From positions 1 through 64,000 of the forward strand of contig JAGWPU010000077.1 in assembly GCA_028870355.1 (NCBI GenBank): DNA of 64,000 bases, in the 5' to 3' direction. How positions within the stretch are numbered: position 1 is the stretch's first letter; every line of letters starts with the position of its first letter. The notes under the pieces are model-generated. The model was not told the origin of the DNA. It saw nothing but the letters and a program-made list of their open reading frames with translations, and did no database searches. This stretch comes from Gammaproteobacteria bacterium (GTDB taxonomy: Bacteria > Pseudomonadota > Gammaproteobacteria > Steroidobacterales > Steroidobacteraceae). The position numbers were made by a program, and so were the translations under genes. Positions 1 through 64,000 of this stretch are shown here, piece by piece.

Positions 1-639
<639 letters not shown>

Positions 640-644
640 TGCGT

Positions 645-666
645 CGCGCGGGCGGGTGCCCGCGCG
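645..666 (+). terminator. Hairpin after rpoD, probable terminator
   Basis: A 9-bp perfect GC stem (CGCGCGGGC / GCCCGCGCG) with a GGGT loop begins six bases after the rpoD stop. There is no clear T-run after it, so it could be a weak intrinsic terminator or an mRNA 3'-end stabiliser. Confidence 0.5.
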
Positions 667-710
667 ATCGCTTCCCTGCCCTCCCGACCCGCTCGCGGCG
701 CCGACCACGC

Positions 711-760
711 GGCATCGCGTTCGCGGCATCGCGTTCGCGGCGTCGCGTTCGCGGCGTCGC
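711..760. repeat. Short tandem repeat, 14-bp unit
   Basis: About three and a half copies of a 14-bp unit (ggcatcgcgttcgc, with the fourth base drifting from A to G in later copies) lie in the rpoD/porin intergenic gap. The rest of the 640-903 gap has no convincing gene; bases 783-805 are locally AT-richer and could hold a promoter for the following gene. Confidence 0.75.
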
Positions 761-912
761 ACTCGCGCGACAAGGCGAACATCCTAAGTAGTTATCCGTA
801 TTTGTTCGCGGCACTCGCTTGCGTATCTTGCGCGATGAGAAATTGAAGAAATGGCGCAACCGTCGATCAATCCGGGTCGACCCAGTACGCCATCAGCGAG
901 AGGATGTCAGCG

Positions 913-2340
913 ATGTTGCAAAAACCCCGATTGAGAAAGTTCCTGCCGCACCTCGTGCTGCTCGGCGCGTGTGCGGGCGTCGCCGCCCCGAGCTGGGCGG
1001 TGCCGAGCTTCGCGCGCCAGACCGGTATGGCCTGCGCGGCCTGCCACACGGTGTTCCCGGAGCTCACCCCGTTCGGCCGCGAGTTCAAGCTGAACGGCTA
1101 CGTGCTCGACAACATGAAGCAGATCACCGGGATCACGACCAACGCGCAATCCACGCTCTCGCTGAACGAGATCCCGCCGATCAGCTTCATGCTGCAGGTG
1201 TCGTACACGCACACCGGCTCGCCGCTCCCCGACAGCGCGCTGACCGGTGCGTACGCGAAAAACGGCGACGTGCTGTTCCCGCAGCAGGCGAGCTTCTTCT
1301 ACGCCGGCAAGATCGCCGACAATCTCGGCGCGTTCGTGCAGCTGACCTACGACGGCGTCGGCGGCTCGTTCGGGCTCGACAACACCGACGTGCGCTACGC
1401 GCGCCACGTGGAGCTGCCGTCCTTCGGCAACAAGGACCTGGTGATCGGCGTCACGCTGAACAACAACCCGACGGTGCAGGATCCCTGGAACACCACCCAG
1501 GCCTGGGGATTTCCGTACGCCGGCAGCGCGACCGCGCCCGGACCGGCGGCGTCCACCAAGCTCGATAGCGGCGGGATCGGCCAGTCCGCGGGCGGGCTCG
1601 GCGTCTACGCGTGGTGGAATCACAGCCTGTACGCGGAGGTGACCCTGTACGCCGCGGCGATCCAGGGTGGCGCGCACCCGCTCGACAGCACGCAGGCGGC
1701 GGTGATCCACGGCGTCTCGCCGTACTGGCGCCTCGCGTACGAAGCTCGCTGGGGCCGCAATTCGCTGGAGGTCGGCACCTACGGGATCGACGCCCACATG
1801 CACCCGGGCAGCGGCAACGCACTCGCCGGACCGACCGACGAGTATCTCGACGTCGCCGGCGACGCGCAGTACGAGTACATCGGCGGAGACAACATCTTCA
1901 CGGTGACCTCGACCTACATCCACGAGCGGCAGACGCTCGCGGCGAGCGTGCTGGACGGCTTCGCGGCGAACGACCACAACACCTTGAAGACGTTCAAGCT
2001 GATGGGCGAGTACTACTATCAGCGCATGATCGGCGCGTCGATCGGGTACTTCAACACGACCGGGACGAGCGATGCGGTCCTCTACGCGGCGGCGCCCGTC
2101 GGCGGAAGCGCGGTGAACAGCCCGGACTCGAACGGCGAGGTCTTCGAAGTCAACTACCTTCCGTGGCTGAACACGAAGCTCCAGCTGCAGTACGTCCACT
2201 ACAACAAGTTCAACGGCGGCACGACCAATTACGACATCGGACCCGGACCCTACGATCCCGCCGTGTACGCACCCGGCACCGTCGGCCGCAGCGCGTCCGA
2301 CAACGACACCCTGTACCTGCTCGCCTGGCTGAATTTCTGA
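913..2340 (+). CDS. Cyc2-like outer-membrane porin fused to a monohaem c-type cytochrome domain
   Basis: The start at 913 is preferred over the ATG at 904 because GAGAGG at 898-903 then lies 9 bases upstream. Numbered from the 904 ATG, a signal peptide runs to about residue 32 (SWA|VPS). It is followed by PSFARQTGMACAACHTVFPELTPFG, with the haem site CAACH at 44-48, and then about 400 residues of alternating beta-strand character ending in a terminal Phe, as outer-membrane barrels do. Length (478 aa from 904) and the FARQTGxxCxxCH...FGRxFKLxGY block match the Cyc2 fused cytochrome-porin family, whose studied members pass electrons from Fe(II) across the outer membrane. Many homologues have no proven substrate, so iron oxidation is an inference. 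The dihaem cytochrome directly downstream is a plausible periplasmic acceptor. Confidence 0.8.
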   Translation: MLQKPRLRKFLPHLVLLGACAGVAAPSWAVPSFARQTGMACAACHTVFPELTPFGREFKLNGYVLDNMKQITGITTNAQSTLSLNEIPPISFMLQVSYTHTGSPLPDSALTGAYAKNGDVLFPQQASFFYAGKIADNLGAFVQLTYDGVGGSFGLDNTDVRYARHVELPSFGNKDLVIGVTLNNNPTVQDPWNTTQAWGFPYAGSATAPGPAASTKLDSGGIGQSAGGLGVYAWWNHSLYAEVTLYAAAIQGGAHPLDSTQAAVIHGVSPYWRLAYEARWGRNSLEVGTYGIDAHMHPGSGNALAGPTDEYLDVAGDAQYEYIGGDNIFTVTSTYIHERQTLAASVLDGFAANDHNTLKTFKLMGEYYYQRMIGASIGYFNTTGTSDAVLYAAAPVGGSAVNSPDSNGEVFEVNYLPWLNTKLQLQYVHYNKFNGGTTNYDIGPGPYDPAVYAPGTVGRSASDNDTLYLLAWLNF

Positions 2341-2377
2341 CGCGGCGTGCCCAAACGAAAGGCGGAGTGAACGAGTT

Positions 2378-3001
2378 ATGAAGCGAAGAACCCTGTTGAC
2401 ACTGACTCTCGGCGCATGCGTCGGCCTCGGAGGGCTCGCGCAGGCGCAGAACCTCGCGAACGCGCAGGACAAGGCCCAGCTCAAGGCGACGATCGACAAT
2501 TGCTCGGTCTGTCACGGCATCGACGGCCGCAGCGTGTCGCCGACGTTCCCGAACCTGGCGGCACAGCAGCCGGTGTACATCGAGAACCAGCTGAAGGCGT
2601 TCAAGGATCACACGCGCGGCGACCCGAACGCGCAGGCGTTCATGTGGGGCATGGCGTCGGGGCTCAGCGACCAGATGATCACCCAGGTCGCCGAGTACTT
2701 CGCGTCGCAGCCGCCACCGTCGCCGGAGAAGGGCGATCCGAAGCTGATCGCGGAAGGACACCACATCTTCACGCACGGCATCCCGGCGGAAGGGGTCCCG
2801 GCGTGCGCGAGCTGCCACGGGCCCGACGCCGCAGGCCGGGGGATGTTCCCGCGGCTCGCCGGTCAGCACCAGGAATACCTGCTGAAGCAGCTGCTCGTGA
2901 TCCAGACCGCTTTGCGTAACGCCCCGGTGATGCACGGGGTGATCAAGGATCTGTCCCGGCAGCAGATGGACGCAGTCACGACTTATCTGGCGTCGCTCTA
3001 A
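2378..3001 (+). CDS. Dihaem cytochrome c (c4-like), periplasmic
   Basis: The 207-residue protein has a signal peptide (residues 1-23, cleaved near AQA|QN). Two c-type haem sites follow, CSVCH at 42-46 and CASCH at 143-147, each in a roughly 80-residue lobe. Candidate axial methionines lie in AFMWGMASGLSD and APVMHGVIKDLS. The layout is that of cytochrome c4, a two-domain electron shuttle that usually feeds terminal oxidases. It lies 37 bp after the porin-cytochrome on the same strand and before a shared terminator, so the two are probably co-transcribed and act in one electron-transfer path. A promoter within the 37-bp gap is not apparent. Confidence 0.88.
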   Translation: MKRRTLLTLTLGACVGLGGLAQAQNLANAQDKAQLKATIDNCSVCHGIDGRSVSPTFPNLAAQQPVYIENQLKAFKDHTRGDPNAQAFMWGMASGLSDQMITQVAEYFASQPPPSPEKGDPKLIAEGHHIFTHGIPAEGVPACASCHGPDAAGRGMFPRLAGQHQEYLLKQLLVIQTALRNAPVMHGVIKDLSRQQMDAVTTYLASL

Positions 3002-3017
3002 CCCCCTGGGAAACGCC

Positions 3018-3052
3018 GCCCGCCGGTCGGAAACGATCGGCGGGCTTTTTTT
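3018..3052 (+). terminator. Strong intrinsic terminator of the cytochrome operon
   Basis: A 12-bp stem (GCCCGCCGGTCG / CGATCGGCGGGC, one G-T wobble) closes a GAAA tetraloop and is followed by seven Ts. It starts 17 bases after the cytochrome stop. The 3053-3264 stretch before the next gene shows no further convincing feature. Confidence 0.93.
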
Positions 3053-3264
3053 CGCCCGTTCTCCCGGTTCAGCGGCGGTCGTCGACGCCGGCCGCCGGTC
3101 GATCGGTCGCGCCGGCGCGGGCTTGGCGCATCGGGACAAGCCGACGACGCAAAATGATCAGCCAGCCCACCCCGACCTTGACCATACTCCCTCCTTTGGG
3201 GGCGAACGCGGCTCGAAGCGAGCCGCGTGGCCGGACGCTCCCCCGGCGGACACGGAGATACACG

Positions 3265-4833
3265 ATGCATGACCAGACCACCGAATCCTCCCGAGCCCGG
3301 CGCCCGAGCGGACGCGACGCCAAGCGGGCGGCCCGCGCGGCGCGCGCCGGCGCCACAGTGCCTTACATCACCCGGCGCATCCCCTACTACGAGGTGCTCG
3401 ACGAGCAAGCGCTCGCAACGCTCGAGCACAACGCCGATACGATTCTCGAGGAAGTCGGCATCGACTATCGCGACGACCCGGAGGCGCTCGAGATCTGGAA
3501 GGCGGCCGGCGCGGATGTGCGCGGCGAACGGGTGCACTGCCCGCGCGGCATGTGCCGCACCCTGATCCAGAAGACCGCGCCGCGGGAGTTCACGCAGCAC
3601 GCACGCAATCCCGCGCGCAGCGTCCGCATCGGCGGCAAGAACACCGTGTTCGCACCGGCCTACGGTCCGCCGTTCGTGCGCAGCCTCGACGAAGGCCGGC
3701 GCTACGCGCGAATCGAGGACTTCCGCAATTTCGTGAAGCTCGCGTACCTCGCGAATTCGCTGCACCACTCGGGCGGCACCATCTGCGAGCCGGTCGATCT
3801 GCCGGTGAACAAGCGCCATCTCGACATGGTGTACAGCCACCTCAAATACAGCGACAAGCCGTTCATGGGCTCGGTGACCGCGCCGGAGCGCGCGGCCGAC
3901 TCGGTCGCACTCGCGGACATCGCGTTCGGCGACGATCGGATCGATCCCGAGACGGGGCGCCCGAAGACCACGATCATCAATCTGATCAACGTGAACTCGC
4001 CGATGACCTACGACGCAACGATGCTCGGCGCCGCGAAGGTCTACGCGCGCGCGAACCAGGCGACGATCATCACCCCGTTCATCCTCGCCGGCGCGATGTC
4101 TCCGGTCACCGTCGGCGGCACGGTCGCGCAGACGCTCGCCGAGGCCTTGTCCGGCATGGCGTTCGTGCAGCTCGTGAATCCGGGCGCCCCGATCGTTCTC
4201 GGCAGCTTCGCCTCCTCGATCTCGATGCAGTCGGGCGCGCCGACGTTCGGCACGCCCGAGCCCGCGCTGGTGCTCTACGCGATGGCGGCGCTCGCGCGGC
4301 GGCTCGGCGTGCCGTTCCGCTCCGGCGGGAGCCTGTGCGCGTCGAAGATTCCGGACGCGCAGGCCGCGTTCGAGTCCGCGAACACCCTGCTGCCCACCTG
4401 TCTCGCGGGTGTGAATTTCGTGCTGCACACCGCCGGCTGGCTCGAGGGCGGGCTCGCGATGGGTTACGAGAAGTTCGTGATGGATGCCGACCAGGCCGGC
4501 ATGATGCACACCCTGCTCGCGGGCATCGATCTCAGCCCGAACGGACAGGCGCTCGAGGCGATCCGCGAGGTCGGCCCCGGCAAGCACTTCCTCGGTTGCA
4601 ACCACACGCAGGCGAACTTCGAGACCGCGTTCTACCGCTCGCCGCTCGCCGACAACAACAGCTACGAGCAGTGGGAGGCCGAGGGCGCGAGCGACATGGC
4701 GAAGCGAGCGAACGCGTTGTGGAAGAAGCAGCTCGCCGAGTACGTGCCGCCGCCGCTCGACCCGGCGACCGACGAGGCGATGCTCGAGTACATCGCGAAG
4801 CGCAAGGCGGCGTTCCCCGACTCCAACGTCTGA
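3265..4833 (+). CDS. MttB-superfamily methylamine/betaine:corrinoid methyltransferase (non-pyrrolysine)
   Basis: The product is 522 residues from the ATG at 3265, with a GGAG-type ribosome site about 9 bases upstream; an upstream in-frame ATG at 3154 has no such support. The protein has the MttB/COG5598 fold signatures, for example LEEVGIDYRDDPEALEIWKAAGADV near the N-terminus, the NVNSPMTYDATMLGAA and PFILAGAMSPVTVGGTVAQ blocks, and a FLGCNHTQANFE tail motif. There is no in-frame TAG, so it lacks the pyrrolysine of archaeal MttB and belongs with the MtgB/MtcB-like quaternary-amine demethylases. It should move a methyl group from a quaternary amine to the cobalt of the corrinoid protein encoded at 10913-11623. 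The actual amine (glycine betaine, proline betaine, carnitine and so on) cannot be told from sequence. It faces the rest of the module on the opposite strand. Confidence 0.9.
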   Translation: MHDQTTESSRARRPSGRDAKRAARAARAGATVPYITRRIPYYEVLDEQALATLEHNADTILEEVGIDYRDDPEALEIWKAAGADVRGERVHCPRGMCRTLIQKTAPREFTQHARNPARSVRIGGKNTVFAPAYGPPFVRSLDEGRRYARIEDFRNFVKLAYLANSLHHSGGTICEPVDLPVNKRHLDMVYSHLKYSDKPFMGSVTAPERAADSVALADIAFGDDRIDPETGRPKTTIINLINVNSPMTYDATMLGAAKVYARANQATIITPFILAGAMSPVTVGGTVAQTLAEALSGMAFVQLVNPGAPIVLGSFASSISMQSGAPTFGTPEPALVLYAMAALARRLGVPFRSGGSLCASKIPDAQAAFESANTLLPTCLAGVNFVLHTAGWLEGGLAMGYEKFVMDADQAGMMHTLLAGIDLSPNGQALEAIREVGPGKHFLGCNHTQANFETAFYRSPLADNNSYEQWEAEGASDMAKRANALWKKQLAEYVPPPLDPATDEAMLEYIAKRKAAFPDSNV

Positions 4834-4858
4834 GCGCGGGTCCGGCCGGCGGCAGCTC

Positions 4859-5212
4859 TCAAGAGCGGCGACGCTCCGGAGCGTCGCCGCTCGGGCTCAG
4901 CCCCGGGGCGGTCGTGGCGACGAGGTCGCGCAGCGCTCCGAGGATGCGCGCGTGCTCGGCGAGCGTGAGTCCGCCGCGCTGCGCTTCATAATGGGCGAGC
5001 GCGGCGCCCGCGTCGGGGAAGTGCCGGGCGTGCTTCAGATCCCGGGTGAATTTCTGCCAGGACGCTTCGAATTCCCCGAGCGAGGCGACCGGAGGCCAGG
5101 TCGCGAGGTACTGGCCGCTCTCACCGACGCTGCGCACCCTGCGCACGAATTCCTCGCGCGTCGTGCGCAGCACTTCGACCGGCTTCATGTGTGCGACCAG
5201 CACGACGATCAT
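4859..5212 (-). CDS. Small conserved-looking hypothetical protein at the end of the corrinoid operon
   Basis: The 117-residue product starts at ATG 5212, chosen because GGGAGGG stands 5 bases upstream; a longer in-frame start at 5275 lacks one. The protein begins MIVVLVAHMKPVEVLRTTRE and is rich in charged helix-forming residues (for example TREEFVRRVRS and EASWQKFTRDLKHAR). It has no signal peptide, membrane segment or cysteine motif that I recognise. It lies 166 bp downstream of the activator gene on the same strand, so it may be the last gene of the C1 operon or separately transcribed. Function unknown; reality of the gene rests on the ribosome site and codon texture. Confidence 0.55.
   Translation of the reverse strand: MIVVLVAHMKPVEVLRTTREEFVRRVRSVGESGQYLATWPPVASLGEFEASWQKFTRDLKHARHFPDAGAALAHYEAQRGGLTLAEHARILGALRDLVATTAPGLSPSGDAPERRRS
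4863..4892. repeat. 30-bp perfect palindrome at the 3' end of the methyltransferase gene
   Basis: GAGCGGCGACGCTCC is followed immediately by its exact reverse complement with no spacer. It lies 30 bases after the mttB-like stop and inside the last codons of the opposite-strand small gene. It could act as a bidirectional terminator hairpin, although neither side has a T-run, or as a protein-binding palindrome. Confidence 0.85.
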
Positions 5213-5378
5213 CGCAGCCCTCCCGGAAAATGAAGGCGATGGCAACCCGCCAAGTCCCTTTATGCGGGCCGCCACCGCCAGTTCGTCGAGCGACCGCTGC
5301 GGCTCGCGTGATTCTGTGACAAAAAAATAGCACGGAATCGGCAGCGAACGCCATCCCGCCGAGTGCGCAGGCGAGGCT

Positions 5379-7400
5379 TCAGGGGGTCGTTCGGTCGTCG
5401 CGCCGCGACCGTCGACCGCGGCTCTGCGCGGCGGGCGCGGCCTCTTTCGGCGCGGGCAACTCGACGACCGCGCGCAGATTCCGGTAGGCGGCGGTCTTGT
5501 GCGGGAGCGCCATCGCCTCGACGAAGTGCTGCTGGAACCGCGGCTCGATCGCCGTCTCCATCTTCTCGATCCGCCGGACCAGGGTCTCGATCACGCCGCG
5601 CGAGCTCTGATCGAGCAGGGCGATCCGCGCACCGGTACCCGCCGCATTGCCGGCGGAGCTCACCTGCTTCAGGTCGCAGTCCGGGATCATCCCGAGGATC
5701 ATCGCGTACTTCACGTCGATGTGGCTGCCGAAGGCGCCCGCGAGCCGGATCCGATCGACATGATCGATACCGAGCCGCTCCATCAGCAGCGCGATGCCGG
5801 CGTAGAGCGCGGCCTTCGCGAGCTGGATCGCCCGAACGTCGTTCTGCGTGATCTTGAGCTCGAGCGCGCCCTGGTGCAGCACGTACGCGAAGGTCCGGCC
5901 ATTCGCGACGATGCGCGGCGACCGGTCCGCGAGACGGCCATCGACCACCCCGTCCTGGTTGATGATCCCCGCGAGGTACATCTCCGCGATCGCCTCGATG
6001 ATCCCGGACCCGCAGACGCCCGTGACCCCGGTCGCTTCGGCGGCGGCGGCGAAACCGGGCTGGTCGGACCATAGATCGGTACCGATGATCTTGAAGCGCG
6101 GCTCGAGCGTCTGCGGATCGATGCGGATTCGCTCGATCGCGCCCGGCGCCGCACGCTGGCCGCAACTGATCTGGGCGCCCTCGAACGCCGGGCCGGTCGG
6201 ACTGGAGCACGCGACCAGGCGATCACGATTGCCGAGGACGATTTCGGCGTTGGTGCCGACGTCGACCAGCAGCGTCATCTCCTCGCCGAGATCGGGCCGC
6301 TCGGCGAGCACCATCCCGGCGGCATCGGCACCGACGTGACCGGCGATGCACGGCAGCACGTAGATCCGCGCGTTGCGGTTCACCTTCAGGTCGATTTCGC
6401 TCGCCCACATCGTGGTCGACATGTCCGTCGCGAGCGCGAACGGTGCGCCGCCGAGCTCGACGGGGTCGATCCCGAGCAACAGGTGATGCATGATCGGATT
6501 GCCGACGAACGTCGCCTCGAGAATGTCCTCGGGCGAGAGTCCCACGCTCTTCGTCACGTCGGCGGCGAGCGCCGACAGCGCCTCGCGGACCGCCGCGGTC
6601 ATCTGCGCCGCACCGCCCGGATTCATCATCGAATAGGACACGCGGCTCATCAGATCCTCGCCGAAGCGGATCTGCGGATTCATCACGCCGGCGCTCGCGA
6701 CGACATCGCCGGTCTGCAGGTCGCACAGATGCGCCGCGATCGTCGTCGAGCCGACGTCGACCGCGAGGCCATAGGCCTTTTCGTGCAGGCCAGGCCACAC
6801 GCCGAGGATCCGGGTGCCCGCGTGGACGGCGACCGTCACGGCCCAGCCGCCCGCCCGCAGCGCGGGCTGCACCGCCTGCAGGACCCGCAGATCCGAGGAC
6901 AGGTCGCGCAGCCCCCATTCCTTCTCGAGCGCGTCGTACAGCCGGCGCAGGTCGCCGGACGGATCGTGCATGTCCGGCTCGCGCACCTGCACGTAGTGCA
7001 GGCGCACGACCGGATCGAGCTCGATCGAGCGCACCTCGGCCTCCTTGCGGACGACCTGCCGATGCACCTGGCTGCTCGCCGGCACGTCGATCACGACGTC
7101 GGCCTCGATCCTCGCCGAACACGACAGGCGCCGTCCTTCGGCGAGCGACATGCGCTTCGCGTAGCGCCGCTCCGGTTCGCTGAACGGCGTCAGGCTCTCT
7201 TGCGAGGAGGTGATGCCGTGCTTCGCGAATTCGCCTTCGGCCACGAGCACCTGACAGCGGCCGCAGAGTCCGCGGCCGCCGCACACCGAATCGATGTCCA
7301 CGCCGAGGGCTCGCGCCGCCTGCAGCACCGGGGTGCCGATCGGGAAACGGCCCCGCTTGCCCGAGGGCATGAAGACGATCAGCGGATCCGGCGTGGTCAT
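5379..7400 (-). CDS. Reductive activator of corrinoid protein (RACo/RamA-type, 2Fe-2S ferredoxin plus ASKHA ATPase)
   Basis: 673 residues from ATG 7400. The N-terminal plant-type ferredoxin domain has cluster cysteines at 40, 46, 49 and 94 (CGGRGLCGRC and RLSCSAR). A linker leads into an ASKHA-type ATPase (DUF4445), with phosphate-binding motifs AVDVGSTTIAAHL, LLVDVGTNAEIVL and GVCGSGIIEAI. Proteins of this kind use ATP and an electron from the Fe-S cluster to return accidentally oxidised Co(II) corrinoid to the active Co(I) state. Its partner here should be the corrinoid protein at 10913-11623. It lies 16 bp downstream of the methyl-H4folate methyltransferase gene in the same operon. The C-terminal ~25 residues are Arg/Ala-rich and probably disordered. 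Confidence 0.93.
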   Translation of the reverse strand: MTTPDPLIVFMPSGKRGRFPIGTPVLQAARALGVDIDSVCGGRGLCGRCQVLVAEGEFAKHGITSSQESLTPFSEPERRYAKRMSLAEGRRLSCSARIEADVVIDVPASSQVHRQVVRKEAEVRSIELDPVVRLHYVQVREPDMHDPSGDLRRLYDALEKEWGLRDLSSDLRVLQAVQPALRAGGWAVTVAVHAGTRILGVWPGLHEKAYGLAVDVGSTTIAAHLCDLQTGDVVASAGVMNPQIRFGEDLMSRVSYSMMNPGGAAQMTAAVREALSALAADVTKSVGLSPEDILEATFVGNPIMHHLLLGIDPVELGGAPFALATDMSTTMWASEIDLKVNRNARIYVLPCIAGHVGADAAGMVLAERPDLGEEMTLLVDVGTNAEIVLGNRDRLVACSSPTGPAFEGAQISCGQRAAPGAIERIRIDPQTLEPRFKIIGTDLWSDQPGFAAAAEATGVTGVCGSGIIEAIAEMYLAGIINQDGVVDGRLADRSPRIVANGRTFAYVLHQGALELKITQNDVRAIQLAKAALYAGIALLMERLGIDHVDRIRLAGAFGSHIDVKYAMILGMIPDCDLKQVSSAGNAAGTGARIALLDQSSRGVIETLVRRIEKMETAIEPRFQQHFVEAMALPHKTAAYRNLRAVVELPAPKEAAPAAQSRGRRSRRDDRTTP

Positions 7401-7416
7401 GCGATGTCGTTCCGGT

Positions 7417-8337
7417 TCAGGCCGACGGGCGGCGCCGCAGCCCACCCTCGCGGCGGCCACGGGCCGCGCCCTCGCCCGCCGCGCCCGGCGGCGGCACTTC
7501 GCGGTACTTGCGGATCCAGCGCGCGCAGTCCGGATCGTGGCCCATCATCACGTCGGCCCCCATGCACGCGCGCACGACGTCCGCGTGCAGCGGATTCGCG
7601 ATTGCCGAGGTCATCCCGGCGCCGATCGCCATCGTGAGGAACGCGCTGTTGATCCCGTCGCGATTCGGGAGGCCGAAGCTCACGTTCGACGCGCCGCAGG
7701 AGGTGTTGACCTTGAGCTCGGTCCGAAGCCGATGCACCAGCCGCAGCACCTGCACGCCGGCGGAATTGATCGCACCGATCGGCATCACGAGCGGATCGAC
7801 GACGACGTCGCTCGCGGGAATCCCATGATCCATCGCGCGCTCGACGATCTTCTTCGCCACCGCGAAACGCACGTCCGGATCCTCGGAGATCCCGGTCTCG
7901 TCGTTCGAGATCGCGATCACCGCGGCCCCGTATTTCTTCACCAGGGGCAACACGGCTTCGAGCCGCTCTTCTTCGCCGGTCACCGAATTCACGAGCGCCT
8001 TGCCCTGGTAGACCTTCAGACCCGCTTCGAGCGCCGCGACGATCGAGGAATCGATCGACAGCGGAACGTCGGTGATCGACTGGACGAGCTTGACCGCCTT
8101 CGCGAGGATCGCCGGCTCGTCGGCGAGCGGGATCCCGGCGTTGACGTCGAGCATGTGCGCACCCGCCTCGACCTGGGCGCGCGCGTCGGCCTCCACGCGG
8201 CTGAAGTCGCCGGCCGCCATCTCCGCGGCGAGGATCTTGCGTCCCGTCGGGTTGATCCGCTCGCCGATGATCACGAACGGGCGTTCGAAGCCGATCACCA
8301 CTTCCTTGGTCGCGGAACTCACTACGGTATCTGTCAT
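7417..8337 (-). CDS. Methyltetrahydrofolate:corrinoid methyltransferase (MtgA/AcsE/MtrH-like, pterin-binding TIM barrel)
   Basis: 306 residues forming a pterin-binding TIM barrel like AcsE and the MetH folate domain. Motifs include FVIIGERINPTGRK at the N-terminus, HMLDVNAGIP, VPLSIDSS, VNSVTGEEE, AAVIAISNDETGI and NTSCGASNVSFGLPNR. It should take the methyl group from the methylated corrinoid protein and pass it to tetrahydrofolate, giving 5-methyl-H4folate. The last ~25 residues (Gly/Arg-rich) are outside the family core. An AGGATGA ribosome site precedes the start. Neighbouring MetF/MetV-like genes would then oxidise the product. Confidence 0.92.
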   Translation of the reverse strand: MTDTVVSSATKEVVIGFERPFVIIGERINPTGRKILAAEMAAGDFSRVEADARAQVEAGAHMLDVNAGIPLADEPAILAKAVKLVQSITDVPLSIDSSIVAALEAGLKVYQGKALVNSVTGEEERLEAVLPLVKKYGAAVIAISNDETGISEDPDVRFAVAKKIVERAMDHGIPASDVVVDPLVMPIGAINSAGVQVLRLVHRLRTELKVNTSCGASNVSFGLPNRDGINSAFLTMAIGAGMTSAIANPLHADVVRACMGADVMMGHDPDCARWIRKYREVPPPGAAGEGAARGRREGGLRRRPSA

Positions 8338-8388
8338 GGGGTCATCCTGTGGAGTGTCGTAGGGTCTCGGACCTGCGGTCCGGGATTC

Positions 8389-9414
8389 TCAAGCGGCGCC
8401 GGGCGGGTGAGAACCCGGCGGATCCTGGTCGCGCTGCGGATACCAGGGCACGCGCCCGGCGAGCACGCCAGAACGCTCGATGATCTCGGCGACGGTCTCT
8501 TCCTGCCGGTACGCCATCACGTGCACGCCGCTGATCCCGGAGATCTCGCGGATCGCCTGGATCTGTTCGATGCAGATGTCCCGTCCCTCGCGCGCGGGAT
8601 CCTTCGCACCGGCGAGCCGGTCGATCAGTGCGTCGGGAACGTGCATGCCGGGCACGTTGCGGCGCATCCAGTCGGCCGTCTTCGCCGAGCGCAGCGGACC
8701 GACGCCCGCGAGGATGAAGACCTTGCCGACGAGGCCGAGATCCTCGACGTGGCGCATGAAGCTGCGCAGCAGCGACAGGTCGTAGCAGTACTGCGTCTGG
8801 ATGAACTGCGCACCGGCGGCGACCTTCTTCGCGAGCCGACGCGCTCGCCAGTCGTGAGGCAGCGCCGACGGATTCTCGGCGGCGCCGAGGAACACGTGCG
8901 GCGGCGACGTGATCTTGCGCCCGCTCTGGAAGTGGCTCTCGTCGCGCAAGGTGCGCGCGATCGTGAGCAGCGACACGCAATCGAGATCGAAGACGGGCTT
9001 CGCCTGCGGATGATCCCCCGCCTGCACGCCGTCACCGGTCAGGCAGAGCATGTTGCACACGCCCATCGCCGCACCGCCGAGGATGTCCCCCTGGATCGCG
9101 ATGCGGTTCTTGTCGCGGCAGGAGATCTGCATCACGGGCGCGTAGCCGATCCGGGTCAGGAGCGCGCAGACCGCGACGCTCGACATGTGGCAGTTCGCAC
9201 CGCTGCCGTCGGTCGCGTTGATCGCGTCGGCGTACCCGTCGAATACCCGCGCGCGGGCGTAGACCTCGTCCGGGTCCGCGGAATCCGGTGGCGCGAGCTC
9301 GGTCGTGACCGCGAACGAACCCGCTCGCAATACCCGCTCGAGTCGCCCGGGAGAACTATGGCCCGGAAGGATCGGCAACGGCTGTCCGGGCGCCGGCTCG
9401 TCGTCGAACTTCAC
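8389..9414 (-). CDS. metF: 5,10-methylenetetrahydrofolate reductase (MetF family)
   Basis: 341 residues starting from GTG 9414, which overlaps the preceding stop as GTGA. The FAD-binding MTHFR barrel is seen in AVTTELAPPDSADPDEVY, DAINATDGSGANCHMSS, GYAPVMQISCRDKNRIAIQGD, NMLCLTGDGVQAGDHP and GAQFIQTQYCYD. The family interconverts 5-methyl- and 5,10-methylene-H4folate. In this operon it is placed to run in the oxidative direction on methyl groups delivered from the corrinoid protein. Its immediate coupling to a MetV-like gene mirrors MetVF pairs, in which MetF works only as a complex. A role in methionine synthesis is less likely given the context. Confidence 0.92.
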   Translation of the reverse strand: MKFDDEPAPGQPLPILPGHSSPGRLERVLRAGSFAVTTELAPPDSADPDEVYARARVFDGYADAINATDGSGANCHMSSVAVCALLTRIGYAPVMQISCRDKNRIAIQGDILGGAAMGVCNMLCLTGDGVQAGDHPQAKPVFDLDCVSLLTIARTLRDESHFQSGRKITSPPHVFLGAAENPSALPHDWRARRLAKKVAAGAQFIQTQYCYDLSLLRSFMRHVEDLGLVGKVFILAGVGPLRSAKTADWMRRNVPGMHVPDALIDRLAGAKDPAREGRDICIEQIQAIREISGISGVHVMAYRQEETVAEIIERSGVLAGRVPWYPQRDQDPPGSHPPGAA

Positions 9415-9911
9415 CGGCTCGCCCCTCCCGCCGGTTTCGCCGCCTTCGGGGCCGCTTCGGGCTTCGCGGTCTTCTCGCGCACGACGCGAAGCCACGACGA
9501 TCGACCCTTGAGGCGCTGATCGACGGCGAACTGGACCTCGCTCATCGCGTCGACTCCGCCCTCGATGCGCCGGCTACCGCGGAACGCCTCGACCCAGACG
9601 CATTTCATCTCCGGCTTGACTTCGCAATGCCCGTTCGCGCGCACGCCGCCGCAGGGGCCGTTGCGCAGGGTCTTCGGACAATTCATCGGGCACGACATCC
9701 CCGTCGAGCTCAGGGCGCACTGTCCGCACATCTGGCAATCGAACAGGAATCCCTTGACGTTGCGCTCGACGAACGCGACCGGGCGCTCCAGGCGCTCGTA
9801 GCCGATCCGCTCGAACCAGCGGTGGCAGCGCACGAGCAGTGCCTCGAATCCGCGATAGAACGCGTTGAGTCCGCGCGCGTGTCGCACGGACCATTGCCGC
9901 ACCGAGTACAT
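9411..9911 (-). CDS. MetV-like cysteine-rich partner of methylene-H4folate reductase
   Basis: 166 residues from ATG 9911, which overlaps the upstream stop as ATGA. The core is cysteine-rich: DCQMCGQCALSSTGMSCPMNCPK then NGPCGGVRANGHCE, the signature of the MTHFR C-terminal/MetV family (PF12225 type), which binds zinc or an Fe-S cluster. The N-terminal ~50 residues form helices with basic patches. It overlaps metF by 4 bases, implying coupled translation and a fixed stoichiometry. The C-terminal tail (KTAKPEAAPKAAKP) is low complexity. Confidence 0.85.
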   Translation of the reverse strand: MYSVRQWSVRHARGLNAFYRGFEALLVRCHRWFERIGYERLERPVAFVERNVKGFLFDCQMCGQCALSSTGMSCPMNCPKTLRNGPCGGVRANGHCEVKPEMKCVWVEAFRGSRRIEGGVDAMSEVQFAVDQRLKGRSSWLRVVREKTAKPEAAPKAAKPAGGASR

Positions 9912-10258
9912 CAGGACGCTCCGGTGCCGGCCCCGGACGATCCCTCGGACGGCGGCGGTCCCGGATCGAGGCCCTTCGCGCGGATCAACCGCTCGAGGTC
10001 TTCGTCGCTGTACCGCGCCTCGATCGACGCCGCCTCGGCGGCGGCTTCTGCCTGCAGGTCGTCGCTGCACGGCCGCGGGGCACTGCGCTTCCAGTCCGCG
10101 AGATACGCATCGGAACTGCCCTTGCCGGCGCGCATCGCGGCACGGTCGACCGCCTCCTGGAAACGCGGCGACAGCTGCACCTTCGCCGACTGGCGACCGC
10201 GCTTCACGACCACCTGGGCCGGAATGTCACGCCAGGAGATGATCGTCAACTCGCCCAT
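9911..10258 (-). CDS. Virulence_fact-family small protein of the corrinoid module
   Basis: 115 residues. The N-terminal ELTIISWRDIPAQVVVKRGRQ followed by VQLSPRFQEAVDRAAMRAG matches what I recall of the family annotated as 'virulence factor' (PF13769). That name is historical and says nothing about its role here. It overlaps the DUF1638 gene upstream by 13 bases and the MetV-like gene downstream by 4. Tight coupling to C1 genes suggests an accessory role in methyl transfer or in assembly of the reductase complex. The C-terminus is Gly/Pro/Ser-rich. No catalytic motif is evident. Confidence 0.7.
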   Translation of the reverse strand: MGELTIISWRDIPAQVVVKRGRQSAKVQLSPRFQEAVDRAAMRAGKGSSDAYLADWKRSAPRPCSDDLQAEAAAEAASIEARYSDEDLERLIRAKGLDPGPPPSEGSSGAGTGAS

Positions 10259-10896
10259 GTCACCACCCGTTCCTCGCGATCCGCGGCGCCCTGGCCGCGT
10301 TCGAGCGCCGCGGCGAGACTCGTCGCGAGCGTCCCGTAACCCGTGACCCGATAGTCGAACGCGAGGCCCATGCGCTCGGCGATCGCACGGGCGTCCCGTT
10401 CGGCCGTCTCGCTCGGCCGCTGCGCGAGGTAGACGAGGCGTCGGTAATTGCCGAAATACATCGGAAATAGTTCCGGGTGCCGGTCGAGACCGAGGCCGCG
10501 GATCACCAACCGATCGAAATGCCGCAGCAGGAAATCGGTGAGATAGAACGACCCGGGGTCCTCGTCGGCGAGTGCGGCGAACGCCCGCTCGGTCGCGTAG
10601 AACTCGTAACAATGCGCGCCCGGAATCCGCTCGACGCCTTCCTCGGCCAGCACCTGGTCGAGCAGTCCGCCGGTTCCGCAATCGCCGTAGGCGACGAAAA
10701 TCGACCGATACCGGGGGCGGGACTCGCGGATCAGATCACGAACCGCCGCGGGGATGCGTTCGGGGCGATTGTGCAGTTCGGGCGGCAGACAGCGCACGTC
10801 GAGCGCACTCCAGCCGTTCGCCGTGCGCAGCGCCGCCACCTCGTGGGCGAGCGCGCCGCAGGCGATGATCAGCGTGCCCTGCCCGTCGAGCGCCAT
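10246..10896 (-). CDS. DUF1638 protein of the corrinoid module
   Basis: 216 residues. Recognisable DUF1638 features are the start TLIIACGALAHEV, the VRCLPPELHNRPERI block, FVAYGDCGTGGLLD and the conserved FPMYFGNYRRLVYLAQ. The family often sits beside corrinoid protein/MttB genes, but its reaction is not established. The two cysteines in ACGAL and YGDCGTGG, plus CYEFY, could bind a metal or ligand; this is inference. It lies 16 bp downstream of the corrinoid protein gene, and its stop is embedded in the next gene. Confidence 0.82.
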   Translation of the reverse strand: MALDGQGTLIIACGALAHEVAALRTANGWSALDVRCLPPELHNRPERIPAAVRDLIRESRPRYRSIFVAYGDCGTGGLLDQVLAEEGVERIPGAHCYEFYATERAFAALADEDPGSFYLTDFLLRHFDRLVIRGLGLDRHPELFPMYFGNYRRLVYLAQRPSETAERDARAIAERMGLAFDYRVTGYGTLATSLAAALERGQGAADREERVVTWAS

Positions 10897-10912
10897 CGAG
10901 CCCTCTGCTCGC

Positions 10913-11623
10913 TCAGTTCGCCGCGGACCGGCTGCTGCGGCGCTTCGCGATCAGCGTCTTCGCGGTTTCCACCGCGATCGCCGCGTCGCGGCAATAGGCG
11001 TCGGCGCCGACCGCCTTCCCGAACTCCTCGTTCAGCGGCGCGCCCCCGACGAGCACGATGTAGTCCTCGCGGATGCCCCGCTCCTTCAAGGTATCGATCA
11101 CGACCTTCATGTAGGGCATCGTCGTGGTCAGCAGCGCCGACATTCCGAGGATGTCCGGCTTGTGCTTTTCCAGCGCTTCCAGGTACTTCTCGACCGGATT
11201 GTTGATCCCGAGGTCGATGACCTCGAAACCCGCGCCCTCGAGCATCATCGAGACGAGGTTCTTGCCGATGTCGTGGATGTCACCCTTGACCGTGCCGATC
11301 ACGACCTTGCCGATCGGTTCGACGCCGGTCTCGGCGAGCAGGGGACGCAGGATCTCCATTCCGCCTTTCATCGCGTTCGCGGCGAGCAGCACCTCGGGAA
11401 CGAACAGGATGCCGTCCCGGAAGTCGATGCCGACGATGCGCATCCCTTCGACCAACGCGTCGTTCAGCACCTTCTCCGCGGCCCACCCGCGCTGCAGGAA
11501 GATCCGCGTGGCTTCCTCCACCTCTTCCTTGAGGCCGTTGTAGAGGTCGTCGTGGACCTGCTCGATCAACTCTTCGTCGTTCAGCGACGCCAGGTCGAAA
11601 TCACCTTCAGTCTGCTCGGCCAT
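10913..11623 (-). CDS. Corrinoid (B12-binding) methyl-carrier protein, MttC/MtgC family
   Basis: 236 residues, the usual size of methyl-accepting corrinoid proteins. The N-terminal four-helix cap (residues ~15-100) is followed by a Rossmann-like B12 domain. The cobalt-ligating motif is GDIHDIGKN, with His117 as the lower ligand, then GFEVIDLGINNP, the ALLTTTMPYM helix and VLVGGAPLNEEF. It accepts a methyl group from the MttB-like enzyme (3265-4833) and donates it to H4folate through the protein at 7417-8337. It is the first gene of the minus-strand operon, so its upstream region (11624-11924) should contain the operon promoter. A long acidic N-terminus precedes the cap. Confidence 0.94.
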   Translation of the reverse strand: MAEQTEGDFDLASLNDEELIEQVHDDLYNGLKEEVEEATRIFLQRGWAAEKVLNDALVEGMRIVGIDFRDGILFVPEVLLAANAMKGGMEILRPLLAETGVEPIGKVVIGTVKGDIHDIGKNLVSMMLEGAGFEVIDLGINNPVEKYLEALEKHKPDILGMSALLTTTMPYMKVVIDTLKERGIREDYIVLVGGAPLNEEFGKAVGADAYCRDAAIAVETAKTLIAKRRSSRSAAN

Positions 11624-11924
11624 CGCGGTCTCCAGCTGTCTTTTTCACGGGTCTCGCGCGCTCGCTCCGCGCCCTGGACATGAGGATCGCATACTAAGTG
11701 CCCCCCGCAGGCGACACTTAACTCATCGCGACGGTCTCGGATCCAGATGCGACAGCCCCTGCCCGCAGAGGACTGCCACGCCGGGCTATTGTCGCATTCC
11801 GACAAGGCGGAGGGAATCTGCGGCAGTGGCCTCGCCGGCTGGAGCATGTAATCATACTCGGTTGAGATCTATCATGGGTCGCCCGCCCCGTGCGCCCCCG
11901 ACCCTCGCCGTGGAGTGACGCATT
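11624..11924. promoter_or_regulatory. Divergent control region between the corrinoid operon and betC
   Basis: This 301-bp gap separates two divergent transcription units and contains no gene I can support. It holds an inverted repeat TTGTCG-N5-CGACAA at 11789-11805, a plausible dimeric regulator site. A looser pair, AAGTG/CACTT, flanks the GC run at about 11696-11718. I see no cobalamin riboswitch core. A GGAG ribosome site for betC lies at about 11912-11915. Confidence 0.5.
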
Positions 11925-13445
11925 TTGAACGCGCGACCGAACCTCTTGATCCTGATGGCCGATCAGTTGACCGCGGGCGCCCTGCGCGCCTACGGGAATC
12001 CGACGAGTCGCACGCCCCGCATCGACGCACTCGCCGCAGGCGGGGTCGTCTTCGATTCCTTTTATTGCAACAGCCCGCTGTGCGCGCCGTCCCGGTTCTC
12101 GTGGATGGCCGGACGCCTGCCCTCGAAGATCGGCGCGTTCGACAACGCCGCCGAGCTGCCGGCCTCCGTGCCGACGTTCGCGCACTACCTGCGGGACGCG
12201 GGCTACCAGACGGTGCTGTCCGGGAAGATGCACTTCTGCGGGCCGGACCAGTTGCACGGCTTCGAGGAGCGGCTCACGACCGACATCTATCCGGCCGATT
12301 TCGGCTGGACGCCGGACTGGACGCGGTTCTCCGAGCGGCTGAGCTGGTATCACACGATGGATTCGGTCACGCAGGCCGGCCCCTGCGTGCGCACGAATCA
12401 GATCGACTTCGACGACGAGGTCGTGTTCAACGCACGACAAAAGCTCTTCGATATCGCCCGATCCAAGGACCGCCGCCCGTTCTGCATGGTCGTCTCGATG
12501 ACGCACCCGCACGATCCGTACGTGATACCGGAGCCTTACTGGAACCGCTACGACGGCGTCGAGATCGACATGCCGCGCGTGCAAGCCGCGCCGGAACTGC
12601 TCGATCCGCACTCCCGCCGGGTTCGTCACGTGATCGGCCTCGATCTGCAGAGCGTGACCGACGCGCAGGTGCGCGCGGCGCGGCGCGCCTACTACGGTGC
12701 GGTGTCCTATGTCGACGACCAGGTCGGCGCCCTGCTCGACGCGCTCGCCGCCGCGCGCCTCGCCGACGACACGGTGATCCTGCTGATCGCCGATCACGGC
12801 GACATGCTCGGCGAGCGGGGCCTGTGGTACAAGATGACGTTCTTCGAGCCGGCATGCCGCATCCCGCTGATCGTGCATGCGCCGCGCCGATTCGCGCCGC
12901 GTCGCATCGCGCAGTCGGCATCGCTGGTCGACATCCTGCCGACGCTGTGCGAGATCGGCGGCGTTCCCGGCGAGCGCTACGCGACGCCGCTGTGCGGCCG
13001 CAGTCTGCTGCCGGCGTTGTCCGGCGCGGCGGCCGGTCCCGACGAGGTGATCGGCGAGTTCCTCGGCGAGGGCGCGATCGCACCGCTCGTGATGATCCGG
13101 CGCGGCCATTGGAAATTCGTGCATTCGCCGGTCGATCCCGACCAGCTCTACGATCTCGGCGCCGATCCGATGGAACTGCGCAATCTCGCCGCGGATCCGT
13201 CGCATGCCGGGACGGTGCGCGCGTTTCGCGCCGAACTTCAGGAACGGTGGGACCTCGCGCACTTGCACGCCGAGGTTCTCGAGAGCCAGCGACGCCGCCT
13301 TCTGGTCGACGCCGCGTTGCGCAAGGGTCGCTATGAGCCCTGGGACCACCAGCCGGTCCGCGACGCTTCGAAGCTCTACATCCGCAACGACCAGGAATTG
13401 AACGATCTGGAAGCGATGGCCCGCTTCCCGAAGGTCGGCGGCTGA
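11925..13445 (+). CDS. betC: Choline-sulfatase
   Basis: 506 residues from a TTG start at 11925, with GGAG about 9 bases upstream. It is a type I sulfatase. The metal-site start is NLLILMADQLT, and the formylglycine motif is CAPSR with Cys53 as the residue to be oxidised. Further metal-binding segments are the DDQVGALLDAL region and LLIADHGDMLGERGLWYKM. The C-terminal cap PWDHQPVRDASKLYIRNDQ...ARFPKV is specific to choline-sulfatases. It cleaves choline-O-sulfate to choline and sulfate. No signal peptide is seen, so it acts in the cytoplasm and would need an uptake system not in this window. It diverges from the corrinoid operon and could supply choline-derived methyl groups. A separate formylglycine-generating enzyme is not encoded here. 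Confidence 0.93.
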   Translation: MNARPNLLILMADQLTAGALRAYGNPTSRTPRIDALAAGGVVFDSFYCNSPLCAPSRFSWMAGRLPSKIGAFDNAAELPASVPTFAHYLRDAGYQTVLSGKMHFCGPDQLHGFEERLTTDIYPADFGWTPDWTRFSERLSWYHTMDSVTQAGPCVRTNQIDFDDEVVFNARQKLFDIARSKDRRPFCMVVSMTHPHDPYVIPEPYWNRYDGVEIDMPRVQAAPELLDPHSRRVRHVIGLDLQSVTDAQVRAARRAYYGAVSYVDDQVGALLDALAAARLADDTVILLIADHGDMLGERGLWYKMTFFEPACRIPLIVHAPRRFAPRRIAQSASLVDILPTLCEIGGVPGERYATPLCGRSLLPALSGAAAGPDEVIGEFLGEGAIAPLVMIRRGHWKFVHSPVDPDQLYDLGADPMELRNLAADPSHAGTVRAFRAELQERWDLAHLHAEVLESQRRRLLVDAALRKGRYEPWDHQPVRDASKLYIRNDQELNDLEAMARFPKVGG

Positions 13446-13456
13446 GCACCCGACCG

Positions 13457-14605
13457 ATGCGTCCGGAGCCATCCGTCGACGAGGCCGGATTCGCAAGCGA
13501 GGATCCGCGACTGCGGGGCGCGCAGCTCACGGTCGTCGTACCGACCTACAACGAGAGCGAGAACGTCGTCGCACTGGTCGGCCGATTGCGGTCGGCGCTG
13601 GTCGACGTCGCCTGGGAAGTCATCTTCGTCGACGACGCGTCCCCGGACGGGACCGCCGAACGCGTCCGCGAGCTCGCGCTGGAGGATCGACGGATCCGCG
13701 TGCTCCAGCGCTTCGGCCGTCGCGGCCTGTCCTCGGCCTGCATCGAGGGGATGCTCGCGAGCGCCGCCCCGTATCTCGCGGTGATCGACGCCGACCTGCA
13801 ACACGATGAACGCCTGCTGCCGTCGATGCTCGAGACCTTGCGCAGCGGCAACGCGGAAATCGTCGTCGGCAGCCGCTACGTGTCCGGCGGCGGCATCGGC
13901 GAGTGGGATCGGGGCCGTGCACGCCTGAGCCGCATCGGCGTGCGGCTCAGCCGGGTCCTCGTTCCCGAGGGCCTGCAGGATCCGATGAGCGGATTCTTCA
14001 TGATGCATCGCGATGTGTTCGAACGAAGTCGCGACCGGCTCTCGGCGATCGGATTCAAGCTGCTCGCGGACCTGTTCGCATCGCACCCCGGCCCGCTGCG
14101 GTTCGAGGAGTTGCCGTACCAGTTCCAGCCGCGCACCGCGGGCGAGAGCAAGCTAGATTCAGTGACCGCGTGGGATTACGCGATGCTGCTGCTCGACAAG
14201 ATGGTCGGCCACGTCGTGCCAGTCCGGTTCGTCGCTTTCTCGATCGTCGGCGTGCTCGGCATCGCGGTGCATTTCGCGGTGCTGACGCCGTTGTTGCGGA
14301 TCGCGCACGAGCGCTTCACGGTCGCACAGGCGATCGCCGCACTGTGTGCGATGACCTTCAATTTCGCGCTGAACAACCTGCTGACCTACCGTGACGCGCG
14401 CCTGCGCGGCTGGCGCTGGCTGCGCGGCTGGTTCCTGTTCGTGCTCGCGTGCAGCATCGGCGGCGTGATGAACGTCACGGTCGCATCGGTCATCTTCAAA
14501 TCCTACGGGACCTGGGTGATCGGCGCACTCGGCGGGATTCTGGTCGGCTCGATGTGGAACTACGCGGTCACCAAGTTCTTCACCTGGGGCCGGTCGGGGA
14601 CCTAG
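13457..14605 (+). CDS. Polyprenyl-phosphate glycosyltransferase (GT2) fused to a GtrA-like membrane domain
   Basis: 382 residues. The N-terminal GT2 domain (about 20-245) has VVVPTYNESENV, the nucleotide-binding VDDASPDGTAE and the metal-binding DADLQHDERLL, as in dolichyl-phosphate mannose synthase. The C-terminal part (about 250-380) has four hydrophobic segments with the GtrA pattern (VGVLGIAVHFAVL, FNFALNNLLTYRD, SMWNYAVTKFFTW). Such fusions make a lipid-linked sugar (mannose or glucose phosphate) and help flip it. It is convergent with, and overlaps by 4 bases, the GT39-type gene, which would consume such a donor. Confidence 0.9.
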   Translation: MRPEPSVDEAGFASEDPRLRGAQLTVVVPTYNESENVVALVGRLRSALVDVAWEVIFVDDASPDGTAERVRELALEDRRIRVLQRFGRRGLSSACIEGMLASAAPYLAVIDADLQHDERLLPSMLETLRSGNAEIVVGSRYVSGGGIGEWDRGRARLSRIGVRLSRVLVPEGLQDPMSGFFMMHRDVFERSRDRLSAIGFKLLADLFASHPGPLRFEELPYQFQPRTAGESKLDSVTAWDYAMLLLDKMVGHVVPVRFVAFSIVGVLGIAVHFAVLTPLLRIAHERFTVAQAIAALCAMTFNFALNNLLTYRDARLRGWRWLRGWFLFVLACSIGGVMNVTVASVIFKSYGTWVIGALGGILVGSMWNYAVTKFFTWGRSGT

Positions 14606-16158
14606 CGCGCTGCGGGCGGTCCGCGATAATCGTACGCGAACCGGAAATAGTAATCGCGGATGAAGTGCCCGTCGCGCGTCAGCGCGCCGCCGCGGATCGG
14701 GCCGAGCGCGGCCGCGGCGGCCGGGACCGCCGCTTCCTCGAGACTCGACCGGTCGAGCGAAACCAGCAACAAGGTCCGGCCGCGCTGTCGATTCGGCGGA
14801 AACCAGCGCTCATACATCAATCCCATCCCGCCGAACAGATGGCCGCTCGTCGTGTCGGCGACCGGATCCGGTCGGCCCGAGCCGTAGAACGCGAGTTCGC
14901 TCGCGATCACGTACCGGTCCATCCCGACCACCAGCGGTTCTTGGCCATGCTCGCGCCGATAGCGCTCGGCCACCGCGTCGATACGACGACCGAGCTGCCG
15001 CCAGCCGACGGGCAGCAGCTCGATGTGCCGGTCGTATCCCAGGCCGGGCAACCCCCGGGCGAGGTGGTACAGCCCGACGGGGTACGCGACACAGAGCACG
15101 CCGATCGTCGGTAGCATCGAGGCGCGCCACACCCGCCGCATCGCCGACGCGCCCCGGCGTCCCGCGTCGACCAGCTCGAACGCGATCAGCGGCAGCGCGG
15201 CGAGCCAGGCCGCGCCGGTCCAGTCGAGTTTCACCTGCCGGCGCAGACTGAACAGCACGAACACCGACATCGGCACGAGCAGCGCGATGCGCAGGAAGCG
15301 CCCTGCCGCGCGGTGCTCGGCATCGACCGGGCCGCCCCGACGCGACGCGACCGCGCGGACCGCGGCGGCGAACCCCGTCGGCGTGATCAACACGATCCCG
15401 GCGCCGATCAGCTCGGGCAAGGCGAATCGCGGTCGTCCGGCGAGGCGGCGGGCGGTCTGGAACGCGAACGACGCCCAATGATGCTCGGCGTTCCACACGA
15501 TCACCGGCGAGAAGATCGCGAACGCGAGCACCGCCGCCGCGTACGGTTCGACGCGGCGCAGCCACGGACGGGCGTCGGCGTCGACGATCAGGTACACGAG
15601 GGCGCCGAGTCCCAGCAGAGCGATCGTGTACTTCGAGAGCATCCCGAGGCCGAGGCACAGTCCCGCCCACCACCAGGCGCGCGCCTTCCCGCCGATCAGC
15701 GCACGCTCCAGGAAATACAGCGACCCCGCCCAGGCCGCGGTGAGCGGCGTATCGGGCGTCATCAGCAGTCCCTGCAGGAAGAAGAAAGGCAGGATTTGCG
15801 CGAGCGCGAGCGCGAGCGCAGCGCTCGAGCGGCCGTACAGGTTGCGCGTCAGGCGATAGACGAACACCGACGTGATCAGTCCGCAGAGCACCGCGCCGAT
15901 CCGCACGCCGAGCGCGGTGTGGCCGAGGAGCGCGGTTCCGGCGCGGATCATCCAGGCCACCATCGGCGGGTGGTCGAGATACCCGATGTCGAGGTGCCGC
16001 GAGTAGTTCCAGTAGTAGGTCTCCTCGGGCATCAACTCGACGTGCGCACCGAACACGAGCCGCAGCACCGTCACGTAGATCACGAGCCCGACGGCCAGTG
16101 CGATCGGGACCAGGCCGCGCTCGGCGTCCCGCGTGACGGCTTCCGGCACGGGTCTCAC
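14602..16158 (-). CDS. GT39/ArnT-like membrane glycosyltransferase (PMT_2 family)
   Basis: 518 residues from GTG 16158, which overlaps the preceding stop as GTGA. About eleven hydrophobic segments lie between residues 15 and 360. The acidic first-loop motif HVELMPEETYYWNYSRHLD followed by GYLDHPPMVAWM is typical of lipid-sugar:acceptor transferases that use a polyprenyl-phosphate sugar. A periplasmic C-terminal domain of ~150 residues follows (VGMDRYVIASELAFYGSGRP). The acceptor is unknown; lipid A, protein and polysaccharide are all possible. The donor-making enzyme is the convergent GT2-GtrA protein. Confidence 0.85.
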   Translation of the reverse strand: MRPVPEAVTRDAERGLVPIALAVGLVIYVTVLRLVFGAHVELMPEETYYWNYSRHLDIGYLDHPPMVAWMIRAGTALLGHTALGVRIGAVLCGLITSVFVYRLTRNLYGRSSAALALALAQILPFFFLQGLLMTPDTPLTAAWAGSLYFLERALIGGKARAWWWAGLCLGLGMLSKYTIALLGLGALVYLIVDADARPWLRRVEPYAAAVLAFAIFSPVIVWNAEHHWASFAFQTARRLAGRPRFALPELIGAGIVLITPTGFAAAVRAVASRRGGPVDAEHRAAGRFLRIALLVPMSVFVLFSLRRQVKLDWTGAAWLAALPLIAFELVDAGRRGASAMRRVWRASMLPTIGVLCVAYPVGLYHLARGLPGLGYDRHIELLPVGWRQLGRRIDAVAERYRREHGQEPLVVGMDRYVIASELAFYGSGRPDPVADTTSGHLFGGMGLMYERWFPPNRQRGRTLLLVSLDRSSLEEAAVPAAAAALGPIRGGALTRDGHFIRDYYFRFAYDYRGPPAAR

Positions 16159-18806
16159 GGTCCGTGGGTCAGGGGGGCCACGGACGCCGGCGCCACGGCA
16201 GCGCGTGGGGACGCCGCGGACGCTGCGGTCGCTGCGGCGGCCGGTGGTGGGGGCGCCGCGGCAGCAGGGGTCGGCGGGGTCGGCGCGGCGGTCGGCGCCG
16301 ACCGCGGCGACTCGGGCGCAGCCGGCTGCGGCATGCCGGTCGCATGACTCGCCTCCCGGTGCGGCGGCGGCAAGCGGCGCGCCGCCAGCGTGAGCCGATC
16401 CACCGCGGTCGGGTCATCGCGCAACTTCACGTACAGCGAGCCGCCGTGCGTATGCGGGACCGGCAGTGCCTCGCCCGGAAATCCGTCCGGCACCGCGACG
16501 GCGTCGTGAAAATCCCGATTCGCCGCGACCGAGTCGATCAGGAACAACTGCGAGCCGCTCAGCTTGCAGGCGATCGTTCGCGTGTCGGGACATTGCAGCG
16601 TGCGCAACGTCGGCAAGCGCACCACGGTCGCGAGCGGCTGCCAGGCACCGGCGACGCCGTCGACCGTGATCCGGAACTGGACCGGGCCGAACGCCGCCCG
16701 TCCGAAGGCCTTCGAGGCCCGAAATTGCGCGATCGCGACGTGGGCGTTCTCGAGCGTCAAGCCGCCGTTGTCGAGTGTCAGCGTGGTGGCTTCGCTGCCG
16801 TCGACGGTTGCGACGTCGAGCGTGGTGCGCCGATCGAACCGCGCCGGCGCGACCGCCCGGACCGAAAAGACCAGGCGCGCGTCCTGGGGCAACTGCGCAT
16901 CACCGCCCAGCCGGATCCCGCTCGCCCGGTCCGCCCGCGACGGATGCACGCTCTTTGCGATCAGCACCGATCGTGGTCGCGGCGGCAGCACCGCGCTCGA
17001 CAAGGTGAGCGTGCGGCCGTCCTTCAGCTGCACCGTCGCGATGACCTTGCGCTCGGGCTGCACGGCCGACGCCGCCCCCGGATTCACGACCGACAGGGTC
17101 AGATCATCGCCGTGCTGCCCGGTCGACAGGGTTTGCGGGGCGAAACGCACGCCCGCGAGTTCCAGCCCCGACACCTCGTCGAGCCGGCTGCCGCGCAAGG
17201 TTCCGACCGCATCGCCGGCGTGATAGCTGAACCCGTCGAGCCGTCCGGCGGCGGCGAACGCCGTCAGCGGCACCGGTCGCGGCGCCTTCGCACCGTACTC
17301 GCGGACCAGCAACGTCAGGCTTCCTGGCTTCGCCTTCTGCAGCGGCAATTTCAGCTCGACCTCGTCCGGCTTCCCGGCCTTCCAGTCGACCTTCAATTCC
17401 TTGCCGTCCGGATCCCGCAGCATCACGTCGTCGATGCAGCTCACGCTCGACGCGCGCAGGTGGATCGTGTCCTCGCGACCGACGATCAACGCGTTCGATT
17501 CCCCGTCGGCGAGATGCCAGTCGTAGCGCTGATCGTTGATGAGCTGGAACGTGGGCCCCTCGTACGAGGTGAATCCCCAGTCCCCGTGCAGCACGCCCTT
17601 GACCTGGTCGCCGAGCCCGCCGGTCGCGGCATCGCCGAGCGCGGCGGTATCGATCACGAATCCCCCTTTGACCGCATCGGCGCGCGCCGGCAGTTCGATG
17701 CGCTTGCCGTCCTTGCCCTCGAGCCGCAACTTCATCCCGTGCGCATACGCGGTCGAGAAGACGAGCGGCGCGCCCTCGACCGGCAGCACGAGCGAGTGCT
17801 TGCGGGCGCAGTAGATTCCCTTCGGATCGACCGCGTGCAACGGCGGCAGCTGCGGCGGCTCGACCGCCGGCAGCGCGGTGACGAGCACGGTCTTCGGTTC
17901 GGTGAACGTCGGCGGCCGATTCAGCGACAGCTCGATCCGCTCGCCCCGCAGGGTCGCGAGCGCCGGGATGTAGTCGTACTGCGCGGTCCGGAACGAATCG
18001 AAGATCCGCGCGATGTCGAGCACCGAGGCGACATAGGGGCTGTAGTAGCCGAAGCGAAGCGCCGGCGTGTAACTCGCCTGCATCGCCAGATCGCTCTCCG
18101 GCCCGGACGTCAGGGCCTCGACGATCGAGGTGCTGTGGCCATCCTCGAGGATCATCGACTCGCGCCGCGCGAGCAGACAGGGCGCCTGCAGATCCGGTAT
18201 CAATTGCAGGCACTTCGGATCGACCACGATCGCTAGACTGCGCGCGAGCAAGGGCGCGGTCTTGCGCAGCCGGCTGGGGTCGAGGTCGTTCAGGCGGCGC
18301 ACCGCGGACAGGTAGACGTCGAGACGCGAGCGGTCGAGCATCGCCTGGTTCAGGTCCTGCGCGGTGCGCACGAACGCACCGGGACGCCCGCGGACCGCGC
18401 CGACCAGCGTCTTGAAGTCGCCGCCGGTCTGGGGGGCGAGGAACACCAGGACTTGCTCGGCACCGTGCGGCACCGCGACGTCGATCCCACGGTGGGCGCA
18501 GCGGCGCTTCCAGGTATCGCAATAGGTGAACCAGCGCGGCGGGGGCGGATTCGTCGACCCGCTCAGGAACGCGACGATCAACAGGTAGTGCACGGACTGA
18601 TCACGCGGCAGGTCGGCCTTGATCTTGATCCGGTCGCCGACCGCGAGGTTCGGCACCTGCGCGATCCCGAGTGTCTGGTGATCGTGCGTCACCGTCGCCT
18701 CGAGCGTGGGACCCGCCAGGTCGAAGCGCGCCCGTGACGCATGGGCCGCCGCCGCGGCGACGATCGAGGCGGCGAGGATGAACGAGAAACGTGAAGCCAT
18801 CGTCAT
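16155..18806 (-). CDS. Large exported protein of unknown function with proline/alanine-rich tail
   Basis: 883 residues. The N-terminus is a signal peptide (FSFILAASIVAAAAAHA|SRA). A beta-rich body contains several cysteine pairs (YCDTWKRRCAH, CLQLIPDLQAPCLLARR, CIDDVMLRDPDGK), as expected for a periplasmic or surface protein. Residues ~815-883 are low complexity (runs of Ala/Pro/Thr). I do not recognise a catalytic domain; the ~475-790 segment reads like Ig-like or carbohydrate-binding strands. Its stop overlaps the GTG start of the GT39 gene, so the two are translationally coupled and the protein may be a substrate or partner of that glycosyltransferase. This is inference. Confidence 0.8.
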   Translation of the reverse strand: MTMASRFSFILAASIVAAAAAHASRARFDLAGPTLEATVTHDHQTLGIAQVPNLAVGDRIKIKADLPRDQSVHYLLIVAFLSGSTNPPPPRWFTYCDTWKRRCAHRGIDVAVPHGAEQVLVFLAPQTGGDFKTLVGAVRGRPGAFVRTAQDLNQAMLDRSRLDVYLSAVRRLNDLDPSRLRKTAPLLARSLAIVVDPKCLQLIPDLQAPCLLARRESMILEDGHSTSIVEALTSGPESDLAMQASYTPALRFGYYSPYVASVLDIARIFDSFRTAQYDYIPALATLRGERIELSLNRPPTFTEPKTVLVTALPAVEPPQLPPLHAVDPKGIYCARKHSLVLPVEGAPLVFSTAYAHGMKLRLEGKDGKRIELPARADAVKGGFVIDTAALGDAATGGLGDQVKGVLHGDWGFTSYEGPTFQLINDQRYDWHLADGESNALIVGREDTIHLRASSVSCIDDVMLRDPDGKELKVDWKAGKPDEVELKLPLQKAKPGSLTLLVREYGAKAPRPVPLTAFAAAGRLDGFSYHAGDAVGTLRGSRLDEVSGLELAGVRFAPQTLSTGQHGDDLTLSVVNPGAASAVQPERKVIATVQLKDGRTLTLSSAVLPPRPRSVLIAKSVHPSRADRASGIRLGGDAQLPQDARLVFSVRAVAPARFDRRTTLDVATVDGSEATTLTLDNGGLTLENAHVAIAQFRASKAFGRAAFGPVQFRITVDGVAGAWQPLATVVRLPTLRTLQCPDTRTIACKLSGSQLFLIDSVAANRDFHDAVAVPDGFPGEALPVPHTHGGSLYVKLRDDPTAVDRLTLAARRLPPPHREASHATGMPQPAAPESPRSAPTAAPTPPTPAAAAPPPPAAAATAASAASPRAAVAPASVAPLTHGP

Positions 18807-18921
18807 GTGTTGCAGTGACCCGCGTGGGTATCCCGAGGTTTCGATCGCGCAAGACGCGCGGAGTTCGAGCCGCCGTGCCCCCCGCGGGTCGAGATCCCCG
18901 CGGCACCGTCGGCCGTCGCGG

Positions 18922-19239
18922 TCATTCGGCGCCGAGGGTCCCGTACTCGACCACGGTCTTCACGTAGAACAGGTGGACGCCCGCGCTGCGCAAGTGTTCG
19001 AAGAGCCGGTCCGCCTGCGCTTCGGTCACGGTCATCAGGACCTCGATCGGTTGGTCGCCGAGCTCGAAAAAGCGGGCCGAGTGGACGCGGCCGGACGCGC
19101 CGAAGCCCTCGGCCGCCGACACCATCGTCGCGCCCTGCAGTTCGAGACGCTTCGCGAGCTGCATCAACCACTCGCCGAGCGGCTTGCCCTCGTGCCGCCG
19201 GTCCTGCTGGGTGAAGAACGTGATTTGATATCCTCGCAT
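18922..19239 (-). CDS. DUF190 family protein (PII-like fold), partner of FluC
   Basis: 105 residues from ATG 19239. The sequence MRGYQITFFTQQDRRHEGKPLGEWLM, then GATMVSAAEGFGASGRVHSARFFELGDQPIEVLMTV, fits DUF190, a ferredoxin-like/PII-like family commonly encoded next to crcB/fluC. Its biochemical role is not settled; ligand sensing for the channel has been suggested. It follows fluC by 35 bp on the same strand. Confidence 0.9.
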   Translation of the reverse strand: MRGYQITFFTQQDRRHEGKPLGEWLMQLAKRLELQGATMVSAAEGFGASGRVHSARFFELGDQPIEVLMTVTEAQADRLFEHLRSAGVHLFYVKTVVEYGTLGAE

Positions 19240-19274
19240 CGCGGCTACTCCTCGGTCGACGTGCGCCATCCGCC

Positions 19275-19661
19275 TCAGCGTGCCGCGAAGGCGCGCCACG
19301 AGGCCATTCCCAACACCGTGAAGGTCAGCGAGCCACCGACGTGCAAGGCGATCTCGGCGACGAGCGCCGCGTACCGCCCCTGCTGCAGGAGCGATACGCT
19401 CTCGGCGGAGAACGTCGAGAACGTCGTCAGCCCGCCGCAGAACCCCGTGATCACGAACAAGCGCCATTCGGCGGGTATCGCGGCCGCTTGCGCGAAGAAC
19501 GCGACGGCGACACCGATCACGTACGCGCCGACCCAATTCGCTGCGAGCGTGCCGAGCGGCACCGCGAGTGCCCCGGTGTTCAACAGCGCCGCGAGGCCCC
19601 AGCGCAGCCAGGCACCGAGCGCCGCGCCGACGCCCACCGCGATCCACGCGAGTCCCGCCAT
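19275..19661 (-). CDS. crcB: Fluoride channel FluC/CrcB
   Basis: 128 residues with four transmembrane helices. Family signatures are [12 protein letters not shown], the [15 protein letters not shown] helix with its conserved Asn, and [16 protein letters not shown], which lines the two fluoride pores of the dual-topology dimer. It exports toxic fluoride. The start at 19661 gives the usual length. I looked for a fluoride riboswitch in the ~150 bases upstream and did not find the conserved core. It heads a minus-strand run with DUF190. Confidence 0.95.
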
Positions 19662-19833
19662 TCCGATCTCCCGTCGGCGAATCCGATCGACCGGGCATAG
19701 TCTAGCCGGCGACCCGGGCGGCCGGCGAATCGGCGTGAGCTCTCCGGCGAAACCCGTTACGCTCTCGCGATCCCGCCGCGATCGCGCACCGACCGGGCGC
19801 CGCGCGGAGGGCGGTCCGGTTGCGGAGGTCGCG

Positions 19834-21063
19834 GTGCGAATCGGCGTATTCAGCATGATCTGTCTCGGCGCGCTCGCGGGGTGCGCGACGCCGGTGCGCC
19901 GCCCGGCGCCGCCGACGGTGATCAGCGAGGCAGCGCCGCCGGGCTTTGCGCCGACGGTGCGGCTCGTGACGACCGATCTTCACGGCTTCACCCGCTGGGC
20001 CCCGCCGTTCTTCGCCGGGATCCGTCGAGCGGCGGGCACCGGCCCCGTCGACGTGCTCGCCCTCTCCGGCGGCGGGTCCGAAGGCGCGTTCGGCGCCGGC
20101 GCGCTCGTCGGATTGACCGAGGCGGGCGACCGGCCGCGATTCGAACTCGTGACCGGCGTGAGCGCCGGCGCGTTGATCGCACCGTTCGCATTCCTCGGGC
20201 CGCACTGGGATCCGGAGCTCGAGGCGGCTTTCACGGCCGATCACCGCCGTCTGCTCCGTCACCCCGCGTGGTGGCGCGTGGCGAGCCGACTGGTCTCGCC
20301 GCTCGGGCAGAAGCATCGCGACGCGTTGTTCGACATGGTGAATCACTACGTGACGCCGGCGCTGATCACCGCCGTCGCGCGGGCTGCCGAGCGGGGACGC
20401 CGCTTGATCATCGCGACGACCGATCTGGACAGCGAGGAGACGGTTCTGTGGGACATGGGCACGATCGCCGAACGGGGCGGCGAAGCGGCCCGAGCCTTGT
20501 TTCGCGACGTGCTCGTCGCGTCGGCGAGCGTTCCGGGCGTGTTCCCGCCGGTCTTGATCCGGGTGCACGACGGCAATCGCACGTACCAGGAGATGCACGT
20601 CGACGGCAGCGTGACGACGCCGGTGTTCGCGCTGCCCCTGGTCGCGGGACTGCGGCCGCACGACCTGCCGGCCTGGCGCGGCGGCGAGGTCTACATGATC
20701 GTGAACAGCCAGATCGCACGAATCCCGAGCACCACGCCGGTGAGCACCGTCGCGATGCTCACCCGCAGCTTCTCCGCGAGCATGACCTACAAGACCCGTG
20801 AGGCGATCCTCGGCACGATCAATCTCACGCGCAACCTCGGGATGCGCTTCCGCCTGACCGACATTCCGGCGGACTTCCCGGTCGCGAACATCGTCGACTT
20901 CAGTCCGCAGTTCATGCGCAGCCTCTTCGACTACGGCGAGCGCTGCGCCGCGAGCGGACGCCTGTGGTTGACGCCGGAACAGTCGATCAAGCGCAATCAG
21001 GTCCTCGCACGGGAGCCGAGCGGCCGTGCGACGCCCTGCCCCGGCGCCGCGCCGTCGCGCTGA
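19834..21063 (+). CDS. Patatin-like phospholipase lipoprotein
   Basis: 409 residues from GTG 19834, chosen because GGAGG lies at 19824-19828. A short lipoprotein signal ends at LGALAGC (Cys17). The patatin domain has the oxyanion loop [13 protein letters not shown], the nucleophile elbow GVSAG (Ser110) and the catalytic Asp in HVDGSV, which together form a Ser-Asp dyad. It is probably an acyl hydrolase tethered to a membrane and acting on phospholipids in the cell envelope. It is convergent with the transporter gene, 25 bp between stops. Confidence 0.9.
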
Positions 21064-21088
21064 CCCCGATCTCGCGGGCCGCGCTCGT

Positions 21089-22531
21089 TCATCGTGCGCC
21101 GTGCATCAGTCGCGCGATCCGCGGCGCCGCGATCAGATAGACCGCGGCGATCGCGAGGCCGATCAGCCACAGGTCCCGGTACACCTGCTCATAGCCCGCG
21201 ATCCCGGTCGCCGCGCCGCTCGTGGTCATCGCGGCGATGCGTCCGGAGAGCTGGTACGCCATCGCGATCCCGAAGAACCATCCCCCCATCGCGAGCGAGG
21301 ACTCCTCGGGCGCCGCGAGCCGCGTGACCATCGCGTAACCGATCGGCGAGAGCGCGAGCTCGCCGATCGTCTGCAGGAGGTAGCACAGCGCGAGCGCGAT
21401 CCACGAGACCCGCCCGCCCGCGAGCGCGGAATCCGCGGCCGCCCGATACACGATCACGTAGGACAGTGCGACGAACACCAGTCCGATCCCGAATTTGCGC
21501 GGTGTAGACGGATCCCAGCCGCGGCGCCCGAGCCACGGCCAGAGCAACGCGAGCAGCGGCGCGAAGAGCATGATGTACAGCGGATTCAGCGACTGGAACA
21601 CCGTGAAGTCGAACGGCGCCGCGACGAAGTCCCGCGCGAAGAAATTGAGCGAGGTCGCCCCCTGGAAGCTCAGGGCCCAGAACGCGATGTTCGCACCGAA
21701 CAACGACAGCATCGCAACGTACCGCTCGGCCTGAACCCGATCACCGCGGCGGATCGCGCTCACGACGAAGTACGCGACCAGGAGCCCCAGCAGACCGTCG
21801 ACCACCCCGTTGAGCCAATGCGGGTGCTCGAGCAGGAGTTTGGTCGGATAGAGCGCGACGAGCATGCCGCCGAGCACCAGCGGCAAGGCCGGTCGGCCGC
21901 CGAACCGGGGCCGCGGCTGGCGTGCCGCGAGGGGACGGCCGCGCCATTCGAACAGCGCCGCCGCGACCGCGATGCCGGCGCTCGCGGCGAGGAAGCCGTA
22001 CCGATAGCCGAAATGGCCACCGATCCAATCGGCGCAGACGAATGGTGCGATGAACCCGCCGAGGTTGATCGCCAGGTAGAACAGCGTGTAGCCGGCGTCG
22101 CGGCGCGGATCGTCCGGTCCGTAGTTGCGGCCGATCAACACCGTGAGCGGGATGCTGAGGCCGGCACCGAGCACGTACAGCGCGAGGCCGAGCAGGAAGC
22201 CGTCCCGGCTAGGCCAGGACATCGACGCGAGCGCGAGCGTCTCGAGCCACAGCGCGGTCCGCAGCGCCCGGGCCTCCCCGAGCACGTTGTCCGCGATCCA
22301 GCCGCCGACGACGTGGGTCGCATAGAGCAGCGAGCCGACGCCCGCGGTCAGCAGGTTCGCATCCCGCATCGCGGCGCCAGGGGCCTCGTGCGCGAAGAAC
22401 GCCCCCGCGAGATAGGGCGCGACGAACGCGCGGAAGCCGTAGAACGCGTAGTTCAGCCCGACCGTGACGCCGAGCAGCATCCACAGTCCGCTCGGATGCC
22501 CGAAGCGCTCGTCCGGCGTTCGCCGTCCCAT
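21089..22531 (-). CDS. POT/PTR2-family transporter, atypical N-terminal motif
   Basis: 480 residues with about fourteen hydrophobic segments. Family features include GWIADNVLGEARAL and the PTR2 signature region FYLAINLGGFIAPFVCADWIGGHFGYRYGF. These proteins use the proton gradient to import di- and tripeptides. The first helix normally carries ExxERFxYY, which binds protons and substrate. Here it reads VGLNYAFYGFRAFV, lacking the Glu and Arg, so the coupling or the substrate may differ. It lies 18 bp downstream of gamma-glutamyltranspeptidase on the same strand; the transporter could take up the Cys-Gly released by that enzyme. Confidence 0.85.
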   Translation of the reverse strand: MGRRTPDERFGHPSGLWMLLGVTVGLNYAFYGFRAFVAPYLAGAFFAHEAPGAAMRDANLLTAGVGSLLYATHVVGGWIADNVLGEARALRTALWLETLALASMSWPSRDGFLLGLALYVLGAGLSIPLTVLIGRNYGPDDPRRDAGYTLFYLAINLGGFIAPFVCADWIGGHFGYRYGFLAASAGIAVAAALFEWRGRPLAARQPRPRFGGRPALPLVLGGMLVALYPTKLLLEHPHWLNGVVDGLLGLLVAYFVVSAIRRGDRVQAERYVAMLSLFGANIAFWALSFQGATSLNFFARDFVAAPFDFTVFQSLNPLYIMLFAPLLALLWPWLGRRGWDPSTPRKFGIGLVFVALSYVIVYRAAADSALAGGRVSWIALALCYLLQTIGELALSPIGYAMVTRLAAPEESSLAMGGWFFGIAMAYQLSGRIAAMTTSGAATGIAGYEQVYRDLWLIGLAIAAVYLIAAPRIARLMHGAR

Positions 22532-22549
22532 CGGCGCGCCCTGGCCCGA

Positions 22550-24328
22550 TCAGTAGCCGGCCGCGAGGCCGGCCGGTCGGCGCCGATCGTTCGCCCCCTC
22601 GAGCGCACCGGTGTGCGGATCGACGAGGATCGCCTCGTCCGCACCCCATGACGGGATCACCTTGAAGCGATAGCCCATTCGCTCGAGTCGCGCCTGCACC
22701 GCTGCCGCGAGCAGACCGGGTTCGACGAACACGACGTCCGGATACCATTGCTGGTGAACGCGCGGCGCGTCGACCGATTGCTGGATGTTCATCTTGAAGT
22801 CGACGACGTTCAGGAAGCTCTCGAGCACCGTCGAGATGATCGTCGATCCGCCGGGACTGCCGGTGACCATGAACAGCTTCTTTCCCCGGAGCACGATCGA
22901 CGGCGCCATCGAGCTCAGCGGCCGCTTCCCCGGCTGGATCGCATTGCTCACGCCCTGGACCAGACCGAAGCTGTTCGCGACACCGGGCTTCGAGGTGAAA
23001 TCGTCCATCTCGTTGTTCAGGAAGAAGCCGGTGTCGCCGGCGATCCGGCCGTTGCCGAACAGGTAATTGATCGTGTACGTGACCGCGACCGCGTTACCCT
23101 GTGCATCGACGATCGAGAAGTTGGTCGTGTCGTTGCCTTCGGTCGCGCCGAGGTGGCCCCGGATCGCCGACGAGGGCGTCGCGGCTGCGGGCTCGATCGT
23201 CGCGCGCAGCGCCGCGAGGTGTGCCGGCGACAGGAGCCGCTGTACATCGTTGTGCACGAACGCGGGATCGCCGAGGTCGCTGTTGCGATCCGCGAACGCC
23301 CGTCGTTCGGCTTCCACGAGGTAATGAATGCTCTCGACGGATCCGTAGCCCCACCGCGCGAGCGGGTACGGCGCCAGGATCCCGAGGATCTCGCAGATCG
23401 TCGCGCCGCCGGAACTCGGCGGCGGATCGGAGAGGAACGTGTACCCGCGATACCCGCAGCTCACCGGGCGATCCCAGCGTGCCCGATAGTCGGCGAAGTC
23501 CTGCATCGACAGGATGCCGTGGTGCCGTCGGCTCGAAGCGACGATCGCGCGCGCGATCGGTCCCCGGTAGAACGCGTCCGTTCCGTGCCGCGCGATCGAC
23601 TCCAGGGTGCGCGCGAGCTGCGGCTGCACCAGCCGCTCGCCCGCGGCATAGGGCTTTCCGTGATGCAGGAAGATCGCCGCGACGTTCGGCCGTCGCGCGA
23701 ACTCGGCCGCACGGCGATCGAGGATCTTCGCGTCGCCCGGCTGCAGCACGAAGCCGTCGCGGGCGAGCCGGATCGCGGGCGCGATGACCTGTGCGAGCTT
23801 CATCGTCCCGTATTTCGCAAGCGCCGTATCGAGGCCCATCACGGTGCCCGGCACGCCGACCGAGAGATACGACCGGGTGCTGAGGCCCGGCACGACGTTG
23901 CCGGCCGCATCGAGGTACATGTTCGCGGTCGCCGCGAGCGGGGCTTTCTCGCGAAAATCGAGGAACACGGTCTTCCCGCCCGCGAGGTGCAGCATCATGA
24001 AGCCGCCGCCGCCGAGGTTGCCGCAGCACGGATGCACGACGGCGAGCGCATAGCCGACGGCGACCGCCGCGTCGACCGCGTTGCCGCCTTCGCGCAGGAC
24101 CTTCAGTCCGACATCGGTCGCCAGATGCTGCGCGGTCACGACCATCGCGTGCCTCGCGACCACGGGCCGCAACCCCGCGAGCGACGCGAGCGACGCCGGC
24201 GTGCCGCTGGTGTCGAGCGCCTGCTCGGGTACCGCCGCGGTGGCCGACTGGCCCACGAGCGCGAGCACTGCCGCGCAGGCGGCGACGCGCACTGCGCCGC
24301 GGATCGTCCGCGCACGATCGATGGTCAT
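22550..24328 (-). CDS. ggt: Gamma-glutamyltranspeptidase
   Basis: 592 residues from ATG 24328. A signal peptide (residues ~10-32, ATA|AVPEQ) directs it to the periplasm. The Ntn-hydrolase precursor is cut before the Thr of EGNDTTNFSIVD, which becomes the nucleophile of the small subunit. Substrate-pocket motifs include CGNLGGGGFMM, SDPPPSSGGATICEIL and MVTGSPGGSTIISTVL. It hydrolyses glutathione and transfers its gamma-glutamyl group. It follows the tRNA-Ile gene by 64 bp and precedes the POT transporter, so release and uptake of peptide products may be linked. Confidence 0.96.
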   Translation of the reverse strand: MTIDRARTIRGAVRVAACAAVLALVGQSATAAVPEQALDTSGTPASLASLAGLRPVVARHAMVVTAQHLATDVGLKVLREGGNAVDAAVAVGYALAVVHPCCGNLGGGGFMMLHLAGGKTVFLDFREKAPLAATANMYLDAAGNVVPGLSTRSYLSVGVPGTVMGLDTALAKYGTMKLAQVIAPAIRLARDGFVLQPGDAKILDRRAAEFARRPNVAAIFLHHGKPYAAGERLVQPQLARTLESIARHGTDAFYRGPIARAIVASSRRHHGILSMQDFADYRARWDRPVSCGYRGYTFLSDPPPSSGGATICEILGILAPYPLARWGYGSVESIHYLVEAERRAFADRNSDLGDPAFVHNDVQRLLSPAHLAALRATIEPAAATPSSAIRGHLGATEGNDTTNFSIVDAQGNAVAVTYTINYLFGNGRIAGDTGFFLNNEMDDFTSKPGVANSFGLVQGVSNAIQPGKRPLSSMAPSIVLRGKKLFMVTGSPGGSTIISTVLESFLNVVDFKMNIQQSVDAPRVHQQWYPDVVFVEPGLLAAAVQARLERMGYRFKVIPSWGADEAILVDPHTGALEGANDRRRPAGLAAGY

Positions 24329-24392
24329 CGCGATCTCCCGCTCGTCATGGACGCGCGCCGCCCCCTCGTGGGTGCGGCGCGGTCCGGTCATG

Positions 24393-24700
24393 TGGTGGGC
24401 CCGGTCGGACTCGAACCGACGACCAAGGGATTCACTTTGCCCCACCGTTTCCGGCGGGAGTGGACTATCTCTTCACCCGCGTGGGGTGCGGGACGCTCTC
24501 GCCTGTCATTAAGCGCGACTCAAGCGCTCAGGTAGTCTCTGCACCTTCCGGCGGTGTACCGCCGGCTTGGCTCAGGGTTGCCATCGGCCATACCGTTAAG
24601 GGTTCCCTGAATTCATCCCGTCCACTTCGCGCCTCGCGACGCGAAGGCACCTCCTTACCGTCGATGAGTCCCCTGCTCTAACCGACTGAGCTACAGGCCC
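24393..24700 (-). tRNA. tRNA-Ile(CAU) interrupted by a group I intron
   Basis: The 5' exon is 24700-24664 (37 nt) and the 3' exon 24432-24393 (40 nt, encoding CCA). Joined, they fold into a 77-nt tRNA: acceptor GGGCCTG/CGGGCCC with one wobble, D stem GCTC/GAGC, anticodon stem GGGGA/TCCCT, loop CTCATAA, and T arm GTCGG-TTCGAGT-CCGAC. Anticodon CAU in this tRNA body is the isoleucine-2 type, whose C34 becomes lysidine so it reads AUA, rather than a methionine tRNA. The intron enters directly after U36. A TAGAAT -10-like box lies about 10 bases upstream of the 5' end. Confidence 0.95.
24433..24663 (-). ncRNA. Group I self-splicing intron (IC3-like) in the tRNA-Ile anticodon loop
   Basis: 231 nt. 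The 5' exon ends in CAU and the intron ends in G, the two required bases. GTG at 24650-24648 can act as the internal guide, pairing with CAU as in the Azoarcus ribozyme. P2 is CTTCGCG/CGCGAAG (24646-24640/24631-24625). P4 is CAGGG/CCCTG (24609-24605/24577-24573), inside the conserved AATTCAGGG and AACCCTGAGCCAAGCC blocks. P7 is GACTA/TAGTC (24537-24533/24467-24463), inside AGGTGCAGAGACTA and AGAGATAGTCCA. P9 is CCCGCCG-GAAA-CGGTGGG (24458-24441). No homing endonuclease is encoded. The RNA should splice itself using guanosine. Confidence 0.93.
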
Positions 24701-24803
24701 GTCGCCGGCATTCTAGCAGGATCGTCCCCGCGCGCACCTCGTCGCGCGTTCACGGTAGAGTATCGAGCGCGACACGAACGACCGACGCTGCGAAACCACG
24801 CCC

Positions 24804-27341
24804 TTGAGCCTGCAAGAACGGATCCACGACGCGCTGCCCGGCTTGCCCATCGGTTCGGTCGTGCCGGCGATCGCGCGCGCGCTCGAGGACCACCATCGCC
24901 TGATCGTCGAGGCGCCGCCCGGTGCCGGCAAGAGCACGATCGTACCGCTCGCGCTGCTTGGGTCAGGCTGGCTCGCCGACCGCAAGATCGTGATGCTCGA
25001 GCCGCGGCGACTGGCGGCGCGTGCGATCGCGACGCGGATCGCACAGCTCGCCGGCGAGCGGCTCGGCGAGCGCATCGGCTACCGCACCCGCCTCGAGTCG
25101 CGGGTCTCCCGCGCGACCCGACTCGAGGTCGTGACCGAAGGAATCCTCACGCGGATGATCCAGGACGACGCCGCGCTCGGCGACACCGCCTGCGTCGTGT
25201 TCGACGAATTTCACGAGCGCAGCGTCCACGGCGACCTCGGACTCGCGCTCGCGATCGACGTCCAGGAGAATCTGCGCCCCGACCTGCGCCTGATCGTGAT
25301 GTCGGCGACGCTCGACACGCAGCCGCTCGCACGCTTGCTCGATTCGCCGCCGATCGTGACCGCGAGCGGCCGGCCGTTCGACGTGCGAACGCAGCACCTG
25401 GCGCGCCGGACGGACGCGTCGATCGAGGAGCAGGCGGCACAGACCCTGGTCGCGGCGCTCGCGAGCGAAGCGGGCGACGCGCTGTGCTTCCTCCCCGGGG
25501 CACCGGAGATCCGACGCGTCGAACGGCTGCTCGGCGAGAGCGCGCTGCCGCGCGGCACGCGCGTGCTGCCGCTGTACGCAGACCTCGATCCGCGCGCCCA
25601 GGAAGCCGCACTCGCGCCGTCGGCGCCGGGCTTGCGCAAGATCGTGCTCGCGACGTCGATCGCCGAGACCAGCCTCACGATCGACGGCGTGCGCATCGTC
25701 GTCGACAGCGGCCTCGCGCGCCGGTCGCAATTCGATCCGGCGAGCGGCATGAGCCGTCTGGTGACCACGAAGCTCTCTCAGGCCGAGGCCGACCAGCGGC
25801 GCGGGCGCGCCGGGCGCACGGGCCCCGGGGTGTGCTTCCGGCTCTGGTCGACGAGCGCCCACGCTGCGCTCGCACCGCACGCAGAGCCCCAGATCCTGCA
25901 CGAGGATCTGGCGCCGCTCGCACTCGAGCTCGCGGCGTGGGGCACAACCGACGGGCACGGGCTGCGCTGGCTCGACCCGCCGCCGGCGGCGCATCTCGCG
26001 CAGGCGCACGATCTGCTGCGCCGTCTGGACGCGATCGATGCCGCCGGGCGCATCACCGCCCACGGCCGCGCGATCGCGGCGCTCGGCGCGCACCCGCGGC
26101 TCGCGCACATGCTGGAGCGGTCCGTCGCGATGCGGGCCGTCGGGCTCGCCTGCGATCTCGCGGCGGTGCTCAGCGAGCGGGTCGTCGTGCGGGCTCCGGC
26201 GGGGGCTCGCGACGCGGACATCCGCAGCGCGCTCGCCGCCCTCGGGGATCGCGACCCGGCCGGTCGGTCCGCGGGCCACGTCGATGTGCGCGCGGTCTCG
26301 GCCGCGGCACGCGCCTCGGCGCGCTGGCGGCGGCAGCTCGGCGGCAGCCCCGACGCGGTCGATCGGGATCGCGCCGCCGGCACCTTGCTCGCGCTCGCGT
26401 ATCCCGATCGGATCGCGCGCAGCCGCGGTGCGGACGGGCGCTACGTGCTCGCGAACGGACGCGGCGCGACGTTCGCCGAGCCACAGGCCCTCGCGAAGGC
26501 GACGTATCTGGTCGCGGCGCAGCTCGACGGTGCCGACCGCGACGCCCGGATCCACCTGGCGGCGCCGATCGACGCGGAGACGATCGAACGGCTGTTCGCC
26601 GCGCAGATCGAGGAGCGATCCGAGGTCGCCTGGGATCGGCGAGCGCAGGCCGTACGCGCCCGCCGCGATCGACGTCTCGGCGCGATCCTGCTCGCGAGCG
26701 CCGACATCGCCGAGATCGATCCGCACGCGTTCGGCACGGCGATGATCGCGGGCATCCGCGACCTCGGCATCGCCGCGCTCCCGTGGACCCGCGACCTGCG
26801 GCAATGGCAGGCGCGAGTCGCGCTGTTGCGCCGCCTCGAGGTGCCCGCGCCCGAACCGTGGCCCGATCTGAGCGACGCGGCGCTCGACGCGGACCTCGAG
26901 TCCTGGGTGATGCCGTGGATCGAGGGATGCACGCGGCGCGAGCACCTCGCGCGCGTCGACTGGGCTCGCGCGCTCGAGAGCCGCCTGACGCACCGCCAGC
27001 GGACCGTGCTCGCCCGCGAAGCGCCGACGCACCTGCGGGTGCCGAGCGGATCGAGCATCCCGATCGACTACCTGGACGGCGGGATTCCGACGGTCTCGGT
27101 GCGGCTGCAGGAGTTGTTCGGCCTCACCGTGACGCCGACGATCGCCGCCGGCCGCGTGCCCCTGCTGCTGAAACTCCTGTCCCCGGCGGGACGCCCGGTG
27201 CAGGTGACCCGCGACCTGCAGAACTTCTGGAAGCACACCTACCACGAGGTCCGGAAGGACTTGAAGGGCCGCTATCCGAAGCATTACTGGCCCGACGATC
27301 CTTATCTTGCCGAGCCGACGCGACGGGTCCGCCCGCGATGA
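24804..27341 (+). CDS. hrpB: ATP-dependent RNA helicase HrpB
   Basis: 845 residues from a TTG at 24804; no strong ribosome site is seen, so a nearby start is possible. DEAH-type helicase motifs in order: VEAPPGAGKST (Walker A), EPRRLAARAIA, FDEFHERSVHGDL (motif II DEFH), MSATLDTQPLA, ATSIAETSLTIDGVRIVVDSGLARR and QRRGRAGRTGPGVCFRLW. Helicase-associated and HrpB C-terminal domains follow, ending with FWKHTYHEVRKDLKGRYPKHYWPDDP. It fits full-length HrpB (~810-850 aa). The cellular RNA substrate of HrpB is poorly defined. Confidence 0.94.
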   Translation: MSLQERIHDALPGLPIGSVVPAIARALEDHHRLIVEAPPGAGKSTIVPLALLGSGWLADRKIVMLEPRRLAARAIATRIAQLAGERLGERIGYRTRLESRVSRATRLEVVTEGILTRMIQDDAALGDTACVVFDEFHERSVHGDLGLALAIDVQENLRPDLRLIVMSATLDTQPLARLLDSPPIVTASGRPFDVRTQHLARRTDASIEEQAAQTLVAALASEAGDALCFLPGAPEIRRVERLLGESALPRGTRVLPLYADLDPRAQEAALAPSAPGLRKIVLATSIAETSLTIDGVRIVVDSGLARRSQFDPASGMSRLVTTKLSQAEADQRRGRAGRTGPGVCFRLWSTSAHAALAPHAEPQILHEDLAPLALELAAWGTTDGHGLRWLDPPPAAHLAQAHDLLRRLDAIDAAGRITAHGRAIAALGAHPRLAHMLERSVAMRAVGLACDLAAVLSERVVVRAPAGARDADIRSALAALGDRDPAGRSAGHVDVRAVSAAARASARWRRQLGGSPDAVDRDRAAGTLLALAYPDRIARSRGADGRYVLANGRGATFAEPQALAKATYLVAAQLDGADRDARIHLAAPIDAETIERLFAAQIEERSEVAWDRRAQAVRARRDRRLGAILLASADIAEIDPHAFGTAMIAGIRDLGIAALPWTRDLRQWQARVALLRRLEVPAPEPWPDLSDAALDADLESWVMPWIEGCTRREHLARVDWARALESRLTHRQRTVLAREAPTHLRVPSGSSIPIDYLDGGIPTVSVRLQELFGLTVTPTIAAGRVPLLLKLLSPAGRPVQVTRDLQNFWKHTYHEVRKDLKGRYPKHYWPDDPYLAEPTRRVRPR

Positions 27342-27348
27342 AGCCGCG

Positions 27349-28575
27349 ATGAGCGAACCCGCCGCGCAGCGTCCCGCGTCGACGTCGGACCCGCGCACGA
27401 CCGCGCGCTGGCTCACACTCGGCGTCGCCTTGCTGATCGCCTGGGGCTCGCTGTACCCGCTCGAGTTCCGGATCCCGACGCCGATCGAGTGGCGTCACCG
27501 GCTCGCGCTCGTGACCGCCCCTATTTACTATCGCGCCGATCTGATCGCGAATTTCCTGCTGTATCTGCCGTTCGGCGCCGCGTGCCGCCTGAGCCTCGGC
27601 GGCCCTGGACGCGCGCGCCGGACGGTGCTCGCCGCGCTGTTCGGATCGGCGCTGTCGATGCTGCTCGAACTCGCGCAGGCACTGACGCCGCATCGCGTGA
27701 CGAACCTGTACGACTGGATCTGGAACACCTCCGGCGCGGCCTGCGGCGCGCTCGCGGCAGCGGCGTACCTGCACATCGGCGATGACTGGACGGTTCGTGG
27801 ACTGCGGCACCGGCGGCCGGCGCTGGTGCCGACGATCTTGCTCGCGATCTGGTTGATCGGTGCGTTCGCCCCGTACGTTCCCGTGCATCGGGCGGTTCCG
27901 CTCGGGCGCTTGATCGCGGCGTTGCGGTCACCGCACGCGGTGGATGCGGCGCGCGCGTGCGTCGCCCTCGGCACCTGGTGGATCCTCGCGGAATGCGTGC
28001 GACAGATCTGGCGCCGCGCGTGGATGCTCCCGGTCCTCGCGACATTGATCGGCCTCACGGCGCTCGATCGAGCGTATCTCGGCGTCGACCGTCGCAGCGT
28101 GGAGGAATTGCTGGCATGGGGCCTCGTGCCGGTGCTCGCGCTGTCGACGATGCGATGGTCGCGCCGGGCGCGTGCGTGGATCACGGTCGCCGCGTGCGTC
28201 GCGGTGATCGTCGCGACGAACGAGTGGCCGACGGTGCGAACCGCCCACCTGGGCGTGTTCCACTGGGTACCGTTCTCGGGCACCTTGCTCGCGTCGCGGG
28301 ACTACCGCCCGTTGCTCGACTCGCTCTACTTCGAAGGCGCACTGCTCTGGTCGCTCACCATCGTGCTGCGGCGACCTTCCGTGGCGTTCTGGGTCGCCTT
28401 CGGCGCGAGCATCGCGGTCGAACTCGCTCGACTGTGGACCCCTCCCCATCGCGCCGAGGTCACCAACCCGCTGCTCGTCGTCGCGCTGCTGATCGCATTC
28501 ACCGCCGCGCGGCGCCATCAGGCGTATGCCGACGGCGGCGATCCGCCGACCGGAGAACGCCGATGCGGCGACTGA
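27349..28575 (+). CDS. VanZ-like membrane protein
   Basis: 408 residues from ATG 27349, 7 bp after hrpB. About ten hydrophobic segments are visible. The N-terminal half carries the VanZ pattern: SLYPLEFRIP, LIANFLLYLPFGAACRL, a SMLLELAQAL helix and NLYDWIWNTSGAACGAL. The second half repeats a related unit ending FEGALLWSLTI, SIAVELARLWTP and EVTNPLLVVALL, so it looks like a duplicated VanZ domain. VanZ-type proteins affect envelope or cell-surface polymers; the reaction is unknown. The 3' end overlaps the next gene by 13 bases. Confidence 0.85.
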   Translation: MSEPAAQRPASTSDPRTTARWLTLGVALLIAWGSLYPLEFRIPTPIEWRHRLALVTAPIYYRADLIANFLLYLPFGAACRLSLGGPGRARRTVLAALFGSALSMLLELAQALTPHRVTNLYDWIWNTSGAACGALAAAAYLHIGDDWTVRGLRHRRPALVPTILLAIWLIGAFAPYVPVHRAVPLGRLIAALRSPHAVDAARACVALGTWWILAECVRQIWRRAWMLPVLATLIGLTALDRAYLGVDRRSVEELLAWGLVPVLALSTMRWSRRARAWITVAACVAVIVATNEWPTVRTAHLGVFHWVPFSGTLLASRDYRPLLDSLYFEGALLWSLTIVLRRPSVAFWVAFGASIAVELARLWTPPHRAEVTNPLLVVALLIAFTAARRHQAYADGGDPPTGERRCGD

Positions 28576-29057
28576 TGACCGCGCGCTGGATCGATCCGTT
28601 GCGCCGGGTGCTCCAGCAAGGCGTGAGTGCGGAGGAACTCGCGCTCAGCGTCGCGCTCGGTGTGGTGATCGGCAACATCCCGGTGCTCGGGGTGTCGACT
28701 GCGCTGTGCGTCGCGATCGCGGTCCGCTTCCGCCTGAACCTCGCCGCGATCCAGCTCGCGCAGGCGGCGATGGCGCCGACGCAATGGCTGCTGCTCCTGC
28801 CGTTCCTGCGGTTCGGCGAATGGCTGACCCGGTCGCCGTCCGTCCCGCTGTCGGTTCGCGCGGGGCGCGCGCTGTTCGCCGCGGGCGCGGGTCACGCGAC
28901 CGCCGCGCTCGGGCTCGCGACCTTGCAGGCCGCACTCGCGTGGCTCCTGGTCGCGCCGGTCGCGGTCTTCGCGCTGTACCGGCTCCTGAGGCCGGTGTTC
29001 GCTCGCGCGACCGCCGGGCGGCTCCGCGGCGGCGGCGCGTCGCACCCCGACCTTTGA
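28563..29057 (+). CDS. DUF2062 membrane protein
   Basis: 164 residues from ATG 28563 with GGAGAA 6 bases upstream. It has the DUF2062 layout: short amphipathic N-terminus (LRRVLQQGVSAEELALSVALGVVIGNIPVLGVST), then NLAAIQLAQAAMAPTQWLLLLPFLRFGEWL and two further hydrophobic helices at 110-150. The function of the family is unknown; members are inner-membrane proteins often near lipid or glycan genes. It is translationally coupled to the VanZ-like gene. Confidence 0.82.
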   Translation: MRRLMTARWIDPLRRVLQQGVSAEELALSVALGVVIGNIPVLGVSTALCVAIAVRFRLNLAAIQLAQAAMAPTQWLLLLPFLRFGEWLTRSPSVPLSVRAGRALFAAGAGHATAALGLATLQAALAWLLVAPVAVFALYRLLRPVFARATAGRLRGGGASHPDL

Positions 29058-29162
29058 TCGATCCGTTCATCGCGAGGAGCTGTACGGATGTACAGCTTCT
29101 TCGGCAAACGCCTGCGGCGCCGACCGCATGCAGGGGCGCGCCGGTGCTGGCATGATCGCGGA

Positions 29163-30257
29163 ATGACGCCTGCAACGATGTTTGCGGTCCTGTTGACTGG
29201 CCACGGCGGTTACGACCGGCTCGAGTGGCGTGAGGACGTCCCGGTGCCCGCGGTGCGTGACGACGAGGTCTTGATCCGGATCGGCGCCGCCGGGGTGAAC
29301 AACACCGACATCAACACGCGAACGGCCTGGTATTCGCGGGCGGTGACCGAGGGCACGACGCCGGACGCGGCGGCGCGCGGCCTGGACGCCGCACGGGCGG
29401 CGGATTCCGGGTGGACCGGCACGCCGCTCGAATTCCCGCGGATCCAGGGCGCGGATGCGTGTGGACGCATCCTCGCCGTCGGGCGCGGCGTCGCTGCCTC
29501 GCGGATCGGCGAGCGCGTGCTCGTCGAACCGGTGTTCCGAACGTCTGCGGCGCGCGATCCGCGCGGCGCGATCTATTTCGGCTCCGAGTGCGATGGCGCG
29601 TTCGCCGAATTCGCCCGGGTCCCCGCCCGGCATGCCCATCGGATCGACAGTCCGCTCGACGACGCGGAGCTCGCGTCGTTCCCCTGCGCGTATTCGGCGG
29701 CCGAGAACATGCTGACTCGCGCGGGGCTGAGCGGCGGAGAAACGGTGCTGGTCACCGGCGCGTCGGGCGGCGTGGGGAGCGCCGCGGTGCAGCTCGCGCG
29801 ACGGCGGGGGGCGAGCGTGGTCGCGATCGCCGATCCGGCGAAGGCCGCCGAGCTCGAGCGGCTCGGCGCCGCGCGCACCCTGGCTCGCGACGCGAACCTC
29901 CTCGATGCGCTCGGACCGGAGGCCGTCGACGTGGTGGTCGACGTCGTCGGCGGCCGCGCGTTCGGATCGCTCCTCGACGTCCTCGTGCGCGGCGGCCGGT
30001 ACGCGACCGCGGGCGCGATCGCCGGACCGGTGGTCGAGCTCGACTTGCGTACGCTGTATCTGAAGGACCTGCGGCTGCTCGGCTGTACGGTGCTCGAGCC
30101 CGAGGTGTTCCCGAACCTCGTCGGCGCGATCGAGCGCGGCGAGATCCGTCCGCTCGTCGCGGCCCGTTACCCGCTATCGCGCATCGTCGATGCGCAGCGC
30201 GCCTTCCTCGAGAAACGCCACGTCGGCAAGATCGTGCTCGTGCCGCCCTCGACCTGA
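29163..30257 (+). CDS. Zinc-independent MDR-type alcohol dehydrogenase/quinone oxidoreductase
   Basis: 364 residues; ATG 29178 is an alternative start. A GroES-like N-terminal domain (DEVLIRIGAAGVNNTDIN) is followed by a Rossmann domain with VLVTGASGGVGSAAVQLARRRGASVVAI and VDVVGGRAFGSLLDVL. A C-terminal block LSRIVDAQRAFLEKRHVGKIVL closes the fold. The catalytic-zinc cysteine of classical alcohol dehydrogenases is absent at the usual place, and an unusual ~35-residue insertion (TAWYSRAVTEGTTPDAAARG) follows NNTDIN. It probably reduces an activated C=C or quinone with NAD(P)H; the substrate is unknown. Confidence 0.85.
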   Translation: MTPATMFAVLLTGHGGYDRLEWREDVPVPAVRDDEVLIRIGAAGVNNTDINTRTAWYSRAVTEGTTPDAAARGLDAARAADSGWTGTPLEFPRIQGADACGRILAVGRGVAASRIGERVLVEPVFRTSAARDPRGAIYFGSECDGAFAEFARVPARHAHRIDSPLDDAELASFPCAYSAAENMLTRAGLSGGETVLVTGASGGVGSAAVQLARRRGASVVAIADPAKAAELERLGAARTLARDANLLDALGPEAVDVVVDVVGGRAFGSLLDVLVRGGRYATAGAIAGPVVELDLRTLYLKDLRLLGCTVLEPEVFPNLVGAIERGEIRPLVAARYPLSRIVDAQRAFLEKRHVGKIVLVPPST

Positions 30258-30286
30258 GGGCTCGCGCCGGGAGCCGCGCTCGACGT

Positions 30287-31522
30287 TCACCGCGAGAGGC
30301 GGTGGTATTCGCCGAGGATGCGGACGAGCTCGGGATGCGGCAAACCATACACGGTGTACCCGTCGATCCCGGTCATCGTGCGTGCGGCGACCAGCGCATT
30401 GGTGATCGCTTCCTCGGTCGCCTGCACGGTCGCCTGGAACACGCCGTCGATGTCGCCGTTCGCGATCTCGGTCGCGGTCACGGGTTGGGTCCGGTCCGGA
30501 TCGTTCGCCTCGCCGGCGGTCGAGAACGACAGGATCAGATCGCCGGAGCCGTTCCCGGAGAAGGAACCGAGCCGCGCGAGGCCCATCGATGCGCGACGCG
30601 CGACACGATTCAATTGCGGCGCCGACAGCAGGACATCGGTACCGACGACGATCACGATCGAGCCTTGGTCCGGCCGATGCAGGCCGCCCCCGTGCCCGGG
30701 CTCGCATCGCGGACGCTTGCCGGCCGGCGCGAGCGCGGGGTCGTAGCACGGCAGCCAACGATTCGCGAGTTCGTGGCCGACCGGCACGCCCGCGATCCGC
30801 AGCGTATCGCGCAATCCGGTGTTGCACTGGACGAGCACACCGACGACGTAGCGGTGGCCGTGCAGCGTGACGACTCGCGACGCGGTGCCGATCCCGCCCT
30901 TGAAGCCGAAGCAGATCATTCCGGTCCCGCCGCCGACGTCGCCTTCGGCGACGGACCCACCGTGGGCGTCGTCGATCGCGGCGATCGCGTCGCGCGCGTG
31001 CACGTGGAATCCTTCGATGTCGTTCAGATAGCCGTCCCAGGTTTCCGAGACCACCGGCCAGATCGCGCTGCCGAAGCGATGCGAGGTCCACCGCATGATG
31101 CCCGCGTACACCTGGCCGATCGCGTTCGTGTTGGAGATCCCGATCGGCCCGTACGCGACGCCGAAGTCCTGCAGATAGGACTGCCCGGTCATCTCGCCGT
31201 TGCCGTTCAGATCGAAGAAGCCCGCGTTCACCGGCGCGTCGCTGCGCTTGCCCCGAGGTAGCACGACCGTGACGCCGGTACGCACCGGCCCGGCGCCGAC
31301 CTTCAGCGCGCCTGATCCGCGGATCTTCGTGACCTGGCCGACCTCGACGCCCGGGACGTCGGTGATCGCATCGAATCGGCCGGGCGTACCGTAGAACGGG
31401 ATGCCGAGCGCGCGCGCCGGCGGCGGCCCGGAACTCGCCGCGCCGACCGCGCAGGAACCCGCCAGCAGCAGCGCGACACCGATCGCCGCGCGCGACGCAC
31501 GGGCATGACGCATCGAGGACAT
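30287..31522 (-). CDS. P1 family (DmpA/S58) aminopeptidase, exported
   Basis: 411 residues with a signal peptide (residues ~12-29). The body is a DmpA-type Ntn-like aminopeptidase: NAITDVPGVEVGQ-like opening, VNAGFFDLNGNGEMTG, GPIGISNTNAIGQVY, GDVGGGTGMICFGFKGGIGTASR, and the autoproteolysis/catalytic Ser in DQGSIVIVVGTD. The C-terminus is TMTGIDGYTVYGLPHPELVRIL. It should cleave N-terminal residues from peptides (D- or beta-amino acids in some relatives) in the periplasm. It diverges from xdhC. Confidence 0.9.
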   Translation of the reverse strand: MSSMRHARASRAAIGVALLLAGSCAVGAASSGPPPARALGIPFYGTPGRFDAITDVPGVEVGQVTKIRGSGALKVGAGPVRTGVTVVLPRGKRSDAPVNAGFFDLNGNGEMTGQSYLQDFGVAYGPIGISNTNAIGQVYAGIMRWTSHRFGSAIWPVVSETWDGYLNDIEGFHVHARDAIAAIDDAHGGSVAEGDVGGGTGMICFGFKGGIGTASRVVTLHGHRYVVGVLVQCNTGLRDTLRIAGVPVGHELANRWLPCYDPALAPAGKRPRCEPGHGGGLHRPDQGSIVIVVGTDVLLSAPQLNRVARRASMGLARLGSFSGNGSGDLILSFSTAGEANDPDRTQPVTATEIANGDIDGVFQATVQATEEAITNALVAARTMTGIDGYTVYGLPHPELVRILGEYHRLSR

Positions 31523-31626
31523 CGGTCGACTGTACGAAGAACGTCGCGCGCGCGCAAGCGAGCCGGCGGTCGCGGCGCCGACGCCGGATTCCTTCTCCGC
31601 GCGGCCGGTGTATCCTCCGCGTTGCG

Positions 31627-32733
31627 ATGCACCTCCGTCATTTGATTCCGCTGTTCGATCGGGCCCGCGAACGATCCGAGCCGCTCGTGCTGGCCACGGT
31701 CGTCGATACGGCCGGCTCGACCTACACCAAGCGCGGTGCCCAGATGCTCTTCACCCGCGACGAGCGCTACTCGGGCATGCTCTCGGGCGGCTGCCTCGAA
31801 GCGGACCTCGCCGGCCACGCCCGCTCGGTCGCGGCCACGGGCGAGCCGCGACGCATCCGCTACGATCAGACGGCTCCCGATGCCGAACTCCTCGGCCTGG
31901 GGTCGGGGTGCGAGGGCACGATGGACATCCTGCTCCAGCGCCTCGATCCGGCCGGTCGCTGGGAGCCGCTCGCCGGGATGCTCGAGGCGTTCCGCGCGCG
32001 GCGTGCCGAATCGGTACTGCTGGTGGTGCAGTCGCGCGATCCGACCCTCCCGCTCGGCTCGGGCCGGTTCGCGAGCACCGGTGCCGGATTCGGTGCCGGC
32101 GCGGACGACGACGCACGGGTCGCGCGCGCGCTGCGCGCAGCGCCGGCGCCCGCGCCCGGCGCGGGCGCGCAGTTGCATCGCGATGTGGTACCGGGGGTCG
32201 ACGCGCTGTCGCTGCCCGTCGATCCGCCGGCCCAGATATTGCTGCTCGGCGCAGGCCCCGACGCACGCCCGGTCGCGGAGCTGCTCGCATTCCTCGACTG
32301 GGACGTGACCGTCACGGATCACCGTGCACAGTACGCCCAGCGTGAATTCTTCGCCCGGGCGTACGAGGTCCGCACGACCGAGGTGCCCGCGATCGCGCAA
32401 TACCTCGCCGCTCGGCGCGCGGACGTCACCGCGGCGCCGTTCGATGCCGCGGTGGTGATGTCCCATCATCTCGAGTCCGATCGCGAGTACCTGCGCGCGC
32501 TCGCGGCGACCGGCATTCCGTACCTGGGTTTGCTCGGCCCGGCCGCGCGGCGTGACAAGATCCTCGCGGGCCTCGGCGACGATGCGCGGCGTGTGACTGG
32601 CCGCCTGCACGCCCCGATCGGTCTCGCGATCGGCGCGACCACCCCCGAAGGCATCGCACTCTCGATCGTCGCCGAGATCCACGCGTGTCTCGGCCGGGGG
32701 AGCCCTCACCCGCGCGAGGCATCCGGACGCTGA
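31627..32733 (+). CDS. XdhC/CoxI family molybdenum-cofactor maturation protein
   Basis: 368 residues. The N-terminal XdhC domain has LVLATVVDTAGSTYTKRGAQMLF and MLSGGCLEADLAGHA, with the Cys that binds Moco or sulfur. The C-terminal Rossmann domain has LLGAGPDARPVAELLAFLDWDVTVTDHR, AVVMSHHLESDREYLRAL and YLGLLGPAARRDKIL, ending GLAIGATTPEGIALSIVAEI. XdhC proteins bind and sulfurate molybdenum cofactor and deliver it to xanthine dehydrogenase-type enzymes. No such enzyme is encoded in this window, so its client lies elsewhere. Confidence 0.92.
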   Translation: MHLRHLIPLFDRARERSEPLVLATVVDTAGSTYTKRGAQMLFTRDERYSGMLSGGCLEADLAGHARSVAATGEPRRIRYDQTAPDAELLGLGSGCEGTMDILLQRLDPAGRWEPLAGMLEAFRARRAESVLLVVQSRDPTLPLGSGRFASTGAGFGAGADDDARVARALRAAPAPAPGAGAQLHRDVVPGVDALSLPVDPPAQILLLGAGPDARPVAELLAFLDWDVTVTDHRAQYAQREFFARAYEVRTTEVPAIAQYLAARRADVTAAPFDAAVVMSHHLESDREYLRALAATGIPYLGLLGPAARRDKILAGLGDDARRVTGRLHAPIGLAIGATTPEGIALSIVAEIHACLGRGSPHPREASGR

Positions 32734-32752
32734 GCGCGATCGGCGGATCCGC

Positions 32753-34021
32753 TCAGCGCCAGTCGCGGATCTCGTCGAACGAGCGCAAGCGCCGAAGCGC
32801 CGGAAACAGCCAACCGCCCCACAGCGCCCCGACGACGAGCGTCGCGATGCCGCCGGCGACGATCGCCGGCACGAGACCGAGCCAGGCCGCGGTCAGGCCG
32901 GATTCGAACTCGCCGAGTTCGTTCGACGCGCCGATGAACATCGAATTCACGGCGCTCACCCGTCCACGGATTTCGTCCGGCGTCGCGAGCTGCACGAGCA
33001 CGTGGCGGATGAACACGCTGATCATGTCGCTCGCGCCGAGGATCCCGAGCGCGATCATCGCGATCACGAAGCGATGCGTGAGGCCGAACACGACGGTCGC
33101 GACACCGAACACCGCAACGCCCGCGAACATGGTCGGGCCGACCCGTCGCCGGATCGGCGCAAACGCGAGCAGCAACGCGGTGAGGCCGGCGCCGAGCCCC
33201 GGTGCGGTGCGCAGCAAGCCGAACTGCGCGGGCCCGGCGTGCAGCACGTCGCGGGTGAATGCCGGCAGGAGTGCCGTCGCGCCACCGAACAGCACGGCGA
33301 ACAGATCCAGCGACAGCGCGCCGAGCACCGGCTTGCGCCGCCAGACGAAGCGCAAGCCCTGCAGCAGGTCGCGCGCCGCCGGTGCGTGCCGGCGCTGGGG
33401 CGCGACCCGCCGCCGGACCCGCGTCAGCATCCCGAAGGCCAGCGCGAGCAGCGCCGCAGCGCCGACGTAGACTGCAGCGGCCCCGGTCGTCGCACCGAGC
33501 CGCGCGTCGGCGAGCGAATACACCGCGCCGCCGAGGCTCGGACCGGCGATCGTCGCGACCTGCGAAGTCGAGGAACCGATCGCGACGGCCGCCGGCAACA
33601 CCTCGGTCGGGACCAGGTTCGGAAGGAACGACTGGGCCGCCGGCATCTGGAATGCCCGCGCGACGCCGAGCAGCGCGAGGATCGCGAAGATCGGTCCGGT
33701 GCTCGCGATCCGGTCGATGGCCACCGCGCCGAGCGCGAGCGCGCACACCGCCTGCACGATCGCGCACGCGCACAGGATCACGCGCCGGTCGAACCGGTCG
33801 GCCGCGTGGCCGGCGAACAGCGCGAACGCGAAGAACGGCAGGAATTGCGACAGGCCGATCAACCCGAGATCGAGCAGCCGGCCCGTCATCCGGTAGACCT
33901 GCCAGCCGACCGCGATCACGATCATCTGGGCCGCGATACCGGAGAAGAATCGCGCGGTCACGTAGCTGCGGAAATCCCCGTCGCGCAGCAGCGCCCGGCG
34001 CTCGAGCGCGGCGTCGCTCAT
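32753..34021 (-). CDS. MFS exporter (EntS-like)
   Basis: 422 residues from ATG 34021, which overlaps the ilvA stop as ATGA. Twelve hydrophobic segments; the first block FRSYVTARFFSGIAAQMIVIAVGWQVYRMT, ALFAGHAADRFDRRVIL and the mid-loop AFTRDVLHAGPAQFGLLRTAPGLGAGL are typical of the EntS/MFS_3 drug-siderophore exporter family. The substrate is unknown. Coupling to ilvA suggests co-expression, possibly export of an amino acid or metabolite, but that is speculation. Confidence 0.87.
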   Translation of the reverse strand: MSDAALERRALLRDGDFRSYVTARFFSGIAAQMIVIAVGWQVYRMTGRLLDLGLIGLSQFLPFFAFALFAGHAADRFDRRVILCACAIVQAVCALALGAVAIDRIASTGPIFAILALLGVARAFQMPAAQSFLPNLVPTEVLPAAVAIGSSTSQVATIAGPSLGGAVYSLADARLGATTGAAAVYVGAAALLALAFGMLTRVRRRVAPQRRHAPAARDLLQGLRFVWRRKPVLGALSLDLFAVLFGGATALLPAFTRDVLHAGPAQFGLLRTAPGLGAGLTALLLAFAPIRRRVGPTMFAGVAVFGVATVVFGLTHRFVIAMIALGILGASDMISVFIRHVLVQLATPDEIRGRVSAVNSMFIGASNELGEFESGLTAAWLGLVPAIVAGGIATLVVGALWGGWLFPALRRLRSFDEIRDWR

Positions 34022-35538
34022 CCGCCGAGGAAGATCCGATAGGCCGGGTTCTCGGTCTCCTCGGCATACGCGTAGTGCAGCTCGGTGAGGTGGGCGACGA
34101 ACTCCTCGCGTGTCGCCGGTGGCACCTGGATGCCGGCGAGCACGCGACCGTAGTCCGAGCCGTGATTGCGGTAGTGGAACAGCGTGATGTTCCACTCGCT
34201 GCCGATCGCTCGCAGGAATTTCAGCAGCGCGCCCGGGTGTTCGGGGAACTCGAAGCGGAACAGCCGCTCGTGCTCGAGCCCGTGCGCCTGGCCACCGACC
34301 ATGTGGCGCACGTGGAGCTTGGCCATCTCGTCGTCCGTCATGTCCCGAACCGGGTAGCCGGCGGCGGCGATCGCCTCGCGCGTCGCCTCGCGTTCGGCCT
34401 TGCCCCGCGTCGTCGCCAGACCGACGAACAGCTGCGCGGCGTGCGGGTCCCCGTACCGATAATTGAACTCCGTCACGTTGCGCCGGCCGAGCGTCTCGCA
34501 GAAATGCAGGAACGAGCCCTGGGTCTCCGGAATCTCGACCGCGAACAGGGCCTCGCGCTGCGCGCCGATGTCCGCGCGTTCCGCGACGTAACGCAGGCGA
34601 TCGAAATTCATGTTCGCGCCACCGTTGATCGCGATCAGATGGCGATCCACGCAGTTCTCGCGGGCGACGTAGCGCTTGATTCCGGCGACCGCGAGCGCGC
34701 CCGACGGCTCGGCAATCGATCGGGTGTCCTCGAAGATGTCCTGGATCGCCGCGCAGATCTGGTCGGTCGATACCAGCACGACCTCGTCGACGTACTGCTG
34801 CGCGAGTCGGAACGTCTCCTCGCCGACCCGGCGCACGGCGACGCCGTCGGCGAAGATGCCGACCCGGTCCATCGCGATCCGCCGGCCCGCGCGCAGCGAG
34901 TCGTGCATGCCGGGCGAGTCCTCCGGCTGCACCCCGATGATCCGGATCCGCGGATACAGCGCCTTCACGTAGGCGGCGACGCCTGCGATCAGGCCACCCC
35001 CGCCGATCGGCACGAAGATCGCGTCGATCGCGTCGCCGTGCCGCTGCCGGAGGATTTCCATCGCGATCGTGCCCTGACCGGCGATCACGTCCGGATCGTC
35101 GAACGGATGCACGAACACGAGGCTGCGCTCCCTTGCGAGTTCCACCGCGTGATCGTACGCGTGATCGTAGTCCTCGCCGCGCAGCACGATCTCGCCACCG
35201 AGATCGGCAACCGCCTGGACCTTGATCTGCGGCGTCGTGACCGGCATCACGATCACGGCCTTGATCCCGCGGGTGCGCGCGCCGAGCGCGACGCCCTGGG
35301 CGTGGTTGCCGGCGGATGCGCAGATCACGCCGCGCGCCGCGGCGGTCGAGGACAATTGCGCGATCTTGTTGTAGGCACCGCGGATCTTGAACGAAAACAC
35401 CGGCTGCAGGTCCTCGCGCTTGAGGAACACGTGGTTGTGCAGCCGACGGGACAGGCGCGGTGCGGCGTCGAGCGGCGATTCGATCGCCACGTCGTAGACC
35501 TTCGCCTTCAGGATTTTCTCGACGTAATTTTCTTGCAT
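34018..35538 (-). CDS. ilvA: Threonine ammonia-lyase, biosynthetic
   Basis: 506 residues, close to E. coli IlvA (514). A PLP-dependent fold II catalytic domain (about 1-330) has the cofactor lysine K51 in SFKIRGAYNKI, ICASAGNHAQGVALGA, and the glycine-rich loop PIGGGGLIAGVAAY. Two ACT-like regulatory domains follow (EALFAVEIPETQGSFLHFCETLG and RLFRFEFPEHPGALLKFLRAIG), which confer isoleucine inhibition. It makes 2-oxobutanoate, the first committed step to isoleucine, feeding acetolactate synthase encoded at 42412-44809. It is divergent from the ScsB-like gene. Confidence 0.97.
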   Translation of the reverse strand: MQENYVEKILKAKVYDVAIESPLDAAPRLSRRLHNHVFLKREDLQPVFSFKIRGAYNKIAQLSSTAAARGVICASAGNHAQGVALGARTRGIKAVIVMPVTTPQIKVQAVADLGGEIVLRGEDYDHAYDHAVELARERSLVFVHPFDDPDVIAGQGTIAMEILRQRHGDAIDAIFVPIGGGGLIAGVAAYVKALYPRIRIIGVQPEDSPGMHDSLRAGRRIAMDRVGIFADGVAVRRVGEETFRLAQQYVDEVVLVSTDQICAAIQDIFEDTRSIAEPSGALAVAGIKRYVARENCVDRHLIAINGGANMNFDRLRYVAERADIGAQREALFAVEIPETQGSFLHFCETLGRRNVTEFNYRYGDPHAAQLFVGLATTRGKAEREATREAIAAAGYPVRDMTDDEMAKLHVRHMVGGQAHGLEHERLFRFEFPEHPGALLKFLRAIGSEWNITLFHYRNHGSDYGRVLAGIQVPPATREEFVAHLTELHYAYAEETENPAYRIFLGG

Positions 35539-35624
35539 GACTGTTTCGCGTTCGGGTGAGCGGCTACATTAGCCGATGCGCGGCCGCAGGTGTATCGTTG
35601 GGCCGTTTCCGAGCCGGTGAAATC

Positions 35625-37781
35625 ATGCCCAAGTCCATCGTCCTGCTGCTCGCGCTGCTCCTCGGCGGCGCCACCGCACCCGCACTCGCGCTCTCCGGAA
35701 ACGACGTCGGTGCGCCGAACGTCCGGGCGCATCTGGAGAGCGCGGTACGCAGCATCGGTCCCGGCCAGTCGTTCCGGGTCGCGCTGGTGCTCGATCTCGC
35801 CGCGGGCTGGCACACGTACTGGCGCAATCCGGGCGACTCGGGCCGCGCGACCACGATCGCATGGACTTTGCCGGCGGGATTCCGGGCGGGGCGGATCGAG
35901 TGGCCGGCACCGCAGCGATTCGTGCTCGCCCCGCTGGTGAACTTCGGGTACGCGAAGACCGCGGTGTATCTCGTCCGGATCCATGCGCCGGCGACCCTGC
36001 GGCCGCCCGCACCGGTCACGCTGCACGCCGATGCGAGCTGGCTCGTGTGCTCGGACGTGTGCATTCCGCAGAGCGCGAAGCTCGCGCTCACCCTGCCGAC
36101 CCAGCCGACGGCGGGTGCGGCGGATCCGGCCGCCGCGGCGCTGTTCGCGCACGCGGTCGACGGATTGCCGCGGCCGGCGACCGGATCCATCGAGGCGGCG
36201 ATGCGCGACGGACGCATCGTGATCCGGCTCGGCGCCGACCTTCGACCGAGCCTCGCCGCCGCGCGCTCGCTGCAATTCGTGCCCTACGAGGACGGCATGA
36301 TCGAGTACGCGGCGCCCCAGCAGATCCGACGCGACGCGGGGGCGATCGAGATTTCGATGAAGCCGGGCTACCAGCCACACTCCGGCCGCTTGCGCGGTCT
36401 CGTGATCGCGACGGAACCCGGCGGCGCGGCACCGTCCACCGTCGCGCTCTCGATCGCGCCGTCGCTCACCGTCACGAGCGTCGCGGCACGCAGCCCCGCG
36501 GCACCGGCCGCGGCGCTCGAGCCCGCAACACCGCGACGCTCGGGCGCGCACGCGCTGTGGCCCCTCGCGGGCCTTGCGTTGCTCGGGGGTCTGATCCTCA
36601 ATCTGATGCCCTGCGTGCTGCCGGTACTGTCCATCAAGGCGGTGAGCCTGGTCGAACAGGCGGCGCGGCACCCGCGCGACGTGCGCCGCAAGGGTCTCGC
36701 GTTCGGCAGCGGCGTGCTCATCTCGATGCTCGCGCTCGCGGGGATGCTGATCGCGCTGCGGACCGGCGGCGCGCGCATCGGCTGGGGTTTTCAGCTCCAG
36801 TCGCCGCGTTTCGTGACCTTGATGAGCTACCTGTTGCTGCTCGTCGGCCTGAACCTGTCGGGCGTCTTCGGATTCGGCGGAGCGTTCGGCGACGTCGGCG
36901 AGAAGCTCACGCGGGACGGCGGAATCCGCGGCGCCTTCTTCACCGGCGTGTTGACGACGCTGGTCGCCTCCCCGTGCACCGCGCCTTTCATGGCGACGGC
37001 AGTCGGTATCGCGCTGACGCAATCGGCGCCGCGGGCGCTCACGATCTTCGCGGCCCTCGGCGCCGGGCTCGCGCTGCCCTTGGTGATCGTTTCGTTCGCC
37101 CCGTGGATGCGCCGCGCCCTTCCCCGGCCGGGTCCGTGGATGGTGACCTTCCGGCAGTTGCTCGCGTTCCCGATGTACGCGTCGGTCGCGTGGCTGCTCT
37201 GGGTGCTGTCACAGCAGACGAGCGCGACCGGCTTCGCGGCGGCACTCGGCGGTGTCGTGCTGATCGGTCTGGCGGCCTGGGGATTGCGCGAGTCGAGGGG
37301 TCGTTTCCCACGGCTCGCGACCGTGGTGGCGGTCGCGTCGCTGATCGCCGCGGTCGCATTGCCGATCGCCTGCCAGTCGACCCGGGCGGTCGCGACCGCG
37401 GACGGAGCGGTTCCCTCGGGCTGGATCCCGTACGATCCGGCGCGCGTCGCACTGCTGCGCGCACAGGCGCGTCCGCTGTTCATCGACTTCACCGCCCGAT
37501 GGTGCCTGACGTGCCTGGTGGACGAGCGCACGGTGCTCGACGATCCGGCGGTCCGCGCGTACCTGCGGGCCCGCGACGTCACGCTGATGCGCGCGGACTG
37601 GACCGACGGAGACCCGCGGATCACCCGCGCGCTGGCGAGATTCGGGCGCGCCGGCGTGCCCCTGTACGTCGTCTATGGGGGAACGCCGGGGTCGCGACAG
37701 GCACGGGTCCTGCCGCAACTCCTGACCGCGCGGATCGTCGAGCGGGCATTCGCGGATCTGCCCGTGCAGCGGTCGCGCTGA
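35625..37781 (+). CDS. DsbD/ScsB-type thiol:disulfide interchange protein
   Basis: 718 residues from ATG 35625. A signal peptide (ALA|LSG) leads into a periplasmic N-terminal domain (~25-310) with the cysteine pair WLVCSDVCIP. An eight-helix membrane domain has the electron-carrying cysteines in NLMPCVLPVLSIK and VASPCTAPFMATA. The C-terminal thioredoxin-like domain carries CLTC (ARWCLTCLVDE) in place of CxxC of DsbD gamma. It passes electrons from cytoplasmic thioredoxin to periplasmic partners such as c-type cytochrome or suppressor-of-copper-sensitivity proteins. The long alpha domain is nearer ScsB than DsbD. It diverges from ilvA. Confidence 0.93.
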   Translation: MPKSIVLLLALLLGGATAPALALSGNDVGAPNVRAHLESAVRSIGPGQSFRVALVLDLAAGWHTYWRNPGDSGRATTIAWTLPAGFRAGRIEWPAPQRFVLAPLVNFGYAKTAVYLVRIHAPATLRPPAPVTLHADASWLVCSDVCIPQSAKLALTLPTQPTAGAADPAAAALFAHAVDGLPRPATGSIEAAMRDGRIVIRLGADLRPSLAAARSLQFVPYEDGMIEYAAPQQIRRDAGAIEISMKPGYQPHSGRLRGLVIATEPGGAAPSTVALSIAPSLTVTSVAARSPAAPAAALEPATPRRSGAHALWPLAGLALLGGLILNLMPCVLPVLSIKAVSLVEQAARHPRDVRRKGLAFGSGVLISMLALAGMLIALRTGGARIGWGFQLQSPRFVTLMSYLLLLVGLNLSGVFGFGGAFGDVGEKLTRDGGIRGAFFTGVLTTLVASPCTAPFMATAVGIALTQSAPRALTIFAALGAGLALPLVIVSFAPWMRRALPRPGPWMVTFRQLLAFPMYASVAWLLWVLSQQTSATGFAAALGGVVLIGLAAWGLRESRGRFPRLATVVAVASLIAAVALPIACQSTRAVATADGAVPSGWIPYDPARVALLRAQARPLFIDFTARWCLTCLVDERTVLDDPAVRAYLRARDVTLMRADWTDGDPRITRALARFGRAGVPLYVVYGGTPGSRQARVLPQLLTARIVERAFADLPVQRSR

Positions 37782-37801
37782 GCGGGGCGGGGGACCACCG
37801 C

Positions 37802-38257
37802 GTGAGTCACGCGCCTGCGACGGCGATTCCGGTGATCGATTTCCGACGCCGCCGTATGGTGCTGCACTGGCATGCACAGGACGGCACCTGGACGCCGAGC
37901 GACGAGCCCATCGCGATCGTGCATGGCATCGCGATGATCCGCGGCACGCCCCCGAACGTCTGTCTGTACGCCCAGGAAGGTCGGCTGCGTCTGCAGATCG
38001 GTCTCGATCAGTACGCCCTCGCCGAGAATTCGCCGCGAATCCGCTGTCTGTCCGACTACGCGTCGCTCGGCCTGCGTCGCAAGTTCGTCGTCGAATCGAG
38101 CACCTCCGGCGTGCTGTACCGACAAGCCTATTGGGCGGGGCGCGGCCCGGATTTCTTTCGCTGGCTGGCGCTCAAGTCGCAAGATCCGGATTGGCGCGCG
38201 TCGGCCGGACGCCGCTGGACCGAGGGCGTGCCGGCCGAGGTGCTGCGCGGAGGCTGA
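37802..38257 (+). CDS. Hypothetical protein downstream of the ScsB-like gene
   Basis: 151 residues from GTG 37802, with a GGGGGA stretch about 8 bases upstream. The protein is soluble, begins MSHAPATAIPVIDFRRRRMVLHW and contains HGIAMIRGTPPNVCLYAQEGRLRLQIG and RKFVVESSTSGVLYRQAYWAG; I do not assign a family. Its last 130 bases overlap the 3' end of rluF on the opposite strand. It is 20 bp behind the ScsB-like gene and probably shares its transcript. Confidence 0.65.
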   Translation: MSHAPATAIPVIDFRRRRMVLHWHAQDGTWTPSDEPIAIVHGIAMIRGTPPNVCLYAQEGRLRLQIGLDQYALAENSPRIRCLSDYASLGLRRKFVVESSTSGVLYRQAYWAGRGPDFFRWLALKSQDPDWRASAGRRWTEGVPAEVLRGG

Positions 38258-38961
38258 TCCGGTGGCGGCGCGGCGAAGCGGGCTGGCAGGAGGCCCGCGA
38301 GCTCGCCCGCCGTCAGCGGCCGCCAGGCGCCGGGGCGCAAATCCCCAAGAGGGATGTTGCTGATGCGCACGCGCCGCAGCTGCGTCACGCGGTAGCCGAG
38401 CGCCGAGCACATCCGGCGGATCTGCCGGTTCAAGCCCTGCGTGAGCACGATCCGGAACCGCCGATCGTCGATCCGCTCGGCGCGGCACGGCCGGGTCATC
38501 TGCCCGAGGATCCGCACGCCGCTGCGCATGATCGCGAGCGTCATCGGGGTGATCGCCCGGTCGACCTCGACGACGTATTCCTTCTCGTGTGCGTTCTCCA
38601 CCCGAAGGATCTCGTTCACGATGTCGCCGTCGTTGGTGAGCAGGATCAAGCCTTCGGAGTCCTTGTCGAGGCGCCCGATGGGGAAGATGCGCTCGGCGTG
38701 ACCGACCAGGTCGACGATGTTGCCGGCGACGTCGGATTCGGTCGTCGAGGTGATCCCGACGGGCTTGTTGAGCGCGATGTACACCGCGGGGCGCTTCTCG
38801 CGCAGCGGTACGCCATCGATGCGGACGTCATCGCCCGGCTCGACCGGGGTGCCGAGCGTCGCCGGGCGACCGTTGCAGGTCACGCGACCCGCGGCGATCC
38901 ACCGATCCGCCTCGCGCCGCGAGCACACGCCGCTTTCGCTGATGAATTTATTGATCCGCAT
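38128..38961 (-). CDS. rluF: 23S rRNA pseudouridine synthase RluF
   Basis: 277 residues. N-terminal S4 RNA-binding domain (MRINKFISESGVCSRREADRWIAAGRV), then the pseudouridine synthase core with the catalytic Asp in GRLDKDSEGLILLTNDG, ALNKPVGITSTT, and the closing LTQGLNRQIRRMCSALGYRVTQLRRVRISNI. The family normally ends soon after the LGDLRPGAWRPLT block. Here about 45 further Pro/Arg/Ser-rich residues run into the convergent neighbour. RluF modifies U2604 of 23S rRNA in E. coli; RluB-type specificity cannot be fully excluded. Confidence 0.9.
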   Translation of the reverse strand: MRINKFISESGVCSRREADRWIAAGRVTCNGRPATLGTPVEPGDDVRIDGVPLREKRPAVYIALNKPVGITSTTESDVAGNIVDLVGHAERIFPIGRLDKDSEGLILLTNDGDIVNEILRVENAHEKEYVVEVDRAITPMTLAIMRSGVRILGQMTRPCRAERIDDRRFRIVLTQGLNRQIRRMCSALGYRVTQLRRVRISNIPLGDLRPGAWRPLTAGELAGLLPARFAAPPPDQPPRSTSAGTPSVQRRPADARQSGSCDLSASQRKKSGPRPAQ

Positions 38962-38988
38962 GCGGCAGGTCCGGTGCGCGGGGCGGGC

Positions 38989-39621
38989 TCAAGCGCGATC
39001 GAGGAACGCCGCGACGCGTTCGGCGAGCGATTGGGGCGCCAGCAGGAACGGTCGATCGCGGTACTCCGGTGCGTCGATCCACTCGACGTTTCGGCCGCGA
39101 GACCCCGCATCCGGCGGCGCGCGCATCCCGTCGAGCGCGAGCACCAGAACCGGATGCGTCGTGCGCGCGAGGGGCGCGGCCGCCGGCGGACCGACCGCGA
39201 CGAGTCGACCCACCCGCTCGGGCGCGGCGCGGGCGACGTCGACGGCGGCCGCGACTCCGGTGCCGACCCCGAGCAGATCGATCCGGCGCAGGCGCAGATC
39301 CGCGGCGAGATCGAGGATCGCGGCCGCAACGCTCCCGTCGGTCGCGTCCTCGGGAGGCGGATCGGACTCGCCCGAGCCGGGCAAGTCCGGTGCGTACACC
39401 GAGCGCCGGGTCGCGATCGCGGCGAGGAATTCGCCGAAATCGCGGCTCGATCCGCCGGCATCGTGGAGACAGACGAGCGGCGCCTGCTCGTCGAAACCGC
39501 CGGTCGCCGGAAAGGCGGTGCGCACGTGCAGCTGACCGTAGCGGACGTCGAAGTACGCGCGGCGCGTGCGGATCAGCCCATCGGCGCTTGCCGGAGGCGA
39601 TTTGTCGTGTTTGCGCAACAT
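38989..39621 (-). CDS. Alpha/beta hydrolase-fold protein lacking its catalytic residues
   Basis: 210 residues from ATG 39621. The fold is recognisable: LVCLHDAGGSSRDFGEFLAAI (HG-type oxyanion loop), VYAPDLPGSGESD and RLVAVGPPAAAPL. The nucleophile elbow reads GVGTG at 118-122, so the serine is replaced by Gly120, and no histidine sits near the C-terminus, which ends FLLAPQSLAERVAAFLD. It is also short for the family (usual ~260-300). It is therefore likely non-hydrolytic, with a binding or regulatory role, or decaying. A longer start at 39687 is possible but unsupported. Confidence 0.72.
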   Translation of the reverse strand: MLRKHDKSPPASADGLIRTRRAYFDVRYGQLHVRTAFPATGGFDEQAPLVCLHDAGGSSRDFGEFLAAIATRRSVYAPDLPGSGESDPPPEDATDGSVAAAILDLAADLRLRRIDLLGVGTGVAAAVDVARAAPERVGRLVAVGPPAAAPLARTTHPVLVLALDGMRAPPDAGSRGRNVEWIDAPEYRDRPFLLAPQSLAERVAAFLDRA

Positions 39622-39684
39622 TAATTTTCGCTGGTTATGGCTGTTTGGACTGGCATCGCCAGGCCGCCGCGGTATAGTGTGTTG

Positions 39685-39822
39685 CATCGACGCAATTCAG
39701 GCGTTGCGTGGAGACGGCAGACCGACCTCGTGATTCACCACCCGCGAGCGATCGCGGTTTTCGATAAAGCAAGAAATGGCATGGGGATCTACGAAGCCGG
39801 GCAACGCCCGGCTTCTTTCTTT
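39685..39822 (+). ncRNA. Candidate small structured RNA between the hydrolase and cysB genes
   Basis: A TATAGT -10-like box lies at 39673-39678. A possible -35 TTGGAC is at 39645-39650, but the 22-base spacing is long. From about 39685 to an intrinsic terminator there are three hairpins: ACGCAA/TTGCGT (39690-39709), CCGCGA-GCGA-TCGCGG followed by TTTT (39742-39761), and the terminator stem. No open reading frame with a ribosome site is seen in this strand. Nothing I recognise (6S, tmRNA, RNase P) matches. Confidence 0.5.
39793..39822 (+). terminator. Intrinsic terminator of the candidate small RNA
   Basis: A 10-bp perfect stem GAAGCCGGGC / GCCCGGCTTC with loop AAC is followed by TTTCTTT. The T-run exists only on the + strand, so it does not serve the minus-strand cysB gene. 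Confidence 0.88.
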
Positions 39823-39849
39823 CCGGCATCCGGCGCGAACGAGGCCCGG

Positions 39850-40830
39850 TCATTGCGGGTCCCGGTCAGGAATCGCGAGCGACGCACTCGCGCGATCGAC
39901 CTCGTCCTGGGTCTCGGATCGTTCGGCGTCGCGCACCAGCCGGCGCGTCCAGTGCGGTGCGAGCTGTTCGAGAAAATCGTACATATAGGCGCGCAACAGG
40001 CCGCCGCGGCGAAAACCGATCCAGGTCGTATGGCCCGCGAACAGGTGACGGGCGTCGCGGACGACGAGGTCCGCATCGCCCACCGGATCGATCGCGACCC
40101 CCGCGACGATGCCCACGCCGAGCCCGATCCGCACGTAGGTCTTGATCACGTCGGCATCCTGCGCCGTGAGCGCGACGTCGGGCGTCAGGCCCGCGGCCTC
40201 GAACAGCGCGGGCAGGGACGAACGGCCCGAGAAGCTGAAGACGTAGGTCACGATCGGGTGGTCGGCGAGGCGACGCAGGGTGAGTTTGCCGACCGCGAGC
40301 GGGTGGCGCTTCGGCACGACGACCACCCGGTGCCAGCGGTAGACCGGTAGCCGCACGAGGGGCCCGAACAGCTCCTCCGCGCCGGTCGCGATCGCGAAGT
40401 CGACCCGGTCTCGGGCGACCAGCTCGGCGATCTGCTCGGAGGTGCCCTGGTGCAGATGAAGCCGCACTTTCGGGTAGCGCTCGCGGAAGGCCCGGATCAC
40501 CGGCGGCAACACGTAACGCGCCTGAGTGTGCGTGGTCGCGATCGCGAGGCTCCCGCAATCGGCCTGCCGCAGATCCTGTGACGCGCCACGGATGTTCTGC
40601 ATCTCGCGCAGGATCCTGGCGGCATGCGTGATGATCCGTTCGCCCGCGGCGGTCACTCGCGTCAGCGCGCGACCGTCGCGTTCGAAGAGCCGCAGTCCGA
40701 GCTCTGCCTCCAGCATCTTCAGCTGTCGGCTCACGCCCGGCTGTGACGTGTGCAGCTGGCGCGCCGCCGCCGTGATGTTCAGCCCGGCGTCGTGGACCGC
40801 GACGAGATACCGCAGCTGTTGCAGCTTCAT
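39850..40830 (-). CDS. cysB: CysB-type LysR transcription regulator
   Basis: 326 residues. N-terminal helix-turn-helix (residues ~18-40, ITAAARQLHTSQPGVSRQLKMLE), then the effector domain. The block GSLAIATTHTQARYVLPPVI and the LHQGTSEQIAELV and FSFSGRSSLPALFEAAGL segments are diagnostic of CysB/Cbl. Such proteins activate sulfate assimilation genes in response to N-acetylserine, and Cbl-type paralogues act on organosulfur genes. No cys genes lie beside it here. It lies 37 bp downstream of the SDR gene on the same strand. Confidence 0.92.
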   Translation of the reverse strand: MKLQQLRYLVAVHDAGLNITAAARQLHTSQPGVSRQLKMLEAELGLRLFERDGRALTRVTAAGERIITHAARILREMQNIRGASQDLRQADCGSLAIATTHTQARYVLPPVIRAFRERYPKVRLHLHQGTSEQIAELVARDRVDFAIATGAEELFGPLVRLPVYRWHRVVVVPKRHPLAVGKLTLRRLADHPIVTYVFSFSGRSSLPALFEAAGLTPDVALTAQDADVIKTYVRIGLGVGIVAGVAIDPVGDADLVVRDARHLFAGHTTWIGFRRGGLLRAYMYDFLEQLAPHWTRRLVRDAERSETQDEVDRASASLAIPDRDPQ

Positions 40831-40867
40831 CGCACCGCCTCCGGACCGCGCGGACGCCCCGCGAGCC

Positions 40868-41557
40868 TCACCAAGGCAATTCGGCGCCCTGAAAGGTCAG
40901 AAATCGACCGGACTGCGCGATCGTCAATCCCGCGATCACCGCACGCAGGCCGGTGACGCTCGTCGCCACGTCGACCTCGGCACGCGAGCCGCCCATGTCG
41001 GTGCGCACCCAGCCCGGATGGATCGGCACCGCGATGATCCGGCGCCCCGCCAGATCGACACTCATCGATTTCATCACGGCGTTGACCGCGGCCTTCGTCG
41101 ATCGATAGTCGTACATCCCGCCGGCCTCGTTGCCGCCGATCGACCCGAGCACGCTGGTCAGGGTCACGATCTTGCGCTGCTCGCTCGCGGTGACGTGGTC
41201 GACGAACGCCTCCGAGACCTTCATCGGTCCGAACACGTTGACCCGGATCGAATTCATCCAGCGCTCGTAGTCCGACTGGCCGAACGGGTTCGCGACCAGA
41301 ACGCCGGCGACGTTGAGCAGCACGTCGATCGGCGTCCCCGCGAGATCCGTCGCGAGCGCGTCGATCGCGGCGTGATCGGTGACGTCGACCGCGTGAACCC
41401 GAACCCGGTCGCCGGACACCCGGCATACCTCGGCGAGTCCGCGGGCGTTCCCGGGATCGCGGGCCAGCGCGTGAACGCGCCAGCCATCGGCGGCGTATTG
41501 GCGGACGAACTCGGCACCGATGCCCCGCGAGGCGCCGGTGAGCAGAACCGTGGACAT
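40868..41557 (-). CDS. Short-chain dehydrogenase/reductase
   Basis: 229 residues. NAD(P)-binding motif TGASRGIG at the N-terminus, VDVTD and LLNVAGV for cofactor and structural roles, catalytic Ser in TLTSVLGSIGG and the YxxxK pair within YDYRSTKAA. The substrate loop HPGWVRTDMGG is like that of carbonyl reductases of the sniffer/CsgA group. It is a small oxidoreductase of unknown substrate, upstream of cysB on the same strand. Confidence 0.9.
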   Translation of the reverse strand: MSTVLLTGASRGIGAEFVRQYAADGWRVHALARDPGNARGLAEVCRVSGDRVRVHAVDVTDHAAIDALATDLAGTPIDVLLNVAGVLVANPFGQSDYERWMNSIRVNVFGPMKVSEAFVDHVTASEQRKIVTLTSVLGSIGGNEAGGMYDYRSTKAAVNAVMKSMSVDLAGRRIIAVPIHPGWVRTDMGGSRAEVDVATSVTGLRAVIAGLTIAQSGRFLTFQGAELPW

Positions 41558-41588
41558 CGTCAGGCTCCCTCGTCGCGGGCAAAAAAAA

Positions 41589-41610
41589 CCCCGGACGAAC
41601 CGGGGATTTT
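41589..41610. terminator. Hairpin terminator-like element upstream of the SDR gene
   Basis: CCCCGG-ACGAA-CCGGGG followed by ATTTT on the + strand and by an A-run (41581-41588) that reads as a U-run on the minus strand. It works in either direction in principle. It lies 32 bp upstream of the minus-strand SDR start, so it could be a leader attenuator or an insulator rather than the end of a known gene. Confidence 0.7.
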
Positions 41611-41751
41611 AGTGGAACAGGTGCCGGATCCATAACGGCACGTCCAGTCACGGCGGATGCGCACCACGAAAACGTGATCGACGCTCGGCCTTTCTTGGCG
41701 CACGTCGTCTGTTGCACAGAATCGACGTCATGAAAGCGATTCACGCTCGGC

Positions 41752-41862
41752 TGTGGATAACCCTACCACGTCATATGAATAAGTCCAATGTTTTTCGTGA
41801 TTTATTACACAATCTTGATTATTTTTTGCATAACAGCAAATCTGTCTCTATTTGGAAACAAC
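41752..41862. other. AT-rich island with a perfect DnaA-box sequence
   Basis: The gene-free stretch 41558-41966 is unusual for this genome. Bases ~41757-41862 are strongly AT-rich (for example a T-run in gattattttttgcat). The island begins with TGTGGATAA (41752-41760), the exact complement of the DnaA box TTATCCACA. A one-mismatch relative, TGTTGCACA, is at 41710-41718. Apart from the terminator-like hairpin I see no gene here. Confidence 0.6.
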
Positions 41863-41966
41863 CGGCGGTCCGGCGGATCGATCCCGCGCCACCAACGCAA
41901 TGCGGTAATCTGGCTCGCCGGATTCGCGCAGGCGCGCGATCGGACCGATCGGAGGAACGCAACCGA

Positions 41967-42386
41967 ATGAAATACCTGCACACGATGGTACGGGTCGGCG
42001 ACGTCGAGCAGTCGCTGCGCTTCTATCGCGACGCGCTCGGACTCGAACTGCTCTCTCGCAAGGACTACCCGCAGGGCCGGTATACGCTGCTGTTCCTCGC
42101 CGCGCCGGGCGACTCGAGCGCGCAGGTCGAGCTCACCCACAACTGGGACCCCGAGACCTATGCCGGCGGACGCAATTTCGGTCACCTCGCCTACGAGGTC
42201 GACGACATCTACGCCACCTGCCGACGCTTGATGGACCACGGCGTCACGATCAACCGGCCGCCACGCGACGGGCGCATGGCGTTCGTGCGATCCCCGGACG
42301 GCATTTCGATCGAGCTGTTGCAAAAGGGCGCAGCGCTCGCCCCGGCGGAACCGTGGGCCTCGATGAGCAACAGCGGCACCTGGTGA
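41967..42386 (+). CDS. gloA: Lactoylglutathione lyase (glyoxalase I)
   Basis: 139 residues from ATG 41967, with GGAGGA at 41951-41956. Two VOC modules: the opening YLHTMVRVGDVEQSLRFYRDALGLELL carries the first metal-binding His, followed by VELTHNWDPETYAGGRNFGHLAYEVDDI, and the last metal-binding Glu in SPDGISIELLQKG. It isomerises the methylglyoxal-glutathione hemithioacetal to lactoylglutathione, typically with nickel in this bacterial group. Glutathione synthesis begins with gshA at 54689. Confidence 0.94.
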   Translation: MKYLHTMVRVGDVEQSLRFYRDALGLELLSRKDYPQGRYTLLFLAAPGDSSAQVELTHNWDPETYAGGRNFGHLAYEVDDIYATCRRLMDHGVTINRPPRDGRMAFVRSPDGISIELLQKGAALAPAEPWASMSNSGTW

Positions 42387-42411
42387 GCGGGGCGCGCGAG
42401 CGCGCGCCTCG

Positions 42412-44247
42412 TCAGAACATCTCGGATTCGCCCGGCGGCACGATCGCGACGGACTTGCGCGAGGCGATGAACTCGCCGGTGATCATTTCATCGTACGATT
42501 GGCCGGGCCCGACCATCGGATAGACCCCCGCGTCCGGATCCACGACCACCTCGAGGAACGCCGGACCCGGGAACCGGATGAACTCGTCGACGACCCTCGC
42601 CACGTCCGCCTTGTTCTCGAGCCGCACCGCGAATTCGAATCCGTCCGCAATCGCCGCCTTGACGAAATCCTTCTTGTGCAGGCTCTTGTCGCTCGCGCTC
42701 AGGCGGCCCTTGAAGAACAGCTTCTGCCACTGCTTCACCATGCCGTCGCCGCAGTTGTTGATCACGACGACCTTCACCGGCAACCCGTAGGTCGTCACGG
42801 TCTCCAGCTCGCCGATGTTCATGCGGATGCTCGCATCGCCGTCGAAGTCGATCACCACGCGGCCGCGCATCGCGAACTGCGCACCGATCGCCGCGGGCAG
42901 CCCGAATCCCATCGTGCCCATGCTCCCCGAGGTCAGCCAGAGCCGCGGGCTGCGGAAATCGAAGTACTGCGCCGCCCACATCTGATGCTGGCCGACGCCG
43001 GTGCTGATGATCGCCTCGCCGCGAGTCAGGCGATTGATTTCCTCGATCACATAGTGCGGCTGGATCCGCTGGCTCGCGCGATCGTAGTTCATCGCATGGC
43101 TGCGCCGCAGGCGATCACAGTGCCGGTGCCACGCCGACCAGTCGCGCCGGAAGCCGGCTCGGCGGGCGCCCTCGCGCAGCGCGGCAAGCGCCTCCGGCAA
43201 CGAGCCCAGGTGGCTCCAGTGGACGGGCTTGACCTTGTTCACTTCCGATACGTCGATGTCGAACTGCGCGATGAACTTCGCGTTCGCGGCGAACTTCGCC
43301 GGATTGCCCGCCACCCGATCGTCGAAGCGCGCGCCGACCGCGAGCAGCAGGTCGCAATCCTCGACGGCGTAGTTCGCGAAGGCCGCGCCATGCATCCCGA
43401 GCATGCGCATCGCCATCGCGTCCGACGTGTCGATCGCGCCGATCCCCATCAGGGTCGTCACGACCGGAATCCGCAGTTCGCGCACCAGGTCGCGCAGCGC
43501 CTCCGCCGCGCCGCCGTTGATCACGCCGCCGCCCGCATAGATCAACGGCCGTTCGGATTTCGCCAGCGCGGCGAGCAGCGTCGCGCACGCCGATTCCGAA
43601 AGCTGGTTCGCACCGATGCGGGTCAAGCGCTGGCGGTACCCGGGAATCGGCAGGCGTCCGGAGCCATTGAACGCGCCGCGCCAGTTCTGCACGTCCTTCG
43701 GGATATCGAGCACGACCGGACCCGGTCGACCGGTGCGGGCGATCTCGAACGCGGTGCGCACGGTCGCCTCGAGCCGGGTCGGATCCGTCACGAGGAACAC
43801 GTGCTTCGCGACCGAGCCCATGATGCTCGGTACCGGCGCTTCCTGGAACGCGTCGGTGCCGATCGCGCTGGTCGGCACCTGACCGCAGATCACGACGATC
43901 GGCACCGAATCGGCCATCGAGTCGCGCACCGGGGTCACGGTATTGGTCGCGCCCGGCCCGGACGTCACCAGCGCGACGCCGACGCGTCCGCTCGCTCGCG
44001 CGTATCCGGCCGCCATGAACGCCGCGCCCTGCTCGTTCGCCGGCACGATCAGCGGCATCGACCCCTGGGTCGCCTCGTTGTGGCAGAACACCGCGTCGTA
44101 GATCGGCAGGATCGCGCCGCCGCTGTAGCCGAACACGGTGTCGACGCCCTCGTCCACCAGCACCTGGACGATCATTTCGGCGCCGGTCATCATGTCGCCG
44201 GCGCGCGGATGCGGCGCCGAGCCCGTCGGTTCGTGTCTGTCGTTCAC
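42412..44247 (-). CDS. ilvB: Acetolactate synthase large subunit
   Basis: About 611 residues if GTG 44247 is used; the frame stays open to 44283 and ATGs at 44193/44190 are alternatives, none with a clear ribosome site. TPP-enzyme layout: N-terminal Pyr domain with GVDTVFGYSGGAILPIYDA, central FAD-type domain (IPVVTTLMGIGAID), and C-terminal PP domain with the GDASIRMN and NNCGDGMVKQWQ thiamine-Mg motif. It condenses pyruvate with pyruvate or 2-oxobutanoate for valine, leucine and isoleucine. Its regulatory subunit ilvN is transcribed divergently rather than from the same operon. Confidence 0.95.
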   Translation of the reverse strand: MNDRHEPTGSAPHPRAGDMMTGAEMIVQVLVDEGVDTVFGYSGGAILPIYDAVFCHNEATQGSMPLIVPANEQGAAFMAAGYARASGRVGVALVTSGPGATNTVTPVRDSMADSVPIVVICGQVPTSAIGTDAFQEAPVPSIMGSVAKHVFLVTDPTRLEATVRTAFEIARTGRPGPVVLDIPKDVQNWRGAFNGSGRLPIPGYRQRLTRIGANQLSESACATLLAALAKSERPLIYAGGGVINGGAAEALRDLVRELRIPVVTTLMGIGAIDTSDAMAMRMLGMHGAAFANYAVEDCDLLLAVGARFDDRVAGNPAKFAANAKFIAQFDIDVSEVNKVKPVHWSHLGSLPEALAALREGARRAGFRRDWSAWHRHCDRLRRSHAMNYDRASQRIQPHYVIEEINRLTRGEAIISTGVGQHQMWAAQYFDFRSPRLWLTSGSMGTMGFGLPAAIGAQFAMRGRVVIDFDGDASIRMNIGELETVTTYGLPVKVVVINNCGDGMVKQWQKLFFKGRLSASDKSLHKKDFVKAAIADGFEFAVRLENKADVARVVDEFIRFPGPAFLEVVVDPDAGVYPMVGPGQSYDEMITGEFIASRKSVAIVPPGESEMF

Positions 44248-44311
44248 GCGACAAAGCGTAGCAGCTAACGCCCTGGCGCCCAAGTGCCGCCGTCCCTTAT
44301 CCTATCGGGCC

Positions 44312-44809
44312 ATGCGACATCTCATCGCGATTCTCCTGCAGAACGAAGCCGGCGCGCTCACCCGCGTCACGGGGCTGATCTCGAGCCGCGGCTACAACAT
44401 CGAGTCGCTCTCGGTCGCGCCGACCAGCGACCCGTCGATCTCGCGGATCACCCTGGTGACCACCGGATCGGATGCGGTGATCGCGCAGATAAATGCCCAA
44501 TTGCAAAAGCTCGTCGACGTCGTCACGGTCGAGGACATGACGAGCGGCGATCACCTCGCTCGAGAGCTCGCGCTGCTGAAGCTGCGGATCGCGGCCGGCC
44601 AGGAGGACGCCGCGACGCAGGTGGTCCGTCGCAGCGGCGGCAAGGTGCTGTCGACCGAGCCGACCTGGATCGTCGAGATCGCCGGCACCGAGGACGAGAT
44701 CGCGGAGGCCGTCGCGACGATTTCGGCGTTCGGCGAGATCGTCGAGATCGTGCAGGGCGGTGTGCTCGGCATCTCGCGGACCGGTCGACGCGCACCGACC
44801 GCCCGATGA
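44312..44809 (+). CDS. ilvN: Acetolactate synthase small (regulatory) subunit
   Basis: 165 residues, the IlvH/IlvN length. The N-terminal ACT domain reads HLIAILLQNEAGALTRVTGLISSRGYNIESLSVAPT, the valine-binding signature. A C-terminal ALS_ss domain (VVRRSGGKVLSTEPTWIVEIAGTEDEIAEAV) follows. It stabilises the large subunit and gives feedback inhibition by valine. It is divergent from ilvB across a ~65-bp gap, so both subunits could share one control region. Confidence 0.95.
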   Translation: MRHLIAILLQNEAGALTRVTGLISSRGYNIESLSVAPTSDPSISRITLVTTGSDAVIAQINAQLQKLVDVVTVEDMTSGDHLARELALLKLRIAAGQEDAATQVVRRSGGKVLSTEPTWIVEIAGTEDEIAEAVATISAFGEIVEIVQGGVLGISRTGRRAPTAR

Positions 44810-44833
44810 GCGGCTGATCCGCAGCGAACGGCG

Positions 44834-45391
44834 ATGTTCGCGATCGCAACCGATGCCGGACGCACCACCGCCGATCCGCGGCGGCGCGCAGCGCAGGCAT
44901 CGTCCCGGTTCGGGCGCTTGCTCTGGCGGGCGCTCGGGCTCCTCGCGCTGTCGTTCGCGACCCTCGCGAGCGCAGCGACCGCGCCGACGCCGGCGCGCGT
45001 CGTCGCGAAGTCGCCGAGCTACCGGCTCGTCGGATTGTTGAACGGTGACACCCTGACCCTGCGGGTGAGCCGCGCACTCGATGGAGCGCCCGTGACCGAC
45101 GCCGCCGTCACCGTCGAGTTCCGGGGCCGGTCCTACCCGGCGACGGCGACGGTCGACGGCGGCTACTCGGTCCGTACGCCGCAGCTGGCGGTCTCGGGGC
45201 CGACGGCGTTCGCGTTCGAGATCCGGGCCGGCCGCTCGACGCAAACGCTGCGCGGCGTGCTGACCGGATTCCCGAAGACCCGATCAGGGCACGGCCGGGT
45301 GCGACAGCTCGGCTGGTGGATCCTGAACTTCTCGGTCTGCATCGGATTCCTCGCGTTGCTCTCGCGGCGACGCAAGCGCGCCGACTCCTGA
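44834..45391 (+). CDS. Hypothetical membrane-anchored protein downstream of ilvN
   Basis: 185 residues. A signal peptide or first helix (LLWRALGLLALSFATLASAATA) is followed by a ~90-residue beta-rich domain (LVGLLNGDTLTLRVSRALDGAPVTDAAVTVEFRG), Ig-like or carboxypeptidase-regulatory-like in pattern. A C-terminal helix (LGWWILNFSVCIGFLALLS) with basic tail RRRKR anchors it. Function unknown. It is 24 bp after ilvN on the same strand and convergent with the outer-membrane protein gene. Confidence 0.7.
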   Translation: MFAIATDAGRTTADPRRRAAQASSRFGRLLWRALGLLALSFATLASAATAPTPARVVAKSPSYRLVGLLNGDTLTLRVSRALDGAPVTDAAVTVEFRGRSYPATATVDGGYSVRTPQLAVSGPTAFAFEIRAGRSTQTLRGVLTGFPKTRSGHGRVRQLGWWILNFSVCIGFLALLSRRRKRADS

Positions 45392-45419
45392 GGTTGGCGC
45401 CGCGTGACCGCGCGACGCA

Positions 45420-47099
45420 TCAGAAGCTCTGCAGGGTCTGCACCAGCACCTGGAATCGGCTCACGCCCGGCGGCGCGTTCAGCGGAAACGCGAAGTCGAT
45501 GTGCAGCACGTTGCCGAGTCCCGAGCGCGTGTTGCCGAGACGCAGGCCGAATCCGACGTCCTCGAGCATCCCGGGCCGATTGCCGCCGATGATCGCGGGG
45601 CCCCAGGCCCGACCCGCGTCCGCGAAGATCGCGCCGCCGACGCGGACGAGGCGGAACGGGAACCAGTCCGTGTAGAAGCGCTGCTCGACCGTGAACAGTG
45701 CCTTCGAGCTGCCGGCCTCGTAGCGCAACGGATAGCCGCGCAGGCCACTGTCACCGCCGATCGTGAGCTGGGCCTGAGGGTCGAGTGCATCGGTTGCCAT
45801 TCCCGACACCCCGGCGTACAGCACCCACTCCGGCAACCACCGCCAGTAATAGCGCGCGGCCGCATCCGCGATCAGGTTGCGCGCTCGCCCCTGTTCGATC
45901 CGGGTCCGGAAGTCCGCGGATGCGAACAGCTGCTGGTCCGGGTCGATCTGAAATCCCTTGCGGGCATTCCCGGTGACGATGATCGCGCGTTGGCTCGCGC
46001 CGAACGCGCCGGTCGAGTAGCCGACCGTGACCCCGGCCTGCAGACCGAAATACAGATCCTCGGTGCGCCCGATCTGGTTGAGGTCGCCGGTCTTGCGGTA
46101 GTCGTCCTGGATCAGCTCGAATCCGACGTACGGATACGCGAGCGTTTGCGCAGCCGGGAGCACGCGCGCGGGCAGCGAGGTCGTCGGATCGACGAGGAAT
46201 TCGTTGCGATCGTACTGCGCGCCGGCGATCCAGCGGCGCGTCCAGCCCCGCACCAGGCCCGCCGACACGCCGCCACTCAGCGCGTAGGCGTGTTCGGAAT
46301 CCTCGAACTGGTCGCCGATATTGCCGTACGCGTAGCGCGAGACCGCCCGCTGGTACTGCTGCGCACTCGCCGAGACGCTCCAGCGGGTCTCGAGCGAATA
46401 GAACGGATGCTCGACGTCGAGCGCGCGGCGTCGCCCGTCGCTCGAGTCGGCATAGGCCAGCGCGTCGGTCCACCGCGATCCGAGGACGTTCGGATCGGAC
46501 CACTCGAGCGTGTTGCTGCTGCGATCGACGTTGCGCCCGTGCTGGAAGTCCAGGGACTTGCCGCGCCCCAGGAAATTCGAGTCGGAGAGTTCGACGCTCG
46601 AGTTGTTCGCCCCGCCGGTGCGGCTGAAATTGATCCCCGGACTCAAGGTCCACACGTCCTTGGTGATCACCGCGATCTCGACCTTGCCGTGCGCGTAGCG
46701 CACCGGCACGACGTGAGCATCGTAGATGAACGGGAGCTGTCGAAGATTTCGCTCGGTCTCCGCCAGCAGGCGCGGGCGGTACTTCTGGCCGGTCGCGAAC
46801 AGCAGCTGCGCACGGATCGTCGAGTCGCGCGTGCGGATGTGCAGGCGATTCGCGAGGCGGAACAGGGGAACGTCGTCGCGCGGGTCGGACAGATTGAAGA
46901 TGTTGTGCGTGATGATGTCGATCTTGCCGATCACCGCACCGCTCGCGACGAGCCGCGCGTCGCTCGGCACGCCGGCGGGGCGAGGCTCCTCGATCCGGGT
47001 CCGCTGGCGATCGGTGAACTTCGCGGCGACCGCGACGTTCGCGACGAACGCCGCGAGCGCACACGCGCCGAGGATCCGCAGACCCGTGGGCCGACGCAC
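45420..47099 (-). CDS. BamA/TamA-like outer-membrane protein (Omp85 superfamily)
   Basis: 559 residues. Signal peptide (residues ~8-25), then a periplasmic part with at least one POTRA-like repeat (IIRAQLLFATGQKYRPRLLAETERNLRQLPFI). The C-terminal barrel (from about 180) contains the Omp85 hallmark GGDSGLRGYPLRY and ends ...QTLQSF with terminal Phe. It is smaller than BamA (about 800 aa), nearer TamA, or a two-partner/surface-antigen type. It may insert or transport proteins or lipids across the outer membrane; the client is unknown. It follows the PII gene on the same strand. Confidence 0.88.
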   Translation of the reverse strand: MRRPTGLRILGACALAAFVANVAVAAKFTDRQRTRIEEPRPAGVPSDARLVASGAVIGKIDIITHNIFNLSDPRDDVPLFRLANRLHIRTRDSTIRAQLLFATGQKYRPRLLAETERNLRQLPFIYDAHVVPVRYAHGKVEIAVITKDVWTLSPGINFSRTGGANNSSVELSDSNFLGRGKSLDFQHGRNVDRSSNTLEWSDPNVLGSRWTDALAYADSSDGRRRALDVEHPFYSLETRWSVSASAQQYQRAVSRYAYGNIGDQFEDSEHAYALSGGVSAGLVRGWTRRWIAGAQYDRNEFLVDPTTSLPARVLPAAQTLAYPYVGFELIQDDYRKTGDLNQIGRTEDLYFGLQAGVTVGYSTGAFGASQRAIIVTGNARKGFQIDPDQQLFASADFRTRIEQGRARNLIADAAARYYWRWLPEWVLYAGVSGMATDALDPQAQLTIGGDSGLRGYPLRYEAGSSKALFTVEQRFYTDWFPFRLVRVGGAIFADAGRAWGPAIIGGNRPGMLEDVGFGLRLGNTRSGLGNVLHIDFAFPLNAPPGVSRFQVLVQTLQSF

Positions 47100-47128
47100 G
47101 AGCCGCGCGTCCTTGCCGGCGACGGCCG

Positions 47129-47509
<381 letters not shown>

Positions 47510-47612
47510 TTAACCGGCGACGTCGCCGACGACCGCCGAGCCGGTCGGGCGACGCCCCGTGATGGTGCACGATGCCGCGGGCGCCGGTGCGGCGCAAAGG
47601 TGGAGTTTTCGA

Positions 47613-48830
47613 ATGAGCACGACATTCCTGATCGTCGGCGCCGGCCAAGCCGGCGCGCAGGCGATCGACACGCTGCGTCGCGAGGGATTCGACGGCCGCT
47701 TGATCCTCGTGGGCGAGGAGCGCGAGCTGCCCTACCAGCGGCCGCCGTTGTCGAAGAAGTTCCTGCACGGCGAGCTCGCCGCGGAGCGCTTGCCGTTCCG
47801 GCACCGACCCTTCTACGACGAGCACCGTGTCGAGTTGCGGCTCGGCTCGAAGGCGGTTCGCCTCGACCGGGCGGCCCACACCGTCGAACTCGGCGGCGGC
47901 GAACGATTGACCTACGATCGCGCGCTGCTGTGCCTCGGTGCTCGCGCCCGGCCTCTGCCGTGCGCCGGCGCGAATCTCGCCGGAGTCCACACCTTGCGGA
48001 CGATCGACGACGCGAACGCATTGCGCGCGCAGCTGCGCGCGGGCGCGTCGGCGGTGATCATCGGCGGCGGCTACATCGGGCTCGAGGCAGCCGCGGCCTG
48101 CCGCCATTTCGGCCTCGAGGCGACGGTGCTCGAGATGGCGGATCGCGTGATGGCCCGCGTCGTCTCGCCCGAGGTCTCGGCGTTCTTCGCCGAGGCGCAT
48201 CGCGCGCACGGGGTGCGCCTCTCGTGCAACACCCGGGTCGTGTCGATCGAGGGGAGCGATCGCGTCGCGGCGGTCGTCTGCGGCGACGGCACGCGGCTCG
48301 CGGCGGATCTCGTGATCGCCGGCGTCGGGGCCGTTCCGATCACCGATCTGGCCGCGAGCGCGGGACTCGCGGTCGACGACGGCATCGTGGTCGATGAGTA
48401 CTGCCGGACCTCGGATCCGTCGATCTTCGCGGCTGGCGATTGCGTGAACCATCCGTCGCCGCACTACGGTCGCCGCATCCGCCTCGAGAGCGTCGACAAC
48501 GCGTTCGAGCAGGCGAAGACCGCGGCCCTGAACATGCTCGGGCGCAACGTGATCCACGATCGCATCCCCTGGTTCTGGTCGGACCAGTACGAGCACAAGT
48601 TGCTGATCGTCGGATTGCGCGGCGACCGCGACGAGCGCGTGCTGCGCGGTGACCCGCGCCGCGGCGGCTTCAGCACGCTGTACCTGCGCGATGGCGAGCT
48701 CACCGCGGTCGAAGCCGTCGACGACACGAAGGATTACATGGCCGCGCGCAAGCTGATCGCCGGCCGCGCGCGACTCGACCCCACGAAGGCGGCGGACAAG
48801 GGCCGCGACCTGAAGGATGCGGTGATCTAG
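47613..48830 (+). CDS. FAD-dependent ferredoxin/rubredoxin reductase-like oxidoreductase
   Basis: 405 residues from ATG 47613, with GGTGGAG about 10 bases upstream. N-terminal FAD Rossmann motif (FLIVGAGQAGAQAIDTL), PYQRPPLSKKFL for FAD, NAD-binding motif VIIGGGYIGLEAAAACRHFG, and the second FAD contact SIFAAGDCVNHPS. A reductase C-terminal domain follows (WFWSDQYEHKLLIVG). It transfers electrons from NADH to a ferredoxin, as in Rieske-type oxygenase or P450 systems. No ferredoxin or oxygenase gene is adjacent, so the partner is elsewhere. It is convergent with the pyruvate carboxylase gene. Confidence 0.9.
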   Translation: MSTTFLIVGAGQAGAQAIDTLRREGFDGRLILVGEERELPYQRPPLSKKFLHGELAAERLPFRHRPFYDEHRVELRLGSKAVRLDRAAHTVELGGGERLTYDRALLCLGARARPLPCAGANLAGVHTLRTIDDANALRAQLRAGASAVIIGGGYIGLEAAAACRHFGLEATVLEMADRVMARVVSPEVSAFFAEAHRAHGVRLSCNTRVVSIEGSDRVAAVVCGDGTRLAADLVIAGVGAVPITDLAASAGLAVDDGIVVDEYCRTSDPSIFAAGDCVNHPSPHYGRRIRLESVDNAFEQAKTAALNMLGRNVIHDRIPWFWSDQYEHKLLIVGLRGDRDERVLRGDPRRGGFSTLYLRDGELTAVEAVDDTKDYMAARKLIAGRARLDPTKAADKGRDLKDAVI

Positions 48831-48843
48831 CGATCCGGCGCGT

Positions 48844-51800
48844 TCATTCGCAGATCGCGATCAGATCCTTCGTGTCGACCGACTGGCCGGGACGCACGAG
48901 CACTTCCTTCACGGTCGCGTCGCGCTCGGCGCGCACCGAGGTCTCCATTTTCATCGCCTCGAGCGTCACGATCACGTCGCCACGGGCGACTCGCTGCCCG
49001 GCGTGCACCGTGACCGTCGCGACGGTCCCCGGCATCGGCGCCCCCAGGTGGGTGGGATCGTCGGCATTCGCCTTGCGCGTCGGCGGTCGCGATGCGACCT
49101 GGCTGCGATCCGCGATGCGGACCGGCCGCGGCTGCCCATTCAGCTCGAAGAAGACGGTGCGGGTGCCGTCCTCGTGCGGATCGCTGGTCGTCACGTAACG
49201 GACGATCAACGTCTTGCCGCGCTCCAGATCGACGTTGATCTCCTGCCCGGGCTGCATCCCGTAGAAGAAGACCGCGGTCGGCAGCGTGCTCAGGTCTCCG
49301 TAGCGGGCGCGGTCCGCGGCGTACTCGACGAACACCCGCGGATACATGAGGTAGGAGGCGAGTTCGTCTTCGCTGATCGCGCGACCGACCTTGAGCTCGG
49401 CCGCGGCTCGCTCGGCGGCGAGGTCGGTCGGCGGCAACGACGCGCCCGGTCGATCGCGCAGCGGCTCCGCACCCTTCAGCACCTTGCGCTGCAGATCGGG
49501 CGGGAAGCCCCCGAGCGGCTGGCCGAGATCGCCACGGAAGAGCTGCACGACGGACTCCGGAAACGCGATCTCGACCTCTGGATCGAGGACCGCGGCGCGA
49601 TCGAGACCGCTCGTCACCATCATGATCGCCATGTCGCCGACGACCTTCGAGGTCGGCGTCACCTTGACGATGTCGCCGAACAGGTCGTTGACGTCGGCGT
49701 AGGCCGCCGCGACTTCGTGCCAGCGATGATCCTCGATGCCGAGCGAACGGGCCTGCTCGCGAAGATTGGTGTACTGCCCGCCCGGCATCCCGTGGACGTA
49801 GACTTCCGACGCGCCGGCGCGGATGTCGCTCTCGAACGCGACGTAGCCGCGGCGGACCTGTTCCCAGTAGCCGGAAATCGCGCGCAGGGCTCCCGGCTCG
49901 ACGCCCGTGTCGTGCGGGCCGTGGCGAAGCGCCTCGGCGATCGAACCGAGATTCGGTTGCGAGGTCAGGCCGGACAGCGAGTCGATCGCGCCGTCGACCG
50001 CATCGGCGCCGGCCTCGATCGCCGCGAGCACGCTCGCGGCGGCGATCCCGCTGGTGTCGTGCGTGTGGAAGTGAATCGGCAGTCCGATCTCCTCCTTCAA
50101 CGCACGGACCAGGGTCGCCGCGGCGCTCGGCAGGCACAGTCCCGCCATGTCCTTGATGCCGATCACGTGGGCGCCCATCGCTTTGAGCTCCCGGGCGATC
50201 CCGAGGTAGTAGCGCAGATCGTACTTGCGCTCGGCCGGGTTCGACAGGTTCCCGGTGTAGCAGATGGCCGCCTCGCAGAGCCGGCCCGTCTCGCGAACCG
50301 CCTCGATCGCGACGCGCATGTTCTCGGTCCAGTTCAGGCAATCGAACACTCGGAACAGGTCGATGCCCGCATGCGCGGCGCGGGCGACGAAGTGGCGCAC
50401 GACGTTGTCGGGATAATTCGTGTAGCCGACCGCGTTCGCCGACCTCAACAGCATCTGCAACAGCAGGTTCGGCATCCGCGTGCGCAGCTCCGCGAGCCTC
50501 TCCCACGGATCCTCGCGCAGGAAGCGCATCGCGACGTCGAAGGTCGCGCCTCCCCAGCACTCGACCGAGAACAGTTGCGGCAACATCGCCGCGTAATACG
50601 GCGCGATCGCGGTGAGGTCCTGCGTCCGGAAGCGCGTCGCGAGCAGCGACTGATGGGCGTCGCGCATGCTCGTGTCGGTGAGCAGTGCCCGGCGCTCGCC
50701 GAGCATCCACTCGGCGAAGCGCTCGGCGCCGAGTTCGTCGAGCCGCTGCTTCGTCCCCGGAGCCGGCGTCGGCACTTCGGCTTTCGGCAGCCGAGCAAAC
50801 ACCGGCTGCTCGGGTCGTACGCGCCCTTTCACCTCGGCATTGCCGTTGACGATGACTTCGCCGATGTAACTGAGCAGCCGCGTCGCGCGATCCCGCTTGT
50901 GCGGAATCCGGATCAGGTCGGGGGTCTCGTCGATGAAGCGGGTCGTGTAATCGGCGCTCGCGAACCGCGGATGCCTGATCAGCTGGTCGAGGAATCGCAG
51001 GTTGGTCACGACACCGCGAATTCGGAACTCCCAGAGCGCGCGATGCATCCGCGCGATCGTCTCGTCGGCCGTCGGCGCCCAGGCGGTGACCTTCACCAGC
51101 AGCGAGTCGTAGTATCGCGTGATGATCGCTCCCGCGTAGGCCGTGCCGGCATCGAGCCGGATGCCGAAGCCGGCGGGACTGCGGTACGCGGTCACCCGGC
51201 CGTAGTCCGGGACGAACTGGTTCTCCGGATCCTCGGTGGTGACCCGGCACTGCAGCGCGTGGCCGGTCACGCGGATCTCGGCTTGCGGGGGGACGCCGCT
51301 CGCGGCATCGCCGATTCGCGCGCCGGCGGCGATGCGCAGCTGCGCCTTCACGAGATCGATCCCGGTCACGCACTCGGTGACCGTGTGCTCGACCTGGATC
51401 CGCGGATTCACCTCGATGAAGTAGAACTTCCCGGTGTCCGCGTCCTGCAGGAACTCGACGGTGCCGGCCGAGCGGTAGCCCACCGCGCGTCCGATGCGCA
51501 GAGCCGCCTCGCACAGCGCGGTGCGCTGCTCGGCGCCGAGGAAGGCCGCCGGTGCGCGCTCGACGACCTTCTGGTTGCGCCGCTGCACGGTGCAGTCGCG
51601 CTCGTACAGATGCACGAGGTTGCCGTGGTCGTCCCCGAGGATCTGCACTTCGACGTGGCGCGCGCGGCGAATCAGCTTCTCGAGATAGACCTCGTCCTTG
51701 CCGAACGCCGCCTTCGCCTCGCGCCGGGCGGTCGCGATCGTGTCGGCCAGCCCGTCCTCGGATTCGACGATGCGCATCCCGCGACCGCCGCCTCCCCAGC

Positions 51801-52305
51801 TCGCCTTCAGCATCACCGGAAAGCCGATCTCGCGTGCGGCCGCGAGACACGCGCGATCGTCGCTCGGCAACGGCGGCGTCGCCGGCATCACCGGAACGTC
51901 GGCGGCGACCGCGAGATGACGCGCTTGCACCTTGTTGCCGAGGCGGCGCATCGTCTCCGGCGTGGGACCGACGAACACCAGGCCGGCCGAATCGCAGGCC
52001 TCCGCGAACTCCGGGCTCTCCGACAGGAAGCCGTAGCCCGGATGGACCGCGTCCGCCCCGGCGTCGCGCGCGACCCGCACGATCCCGGCGATGTCGAGGT
52101 AGGCCTCGACCGGCGAACGGCCCTCGCCGACCAGATAGCTCTCGTCCGCCTTCGTCCGGTGCAGCGAGAAACGGTCCTCGTGCGAGTGGATCGCGATCGT
52201 GCGCAGACCGAGCTCGGACGCCGCCCGCATCACGCGAATCGCGATTTCTCCACGATTCGCGATCAGGACGCTGCGGATCGGCCGGCGGTCGATGGCTTGT
52301 GTCAT
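48844..52305 (-). CDS. pyc: Pyruvate carboxylase
   Basis: 1153 residues, the full single-chain length. Biotin carboxylase domain first (LIANRGEIAIRV, KASWGGGGRGM, FYFIEVNPRIQVEHTVTE), then the carboxyltransferase barrel with DTSMRDAHQSLLATRFRT and FDCLNWTENMRVAIEA, the IKDMAG metal-binding site, and the biotinyl domain with Lys1119 in LEAMKMETS. It makes oxaloacetate from pyruvate using bicarbonate and ATP, refilling the TCA cycle. It is divergent from iaaA with 55 bp between starts. Confidence 0.96.
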   Translation of the reverse strand: MTQAIDRRPIRSVLIANRGEIAIRVMRAASELGLRTIAIHSHEDRFSLHRTKADESYLVGEGRSPVEAYLDIAGIVRVARDAGADAVHPGYGFLSESPEFAEACDSAGLVFVGPTPETMRRLGNKVQARHLAVAADVPVMPATPPLPSDDRACLAAAREIGFPVMLKASWGGGGRGMRIVESEDGLADTIATARREAKAAFGKDEVYLEKLIRRARHVEVQILGDDHGNLVHLYERDCTVQRRNQKVVERAPAAFLGAEQRTALCEAALRIGRAVGYRSAGTVEFLQDADTGKFYFIEVNPRIQVEHTVTECVTGIDLVKAQLRIAAGARIGDAASGVPPQAEIRVTGHALQCRVTTEDPENQFVPDYGRVTAYRSPAGFGIRLDAGTAYAGAIITRYYDSLLVKVTAWAPTADETIARMHRALWEFRIRGVVTNLRFLDQLIRHPRFASADYTTRFIDETPDLIRIPHKRDRATRLLSYIGEVIVNGNAEVKGRVRPEQPVFARLPKAEVPTPAPGTKQRLDELGAERFAEWMLGERRALLTDTSMRDAHQSLLATRFRTQDLTAIAPYYAAMLPQLFSVECWGGATFDVAMRFLREDPWERLAELRTRMPNLLLQMLLRSANAVGYTNYPDNVVRHFVARAAHAGIDLFRVFDCLNWTENMRVAIEAVRETGRLCEAAICYTGNLSNPAERKYDLRYYLGIARELKAMGAHVIGIKDMAGLCLPSAAATLVRALKEEIGLPIHFHTHDTSGIAAASVLAAIEAGADAVDGAIDSLSGLTSQPNLGSIAEALRHGPHDTGVEPGALRAISGYWEQVRRGYVAFESDIRAGASEVYVHGMPGGQYTNLREQARSLGIEDHRWHEVAAAYADVNDLFGDIVKVTPTSKVVGDMAIMMVTSGLDRAAVLDPEVEIAFPESVVQLFRGDLGQPLGGFPPDLQRKVLKGAEPLRDRPGASLPPTDLAAERAAAELKVGRAISEDELASYLMYPRVFVEYAADRARYGDLSTLPTAVFFYGMQPGQEINVDLERGKTLIVRYVTTSDPHEDGTRTVFFELNGQPRPVRIADRSQVASRPPTRKANADDPTHLGAPMPGTVATVTVHAGQRVARGDVIVTLEAMKMETSVRAERDATVKEVLVRPGQSVDTKDLIAICE

Positions 52306-52360
52306 TGCCGATGGATGATAGCCTTACGAGTCGCAATCGAACAGGCAAGGAGCGGCGACG

Positions 52361-53275
52361 ATGTACGGGATCGCGGTTCACGGCGGCGCGGGCACGCCCC
52401 CACGCGGCCAGATCGAGCCGGCGCGCGAGCGTCGCTATCACGAAGGCATGCTCGCGGCGCTCGATGCCGCCCGCGAGGTCCTGGAGCGTGGCGGCTCGAG
52501 CCTCGACGCGGTGGTGCGCGCGGTCGTCGTGCTCGAGGACGACCCGATGTTCAATGCCGGACGCGGCGCCGTGTGCACGCGCGAGGGCCACCACGAACTC
52601 GACGCGTCGATCATGGAGGGCGCGGCGCTGCGGGCCGGCGCGGTCTGCGGGCTGCGGCACGTGAAGAACCCGATCGAGCTCGCGCGCGCGGTGATGGAGC
52701 GGTCGCCGTTCGTGATGCTCGGTGGCGCGGGGGCCGAGGAGTTCGCGCTCGCCGAAGGGTTCGCGCTCGTGCCGAACGAGTACTTCCGGACGGAGGAACG
52801 CTGGCAGCAGCTGCAACGGGTACTGACCGCCGGCGACGCGCCGCTCCCGCTGGCGCACGTCGGCACGGTCGGCGCGGTCGCGCTCGACGTGCATGGCCAC
52901 CTCGCCGCCGCGACCTCGACCGGCGGCATGACCGCGAAGCGCTACGGCAGGATCGGCGATTCGCCGGTGATCGGCGCCGGAACGTACGCGGACGACCGGG
53001 CGTGCGCGGTCTCGGCGACCGGGCACGGCGAAATCTTCCTGCGCAACGCGGTCGCGCACGACCTCTGCGCCCGGATGCGCTACGGCGGAGCGAGCCTCGA
53101 TCAGGCGGTCCACGACGTCGTGCACGGCGAACTGGTCGCGCGCGGAGGGGAAGGCGGCGTGATCGCGATCGATCGACACGGCCGGATCGCGATCGATTGC
53201 AACGTCGAGGGCATGTTCCGCGGGAGCCTGACCGCGGGGGGCGAGCCCCGGACCGCGATCTTCCGGGAGCCTTGA
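52361..53275 (+). CDS. iaaA: Isoaspartyl peptidase/L-asparaginase
   Basis: 304 residues. Ntn-hydrolase of the plant-type asparaginase family: MYGIAVHGGAG, DPMFNAGRGAVCTREGHHELDASIMEG, and the autocleavage nucleophile Thr169 in HVGTVGAVALD. It is followed by ATSTGGMTAKRYGRIGDSPVIGAGTYADD, which forms the substrate loop. It removes beta-aspartyl residues from peptides and deamidates asparagine. It lies between pyc (divergent) and the GGDEF gene (convergent), apparently as a single-gene unit. Confidence 0.95.
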   Translation: MYGIAVHGGAGTPPRGQIEPARERRYHEGMLAALDAAREVLERGGSSLDAVVRAVVVLEDDPMFNAGRGAVCTREGHHELDASIMEGAALRAGAVCGLRHVKNPIELARAVMERSPFVMLGGAGAEEFALAEGFALVPNEYFRTEERWQQLQRVLTAGDAPLPLAHVGTVGAVALDVHGHLAAATSTGGMTAKRYGRIGDSPVIGAGTYADDRACAVSATGHGEIFLRNAVAHDLCARMRYGGASLDQAVHDVVHGELVARGGEGGVIAIDRHGRIAIDCNVEGMFRGSLTAGGEPRTAIFREP

Positions 53276-53300
53276 CGCCGGGCGGGCGTACGGCGTTTCG

Positions 53301-54530
53301 TCAGCCGAGACGCAGCCCGCGGCGCTTCTCGAAGCGTCCGGTCTGCAGATTCTGGTATTCGGCTTCCATCACGACGACCCGGTTGCGACCCTGGCCCTTC
53401 GCGCTGTAGAGCGCTTCGTCCGCCAGCTGGATCAGGCCCTCGGGACTGCGCGACGCGGTCGGCAGGATATAGGCGGCGCCGATGCTCACGGTCAGCCGGC
53501 TCGCGACCGGGGACGCCTCGTGCAGGAAGTTGAGTTCGGCGATCGAACGCTGGATGCGGGTCGAGACCTCCGCGACGTACTCCCGGCTCGCCTCGTAGAG
53601 GACCAGCGCGAATTCCTCGCCGCCGTAGCGGGCGACGAAGTCGAGCGGGCGCCGGGCACACTGGCTCAAGGTCGCGGCGACCGCCCGCAGGCACTCGTCG
53701 CCGGCCTGGTGACCGTAGCGATCGTTGTATTCCTTGAAGCAGTCGATGTCGACGAGCAGCACGGCGATTCGTTGGGCGTCGCGAACCGCCTGCTGCCAGA
53801 CGCGCTGGATGTGCAGGTCGAACATCCGCCGGTTCTGGATCCCGGTGAGTCCGTCCCGCGCAACCAGTTCGCGCAGCAAGCCGGTCTCGAGGAATCGAAA
53901 CCGGCTGGTGCGCTCCTGCATGTACGCGACCGACGCGCCGATCAGGTTCGCGGCGACGAGCGTGAGCGCGTCGTAGCCGAACTCGGTCCCCGGCAGCGCC
54001 ATCAGGTGACCGGCCGCCAGATACGCGAGCAACACGAGGAAATTGACCGCGAGCGCCGCGTAGAAGTCCAGGCCCGCGAGAAAGTACACGTACATCGCCG
54101 TCACGATCATCGCCGGAAACAGGAACTGGGCCCCGCCGAGCGAGGTCACGACCTGGATCGCGACCTGGCTCAGACCGCAGGCCGTGAAGGCGACGATCGC
54201 GAGCGGCGGGTAGATCCTCTGCCGATTGGGCGAAAAGCTCGCCGCCAGCACGATCACGAGCAGCGGCACCGTGAACGCGACGTCGATGGTGCCCGGGATG
54301 CGATCCAGCGCGCGACCCAGCACGAGCGCGTCCATCGCGGACAGGGCGATCGCGATCGCGATCGCGAGCACGAGATTCGCGCGGATGTAGCCGAGCGACT
54401 CCTCGAGCCGGGCGCGTCGGAACACCACCTCGAGCTCGCGGCCGAACCGCAACCACGGAAACCCGTCCTTCAGTTGCCGCGCGTGCGGCAAGTCGGGGAG
54501 GTCCTCCGTCAACGACGAATTCATCCGCAT
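53301..54530 (-). CDS. Membrane diguanylate cyclase (GGDEF)
   Basis: 409 residues. The N-terminal ~200 residues hold about six hydrophobic helices (from LVLAIAIAIAL to ALTLVAANLIGAS), a membrane sensor of unknown ligand. A short linker leads to a GGDEF domain with DGLTGIQNRRMFDLH and the active loop RYGGEEF (303-307), intact for cyclic-di-GMP synthesis. The inhibitory I-site R294-x-x-D297 lies five residues before the loop, so product feedback is expected. No EAL domain is present. It should raise cyclic-di-GMP to favour attachment. Confidence 0.92.
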   Translation of the reverse strand: MRMNSSLTEDLPDLPHARQLKDGFPWLRFGRELEVVFRRARLEESLGYIRANLVLAIAIAIALSAMDALVLGRALDRIPGTIDVAFTVPLLVIVLAASFSPNRQRIYPPLAIVAFTACGLSQVAIQVVTSLGGAQFLFPAMIVTAMYVYFLAGLDFYAALAVNFLVLLAYLAAGHLMALPGTEFGYDALTLVAANLIGASVAYMQERTSRFRFLETGLLRELVARDGLTGIQNRRMFDLHIQRVWQQAVRDAQRIAVLLVDIDCFKEYNDRYGHQAGDECLRAVAATLSQCARRPLDFVARYGGEEFALVLYEASREYVAEVSTRIQRSIAELNFLHEASPVASRLTVSIGAAYILPTASRSPEGLIQLADEALYSAKGQGRNRVVVMEAEYQNLQTGRFEKRRGLRLG

Positions 54531-54688
54531 GGACGCATTGGACCGAAACGCGGGCGCGGGCGCTGCGACCTACGGCACAGGCTTGCAGATCCCGCGGGAG
54601 TCCCGCGGCGAAAAAGCGTGAACGCCGCCGCGGTTTCCCCTCCCACGCCGATCCGGATCGCGTTATGTCAAATGAAACGAGCCCGCGA

Positions 54689-56269
54689 TCAGCCGGTCAG
54701 GTATCGCGCGAGATAGGTCTCGAAATCGTCCCGGTCGCCCGCCTCGATGCGTCGTTGCTGCGCGTGCGACTCCTCGGCCGCGATCGCGAACTCGGCGAGC
54801 CGGCTCTCGTTCGGCGGATACAGTCCGAGGAAGTAGTCCTTGTGGACGCGCGACATGCGCAACGCGAACTGGAAGAAGGTCTCCCCGGCATCGCGCATCT
54901 CGGCGAGCAGCCGGGCCGACGGCGTCGCGGCCGGATCCTCGATCTTCTCTCGCTGGCGCACCAGCGATCCGCGGTAGGGTGCCGCGGGGTTGTCCTGATC
55001 GAGGAGCTCGCAGACCGCCTCCAGGTCGTCGAGCAGCTCACGCGCCCACTCGCGCATCGGTCGATCCCGCCCGTCGAAGCGCAGGCTCAGACCGGGCTCG
55101 CGTCCGCGCCGCGCGACGGTCACGTGATTGCGATCGAGCGCCTGCTGCTCGTCGCGCTCGATCGGCGGACTGTCGCGCAACAGGCACAACGCGAGGAACG
55201 CCTCGGCGAAGCGCAACGTGTCCTGATTCACCCCGACCGGATCGAACACGCTGACGTCGAGCGCCCTCATCTCGAGGTATTCGACGCCACCCCGCTCGAG
55301 CGCCCGCGTCGGCCGCTCGCCCGACCGGACCACGCGCTTCGGGCGGATGAAACTGTAGTACTCGTTGCCGACCTGCAGGACGTTCGCGCTGAGCTGTCGG
55401 TACTCTCCGCCGACCTTGACCCCGAGCTTCTCGTAGCCTGGAAACGGCGTCCGGATCGCGTGATTGAGGTCGCGGACGTAAGCTTGCAGGCTATTCACCG
55501 ACACGCTCACCGTGGCCTGATTCTTGTTGCGGTAGCCGATGTCGCTCATCCTGAGCGAGGTCGCATACGGCTCGTACAAGGTATCGGCATCGAGCGCCGG
55601 CAGATCGTGGTCGCGTCCTGCCAGGAAGGCCCGACTGACCGCTGGCGAGGTCCCGAACAAGTAGAGGATCAACCAGCCGAAGCGCCGGTAATTGCGCAAC
55701 GCTGCAAAGTACGCGTCCGAGACGAACGCCGTGTCCACCGCGCCCGCCCCCTCGAGAGGCGCGAGCGCCTCCCACAGGGACGCCGGAAACGAATAGTTGA
55801 AGTGCACGCCGGCGATCGCCTGCATCATGCGTCCGTAACGCAGGCTGAGCCCGTTGCGGTAGATCGTCTTCAGTCGGCCGACGTTCGACGGTCCGTAACG
55901 TGCGATCGGGATCTCCTCGTCGGAGCGCACCGCGCAGGGCATGCTCGTCGCCCAGAGCATCTCGTCGCCGAGATGCCGATACACGAACTGGTGCAGGTCG
56001 CACAGGTATTGCAGCAGTTCCCAGCTCTGGCCGAACGGCGGCGTGACCAACTCGATCAAGGCTTCGGAGAAGTCGGTGGTGATCCGCGGGTTCGTCAATG
56101 CGGCGCCGAGCGCCGGCGGATGCGCGGTCTGCGCGATCTGCCCGTGCGGGGTGACCCGCAAGGCCTCCTTCTCGACGCCCTTGCGGCCGCCGCACAGCAC
56201 GCCGCGCTGCCCGGAATTGACCAGCGCCGCGACGCGGCGCTCGAAACGCTTGTCGGTGAATTCACGCAT
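54689..56269 (-). CDS. gshA: Glutamate-cysteine ligase
   Basis: 526 residues from ATG 56269. E. coli-type GshA: CGGRKGVEKEALRVTPHG at the N-terminus, TTDFSEALIELVTPPF, LWATSMPCAVRSDEEIPIARYG, HFNYSFPASLW and RNKNQATVSVSVNSLQAYVRDL, then a C-terminal block EYLEMRALDVSVFDPVG. It joins glutamate and cysteine with ATP, the rate-limiting step to glutathione, which GloA and gamma-glutamyltranspeptidase in this window also use. The frame upstream of 56269 is open but has no GshA sequence. It is divergent from the thiolase gene. The 158-bp gap 54531-54688 to the GGDEF gene shows no gene. Confidence 0.95.
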   Translation of the reverse strand: MREFTDKRFERRVAALVNSGQRGVLCGGRKGVEKEALRVTPHGQIAQTAHPPALGAALTNPRITTDFSEALIELVTPPFGQSWELLQYLCDLHQFVYRHLGDEMLWATSMPCAVRSDEEIPIARYGPSNVGRLKTIYRNGLSLRYGRMMQAIAGVHFNYSFPASLWEALAPLEGAGAVDTAFVSDAYFAALRNYRRFGWLILYLFGTSPAVSRAFLAGRDHDLPALDADTLYEPYATSLRMSDIGYRNKNQATVSVSVNSLQAYVRDLNHAIRTPFPGYEKLGVKVGGEYRQLSANVLQVGNEYYSFIRPKRVVRSGERPTRALERGGVEYLEMRALDVSVFDPVGVNQDTLRFAEAFLALCLLRDSPPIERDEQQALDRNHVTVARRGREPGLSLRFDGRDRPMREWARELLDDLEAVCELLDQDNPAAPYRGSLVRQREKIEDPAATPSARLLAEMRDAGETFFQFALRMSRVHKDYFLGLYPPNESRLAEFAIAAEESHAQQRRIEAGDRDDFETYLARYLTG

Positions 56270-56377
56270 CGTGTCCAAGGATACCTGAACACGCCCGGCA
56301 TTTTCCCGCGCGCCCGGGTTCTGCGCGCCCGGCGCCGGGTCCATAATGCGCGCGAGCTTCGAACGGAGGGGCGAACC

Positions 56378-57664
56378 ATGCTGGTCGGCACGAAGACTCG
56401 GCGCGTCGCGATCGTCGGCGGTACTCGCATTCCATTCGCCCGGGGTCACGGGGCGTACGCCGAGGTCGGAAATCCGCAGATGCTCACCGCGGCGCTCGCC
56501 GGACTCGTCGAGCGCTTCGGGCTGCGCGGGCAATGCGTGGGCGAGGTCGCCGCCGGCGCGGTGATCAAGCACCCGAGCCAATGGAACCTCGCCCGCGAGT
56601 GCGTGCTGGATTCGGGCCTCGCGCCGCAGACGCCGGCGGTCGATCTGCAACGCGCCTGCGGCACGAGCCTCGAAGCGGCGATCCTGGTCGCGAACAAGAT
56701 CGCGCTCGGACAGATCGACGCCGGAATCGCCGGCGGCGTCGACACGGTGAGCGATCCGCCGATCGGATTCCCGCGAAGTTTTCAGCGCCTGCTGCTCCGC
56801 AGCCACCGCGGGAGGACGGCCGGCGCCCGGATCGCGCCGTGGCTCGGGCTGCGTCCGCGACACTTCAAGCCGGTGCTGCCGGGCGTCGCGGAGCCGCGCA
56901 CCGGCCTGTCGATGGGCGAGAGCACCGAATGGATGGTGAAGCAGTGGCGGATCCCGCGCGAGGAGCAGGACCGGCTCGCGCTGCAGAGCCATCGCAATGC
57001 ATCCGCCGCCTACGCCGAGGGTTTCTACTCGGACTTGGTGATCCCGTACCTCGGCCTCGCGCGCGACGACAACGTCCGCGATGACACGAGCCTGGAGAAG
57101 CTCGCACGGCTGTCGCCGGTCTTCGACCGGTCGGCGGGCGGCACGCTGACCGCCGGCAACTCGACCCCGATGACCGACGGTGCCTCGGCGGTGCTGCTGG
57201 CATCCGAGGCATGGGCGCGGGCGCGCGACCTGCCGGTGCTCGCGTACCTCGCCTACGGCAAGGTCGCCGCGGTCGACTACGTCGATCACCGGGAAGGCCT
57301 GCTGATGGCGCCCGCGTACGCCGTTCCGAGGATGCTCGCCGATGCCGGGCTGGCGCTGACCGATTTCGATTTCTACGAGATCCACGAAGCCTTCGCCGGC
57401 CAGGTGCTGTGCACGCTGAAGGCATGGACCGATCCCGCGTTCTGCCGCGACCGGCTCGGTCGATCCGAGGTGCTCGGCGCGATCGATCGCGCGAAGCTCA
57501 ACGTCAAGGGGGGCAGCGTCGCGATCGGCCACCCGTTCGCGGCGACGGGTACGCGGATCGTCGCGACGCTCGCGAAGGTTCTCGCCGAGAGCGGGGCGAA
57601 GCGCGGCCTGATATCGATCTGCACCGCCGGCGGCATGGGCGTGACCGCGATCCTGGAGCGTTGA
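56378..57664 (+). CDS. Thiolase (acetyl-CoA C-acyltransferase, FadI-like)
   Basis: 428 residues from ATG 56378 with GGAGGGG about 7 bases upstream. Catalytic Cys94 in VDLQRACGTSLEA, the His of EIHEAFAGQVL, the KGGSVAIGHPFAATGTRI loop and the second Cys in ISICTAGGMG are all present. The length and the long N-terminal loop favour the FadI/trifunctional-beta type over the PhaA type. It cleaves 3-ketoacyl-CoA with CoA in fatty acid or related breakdown. It heads a + strand run of catabolic genes to 62944. Confidence 0.93.
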   Translation: MLVGTKTRRVAIVGGTRIPFARGHGAYAEVGNPQMLTAALAGLVERFGLRGQCVGEVAAGAVIKHPSQWNLARECVLDSGLAPQTPAVDLQRACGTSLEAAILVANKIALGQIDAGIAGGVDTVSDPPIGFPRSFQRLLLRSHRGRTAGARIAPWLGLRPRHFKPVLPGVAEPRTGLSMGESTEWMVKQWRIPREEQDRLALQSHRNASAAYAEGFYSDLVIPYLGLARDDNVRDDTSLEKLARLSPVFDRSAGGTLTAGNSTPMTDGASAVLLASEAWARARDLPVLAYLAYGKVAAVDYVDHREGLLMAPAYAVPRMLADAGLALTDFDFYEIHEAFAGQVLCTLKAWTDPAFCRDRLGRSEVLGAIDRAKLNVKGGSVAIGHPFAATGTRIVATLAKVLAESGAKRGLISICTAGGMGVTAILER

Positions 57665-57731
57665 CGGCGCCTTGAGCCGCGGCGAGCGAACGCGCTATTC
57701 TCACCGACCCCGATTGGCGGAGCATCGAACC

Positions 57732-58391
57732 ATGGGAAGCACCATCGACCTGAAGGCGTCGGACGGACACCGCTTGAACGCGTATCTCGCGGAGCCGAAC
57801 GGCAAGCCGCGCGGCGGGATCGTCGTGATTCAGGAGATCTTCGGCGTGACGCGCCACATTCGCGCGGTCGCAGACCAATACGCGGCGGCCGGATTCCTCG
57901 CGATCGCGCCGGCGCTGTTCGATCGGATCCAGCCCGGGATCGACGTCCCGTACACGGACATCCAGACGGGCTTCGCCCACATGCAGAAGCTGCAGAGCGA
58001 GCAGGTCATGCTCGACGTGCGCGCCGCGGTCGACCGGGTCGCGGCGGCAGGCAAGGTCGGCGTCGTCGGCTTCTGCTGGGGCGGCACGATGACCTATCTC
58101 GCGGCGGCACGCCTGCCGATCGCGGCCGCGATTTCGTACTACGGCGGCGGGACCTCGCAGTATCTGGCGGAAAAGCCCCGTTGCCCGATCCTGTTCCATT
58201 ACGGCGAGCTCGACGCCCACATCCCGATGTCGCAGGTCGACGAGGTTCGGGCCGCGAACCCCGGAGCGACGTTCCATCTGTACAAGGCGGAACACGGCTT
58301 CAACTGCACCGATCGGTCGAGCTTCGAACCGGCGAGCGCGAAGCTCGCGCTCGAGCGAAGCCTCGAATTCTTCCATCGTCACGTCGGCTGA
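57732..58391 (+). CDS. Dienelactone hydrolase family protein
   Basis: 219 residues from ATG 57732. Alpha/beta hydrolase with a Cys nucleophile: Cys115 in GFCWGGTM, acid in GELDAHIP and His in KAEHGFNC, plus the VIQEIFGV loop whose Glu holds the cysteine in the resting state. Members open cyclic lactones in aromatic degradation or act on other small esters; the substrate here is unknown. It sits 67 bp behind the thiolase gene. Confidence 0.92.
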   Translation: MGSTIDLKASDGHRLNAYLAEPNGKPRGGIVVIQEIFGVTRHIRAVADQYAAAGFLAIAPALFDRIQPGIDVPYTDIQTGFAHMQKLQSEQVMLDVRAAVDRVAAAGKVGVVGFCWGGTMTYLAAARLPIAAAISYYGGGTSQYLAEKPRCPILFHYGELDAHIPMSQVDEVRAANPGATFHLYKAEHGFNCTDRSSFEPASAKLALERSLEFFHRHVG

Positions 58392-58416
58392 CGCCGCGAC
58401 CCGGGGACACTCGAAG

Positions 58417-59874
58417 ATGATCAAACTGCGCGACCAGAATCTGCTGCGTCAATCCTGTTACGTGGACGGCCGCTGGCTGTCGGCCGACGGGGGCGCGACC
58501 CTGCCGGTGCACAACCCGGCGACCGGCGAGACGCTCGGCTCGATCCCGAACATGGGCACCAGCGAGACGCGGTTGGCGATCGAGGCCGCGGCAAGTGCGT
58601 TTCCCGCGTGGGCGGCGCGCACCGCGAAGGACCGCGCGGTGCTGTTGCGACGCTGGTACGAGCTGATCCTCGCGCATCTCGACGATCTCGCGGTGCTGAT
58701 GACCGCCGAGCAGGGCAAGCCCCTCGCCGAATCGAAGGGCGAGATCGCTTACGCAGCGTCGTTCATCGAATGGTTCGCGGAAGAAGGCAAGCGGGTCTAC
58801 GGCGACGTGATCCCGAGCCACCAGCCGGACAAGCGCATTCTCGTGCTGCGACAGCCGGTCGGCGTGGTCGCCGCGATCACGCCGTGGAACTTCCCGGCGG
58901 CGATGATCACCCGCAAGGCGGGCCCGGCACTCGCGGCCGGATGCACCTTCGTGTGCAAGCCCGCGACCCAGACGCCGTTCTCGGCACTCGCGCTCGCGGA
59001 GCTCGCCGACCGGGCCGGCATCCCCAAGGGCGTGTTCAACGTCCTCACCGGCTCCGCGACGCAGATCGGCGGCGAGATGACCTCGAATCCGCTCGTGCGC
59101 AAGCTGACGTTCACCGGCTCGACCGAGATCGGCAAGAAACTGATGGCGCAGTGCGCCAGCACGATGAAGAAGGTGTCGATGGAACTCGGCGGCAACGCGC
59201 CGTTCATCGTGTTCGACGACGCCGACCTCGACGCGGCCGTGCAGGGCGCGATCACGAGCAAGTACCGCAACACCGGGCAGACCTGTGTCTGCGCGAACCG
59301 GCTGCTCGTTCAGGACGGCGTGTACGAGGAGTTCGCGCGCAGACTCGGCGCCGCCGTCGCGGCGCTGCGGATCGGCGACGGCTTGGCCGGTGCGACCGAT
59401 CAGGGACCGCTGATCGACTCGAAGGCGCTCGCGAAGGTGGAGGAGCACGTTGCGGACGCCGTCGCCAAGGGCGCGAAGGTCGTCGCGGGCGGACGACGCC
59501 ATGCGCTCGGCGGAACCTTCTTCGAGCCGACGGTGCTCACCGACGTGACGCCGGCGATGGCGGTCGCGCGGGAGGAAACGTTCGGACCGGTCGCTCCGCT
59601 GTTCCGGTTCAAGACCGAAGCCGAGGCGATTGCGATGGCGAACGACACCGAATTCGGCCTCGCGGCGTATCTCTACACGCGCGACCTCGCGCGTAGCTGG
59701 CGAGTCTCGGAGGCGCTGGAGTACGGAATCGTCGGCTTGAACACCGGATTGATCTCGACCGAGGTTGCACCGTTCGGCGGCGTCAAGGAGTCGGGCACCG
59801 GCCGCGAGGGATCCAAGTACGGGATCCTCGACTTCACCGAGATCAAGTATTTGTGCGTGGGCGGGATCAGCTGA
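58417..59874 (+). CDS. gabD: NAD(P)-dependent succinate-semialdehyde dehydrogenase
   Basis: 485 residues, the typical GabD size. Aldehyde dehydrogenase motifs: AITPWNFPAAMITRKAGPALAAGC, FTGSTEIGKKL, general base Glu256 in SMELGGNAPFIVFDDAD, and nucleophile Cys290 in NTGQTCVCANR. The second cysteine two residues later is typical of GabD, where it gives redox control. The ending GREGSKYGILDFTEIKYLCVGG is also GabD-like. It oxidises succinate semialdehyde to succinate. No gabT is adjacent, so its semialdehyde source is unclear. Confidence 0.93.
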   Translation: MIKLRDQNLLRQSCYVDGRWLSADGGATLPVHNPATGETLGSIPNMGTSETRLAIEAAASAFPAWAARTAKDRAVLLRRWYELILAHLDDLAVLMTAEQGKPLAESKGEIAYAASFIEWFAEEGKRVYGDVIPSHQPDKRILVLRQPVGVVAAITPWNFPAAMITRKAGPALAAGCTFVCKPATQTPFSALALAELADRAGIPKGVFNVLTGSATQIGGEMTSNPLVRKLTFTGSTEIGKKLMAQCASTMKKVSMELGGNAPFIVFDDADLDAAVQGAITSKYRNTGQTCVCANRLLVQDGVYEEFARRLGAAVAALRIGDGLAGATDQGPLIDSKALAKVEEHVADAVAKGAKVVAGGRRHALGGTFFEPTVLTDVTPAMAVAREETFGPVAPLFRFKTEAEAIAMANDTEFGLAAYLYTRDLARSWRVSEALEYGIVGLNTGLISTEVAPFGGVKESGTGREGSKYGILDFTEIKYLCVGGIS

Positions 59875-60578
59875 GATTCCTCGAGCTTTCGGTGCCCGCG
59901 CAGGATCTGCGCGCGGCGACCGAATTCTACGCAGGGCTCGGTTTTTCGCTCGCCGAGGTCGGCGAGACCCGCCGCTATCCGTACGCCGTGGCCACGGACG
60001 GCCGCGTCAGCATCGGAATGCACGGCGTCGAGGACCTCGCGCCGACGGTGAGCTTCGTGCGACCGGATCTGGTCGCCCATCTGGATCGGTACGAATCGCT
60101 CGGCGTCACGCTCGAACTGCGCCGTCTCGGCGGCGACGTGTTCAACGAGATCGGGTGGCGCGATCCGGGCGGCAATCCGGTCCGACTCCTCGAGGCCCGG
60201 ACCTTCTCGCCCCCGCCAACGCCGTCCGGGAACCGAACGGCCTGCGGGTATTTCCGCGAAATCGCGCTGCCGGCGAGCGCCCGCGTCGCCTCGCGCGCCC
60301 AGTGGGAGCGCCTCGGATTCGTCGCGCTCGACGAGGAGGGTCCGCTCGGGTCCTGCACGATCTGTACGAGCGATACCCTGACCCTCGGCCTGTACGAGCC
60401 GCGACGCATACCCCGCCCCACGGTGGTGTTCGAATCCGACGATCTGCCGCGCGTTTCGACGGCGTTGACCGCACTCGGCACCTCGGTGAACGCGGACACC
60501 GACGAGGACGGCGAGCTCACCAGCCTGCGCTGCGATGCGCCCGAGGGAACGCCGCTGCGGATCCTGCGGGCGGAGTGA
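59853..60578 (+). CDS. VOC-superfamily (glyoxalase/bleomycin resistance-like) protein
   Basis: 241 residues from GTG 59853, overlapping gabD by 22 bases; no ribosome site is obvious, so the start is tentative. Two VOC modules: LRFLELSVPAQDLRAATEFYAGLGFSLAEVGE (~9-120) and RTACGYFREIALPASARVASRAQWERLGFVALDEE (~125-240). Metal-ligand candidates exist but the function is unknown. It may protect against or process an electrophile from the neighbouring dehydrogenase pathway. The 191-bp gap that follows shows nothing convincing. Confidence 0.75.
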   Translation: MRGRDQLRFLELSVPAQDLRAATEFYAGLGFSLAEVGETRRYPYAVATDGRVSIGMHGVEDLAPTVSFVRPDLVAHLDRYESLGVTLELRRLGGDVFNEIGWRDPGGNPVRLLEARTFSPPPTPSGNRTACGYFREIALPASARVASRAQWERLGFVALDEEGPLGSCTICTSDTLTLGLYEPRRIPRPTVVFESDDLPRVSTALTALGTSVNADTDEDGELTSLRCDAPEGTPLRILRAE

Positions 60579-60769
60579 AGCGCCGCCCGCGGGCACGGTC
60601 GCCGCGTCGGCCTCCCCCGGCGTGCCGATCGGCGGGCCGCGGGGCGGCGCGAGTTGCTAGACTTGGGGTCTCATCGGACTTCAGCGCGGAGGGGCCGCAT
60701 GCCGATCAGCGATTCGCCGGCGCCATGAGCAGCGGCTTCGGTACCCGATCGCGACGGGCGCGCTGATCC

Positions 60770-62944
60770 ATGGACCGCCATCCACGTCCGTTCGACGACG
60801 TCGCCGAGTGCGTCGAGGCGACGCTCGCGCGCGTCGGTCCCCGCATCGGACTCGCGCTGCCGCTCGGAATCGGCAAGCCGCACGCGATCGCAAACGAGTT
60901 CTACCGGCGCGCTCGCCGCGACCGGTCGATCCGGTTGCAGATCTTCACCGCGTTGAGCCTCGAATTGCCCCGGGCGCGCAGCGAACTCGAGCGCCGCTTC
61001 CTCGCGCCGCTCGTCGACCGGGTCTTCGGGGACTTCGTGCCGCTCGACTACGTCGCCGACCTGCACGCGGGGACCGTCCCGGAGAACGTCGAGATCGTCG
61101 AGTTCTTCCTCGAGCCGGGCGCGTTCCTCGATTCGCCGCATGCCCAGCAGCACTACATCAGCAGCAATTACACCCACGTCGTCCGGGACCTCATGAACCG
61201 GGGCGTGAACGTGATCGCGCAGGTGGTCGCGAAGCGGGCGGCGCCGGGTGGCACCGAGTACAGCCTCGGGTCGAATCCGGATCTCACGCTCGAGCTCCTG
61301 CGGCGCCTGTCCGCACGGCGCGAGGCCGGCGCGCTCGTGGTGATCGGCGCGCCGAACCGGCAGATGCCGTTCATGCACGGACCGGCCGTGATCGGCGCCG
61401 AGCAGTTCGACTTCCTCGTCGAACACCCGCGATACGAGACCGATCTGTACTCGCCGCCGAACGCGCGGCTCTCGACCATCGACTACGCGATCGGACTGCA
61501 CGCCGCTCGGCTCGTCCGCGATGGCGGCACCCTGCAACTCGGGATCGGCGAGATCGGCGACGCGGTCGTCTACGCGTTGCAGTTGAGGCACCAGCGGAAC
61601 CAGGAGTTCCGCGAGATCCATCGATTGATGCGCACGCCGGAGCGATTCGCGACGGCACCGGCGGCGATTGGCGGTGATGGGCCGTTCGAGACCGGGCTGT
61701 ACGCGTGTACCGAGATGTTCCTCGACGGATTCCTCGAGCTCTATCGCGCCGGGATCCTGCGACGTCGCGTCTACGACGACGTGCGCGTCCAGCGCCTCCT
61801 CGCCGCGGGCACGGTCGGCGAATCCGTGGACGGCGACTTCCTGCGGGCGCTGCCCGCCGCGGGATTCACGAGTCCGTTGACGAGGGACGACTTCGGCGTC
61901 CTGCAGCGGCTCGGTGTGTTTCGCACCGAGTGCCGGTACGACGACGGACGGCTGCTCGGCCCCGACGGCGAGGAAGTCGACGCGCGCCTCGACGATCCGC
62001 GCTGCGTCGATCGGATGATCGGGACCTGCTGCGGTCGCCGGCTGCGCGGCGGAGCGCTGTCGCACGCCGCGTTCTTCCTCGGATCGCGCGGCTTCTACGC
62101 GGCGTTGCGTGAGATGCCGGAGGACGAGCGCCGCCTGTTCCCGATGTGCGGGGTCGAGTTCACGAACGGGATCGACGACGAGGACCGGGCACTGAAGGTC
62201 GCGCAGCGCGCCCACGGACGCTTCGTGAACACCGCGATGCTCGCGACGCTGCTCGGCGCTGCGATCTCCGACGGGCTCGCCGACGGGCGGGTGGTGAGCG
62301 GCGTCGGTGGCCAGTACAACTTCGTCGCGATGGCGCACGGGCTGCCCGACGCCCGCTCGATCATCGCGGTCCGCAGCACCCGCGACCGGGGCGGACGCGT
62401 GACCTCGAACCTGGTCTGGAACTACGGTCACGTGACGATTCCGCGCCATCTGCGCGATCTCGTCGTGACCGAGTACGGCGTCGCCGACCTCCGTGGCCGA
62501 TCGGACCAGGACGTCGTCGCCGCGATGCTCAATGTCGCGGACTCGCGGTTCCAGGATTCGCTCCTGCGCGAGGCGCAGGCGGCCGGCAAGATCTCGCGCG
62601 GCTACCGGATCCCGGACGTCCACCGCAACAACATGCCGCGGGCGCTCGAGGAACAGTTCCTGCTGCCCCGCGCGCGCGGCCTGTTCTCGGATTTTCCGTT
62701 CGGGACCGATCTGACCCGCGAGGAGATCGTGCTCGCCGAGGCGCTCGGCACGCTCGCCCGGCGCACGGCAAGGCCCGGCGGCAAGCTGCGCGCGATGCTC
62801 GCGAGCCTCTCGCAACGGCGGATCCCGACACGCGTCGAGCCGTACCTCGAACGGATGGGACTCGGTGCGCCGACCACGGGCGAGGAGCGGCGCTGGCGGC
62901 GTTTGCTCGCGCGCGAGCTCGCCTCGATGTCGCCGGTGCGCTGA
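60770..62944 (+). CDS. Acetyl-CoA hydrolase/CoA-transferase family protein, long form
   Basis: 724 residues, longer than the ~500-residue SpcC/Cat1 types. The family region includes LALPLGIGKPHAIANEFYRRA, the first CoA-transferase block with ISSNYTHVVRDLMNRGVNV, GTLQLGIGEIGDAVVYALQLRH, and the C-terminal half with GVEFTNGIDD, VSGVGGQYNFVAMAHGLPDARSIIAVRSTR and VTEYGVADLRGRSDQDV. The N-terminal ~30 and the C-terminal ~90 residues (RIPTRVEPYLERMGL) extend the core. It moves CoA between acetyl-CoA and a carboxylate or hydrolyses it, and with the upstream thiolase suggests acyl-CoA turnover. Confidence 0.86.
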   Translation: MDRHPRPFDDVAECVEATLARVGPRIGLALPLGIGKPHAIANEFYRRARRDRSIRLQIFTALSLELPRARSELERRFLAPLVDRVFGDFVPLDYVADLHAGTVPENVEIVEFFLEPGAFLDSPHAQQHYISSNYTHVVRDLMNRGVNVIAQVVAKRAAPGGTEYSLGSNPDLTLELLRRLSARREAGALVVIGAPNRQMPFMHGPAVIGAEQFDFLVEHPRYETDLYSPPNARLSTIDYAIGLHAARLVRDGGTLQLGIGEIGDAVVYALQLRHQRNQEFREIHRLMRTPERFATAPAAIGGDGPFETGLYACTEMFLDGFLELYRAGILRRRVYDDVRVQRLLAAGTVGESVDGDFLRALPAAGFTSPLTRDDFGVLQRLGVFRTECRYDDGRLLGPDGEEVDARLDDPRCVDRMIGTCCGRRLRGGALSHAAFFLGSRGFYAALREMPEDERRLFPMCGVEFTNGIDDEDRALKVAQRAHGRFVNTAMLATLLGAAISDGLADGRVVSGVGGQYNFVAMAHGLPDARSIIAVRSTRDRGGRVTSNLVWNYGHVTIPRHLRDLVVTEYGVADLRGRSDQDVVAAMLNVADSRFQDSLLREAQAAGKISRGYRIPDVHRNNMPRALEEQFLLPRARGLFSDFPFGTDLTREEIVLAEALGTLARRTARPGGKLRAMLASLSQRRIPTRVEPYLERMGLGAPTTGEERRWRRLLARELASMSPVR

Positions 62945-62981
62945 GCCTCGACCGCGGCTTCGCCTTTTCGACGGTGCGCGC

Positions 62982-63452
62982 TCAGCGCACCGGCAATTCT
63001 CGCGACTTCTGCACGGTGCGGAGTGCGAACGAGGAATGCACGCGAGCGACGTTCGGCAGGCGGGTGAGGTGCTGGCTGTGGAGACGCTCGAAATCGGCGG
63101 TGTCGGCGAGCACGACGCGCAACAGATAATCGTACTCGCCGGACATCAGATAACACTCCATGACCTCGGGCACCCGGCGCACCGCTTCCTCGAACGCGCG
63201 CAGCTGCGCCTGCTCCTGGCGTTCGAGCGTGATGTTCACGAAGACGTTCAACGGGCATCCCGCCTTCTGCTGATTGAGCAGCGCGGTGTAGCCCTCGATG
63301 AATCCAGCCTCCTCGAGCGCCCGCACGCGGCGCAGACACGCGGACTCGGACAGATTCACGGATTCGGCAAGCCGGTTGTTGGTGATGCGTCCGTCGAGTT
63401 GGAGCGCGCGAAGGATCGCGCGGTCATAGCGATCGAGCTTCATGGTTCGCAT
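62982..63452 (-). CDS. Lrp/AsnC family regulator
   Basis: 156 residues from ATG 63452; ATGs at 63473 and 63443 are alternatives and none has a clear ribosome site. The N-terminal helix-turn-helix reads DRYDRAILRALQLDGRITNNRLAESVNLSESACLRRVRALE, then the RAM ligand-binding domain VFVNITLERQEQAQLRAFEEAVRRVPEVMECYLMSGEYDYLLRVVLAD. It diverges from alanine dehydrogenase, the usual arrangement for AldR/BkdR-type activators that respond to alanine or other amino acids. Confidence 0.92.
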   Translation of the reverse strand: MRTMKLDRYDRAILRALQLDGRITNNRLAESVNLSESACLRRVRALEEAGFIEGYTALLNQQKAGCPLNVFVNITLERQEQAQLRAFEEAVRRVPEVMECYLMSGEYDYLLRVVLADTADFERLHSQHLTRLPNVARVHSSFALRTVQKSRELPVR

Positions 63453-63595
63453 TTTATTGCAAAAAATTGTCATACGGTCGAATTTTCTTCCGTTCCGGAC
63501 CCTCGATGACGCCGATTTCGCAGATCCTCCACTTCGTGGATCCGTAAGCTACGCGCGGCTTTTTCGAATCACCGACCTGCGGGGGAGCGGCATCC
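63453..63595. promoter_or_regulatory. Divergent lrp/ald control region
   Basis: The 143-bp gap contains an AT-rich patch (about 63451-63495, with ttttattgcaaaaaattg) that stands out from the GC-rich flanks, as Lrp binding sites often do. A short hairpin TCCAC-TTC-GTGGA lies near 63528-63540. GGGGGAG at 63581-63587 serves as the ald ribosome site. Confidence 0.5.
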
Positions 63596-64000
63596 ATGAA
63601 AATCGGCGTACCCAAAGAGATCAAAGTCCACGAATATCGCGTCGGCCTCGTACCGGCCGGCGTCTCGGAACTGGTGCGTGCGGGACACGAAGTCGTGGTC
63701 GAGACCGGCGCGGGCGCCGGGATCGGCTTCGACGACTCGCATTACCGTTCCGCGGGCGCGAACATCGCGCCGAATGCGGAGAAGGTCTTCGCGGGCGCGG
63801 AATTGATCGTCAAGGTCAAGGAGCCGCAGTTGTCGGAGTGCCGGATGCTGCGTGCGGACCAGACCTTGTTCACCTACCTGCATCTCGCGGCCGACCGCGA
63901 GCAAGCCCTCGCGCTGATGAAATCGGGTACGACCGCGATCGCGTACGAGACGGTCACGGCGACGGACGGTTCGTTGCCGCTGCTCACGCCGATGAGCGAA
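63596..64000 (+). CDS. ald: Alanine dehydrogenase, N-terminal part (runs off the window)
   Basis: The first 135 residues are present, from ATG 63596 with GGGGGAG 8 bases upstream. MKIGVPKEIKVHEYRVGLVPAGVSELVRAGHEVVVETGAGAGIGFDD is the family N-terminus. The catalytic Lys in ELIVKVKEPQ and the His in TYLHLAADREQAL, which bind pyruvate, are both seen. It oxidatively deaminates L-alanine to pyruvate and ammonia with NAD. The reading frame continues beyond base 64000. The divergent Lrp gene is likely its regulator. Confidence 0.95.
   Translation, partial: MKIGVPKEIKVHEYRVGLVPAGVSELVRAGHEVVVETGAGAGIGFDDSHYRSAGANIAPNAEKVFAGAELIVKVKEPQLSECRMLRADQTLFTYLHLAADREQALALMKSGTTAIAYETVTATDGSLPLLTPMSE

Follow-up and report, generated by a model that had tools for sequence, protein, structure and literature searches.

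The window analysed here, a stretch of 64,000 nucleotides from an uncultured Steroidobacter relative that seems to grow chiefly on organic matter, carries near its start a pair of genes that raises a question: does this organism draw electrons from an extracellular donor such as Fe(II), and through which partners? A reading made from the letters of the DNA (the sequence-only reading) had described the first gene as a Cyc2-like porin-cytochrome, a haem domain joined to an outer-membrane barrel, and the second as a c4-like dihaem cytochrome in the same operon. The coordinates that it gave for the two genes agree with the open reading frames and the sequence (Table 1).

Table 1. Features of the cyc2-cyc1 locus in window positions.
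Feature	Position	Strand	Description or basis
Conserved upstream element, contains AAGTAGTTATCCGTAT	784..809	+	possible regulator site or promoter part; conserved in close relatives
cyc2, outer-membrane porin-cytochrome, Cyc2 homologue, 475 aa	913..2340	+	ORF, published motif, 13-row alignment, AF2, porin matches, dN/dS
Parts of Cyc2: signal peptide (by eye), residues ~1-28; haem domain, ~29-70; predicted 16-strand barrel, ~90-475			
Single haem-binding CXXCH of Cyc2 (CAACH), residues 41-45	1033..1047	+	sequence, alignment
cyc1-like gene, 207-aa periplasmic dihaem cytochrome c of the A. ferrooxidans Cyc1 kind	2378..3001	+	Pfam, PDB, tree, alignment
CXXCH motifs of cyc1	2501-2515 and 2804-2818	+	
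Intrinsic terminator closing the two-gene operon	3018..3052	+	12-pair stem, 10 G-C pairs, T-run

Membership of the first gene product in the Cyc2 family can be judged by the features that Keffer et al. set out in 2021, namely the motif AXPXFAR[Q/K][T/Y], described as unique to Cyc2, together with CXXCH and PXL (PMC8406198). After its signal peptide the window protein reads AVPSFARQTGMACAACHTVFPELTPFGREFKLNGY. It carries AVPSFARQT at residues 29-37, upstream of its one CXXCH, and PEL begins 4 residues past the His. Its length exceeds the 365 aa that Keffer et al. use as a minimum alongside a 16-strand barrel, which is predicted here. Residues C41, C44, and H45 are invariant in all 13 aligned proteins. 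The start at 913 is favoured over a longer open reading frame starting at 904, which was rejected because the distance from the ribosome-binding sequence GAGAGG to 913 is kept in related loci L002-L004 and L008 and because L005 has no ATG at the equivalent of 904. No Pfam or NCBIfam model matches the protein, so routine annotation would miss it, and a phmmer search against the PDB returned a single chance-level match to a nine-haem cytochrome (E 0.76). Comparison of cyc2 with four close relatives gives dN/dS values of 0.09-0.22, indicating purifying selection.

The barrel itself was modelled with AF2, both with and without the signal peptide, and 16 strands were predicted in both cases. Confidence is modest (mean pLDDT 57.1 and 62.3, pTM 0.63 and 0.68), with pLDDT lowest near the haem motif and in loops. 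The structures matched to the model by VIA-align 2 are 16-strand porins: OprB (Z 18.2, rmsd 4.5, 314 aligned), OprP (Z 17.6, rmsd 4.1, 308 aligned), 5o78 (Z 17.1, rmsd 3.8, 280 aligned), and OprO. For Cyc2PV-1 the published structural match is OprO/OprP (PMC8406198), and 5O78 is the best match given for the modelled A. ferrooxidans Cyc2 (PMC10654088). The sequence-only reading had called for a structure prediction and had staked itself on a barrel large enough to hold the haem domain. The number of predicted strands and the porin matches point to a barrel of the right size, and along with the published motif, the single CXXCH, and PXL they bear out the build it had proposed. We propose that the haem domain sits at or in the pore.

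The identity of the second gene product needed revision. It is a dihaem cytochrome, as had been claimed, but it can be named more specifically than c4-like. Its best relative in the PDB is 1h1o (E 7.5e-41, 143.5 bits), which we take to be cytochrome c552, the Cyc1 of A. ferrooxidans and likewise a dihaem two-domain cytochrome, while the best c4 chain scores 1.2e-29 and 106.9 bits. A dihaem tree was built from 38 rows, 35 of them different, with few references; the partner from locus L114 was excluded on account of its single haem motif. In this tree every dihaem protein linked to Cyc2 falls together with 1h1o on one side of a branch with 98/96 support, and two c4 chains from the PDB fall on the other, as does the organism's own c4 paralogue. 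If the second gene were instead an ordinary cytochrome c4, adjacent to cyc2 by chance, one might expect what Pfam and NCBIfam return, which is general cytochrome c domains in the former (Cytochrom_C, 2.5e-18) and no match above cut-off in the latter. This explanation is highly improbable and was rejected because the tree, small as its reference set is, places the partner with Cyc1; the c4 paralogue of the genome sits elsewhere (C86), and the dihaem gene directly follows cyc2 in 27 of 27 rows of the clade described below. On sequence grounds, Cyc1 is a more fitting name for the partner than c4. That the two genes are no chance feature of the sequence is indicated by dN/dS values that span 0.07-0.22 over both of them (0.07-0.19 for the cyc1-like gene against four close relatives, which is again purifying selection) and by conservation of the pair in 11 of 12 loci fetched by similarity. 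One difference from 1h1o lies at position 121, where Glu is replaced by Ser in the window protein. That Glu is presumably part of the proposed rusticyanin contact site, and its loss would fit the absence of rusticyanin. A separate arrangement occurs in loci L059 and L062 (family f133), which come from small, perhaps Ferrovum-like genomes: there a dihaem gene lies upstream of Cyc2, and its protein groups with A. ferrooxidans Cyc1 (100/99).

The two genes lie on the + strand with 37 bases between them, and the strong terminator that follows upholds the claim of a shared operon with one terminator. In gene identity and order the pair corresponds to the start of the A. ferrooxidans rus operon (cyc2-cyc1-cup-coxBACD-rus), but it ends at 3052 without cup, cox, or rus, and an MttB gene comes next. 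A rus operon was therefore rejected as a description of the locus, given the terminator and a genome with no rusticyanin match anywhere in its assembly. No sigma-70-type promoter was found in a scan of 600-3300. Upstream of the pair, the conserved element in Table 1 may be a regulator site or part of a promoter. The pattern TARGTR-N2-6-CC, present in the window at 786-801, occurs in 12 of 27 upstream regions of the clade and in 0 of the 35 taken from other Cyc2 genes, while shuffling gave a mean of 0.5 and at most 4. These counts are to be read with the knowledge that the pattern was picked after viewing these sequences and that the sequences are related.

Comparison of 11 related loci shows that the same sigma-70 gene (99.5-100% identical) precedes the pair in four of them and that the same mttB follows it in four; the remaining loci run into a contig end or differ in their neighbours. 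These shared neighbours indicate that the gene pair is chromosomal in the lineage, and a binning artefact was rejected because the pair adjoins the same sigma-factor gene in 4 of the 11. Adjoining the operon, at 3154-13445, is a group of corrinoid C1 genes that encodes an MttB-like methyltransferase, a RACo activase, a methyltetrahydrofolate:corrinoid methyltransferase, an MTHFR-like protein, an MtgC-like corrinoid protein, and a choline sulfatase. Such a group is unusual for a presumed aerobic gammaproteobacterium, and its gene content suggests demethylation or use of betaine or choline compounds.

How widely the pair occurs was addressed with a profile built from 13 Cyc2 proteins of the window's own clade. 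It matched 41 of 98 relatives, with 21 of the 23 congeners among them, and at class level 63 of 369 genomes; because of the origin of the profile, remote Cyc2 types such as those of neutrophilic cluster 1 are under-sampled in these counts. The sole similarity-fetched locus without Cyc1 directly downstream is acidobacterial (L009), and among another 20 loci taken from relatives, 13 have Cyc1 directly downstream. Loci at the class level carry a 1.5-kb flank only, and a partner gene lying farther off would escape notice in them. Loci repeating an already present genome were omitted before a first tree, which also dropped L114 (a broken gene in two pieces), L063 and L075 (short), and L095 (a duplicate locus), and a second tree of 59 proteins further dropped L074, L076, and L109 for their long branches. 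In the second tree a single clade (100/98) unites the 27 proteins whose genes are followed directly by cyc1, and its members come mostly from the window's own family. L074 is a Cyc2 outside the clade that has a dihaem gene directly downstream. The figure of 27 of 27 leaves it out, and if it is counted in, the arrangement with cyc1 next to cyc2 needs two changes on the tree. The window protein shares its signal peptide, motif, single CXXCH, PXL, and predicted 16-strand porin with the Cyc2 family as known from A. ferrooxidans Cyc2, Mariprofundus Cyc2PV-1, and Leptospirillum Cyt572, and differs in belonging to this distinct clade with cyc1 directly downstream. The rus-operon Cyc2 of G358 (L057), the sole operon-anchored Cyc2 of rus type, falls outside the clade, and an AU test in which the window clade was joined with rus-type Cyc2 gave a p-AU of 0.053 with this single anchor, which does not reject the joint grouping. 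Both G358 (Acidihalobacter-like) and G302 (Acidiferrobacter-like) are named by published gene order only. The identification of G358 is imperfect since no cyc1 was found in the 14.5 kb retrieved for it though the published operon has one, and G302 has no Cyc2 match and so offers no second rus-type anchor.

Within the genus the record is uneven. Of the 23 congeners, two lack any match, and G005, G008, and G014 have a partial or distant match only. In G007 (L114, 2008-4019) a stop codon lies inside cyc2 and Cyc1 is reduced to one haem motif, which amounts to decay of both genes and means that the module is dispensable somewhere. These cases lend some weight to the idea that the pair is a relic or serves a minor function, such as clearing Fe(II) from the periplasm for protection, and has no role in energy metabolism. 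We consider this improbable, as most of the genus retains the pair and the low dN/dS values cited above hold for both of its genes. A second, distant Cyc2 type without Cyc1 is also present in some relatives of the same genus and family (L105-L110), several of its members having a longer spacer (CHTVAYGPALT) between CXXCH and a PXL-like motif.

The rest of the genome bears on what the pair could be connected to. Four COX1 matches indicate that oxidases are available. Neither the RuBisCO large chain nor MtrB/PioB (PF11854), the mark of an Mto/Pio system, has a match in the organism's own genome (0 of 1 for PF11854), absences that need care because the assembly is 91.85% (~92%) complete. The remark that no other iron-oxidation marker was in view can be extended to the whole genome for the two markers searched, rusticyanin and MtrB/PioB. 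For RuBisCO the absence stands on firmer ground. The enzyme is present in 14 of 23 congeners, including the two closest, G006 and G016. A clean empty RuBisCO site is seen when L116 (13286-13305, on the organism's own contig C25) is set against L094 (8354-14255). The sequences on either side of a 5.9-kb cbb stretch in G016 meet at 13293-13305 of C25, which is 49 kb long. An assembly gap at this place was rejected because both flanks are directly adjacent within C25, where an isocitrate lyase gene follows. The cbb genes identified in G006 are those for RuBisCO, an AAA ATPase, fructose bisphosphatase, and a LysR regulator. The empty site would mean that, within this genus, carbon fixation was either lost or never gained.

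What, then, would the pair do? The explanation that we favour, and hold to be probable, is that it forms a rusticyanin-free module for electron uptake in which Cyc2 passes electrons directly to Cyc1 and Fe(II) serves as an auxiliary energy source. Cyc2 would be exported by way of its signal peptide, receive one c-type haem in the periplasm, and insert in the outer membrane as a 16-strand barrel. There it would take single electrons from dissolved Fe(II) and pass them on to the dihaem carrier Cyc1, translated from the same transcript, and Cyc1 would carry them to a haem-copper oxidase for energy and perhaps to bc1/complex I for reducing power. The module would supplement growth on organic carbon. 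Support for uptake comes from the published Cyc2 motif and length, the 16-strand models, the Cyc1 partner, the single clade of 27 proteins, and COX1. Counting against it are the position of the clade apart from rus-type Cyc2, the modest AF2 confidence, the Ser at position 121, the decay in G007, and the functionally unverified state of much of clusters 2 and 3 noted by Keffer et al. (PMC8406198).

A different role for the same conduit has to be weighed, in which the donor is not Fe(II) but reduced humics, another metal, another cell, or a surface, or in which electrons flow outward. Many members of the published Cyc2 tree come from organisms that are not known to oxidise iron, and its authors allow for other functions (PMC8406198); the window organism, with no RuBisCO and with betaine/choline C1 genes next door, is no classic lithoautotroph. 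Still, all three Cyc2 types described as characterised oxidise Fe(II) (PMC8406198), the cyc2-cyc1 order is shared with A. ferrooxidans, a model iron oxidiser (PMC10654088), and the dihaem partner is of the Cyc1 kind. We judge a donor or direction of this other sort to be rather unlikely, though less so than the alternatives discussed above. For transfer from Cyc2 to Cyc1 with Fe(II) as donor, support by analogy may be drawn from two systems that pair Cyc2 with c-type cytochromes as in the window. Ferrovum JA12 is described as lacking rusticyanin, and its Cyc2 is proposed to feed electrons to soluble cytochromes, which by their locus tags are encoded apart from cyc2, unlike the window pair (PMC4725956). 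Sulfuriferula isolates with Cyc1 and a cluster 2 Cyc2 grew on ferrous iron (PMC12285272). Both are autotrophs.

The presence of Cyc2 in this lineage is not new. The Cyc2 of Steroidobacteraceae MAG 28 (L004, contig JABEVI010000135) belongs to the same genus group, is 79% identical to the window protein, and has the same neighbours. In 2021 this congener from acid mine drainage was put forward as a possible iron oxidiser, with an entry for Cyc2-like Fe(II) oxidation, and was also listed as carbon-fixing (PMC8357290). A RuBisCO search of G013, taken as the MAG 28 assembly, gave no match. Homologues of Cyc2 and Cyc1 in heterotrophs of acid mine drainage have likewise been published (PMC10654088). 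In the accessible text on iron oxidation in Steroidobacteraceae, no mention of the pairing with Cyc1 or of the RuBisCO-less state was found. The present analysis refines the earlier reading in three ways: it names the partner as Cyc1, it places the cyc2-cyc1 pairs in a single clade, and it finds the pair decoupled from RuBisCO.

We suggest tentatively, and with rather less confidence than the function itself, that a two-gene, rusticyanin-free Cyc2-Cyc1 module with direct transfer has been stable and vertically kept in Steroidobacteraceae and retained by members lacking the Calvin cycle, with Fe(II) auxiliary to organic carbon such as betaine or choline compounds. In other respects the locus is the kind of addition one would expect to a family already recorded at acidic, iron-rich sites. 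Should the module work as proposed, the pair would constitute a minimal unit for iron oxidation, with its periplasmic carrier identified by the operon, making the Cyc2-to-Cyc1 step testable without rusticyanin. A module kept beside a cleanly missing RuBisCO locus would also separate Fe(II) oxidation from autotrophy within one genus, a separation that matters for the use of cyc2 as a marker of lithoautotrophs.

Follow-up and report, generated by a model that had tools for sequence, protein, structure and literature searches.

The group I intron in the pre-tRNA-Ile(CAU) of Azoarcus sp. BH72, which belongs to class IC3, is a model ribozyme for which crystal structures exist (PMC3984707). The same tRNA is interrupted in Acidovorax and Burkholderia, whose tRNA-Ile2 group I introns are reported in the tRNAscan-SE 2.0 paper with their structural class not stated (PMC8450103), and a 2014 review records bacterial tRNA introns in cyanobacteria and in a few alpha- and betaproteobacteria (PMC4033280). 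The classes that matter here are told apart by the stretch between P7 and P3: in IC3 introns, such as those of Azoarcus and of cyanobacterial tRNA-Leu, P3 follows P7 without a P7.1/P7.2 insert, whereas IA introns (IA1, IA2 and IA3) carry P7.1 or P7.1/P7.2 between the two (PMC4498298, PMC1995217). In a published comparison, the IA2 td ribozyme is like the two IC3 ribozymes except for its P7.1/7.2 extension between P7 and P3 (PMC4498298), and in the Twort intron P7.1/P7.2 encircle the guanosine pocket (PMC1995217). A split tRNA-Ile gene is therefore already known as a kind, and what is unexpected at the locus described here, of which we have established the anatomy, conservation, covariation, distribution and class of the core, is the ribozyme class found at a known site. 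In the openly accessible literature we came across no account of gammaproteobacterial tRNA-Ile introns of the P7.1 type, most subscription papers lying outside our search.

The gene spans positions 24393-24700, on the minus strand, of the window, by which we mean the whole stretch of 64,000 nucleotides that was analysed. It is a tRNA-Ile(CAU) gene broken in the anticodon loop after U36, so that a 5' exon of 37 nt ending in the anticodon CAU (24664-24700) is followed by a group I intron of 231 nt (24433-24663) and by a 3' exon of 40 nt with an encoded CCA (24393-24432). The intron begins at C24663 and ends at G24433, between a 5' exon that ends in ...ACUCAU and a 3' exon that starts with AAUCCC, and its ends were set by the folding of the exons and by 34 relatives. 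Once joined, the exons form a 77-nt cloverleaf that ARAGORN reads as a CAU tRNA. In a cmscan of the whole window, RF00028 (group I intron) was the sole match above its gathering score, reaching 68.2 bits (E 3.5e-15; gathering score 50) over the full length of the model. This covariance search confirms that the first-pass annotation, which had reported a group I intron in the anticodon loop of tRNA-Ile(CAU), described something real, and its coordinates, strand, intron length, exon ends and the fold of the joined exons all proved correct on reading the sequence and running ARAGORN on the joined exons. When introns were allowed, ARAGORN called a tRNA-Gln(CUG) with the splice site one base off; we rejected these boundaries because only the ones given above agree with an exon ending in U36, with the U.G pair and with the G at the intron end. 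Run without introns on the whole window, the same program returned zero tRNAs, an example of how intron-blind annotation tools overlook such split genes. With a length of 231 nt, the intron leaves no room for a homing endonuclease gene.

Regarding the identity of the host tRNA, the source genome is a draft (162 contigs, 92% complete) in which tRNAs were counted by an Rfam search and by ARAGORN on the loci. It contains two intact CAU tRNAs in separate genes, which by their sequence are the elongator and the initiator tRNA-Met, and a search of the genome for an intact GACTCATAATC was negative. The split gene yields a CAU cloverleaf distinct from both the initiator and the elongator tRNA-Met and, as the intact CAU tRNAs are both of the Met type and there is no intact GACTCATAATC, it can be assigned to tRNA-Ile(CAU). 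A second, intact tRNA-Ile(CAU), which the annotation had named as grounds for abandoning its reading, was not found in the draft genome, but since several expected tRNAs are missing from this draft, the absence taken alone is weak evidence. The N-terminal part of TilS, which converts C34 to lysidine, was located where contig C110 ends, with accA next to it, and the AUA codon is rare in the putative genes of the window (12 of 17,949 codons).

A second group I match of the same genome (29.8 bits), on contig C59, was considered as a tRNA-Ile intron and discarded, as it interrupts 23S rRNA and retains remains of a homing endonuclease. This weak match (L002:1-600, equivalent to G000:C59:1-600) lies in the 3' portion of the 23S rRNA gene, and a broken LAGLIDADG-like reading frame begins in it (MEDHYIAGFVDGEGSFHIAFQ..). 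Another 23S rRNA gene (L199, G029:C17) has two group I introns (169-396 and 443-697) about 46 nt apart, placed around the helix with ACGGTCCTAAGGT.

The helices of the ribozyme were evaluated by aligning 34 introns with short exon flanks and counting an explicit model of 72 pairs. In this set 96.6% of the cells are paired, compared to 34-42% in a control in which the partners were slid, and both-side changes occur in 28 pairs, against a mean of 11.4 in shuffled alignments, of which none (0/500) was as high. Compensatory changes are found in P2, P6a, P7.1a, P9 and P9.0; P1, P4 and P7 hardly vary within the set: across the families represented, P1, P7 and all but a small part of P4 are without change. 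The internal guide sequence GGUG (24648-24651; this and all the following features are on the minus strand) pairs with the exon CAU and intron C1 to form P1 (24663-24666) in 34/34 sequences, and all 34 also have the exon-end U in a U.G pair with the guide and the intron-end G; the U and G ends had been proposed together with a GUG guide opposite CAU. Furthermore, the guide tracks its host: in a relative found in tRNA-Lys(CUU), GAG replaces GUG opposite the CUU exon, and the next P1 pair changes from C-G to A-U. This relative of the window intron (L036:1420-1721, G051:C27) occupies the same insertion position in its own host gene.

P2 (24625-24646) has 9 bp, all nine of which change on both sides, and is closed by a GNRA loop (GCGA). 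P3 is formed by CGGGAUG (24614-24620) and CGUCCCG (24489-24495), and its pairs are replaced by other complementary ones between intron families, which have, for example, CGGGAUG/CGUCCCG, GUGGAUG/CGUCCAC or GCGGGUG/CGCCCGC. P4 and P5 occupy 24571-24611, with the strands of P4 at 24605-24611 (5') and 24571-24577 (3'); P4 is paired in 100% of the cells and the proximal P5 is weak (61.8%). The P6a hairpin (24548-24565) covaries in 4 of its 7 pairs, and P7, which carries the guanosine site, pairs GACUA (24533-24537) with UAGUC (24463-24467) in 34/34 sequences. P8 (24474-24488) is short, with 5 bp, and variable in length among relatives. Finally, P9.0 (CACU/AGUG) and P9, which ends in a GAAA loop, extend over 24433-24462 down to the terminal G 24433, with covariation in 2 of 4 and 6 of 7 pairs, respectively. 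P2, P4, P7 and P9 and the GNRA loop on P9 had all been predicted, and the P3 and P8 pairings, whose absence had been put forward as fatal to the idea, are present in 99.2% and 98.8% of the cells of the 34 sequences. The conserved core of P3, P4, P6, P7 and P8, together with the match to the family model, is that of a group I intron.

Catalysis, splicing in vivo, lysidine formation and essentiality are properties that we infer. Following established group I chemistry, the transcript would fold into the ribozyme, with P1 (exon CAU and guide GUG) presenting the U.G splice site; the guanosine bound in P7 would attack after U36, and the freed exon U would attack after the terminal G24433, joining the exons to a 77-nt tRNA whose C34 TilS would modify, allowing it to decode AUA. 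This ribozyme has its P7.1/P7.1a domain between P7 and P3, and its kin are the P7.1-bearing (IA-like) introns of bacteria and phages and not the Azoarcus-type IC3 introns found at the same site in betaproteobacteria.

It is in the class of the ribozyme that our results depart from the first-pass annotation, which had assigned the intron to IC3. Between P7 and P3 there is a conserved segment of 37 nt (24496-24532) with a hairpin (24502-24532) composed of P7.1 (CCUG/CAGG) and P7.1a (AGCGC/GCGCU) and an asymmetric UAAUGA loop; it is paired in 100% of the cells, and 3 of the 5 P7.1a pairs change on both sides among the 34 sequences. The intron thus lacks the direct succession of P7 and P3 that characterizes IC3 and has, with covariation, the insert that characterizes IA. 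Moreover, in a tree of the core (141 columns, with the P7.1 insert removed) a branch divides introns with P7.1 from those without it, with support of 96/94, and of 97/92 when phages were added. The window intron falls with the P7.1 introns, including the IA-type ones of phages, on the opposite side from the betaproteobacterial introns of Azoarcus type. Outside the insert, the two sides are near-fixed for different states at six core positions, located in P3/J3/4, the P4 pair, J6/7 and J8/7, and the six Azoarcus-type introns have the IC3 state at every one of them. The nearest phage relatives of the window intron in BLAST searches also carry P7.1. Taken together, the hairpin, the core tree, the core differences and the phage relatives with P7.1 do not support the IC3 label, and IA-like, which rests on P7.1 and the core tree, appears to be the best one for this intron.

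The Azoarcus intron has in common with it the host tRNA, the GUG guide, the small size and the GNRA loops on P2 and P9. The insertion point after CAU is also the same, as the annotation had stated, judged from the Azoarcus-type introns of Propionivibrio, Gulbenkiania and Polynucleobacter. However, the Azoarcus-type intron has no P7.1, its P3 comes directly after P7 (GACGGCACC), its J3/4 and J8/7 are different and its P8 is long. The comparison with Azoarcus was made through these relatives. Because of the P7.1 insert and the differing core nucleotides, it is not right to regard the window intron as another lineage of the Azoarcus ribozyme, as had been suggested: the site is the same, but the ribozyme class is different. 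In Comamonadaceae/Burkholderiales examples (L089 and L091) we found a P7.1 hairpin of a different sequence type from that of the window intron.

Among phage introns of the IA2 type, T4 td and the terminase intron of Vibrio phage 11895-B1 (L210) share with the window intron the P7.1 between P7 and P3 and the core clade, and L210 even has the same P7.1 motif, CCUGAG..CUUAAUAACAGG. Both of them are, however, in protein genes, and L210 has an extra P7.2, whereas the window intron has no P7.2 and a simple P9. A 2014 review places all phage group I introns in protein genes. We observed an unannotated tRNA(CAU) of Klebsiella phage Muenster (L213:2413-2760; MT708547.1, about 302,817-303,164) with a P7.1-type intron after CAU (RF00028, 104.1 bits), and a phage tRNA(CAU) in OU509535.1 (L212:328-628) that is also split after CAU by a P7.1-type intron (89.9 bits); these split phage genes belong to a tRNA cluster that has HNH endonucleases close by. 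The Muenster gene is like that of the window in resembling tRNA-Ile2 and in being interrupted after CAU by a P7.1-type intron that begins C...GGUG, but its P7.1 sequence is GGUG..CACC and it is not sister to the window clade in the core tree. A P7.1-type intron after CAU was also seen on the minus strand of L107 (about 7400-7800 of the reverse complement), in a gene that resembles an initiator tRNA-Met and that ARAGORN miscalled as tRNA-Pyl; L169, from an uncultured Clostridium, groups with it in the core tree. In Candidatus Accumulibacter (L142:3580-3900), a tRNA-Ile(CAU)-like gene has an IC3-type intron that seems to lie before the anticodon (after U33).

Of 60 genomes of relatives, the source genome included, 31 have tRNA-Ile(CAU) interrupted by the same intron type: 21 of the 23 genomes of the genus and 10 from outside it, spread over further genera and families; Rhodanobacter fulvus, Dyella mobilis, Luteimonas aestuarii and Lysobacter daejeonensis are among the carriers elsewhere. 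Intact tRNA-Ile(CAU) genes were found in 18 of the 60 genomes, none of which has the intron, and all 32 intron-bearing genomes, which comprise these 31 and one (G033) with another intron type, are without an intact gene by exact pattern. Within the genus, 18 loci have the same hrpB-like helicase gene next to the tRNA, so that the split gene there seems to have been inherited in position. The exact motif GGTGCAGAGACTACCTGRG was present in 23 of 369 genomes sampled from the whole class, and BLAST of the intron against plasmids and against E. coli gave no match. That intron and intact gene exclude each other among relatives supports the suggestion of the first-pass annotation that the cell may depend on the ribozyme, but AUA is rare.

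All these data make it very probable that the split tRNA-Ile(CAU) is spliced by a P7.1-bearing (IA-like) ribozyme, with the joined tRNA decoding AUA, and that this ribozyme is not an IC3 intron of the Azoarcus type. It could be argued that the window intron is an Azoarcus-family IC3 intron in which the hairpin between P7 and P3 is a secondary gain, as both are in the same tRNA, at the same insertion nucleotide, and have similar P7 and J6/7 sequences, and AU tests do not reject a clade joining the window and Azoarcus types (p 0.29). We consider this unlikely because the core columns still divide the two types after removal of P7.1, because the Azoarcus-type introns lie on the IC3 side at all six near-fixed core differences, and because the P7.1 motif is common to the phage terminase-gene intron. 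An inactive intron within a tRNA pseudogene, with AUA decoded otherwise or hardly needed, would agree with the scarcity of this codon, and another copy of the gene could be unassembled given the tRNA genes missing from the draft. Nevertheless, the catalytic helices are all intact, P1, P7 and almost the whole of P4 show the invariance described above, the exons are highly conserved, the intron-bearing genomes have no intact gene and TilS is present, so that this explanation seems very improbable, even more so than the gain of a hairpin by an IC3 intron.

Having favored an IA-like ribozyme for the window, we return to the site itself, since tRNA-Ile introns occur on both sides of the branch that separates P7.1 from no-P7.1 introns in the core tree. 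In fact, one genome of the same family (G033) has an intron of Azoarcus type at this site of tRNA-Ile(CAU): it (L201) lacks P7.1 and clusters with the introns that split tRNA-Ile in Propionivibrio, Gulbenkiania and Polynucleobacter (98/94), and the AU test rejects its placement inside the window clade (p 0.029). The 73 exon nucleotides of its host tRNA are identical to those of another member of the family, G031 (L054), whose intron is of the P7.1 type, and no neighbor gene shared by the two loci was found within about 5 kb. One family thus shows three states of the site: intact, with an IA-like intron and with an IC3 intron. An independent arrival of both classes at the U36 site is likely, though not proven; AU tests reject neither a single clade of tRNA-Ile introns (p 0.23) nor one of the two main types (p 0.29). 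More tentatively, it is possible, if somewhat doubtful, that the site after U36, which one family shows in intact, IA-like and IC3 states, has been colonized more than once by unrelated ribozymes (IA-like and IC3), and that split tRNA(CAU) genes of phages serve as a vehicle for such introns. Azoarcus-type and P7.1-type introns that share one insertion nucleotide, their exons and their guide constitute a natural controlled comparison, which bears on the support that P7.1 gives to the guanosine site and to folding, and in a family that holds both intron types as well as intact genes, intron gain, loss and replacement are traceable.
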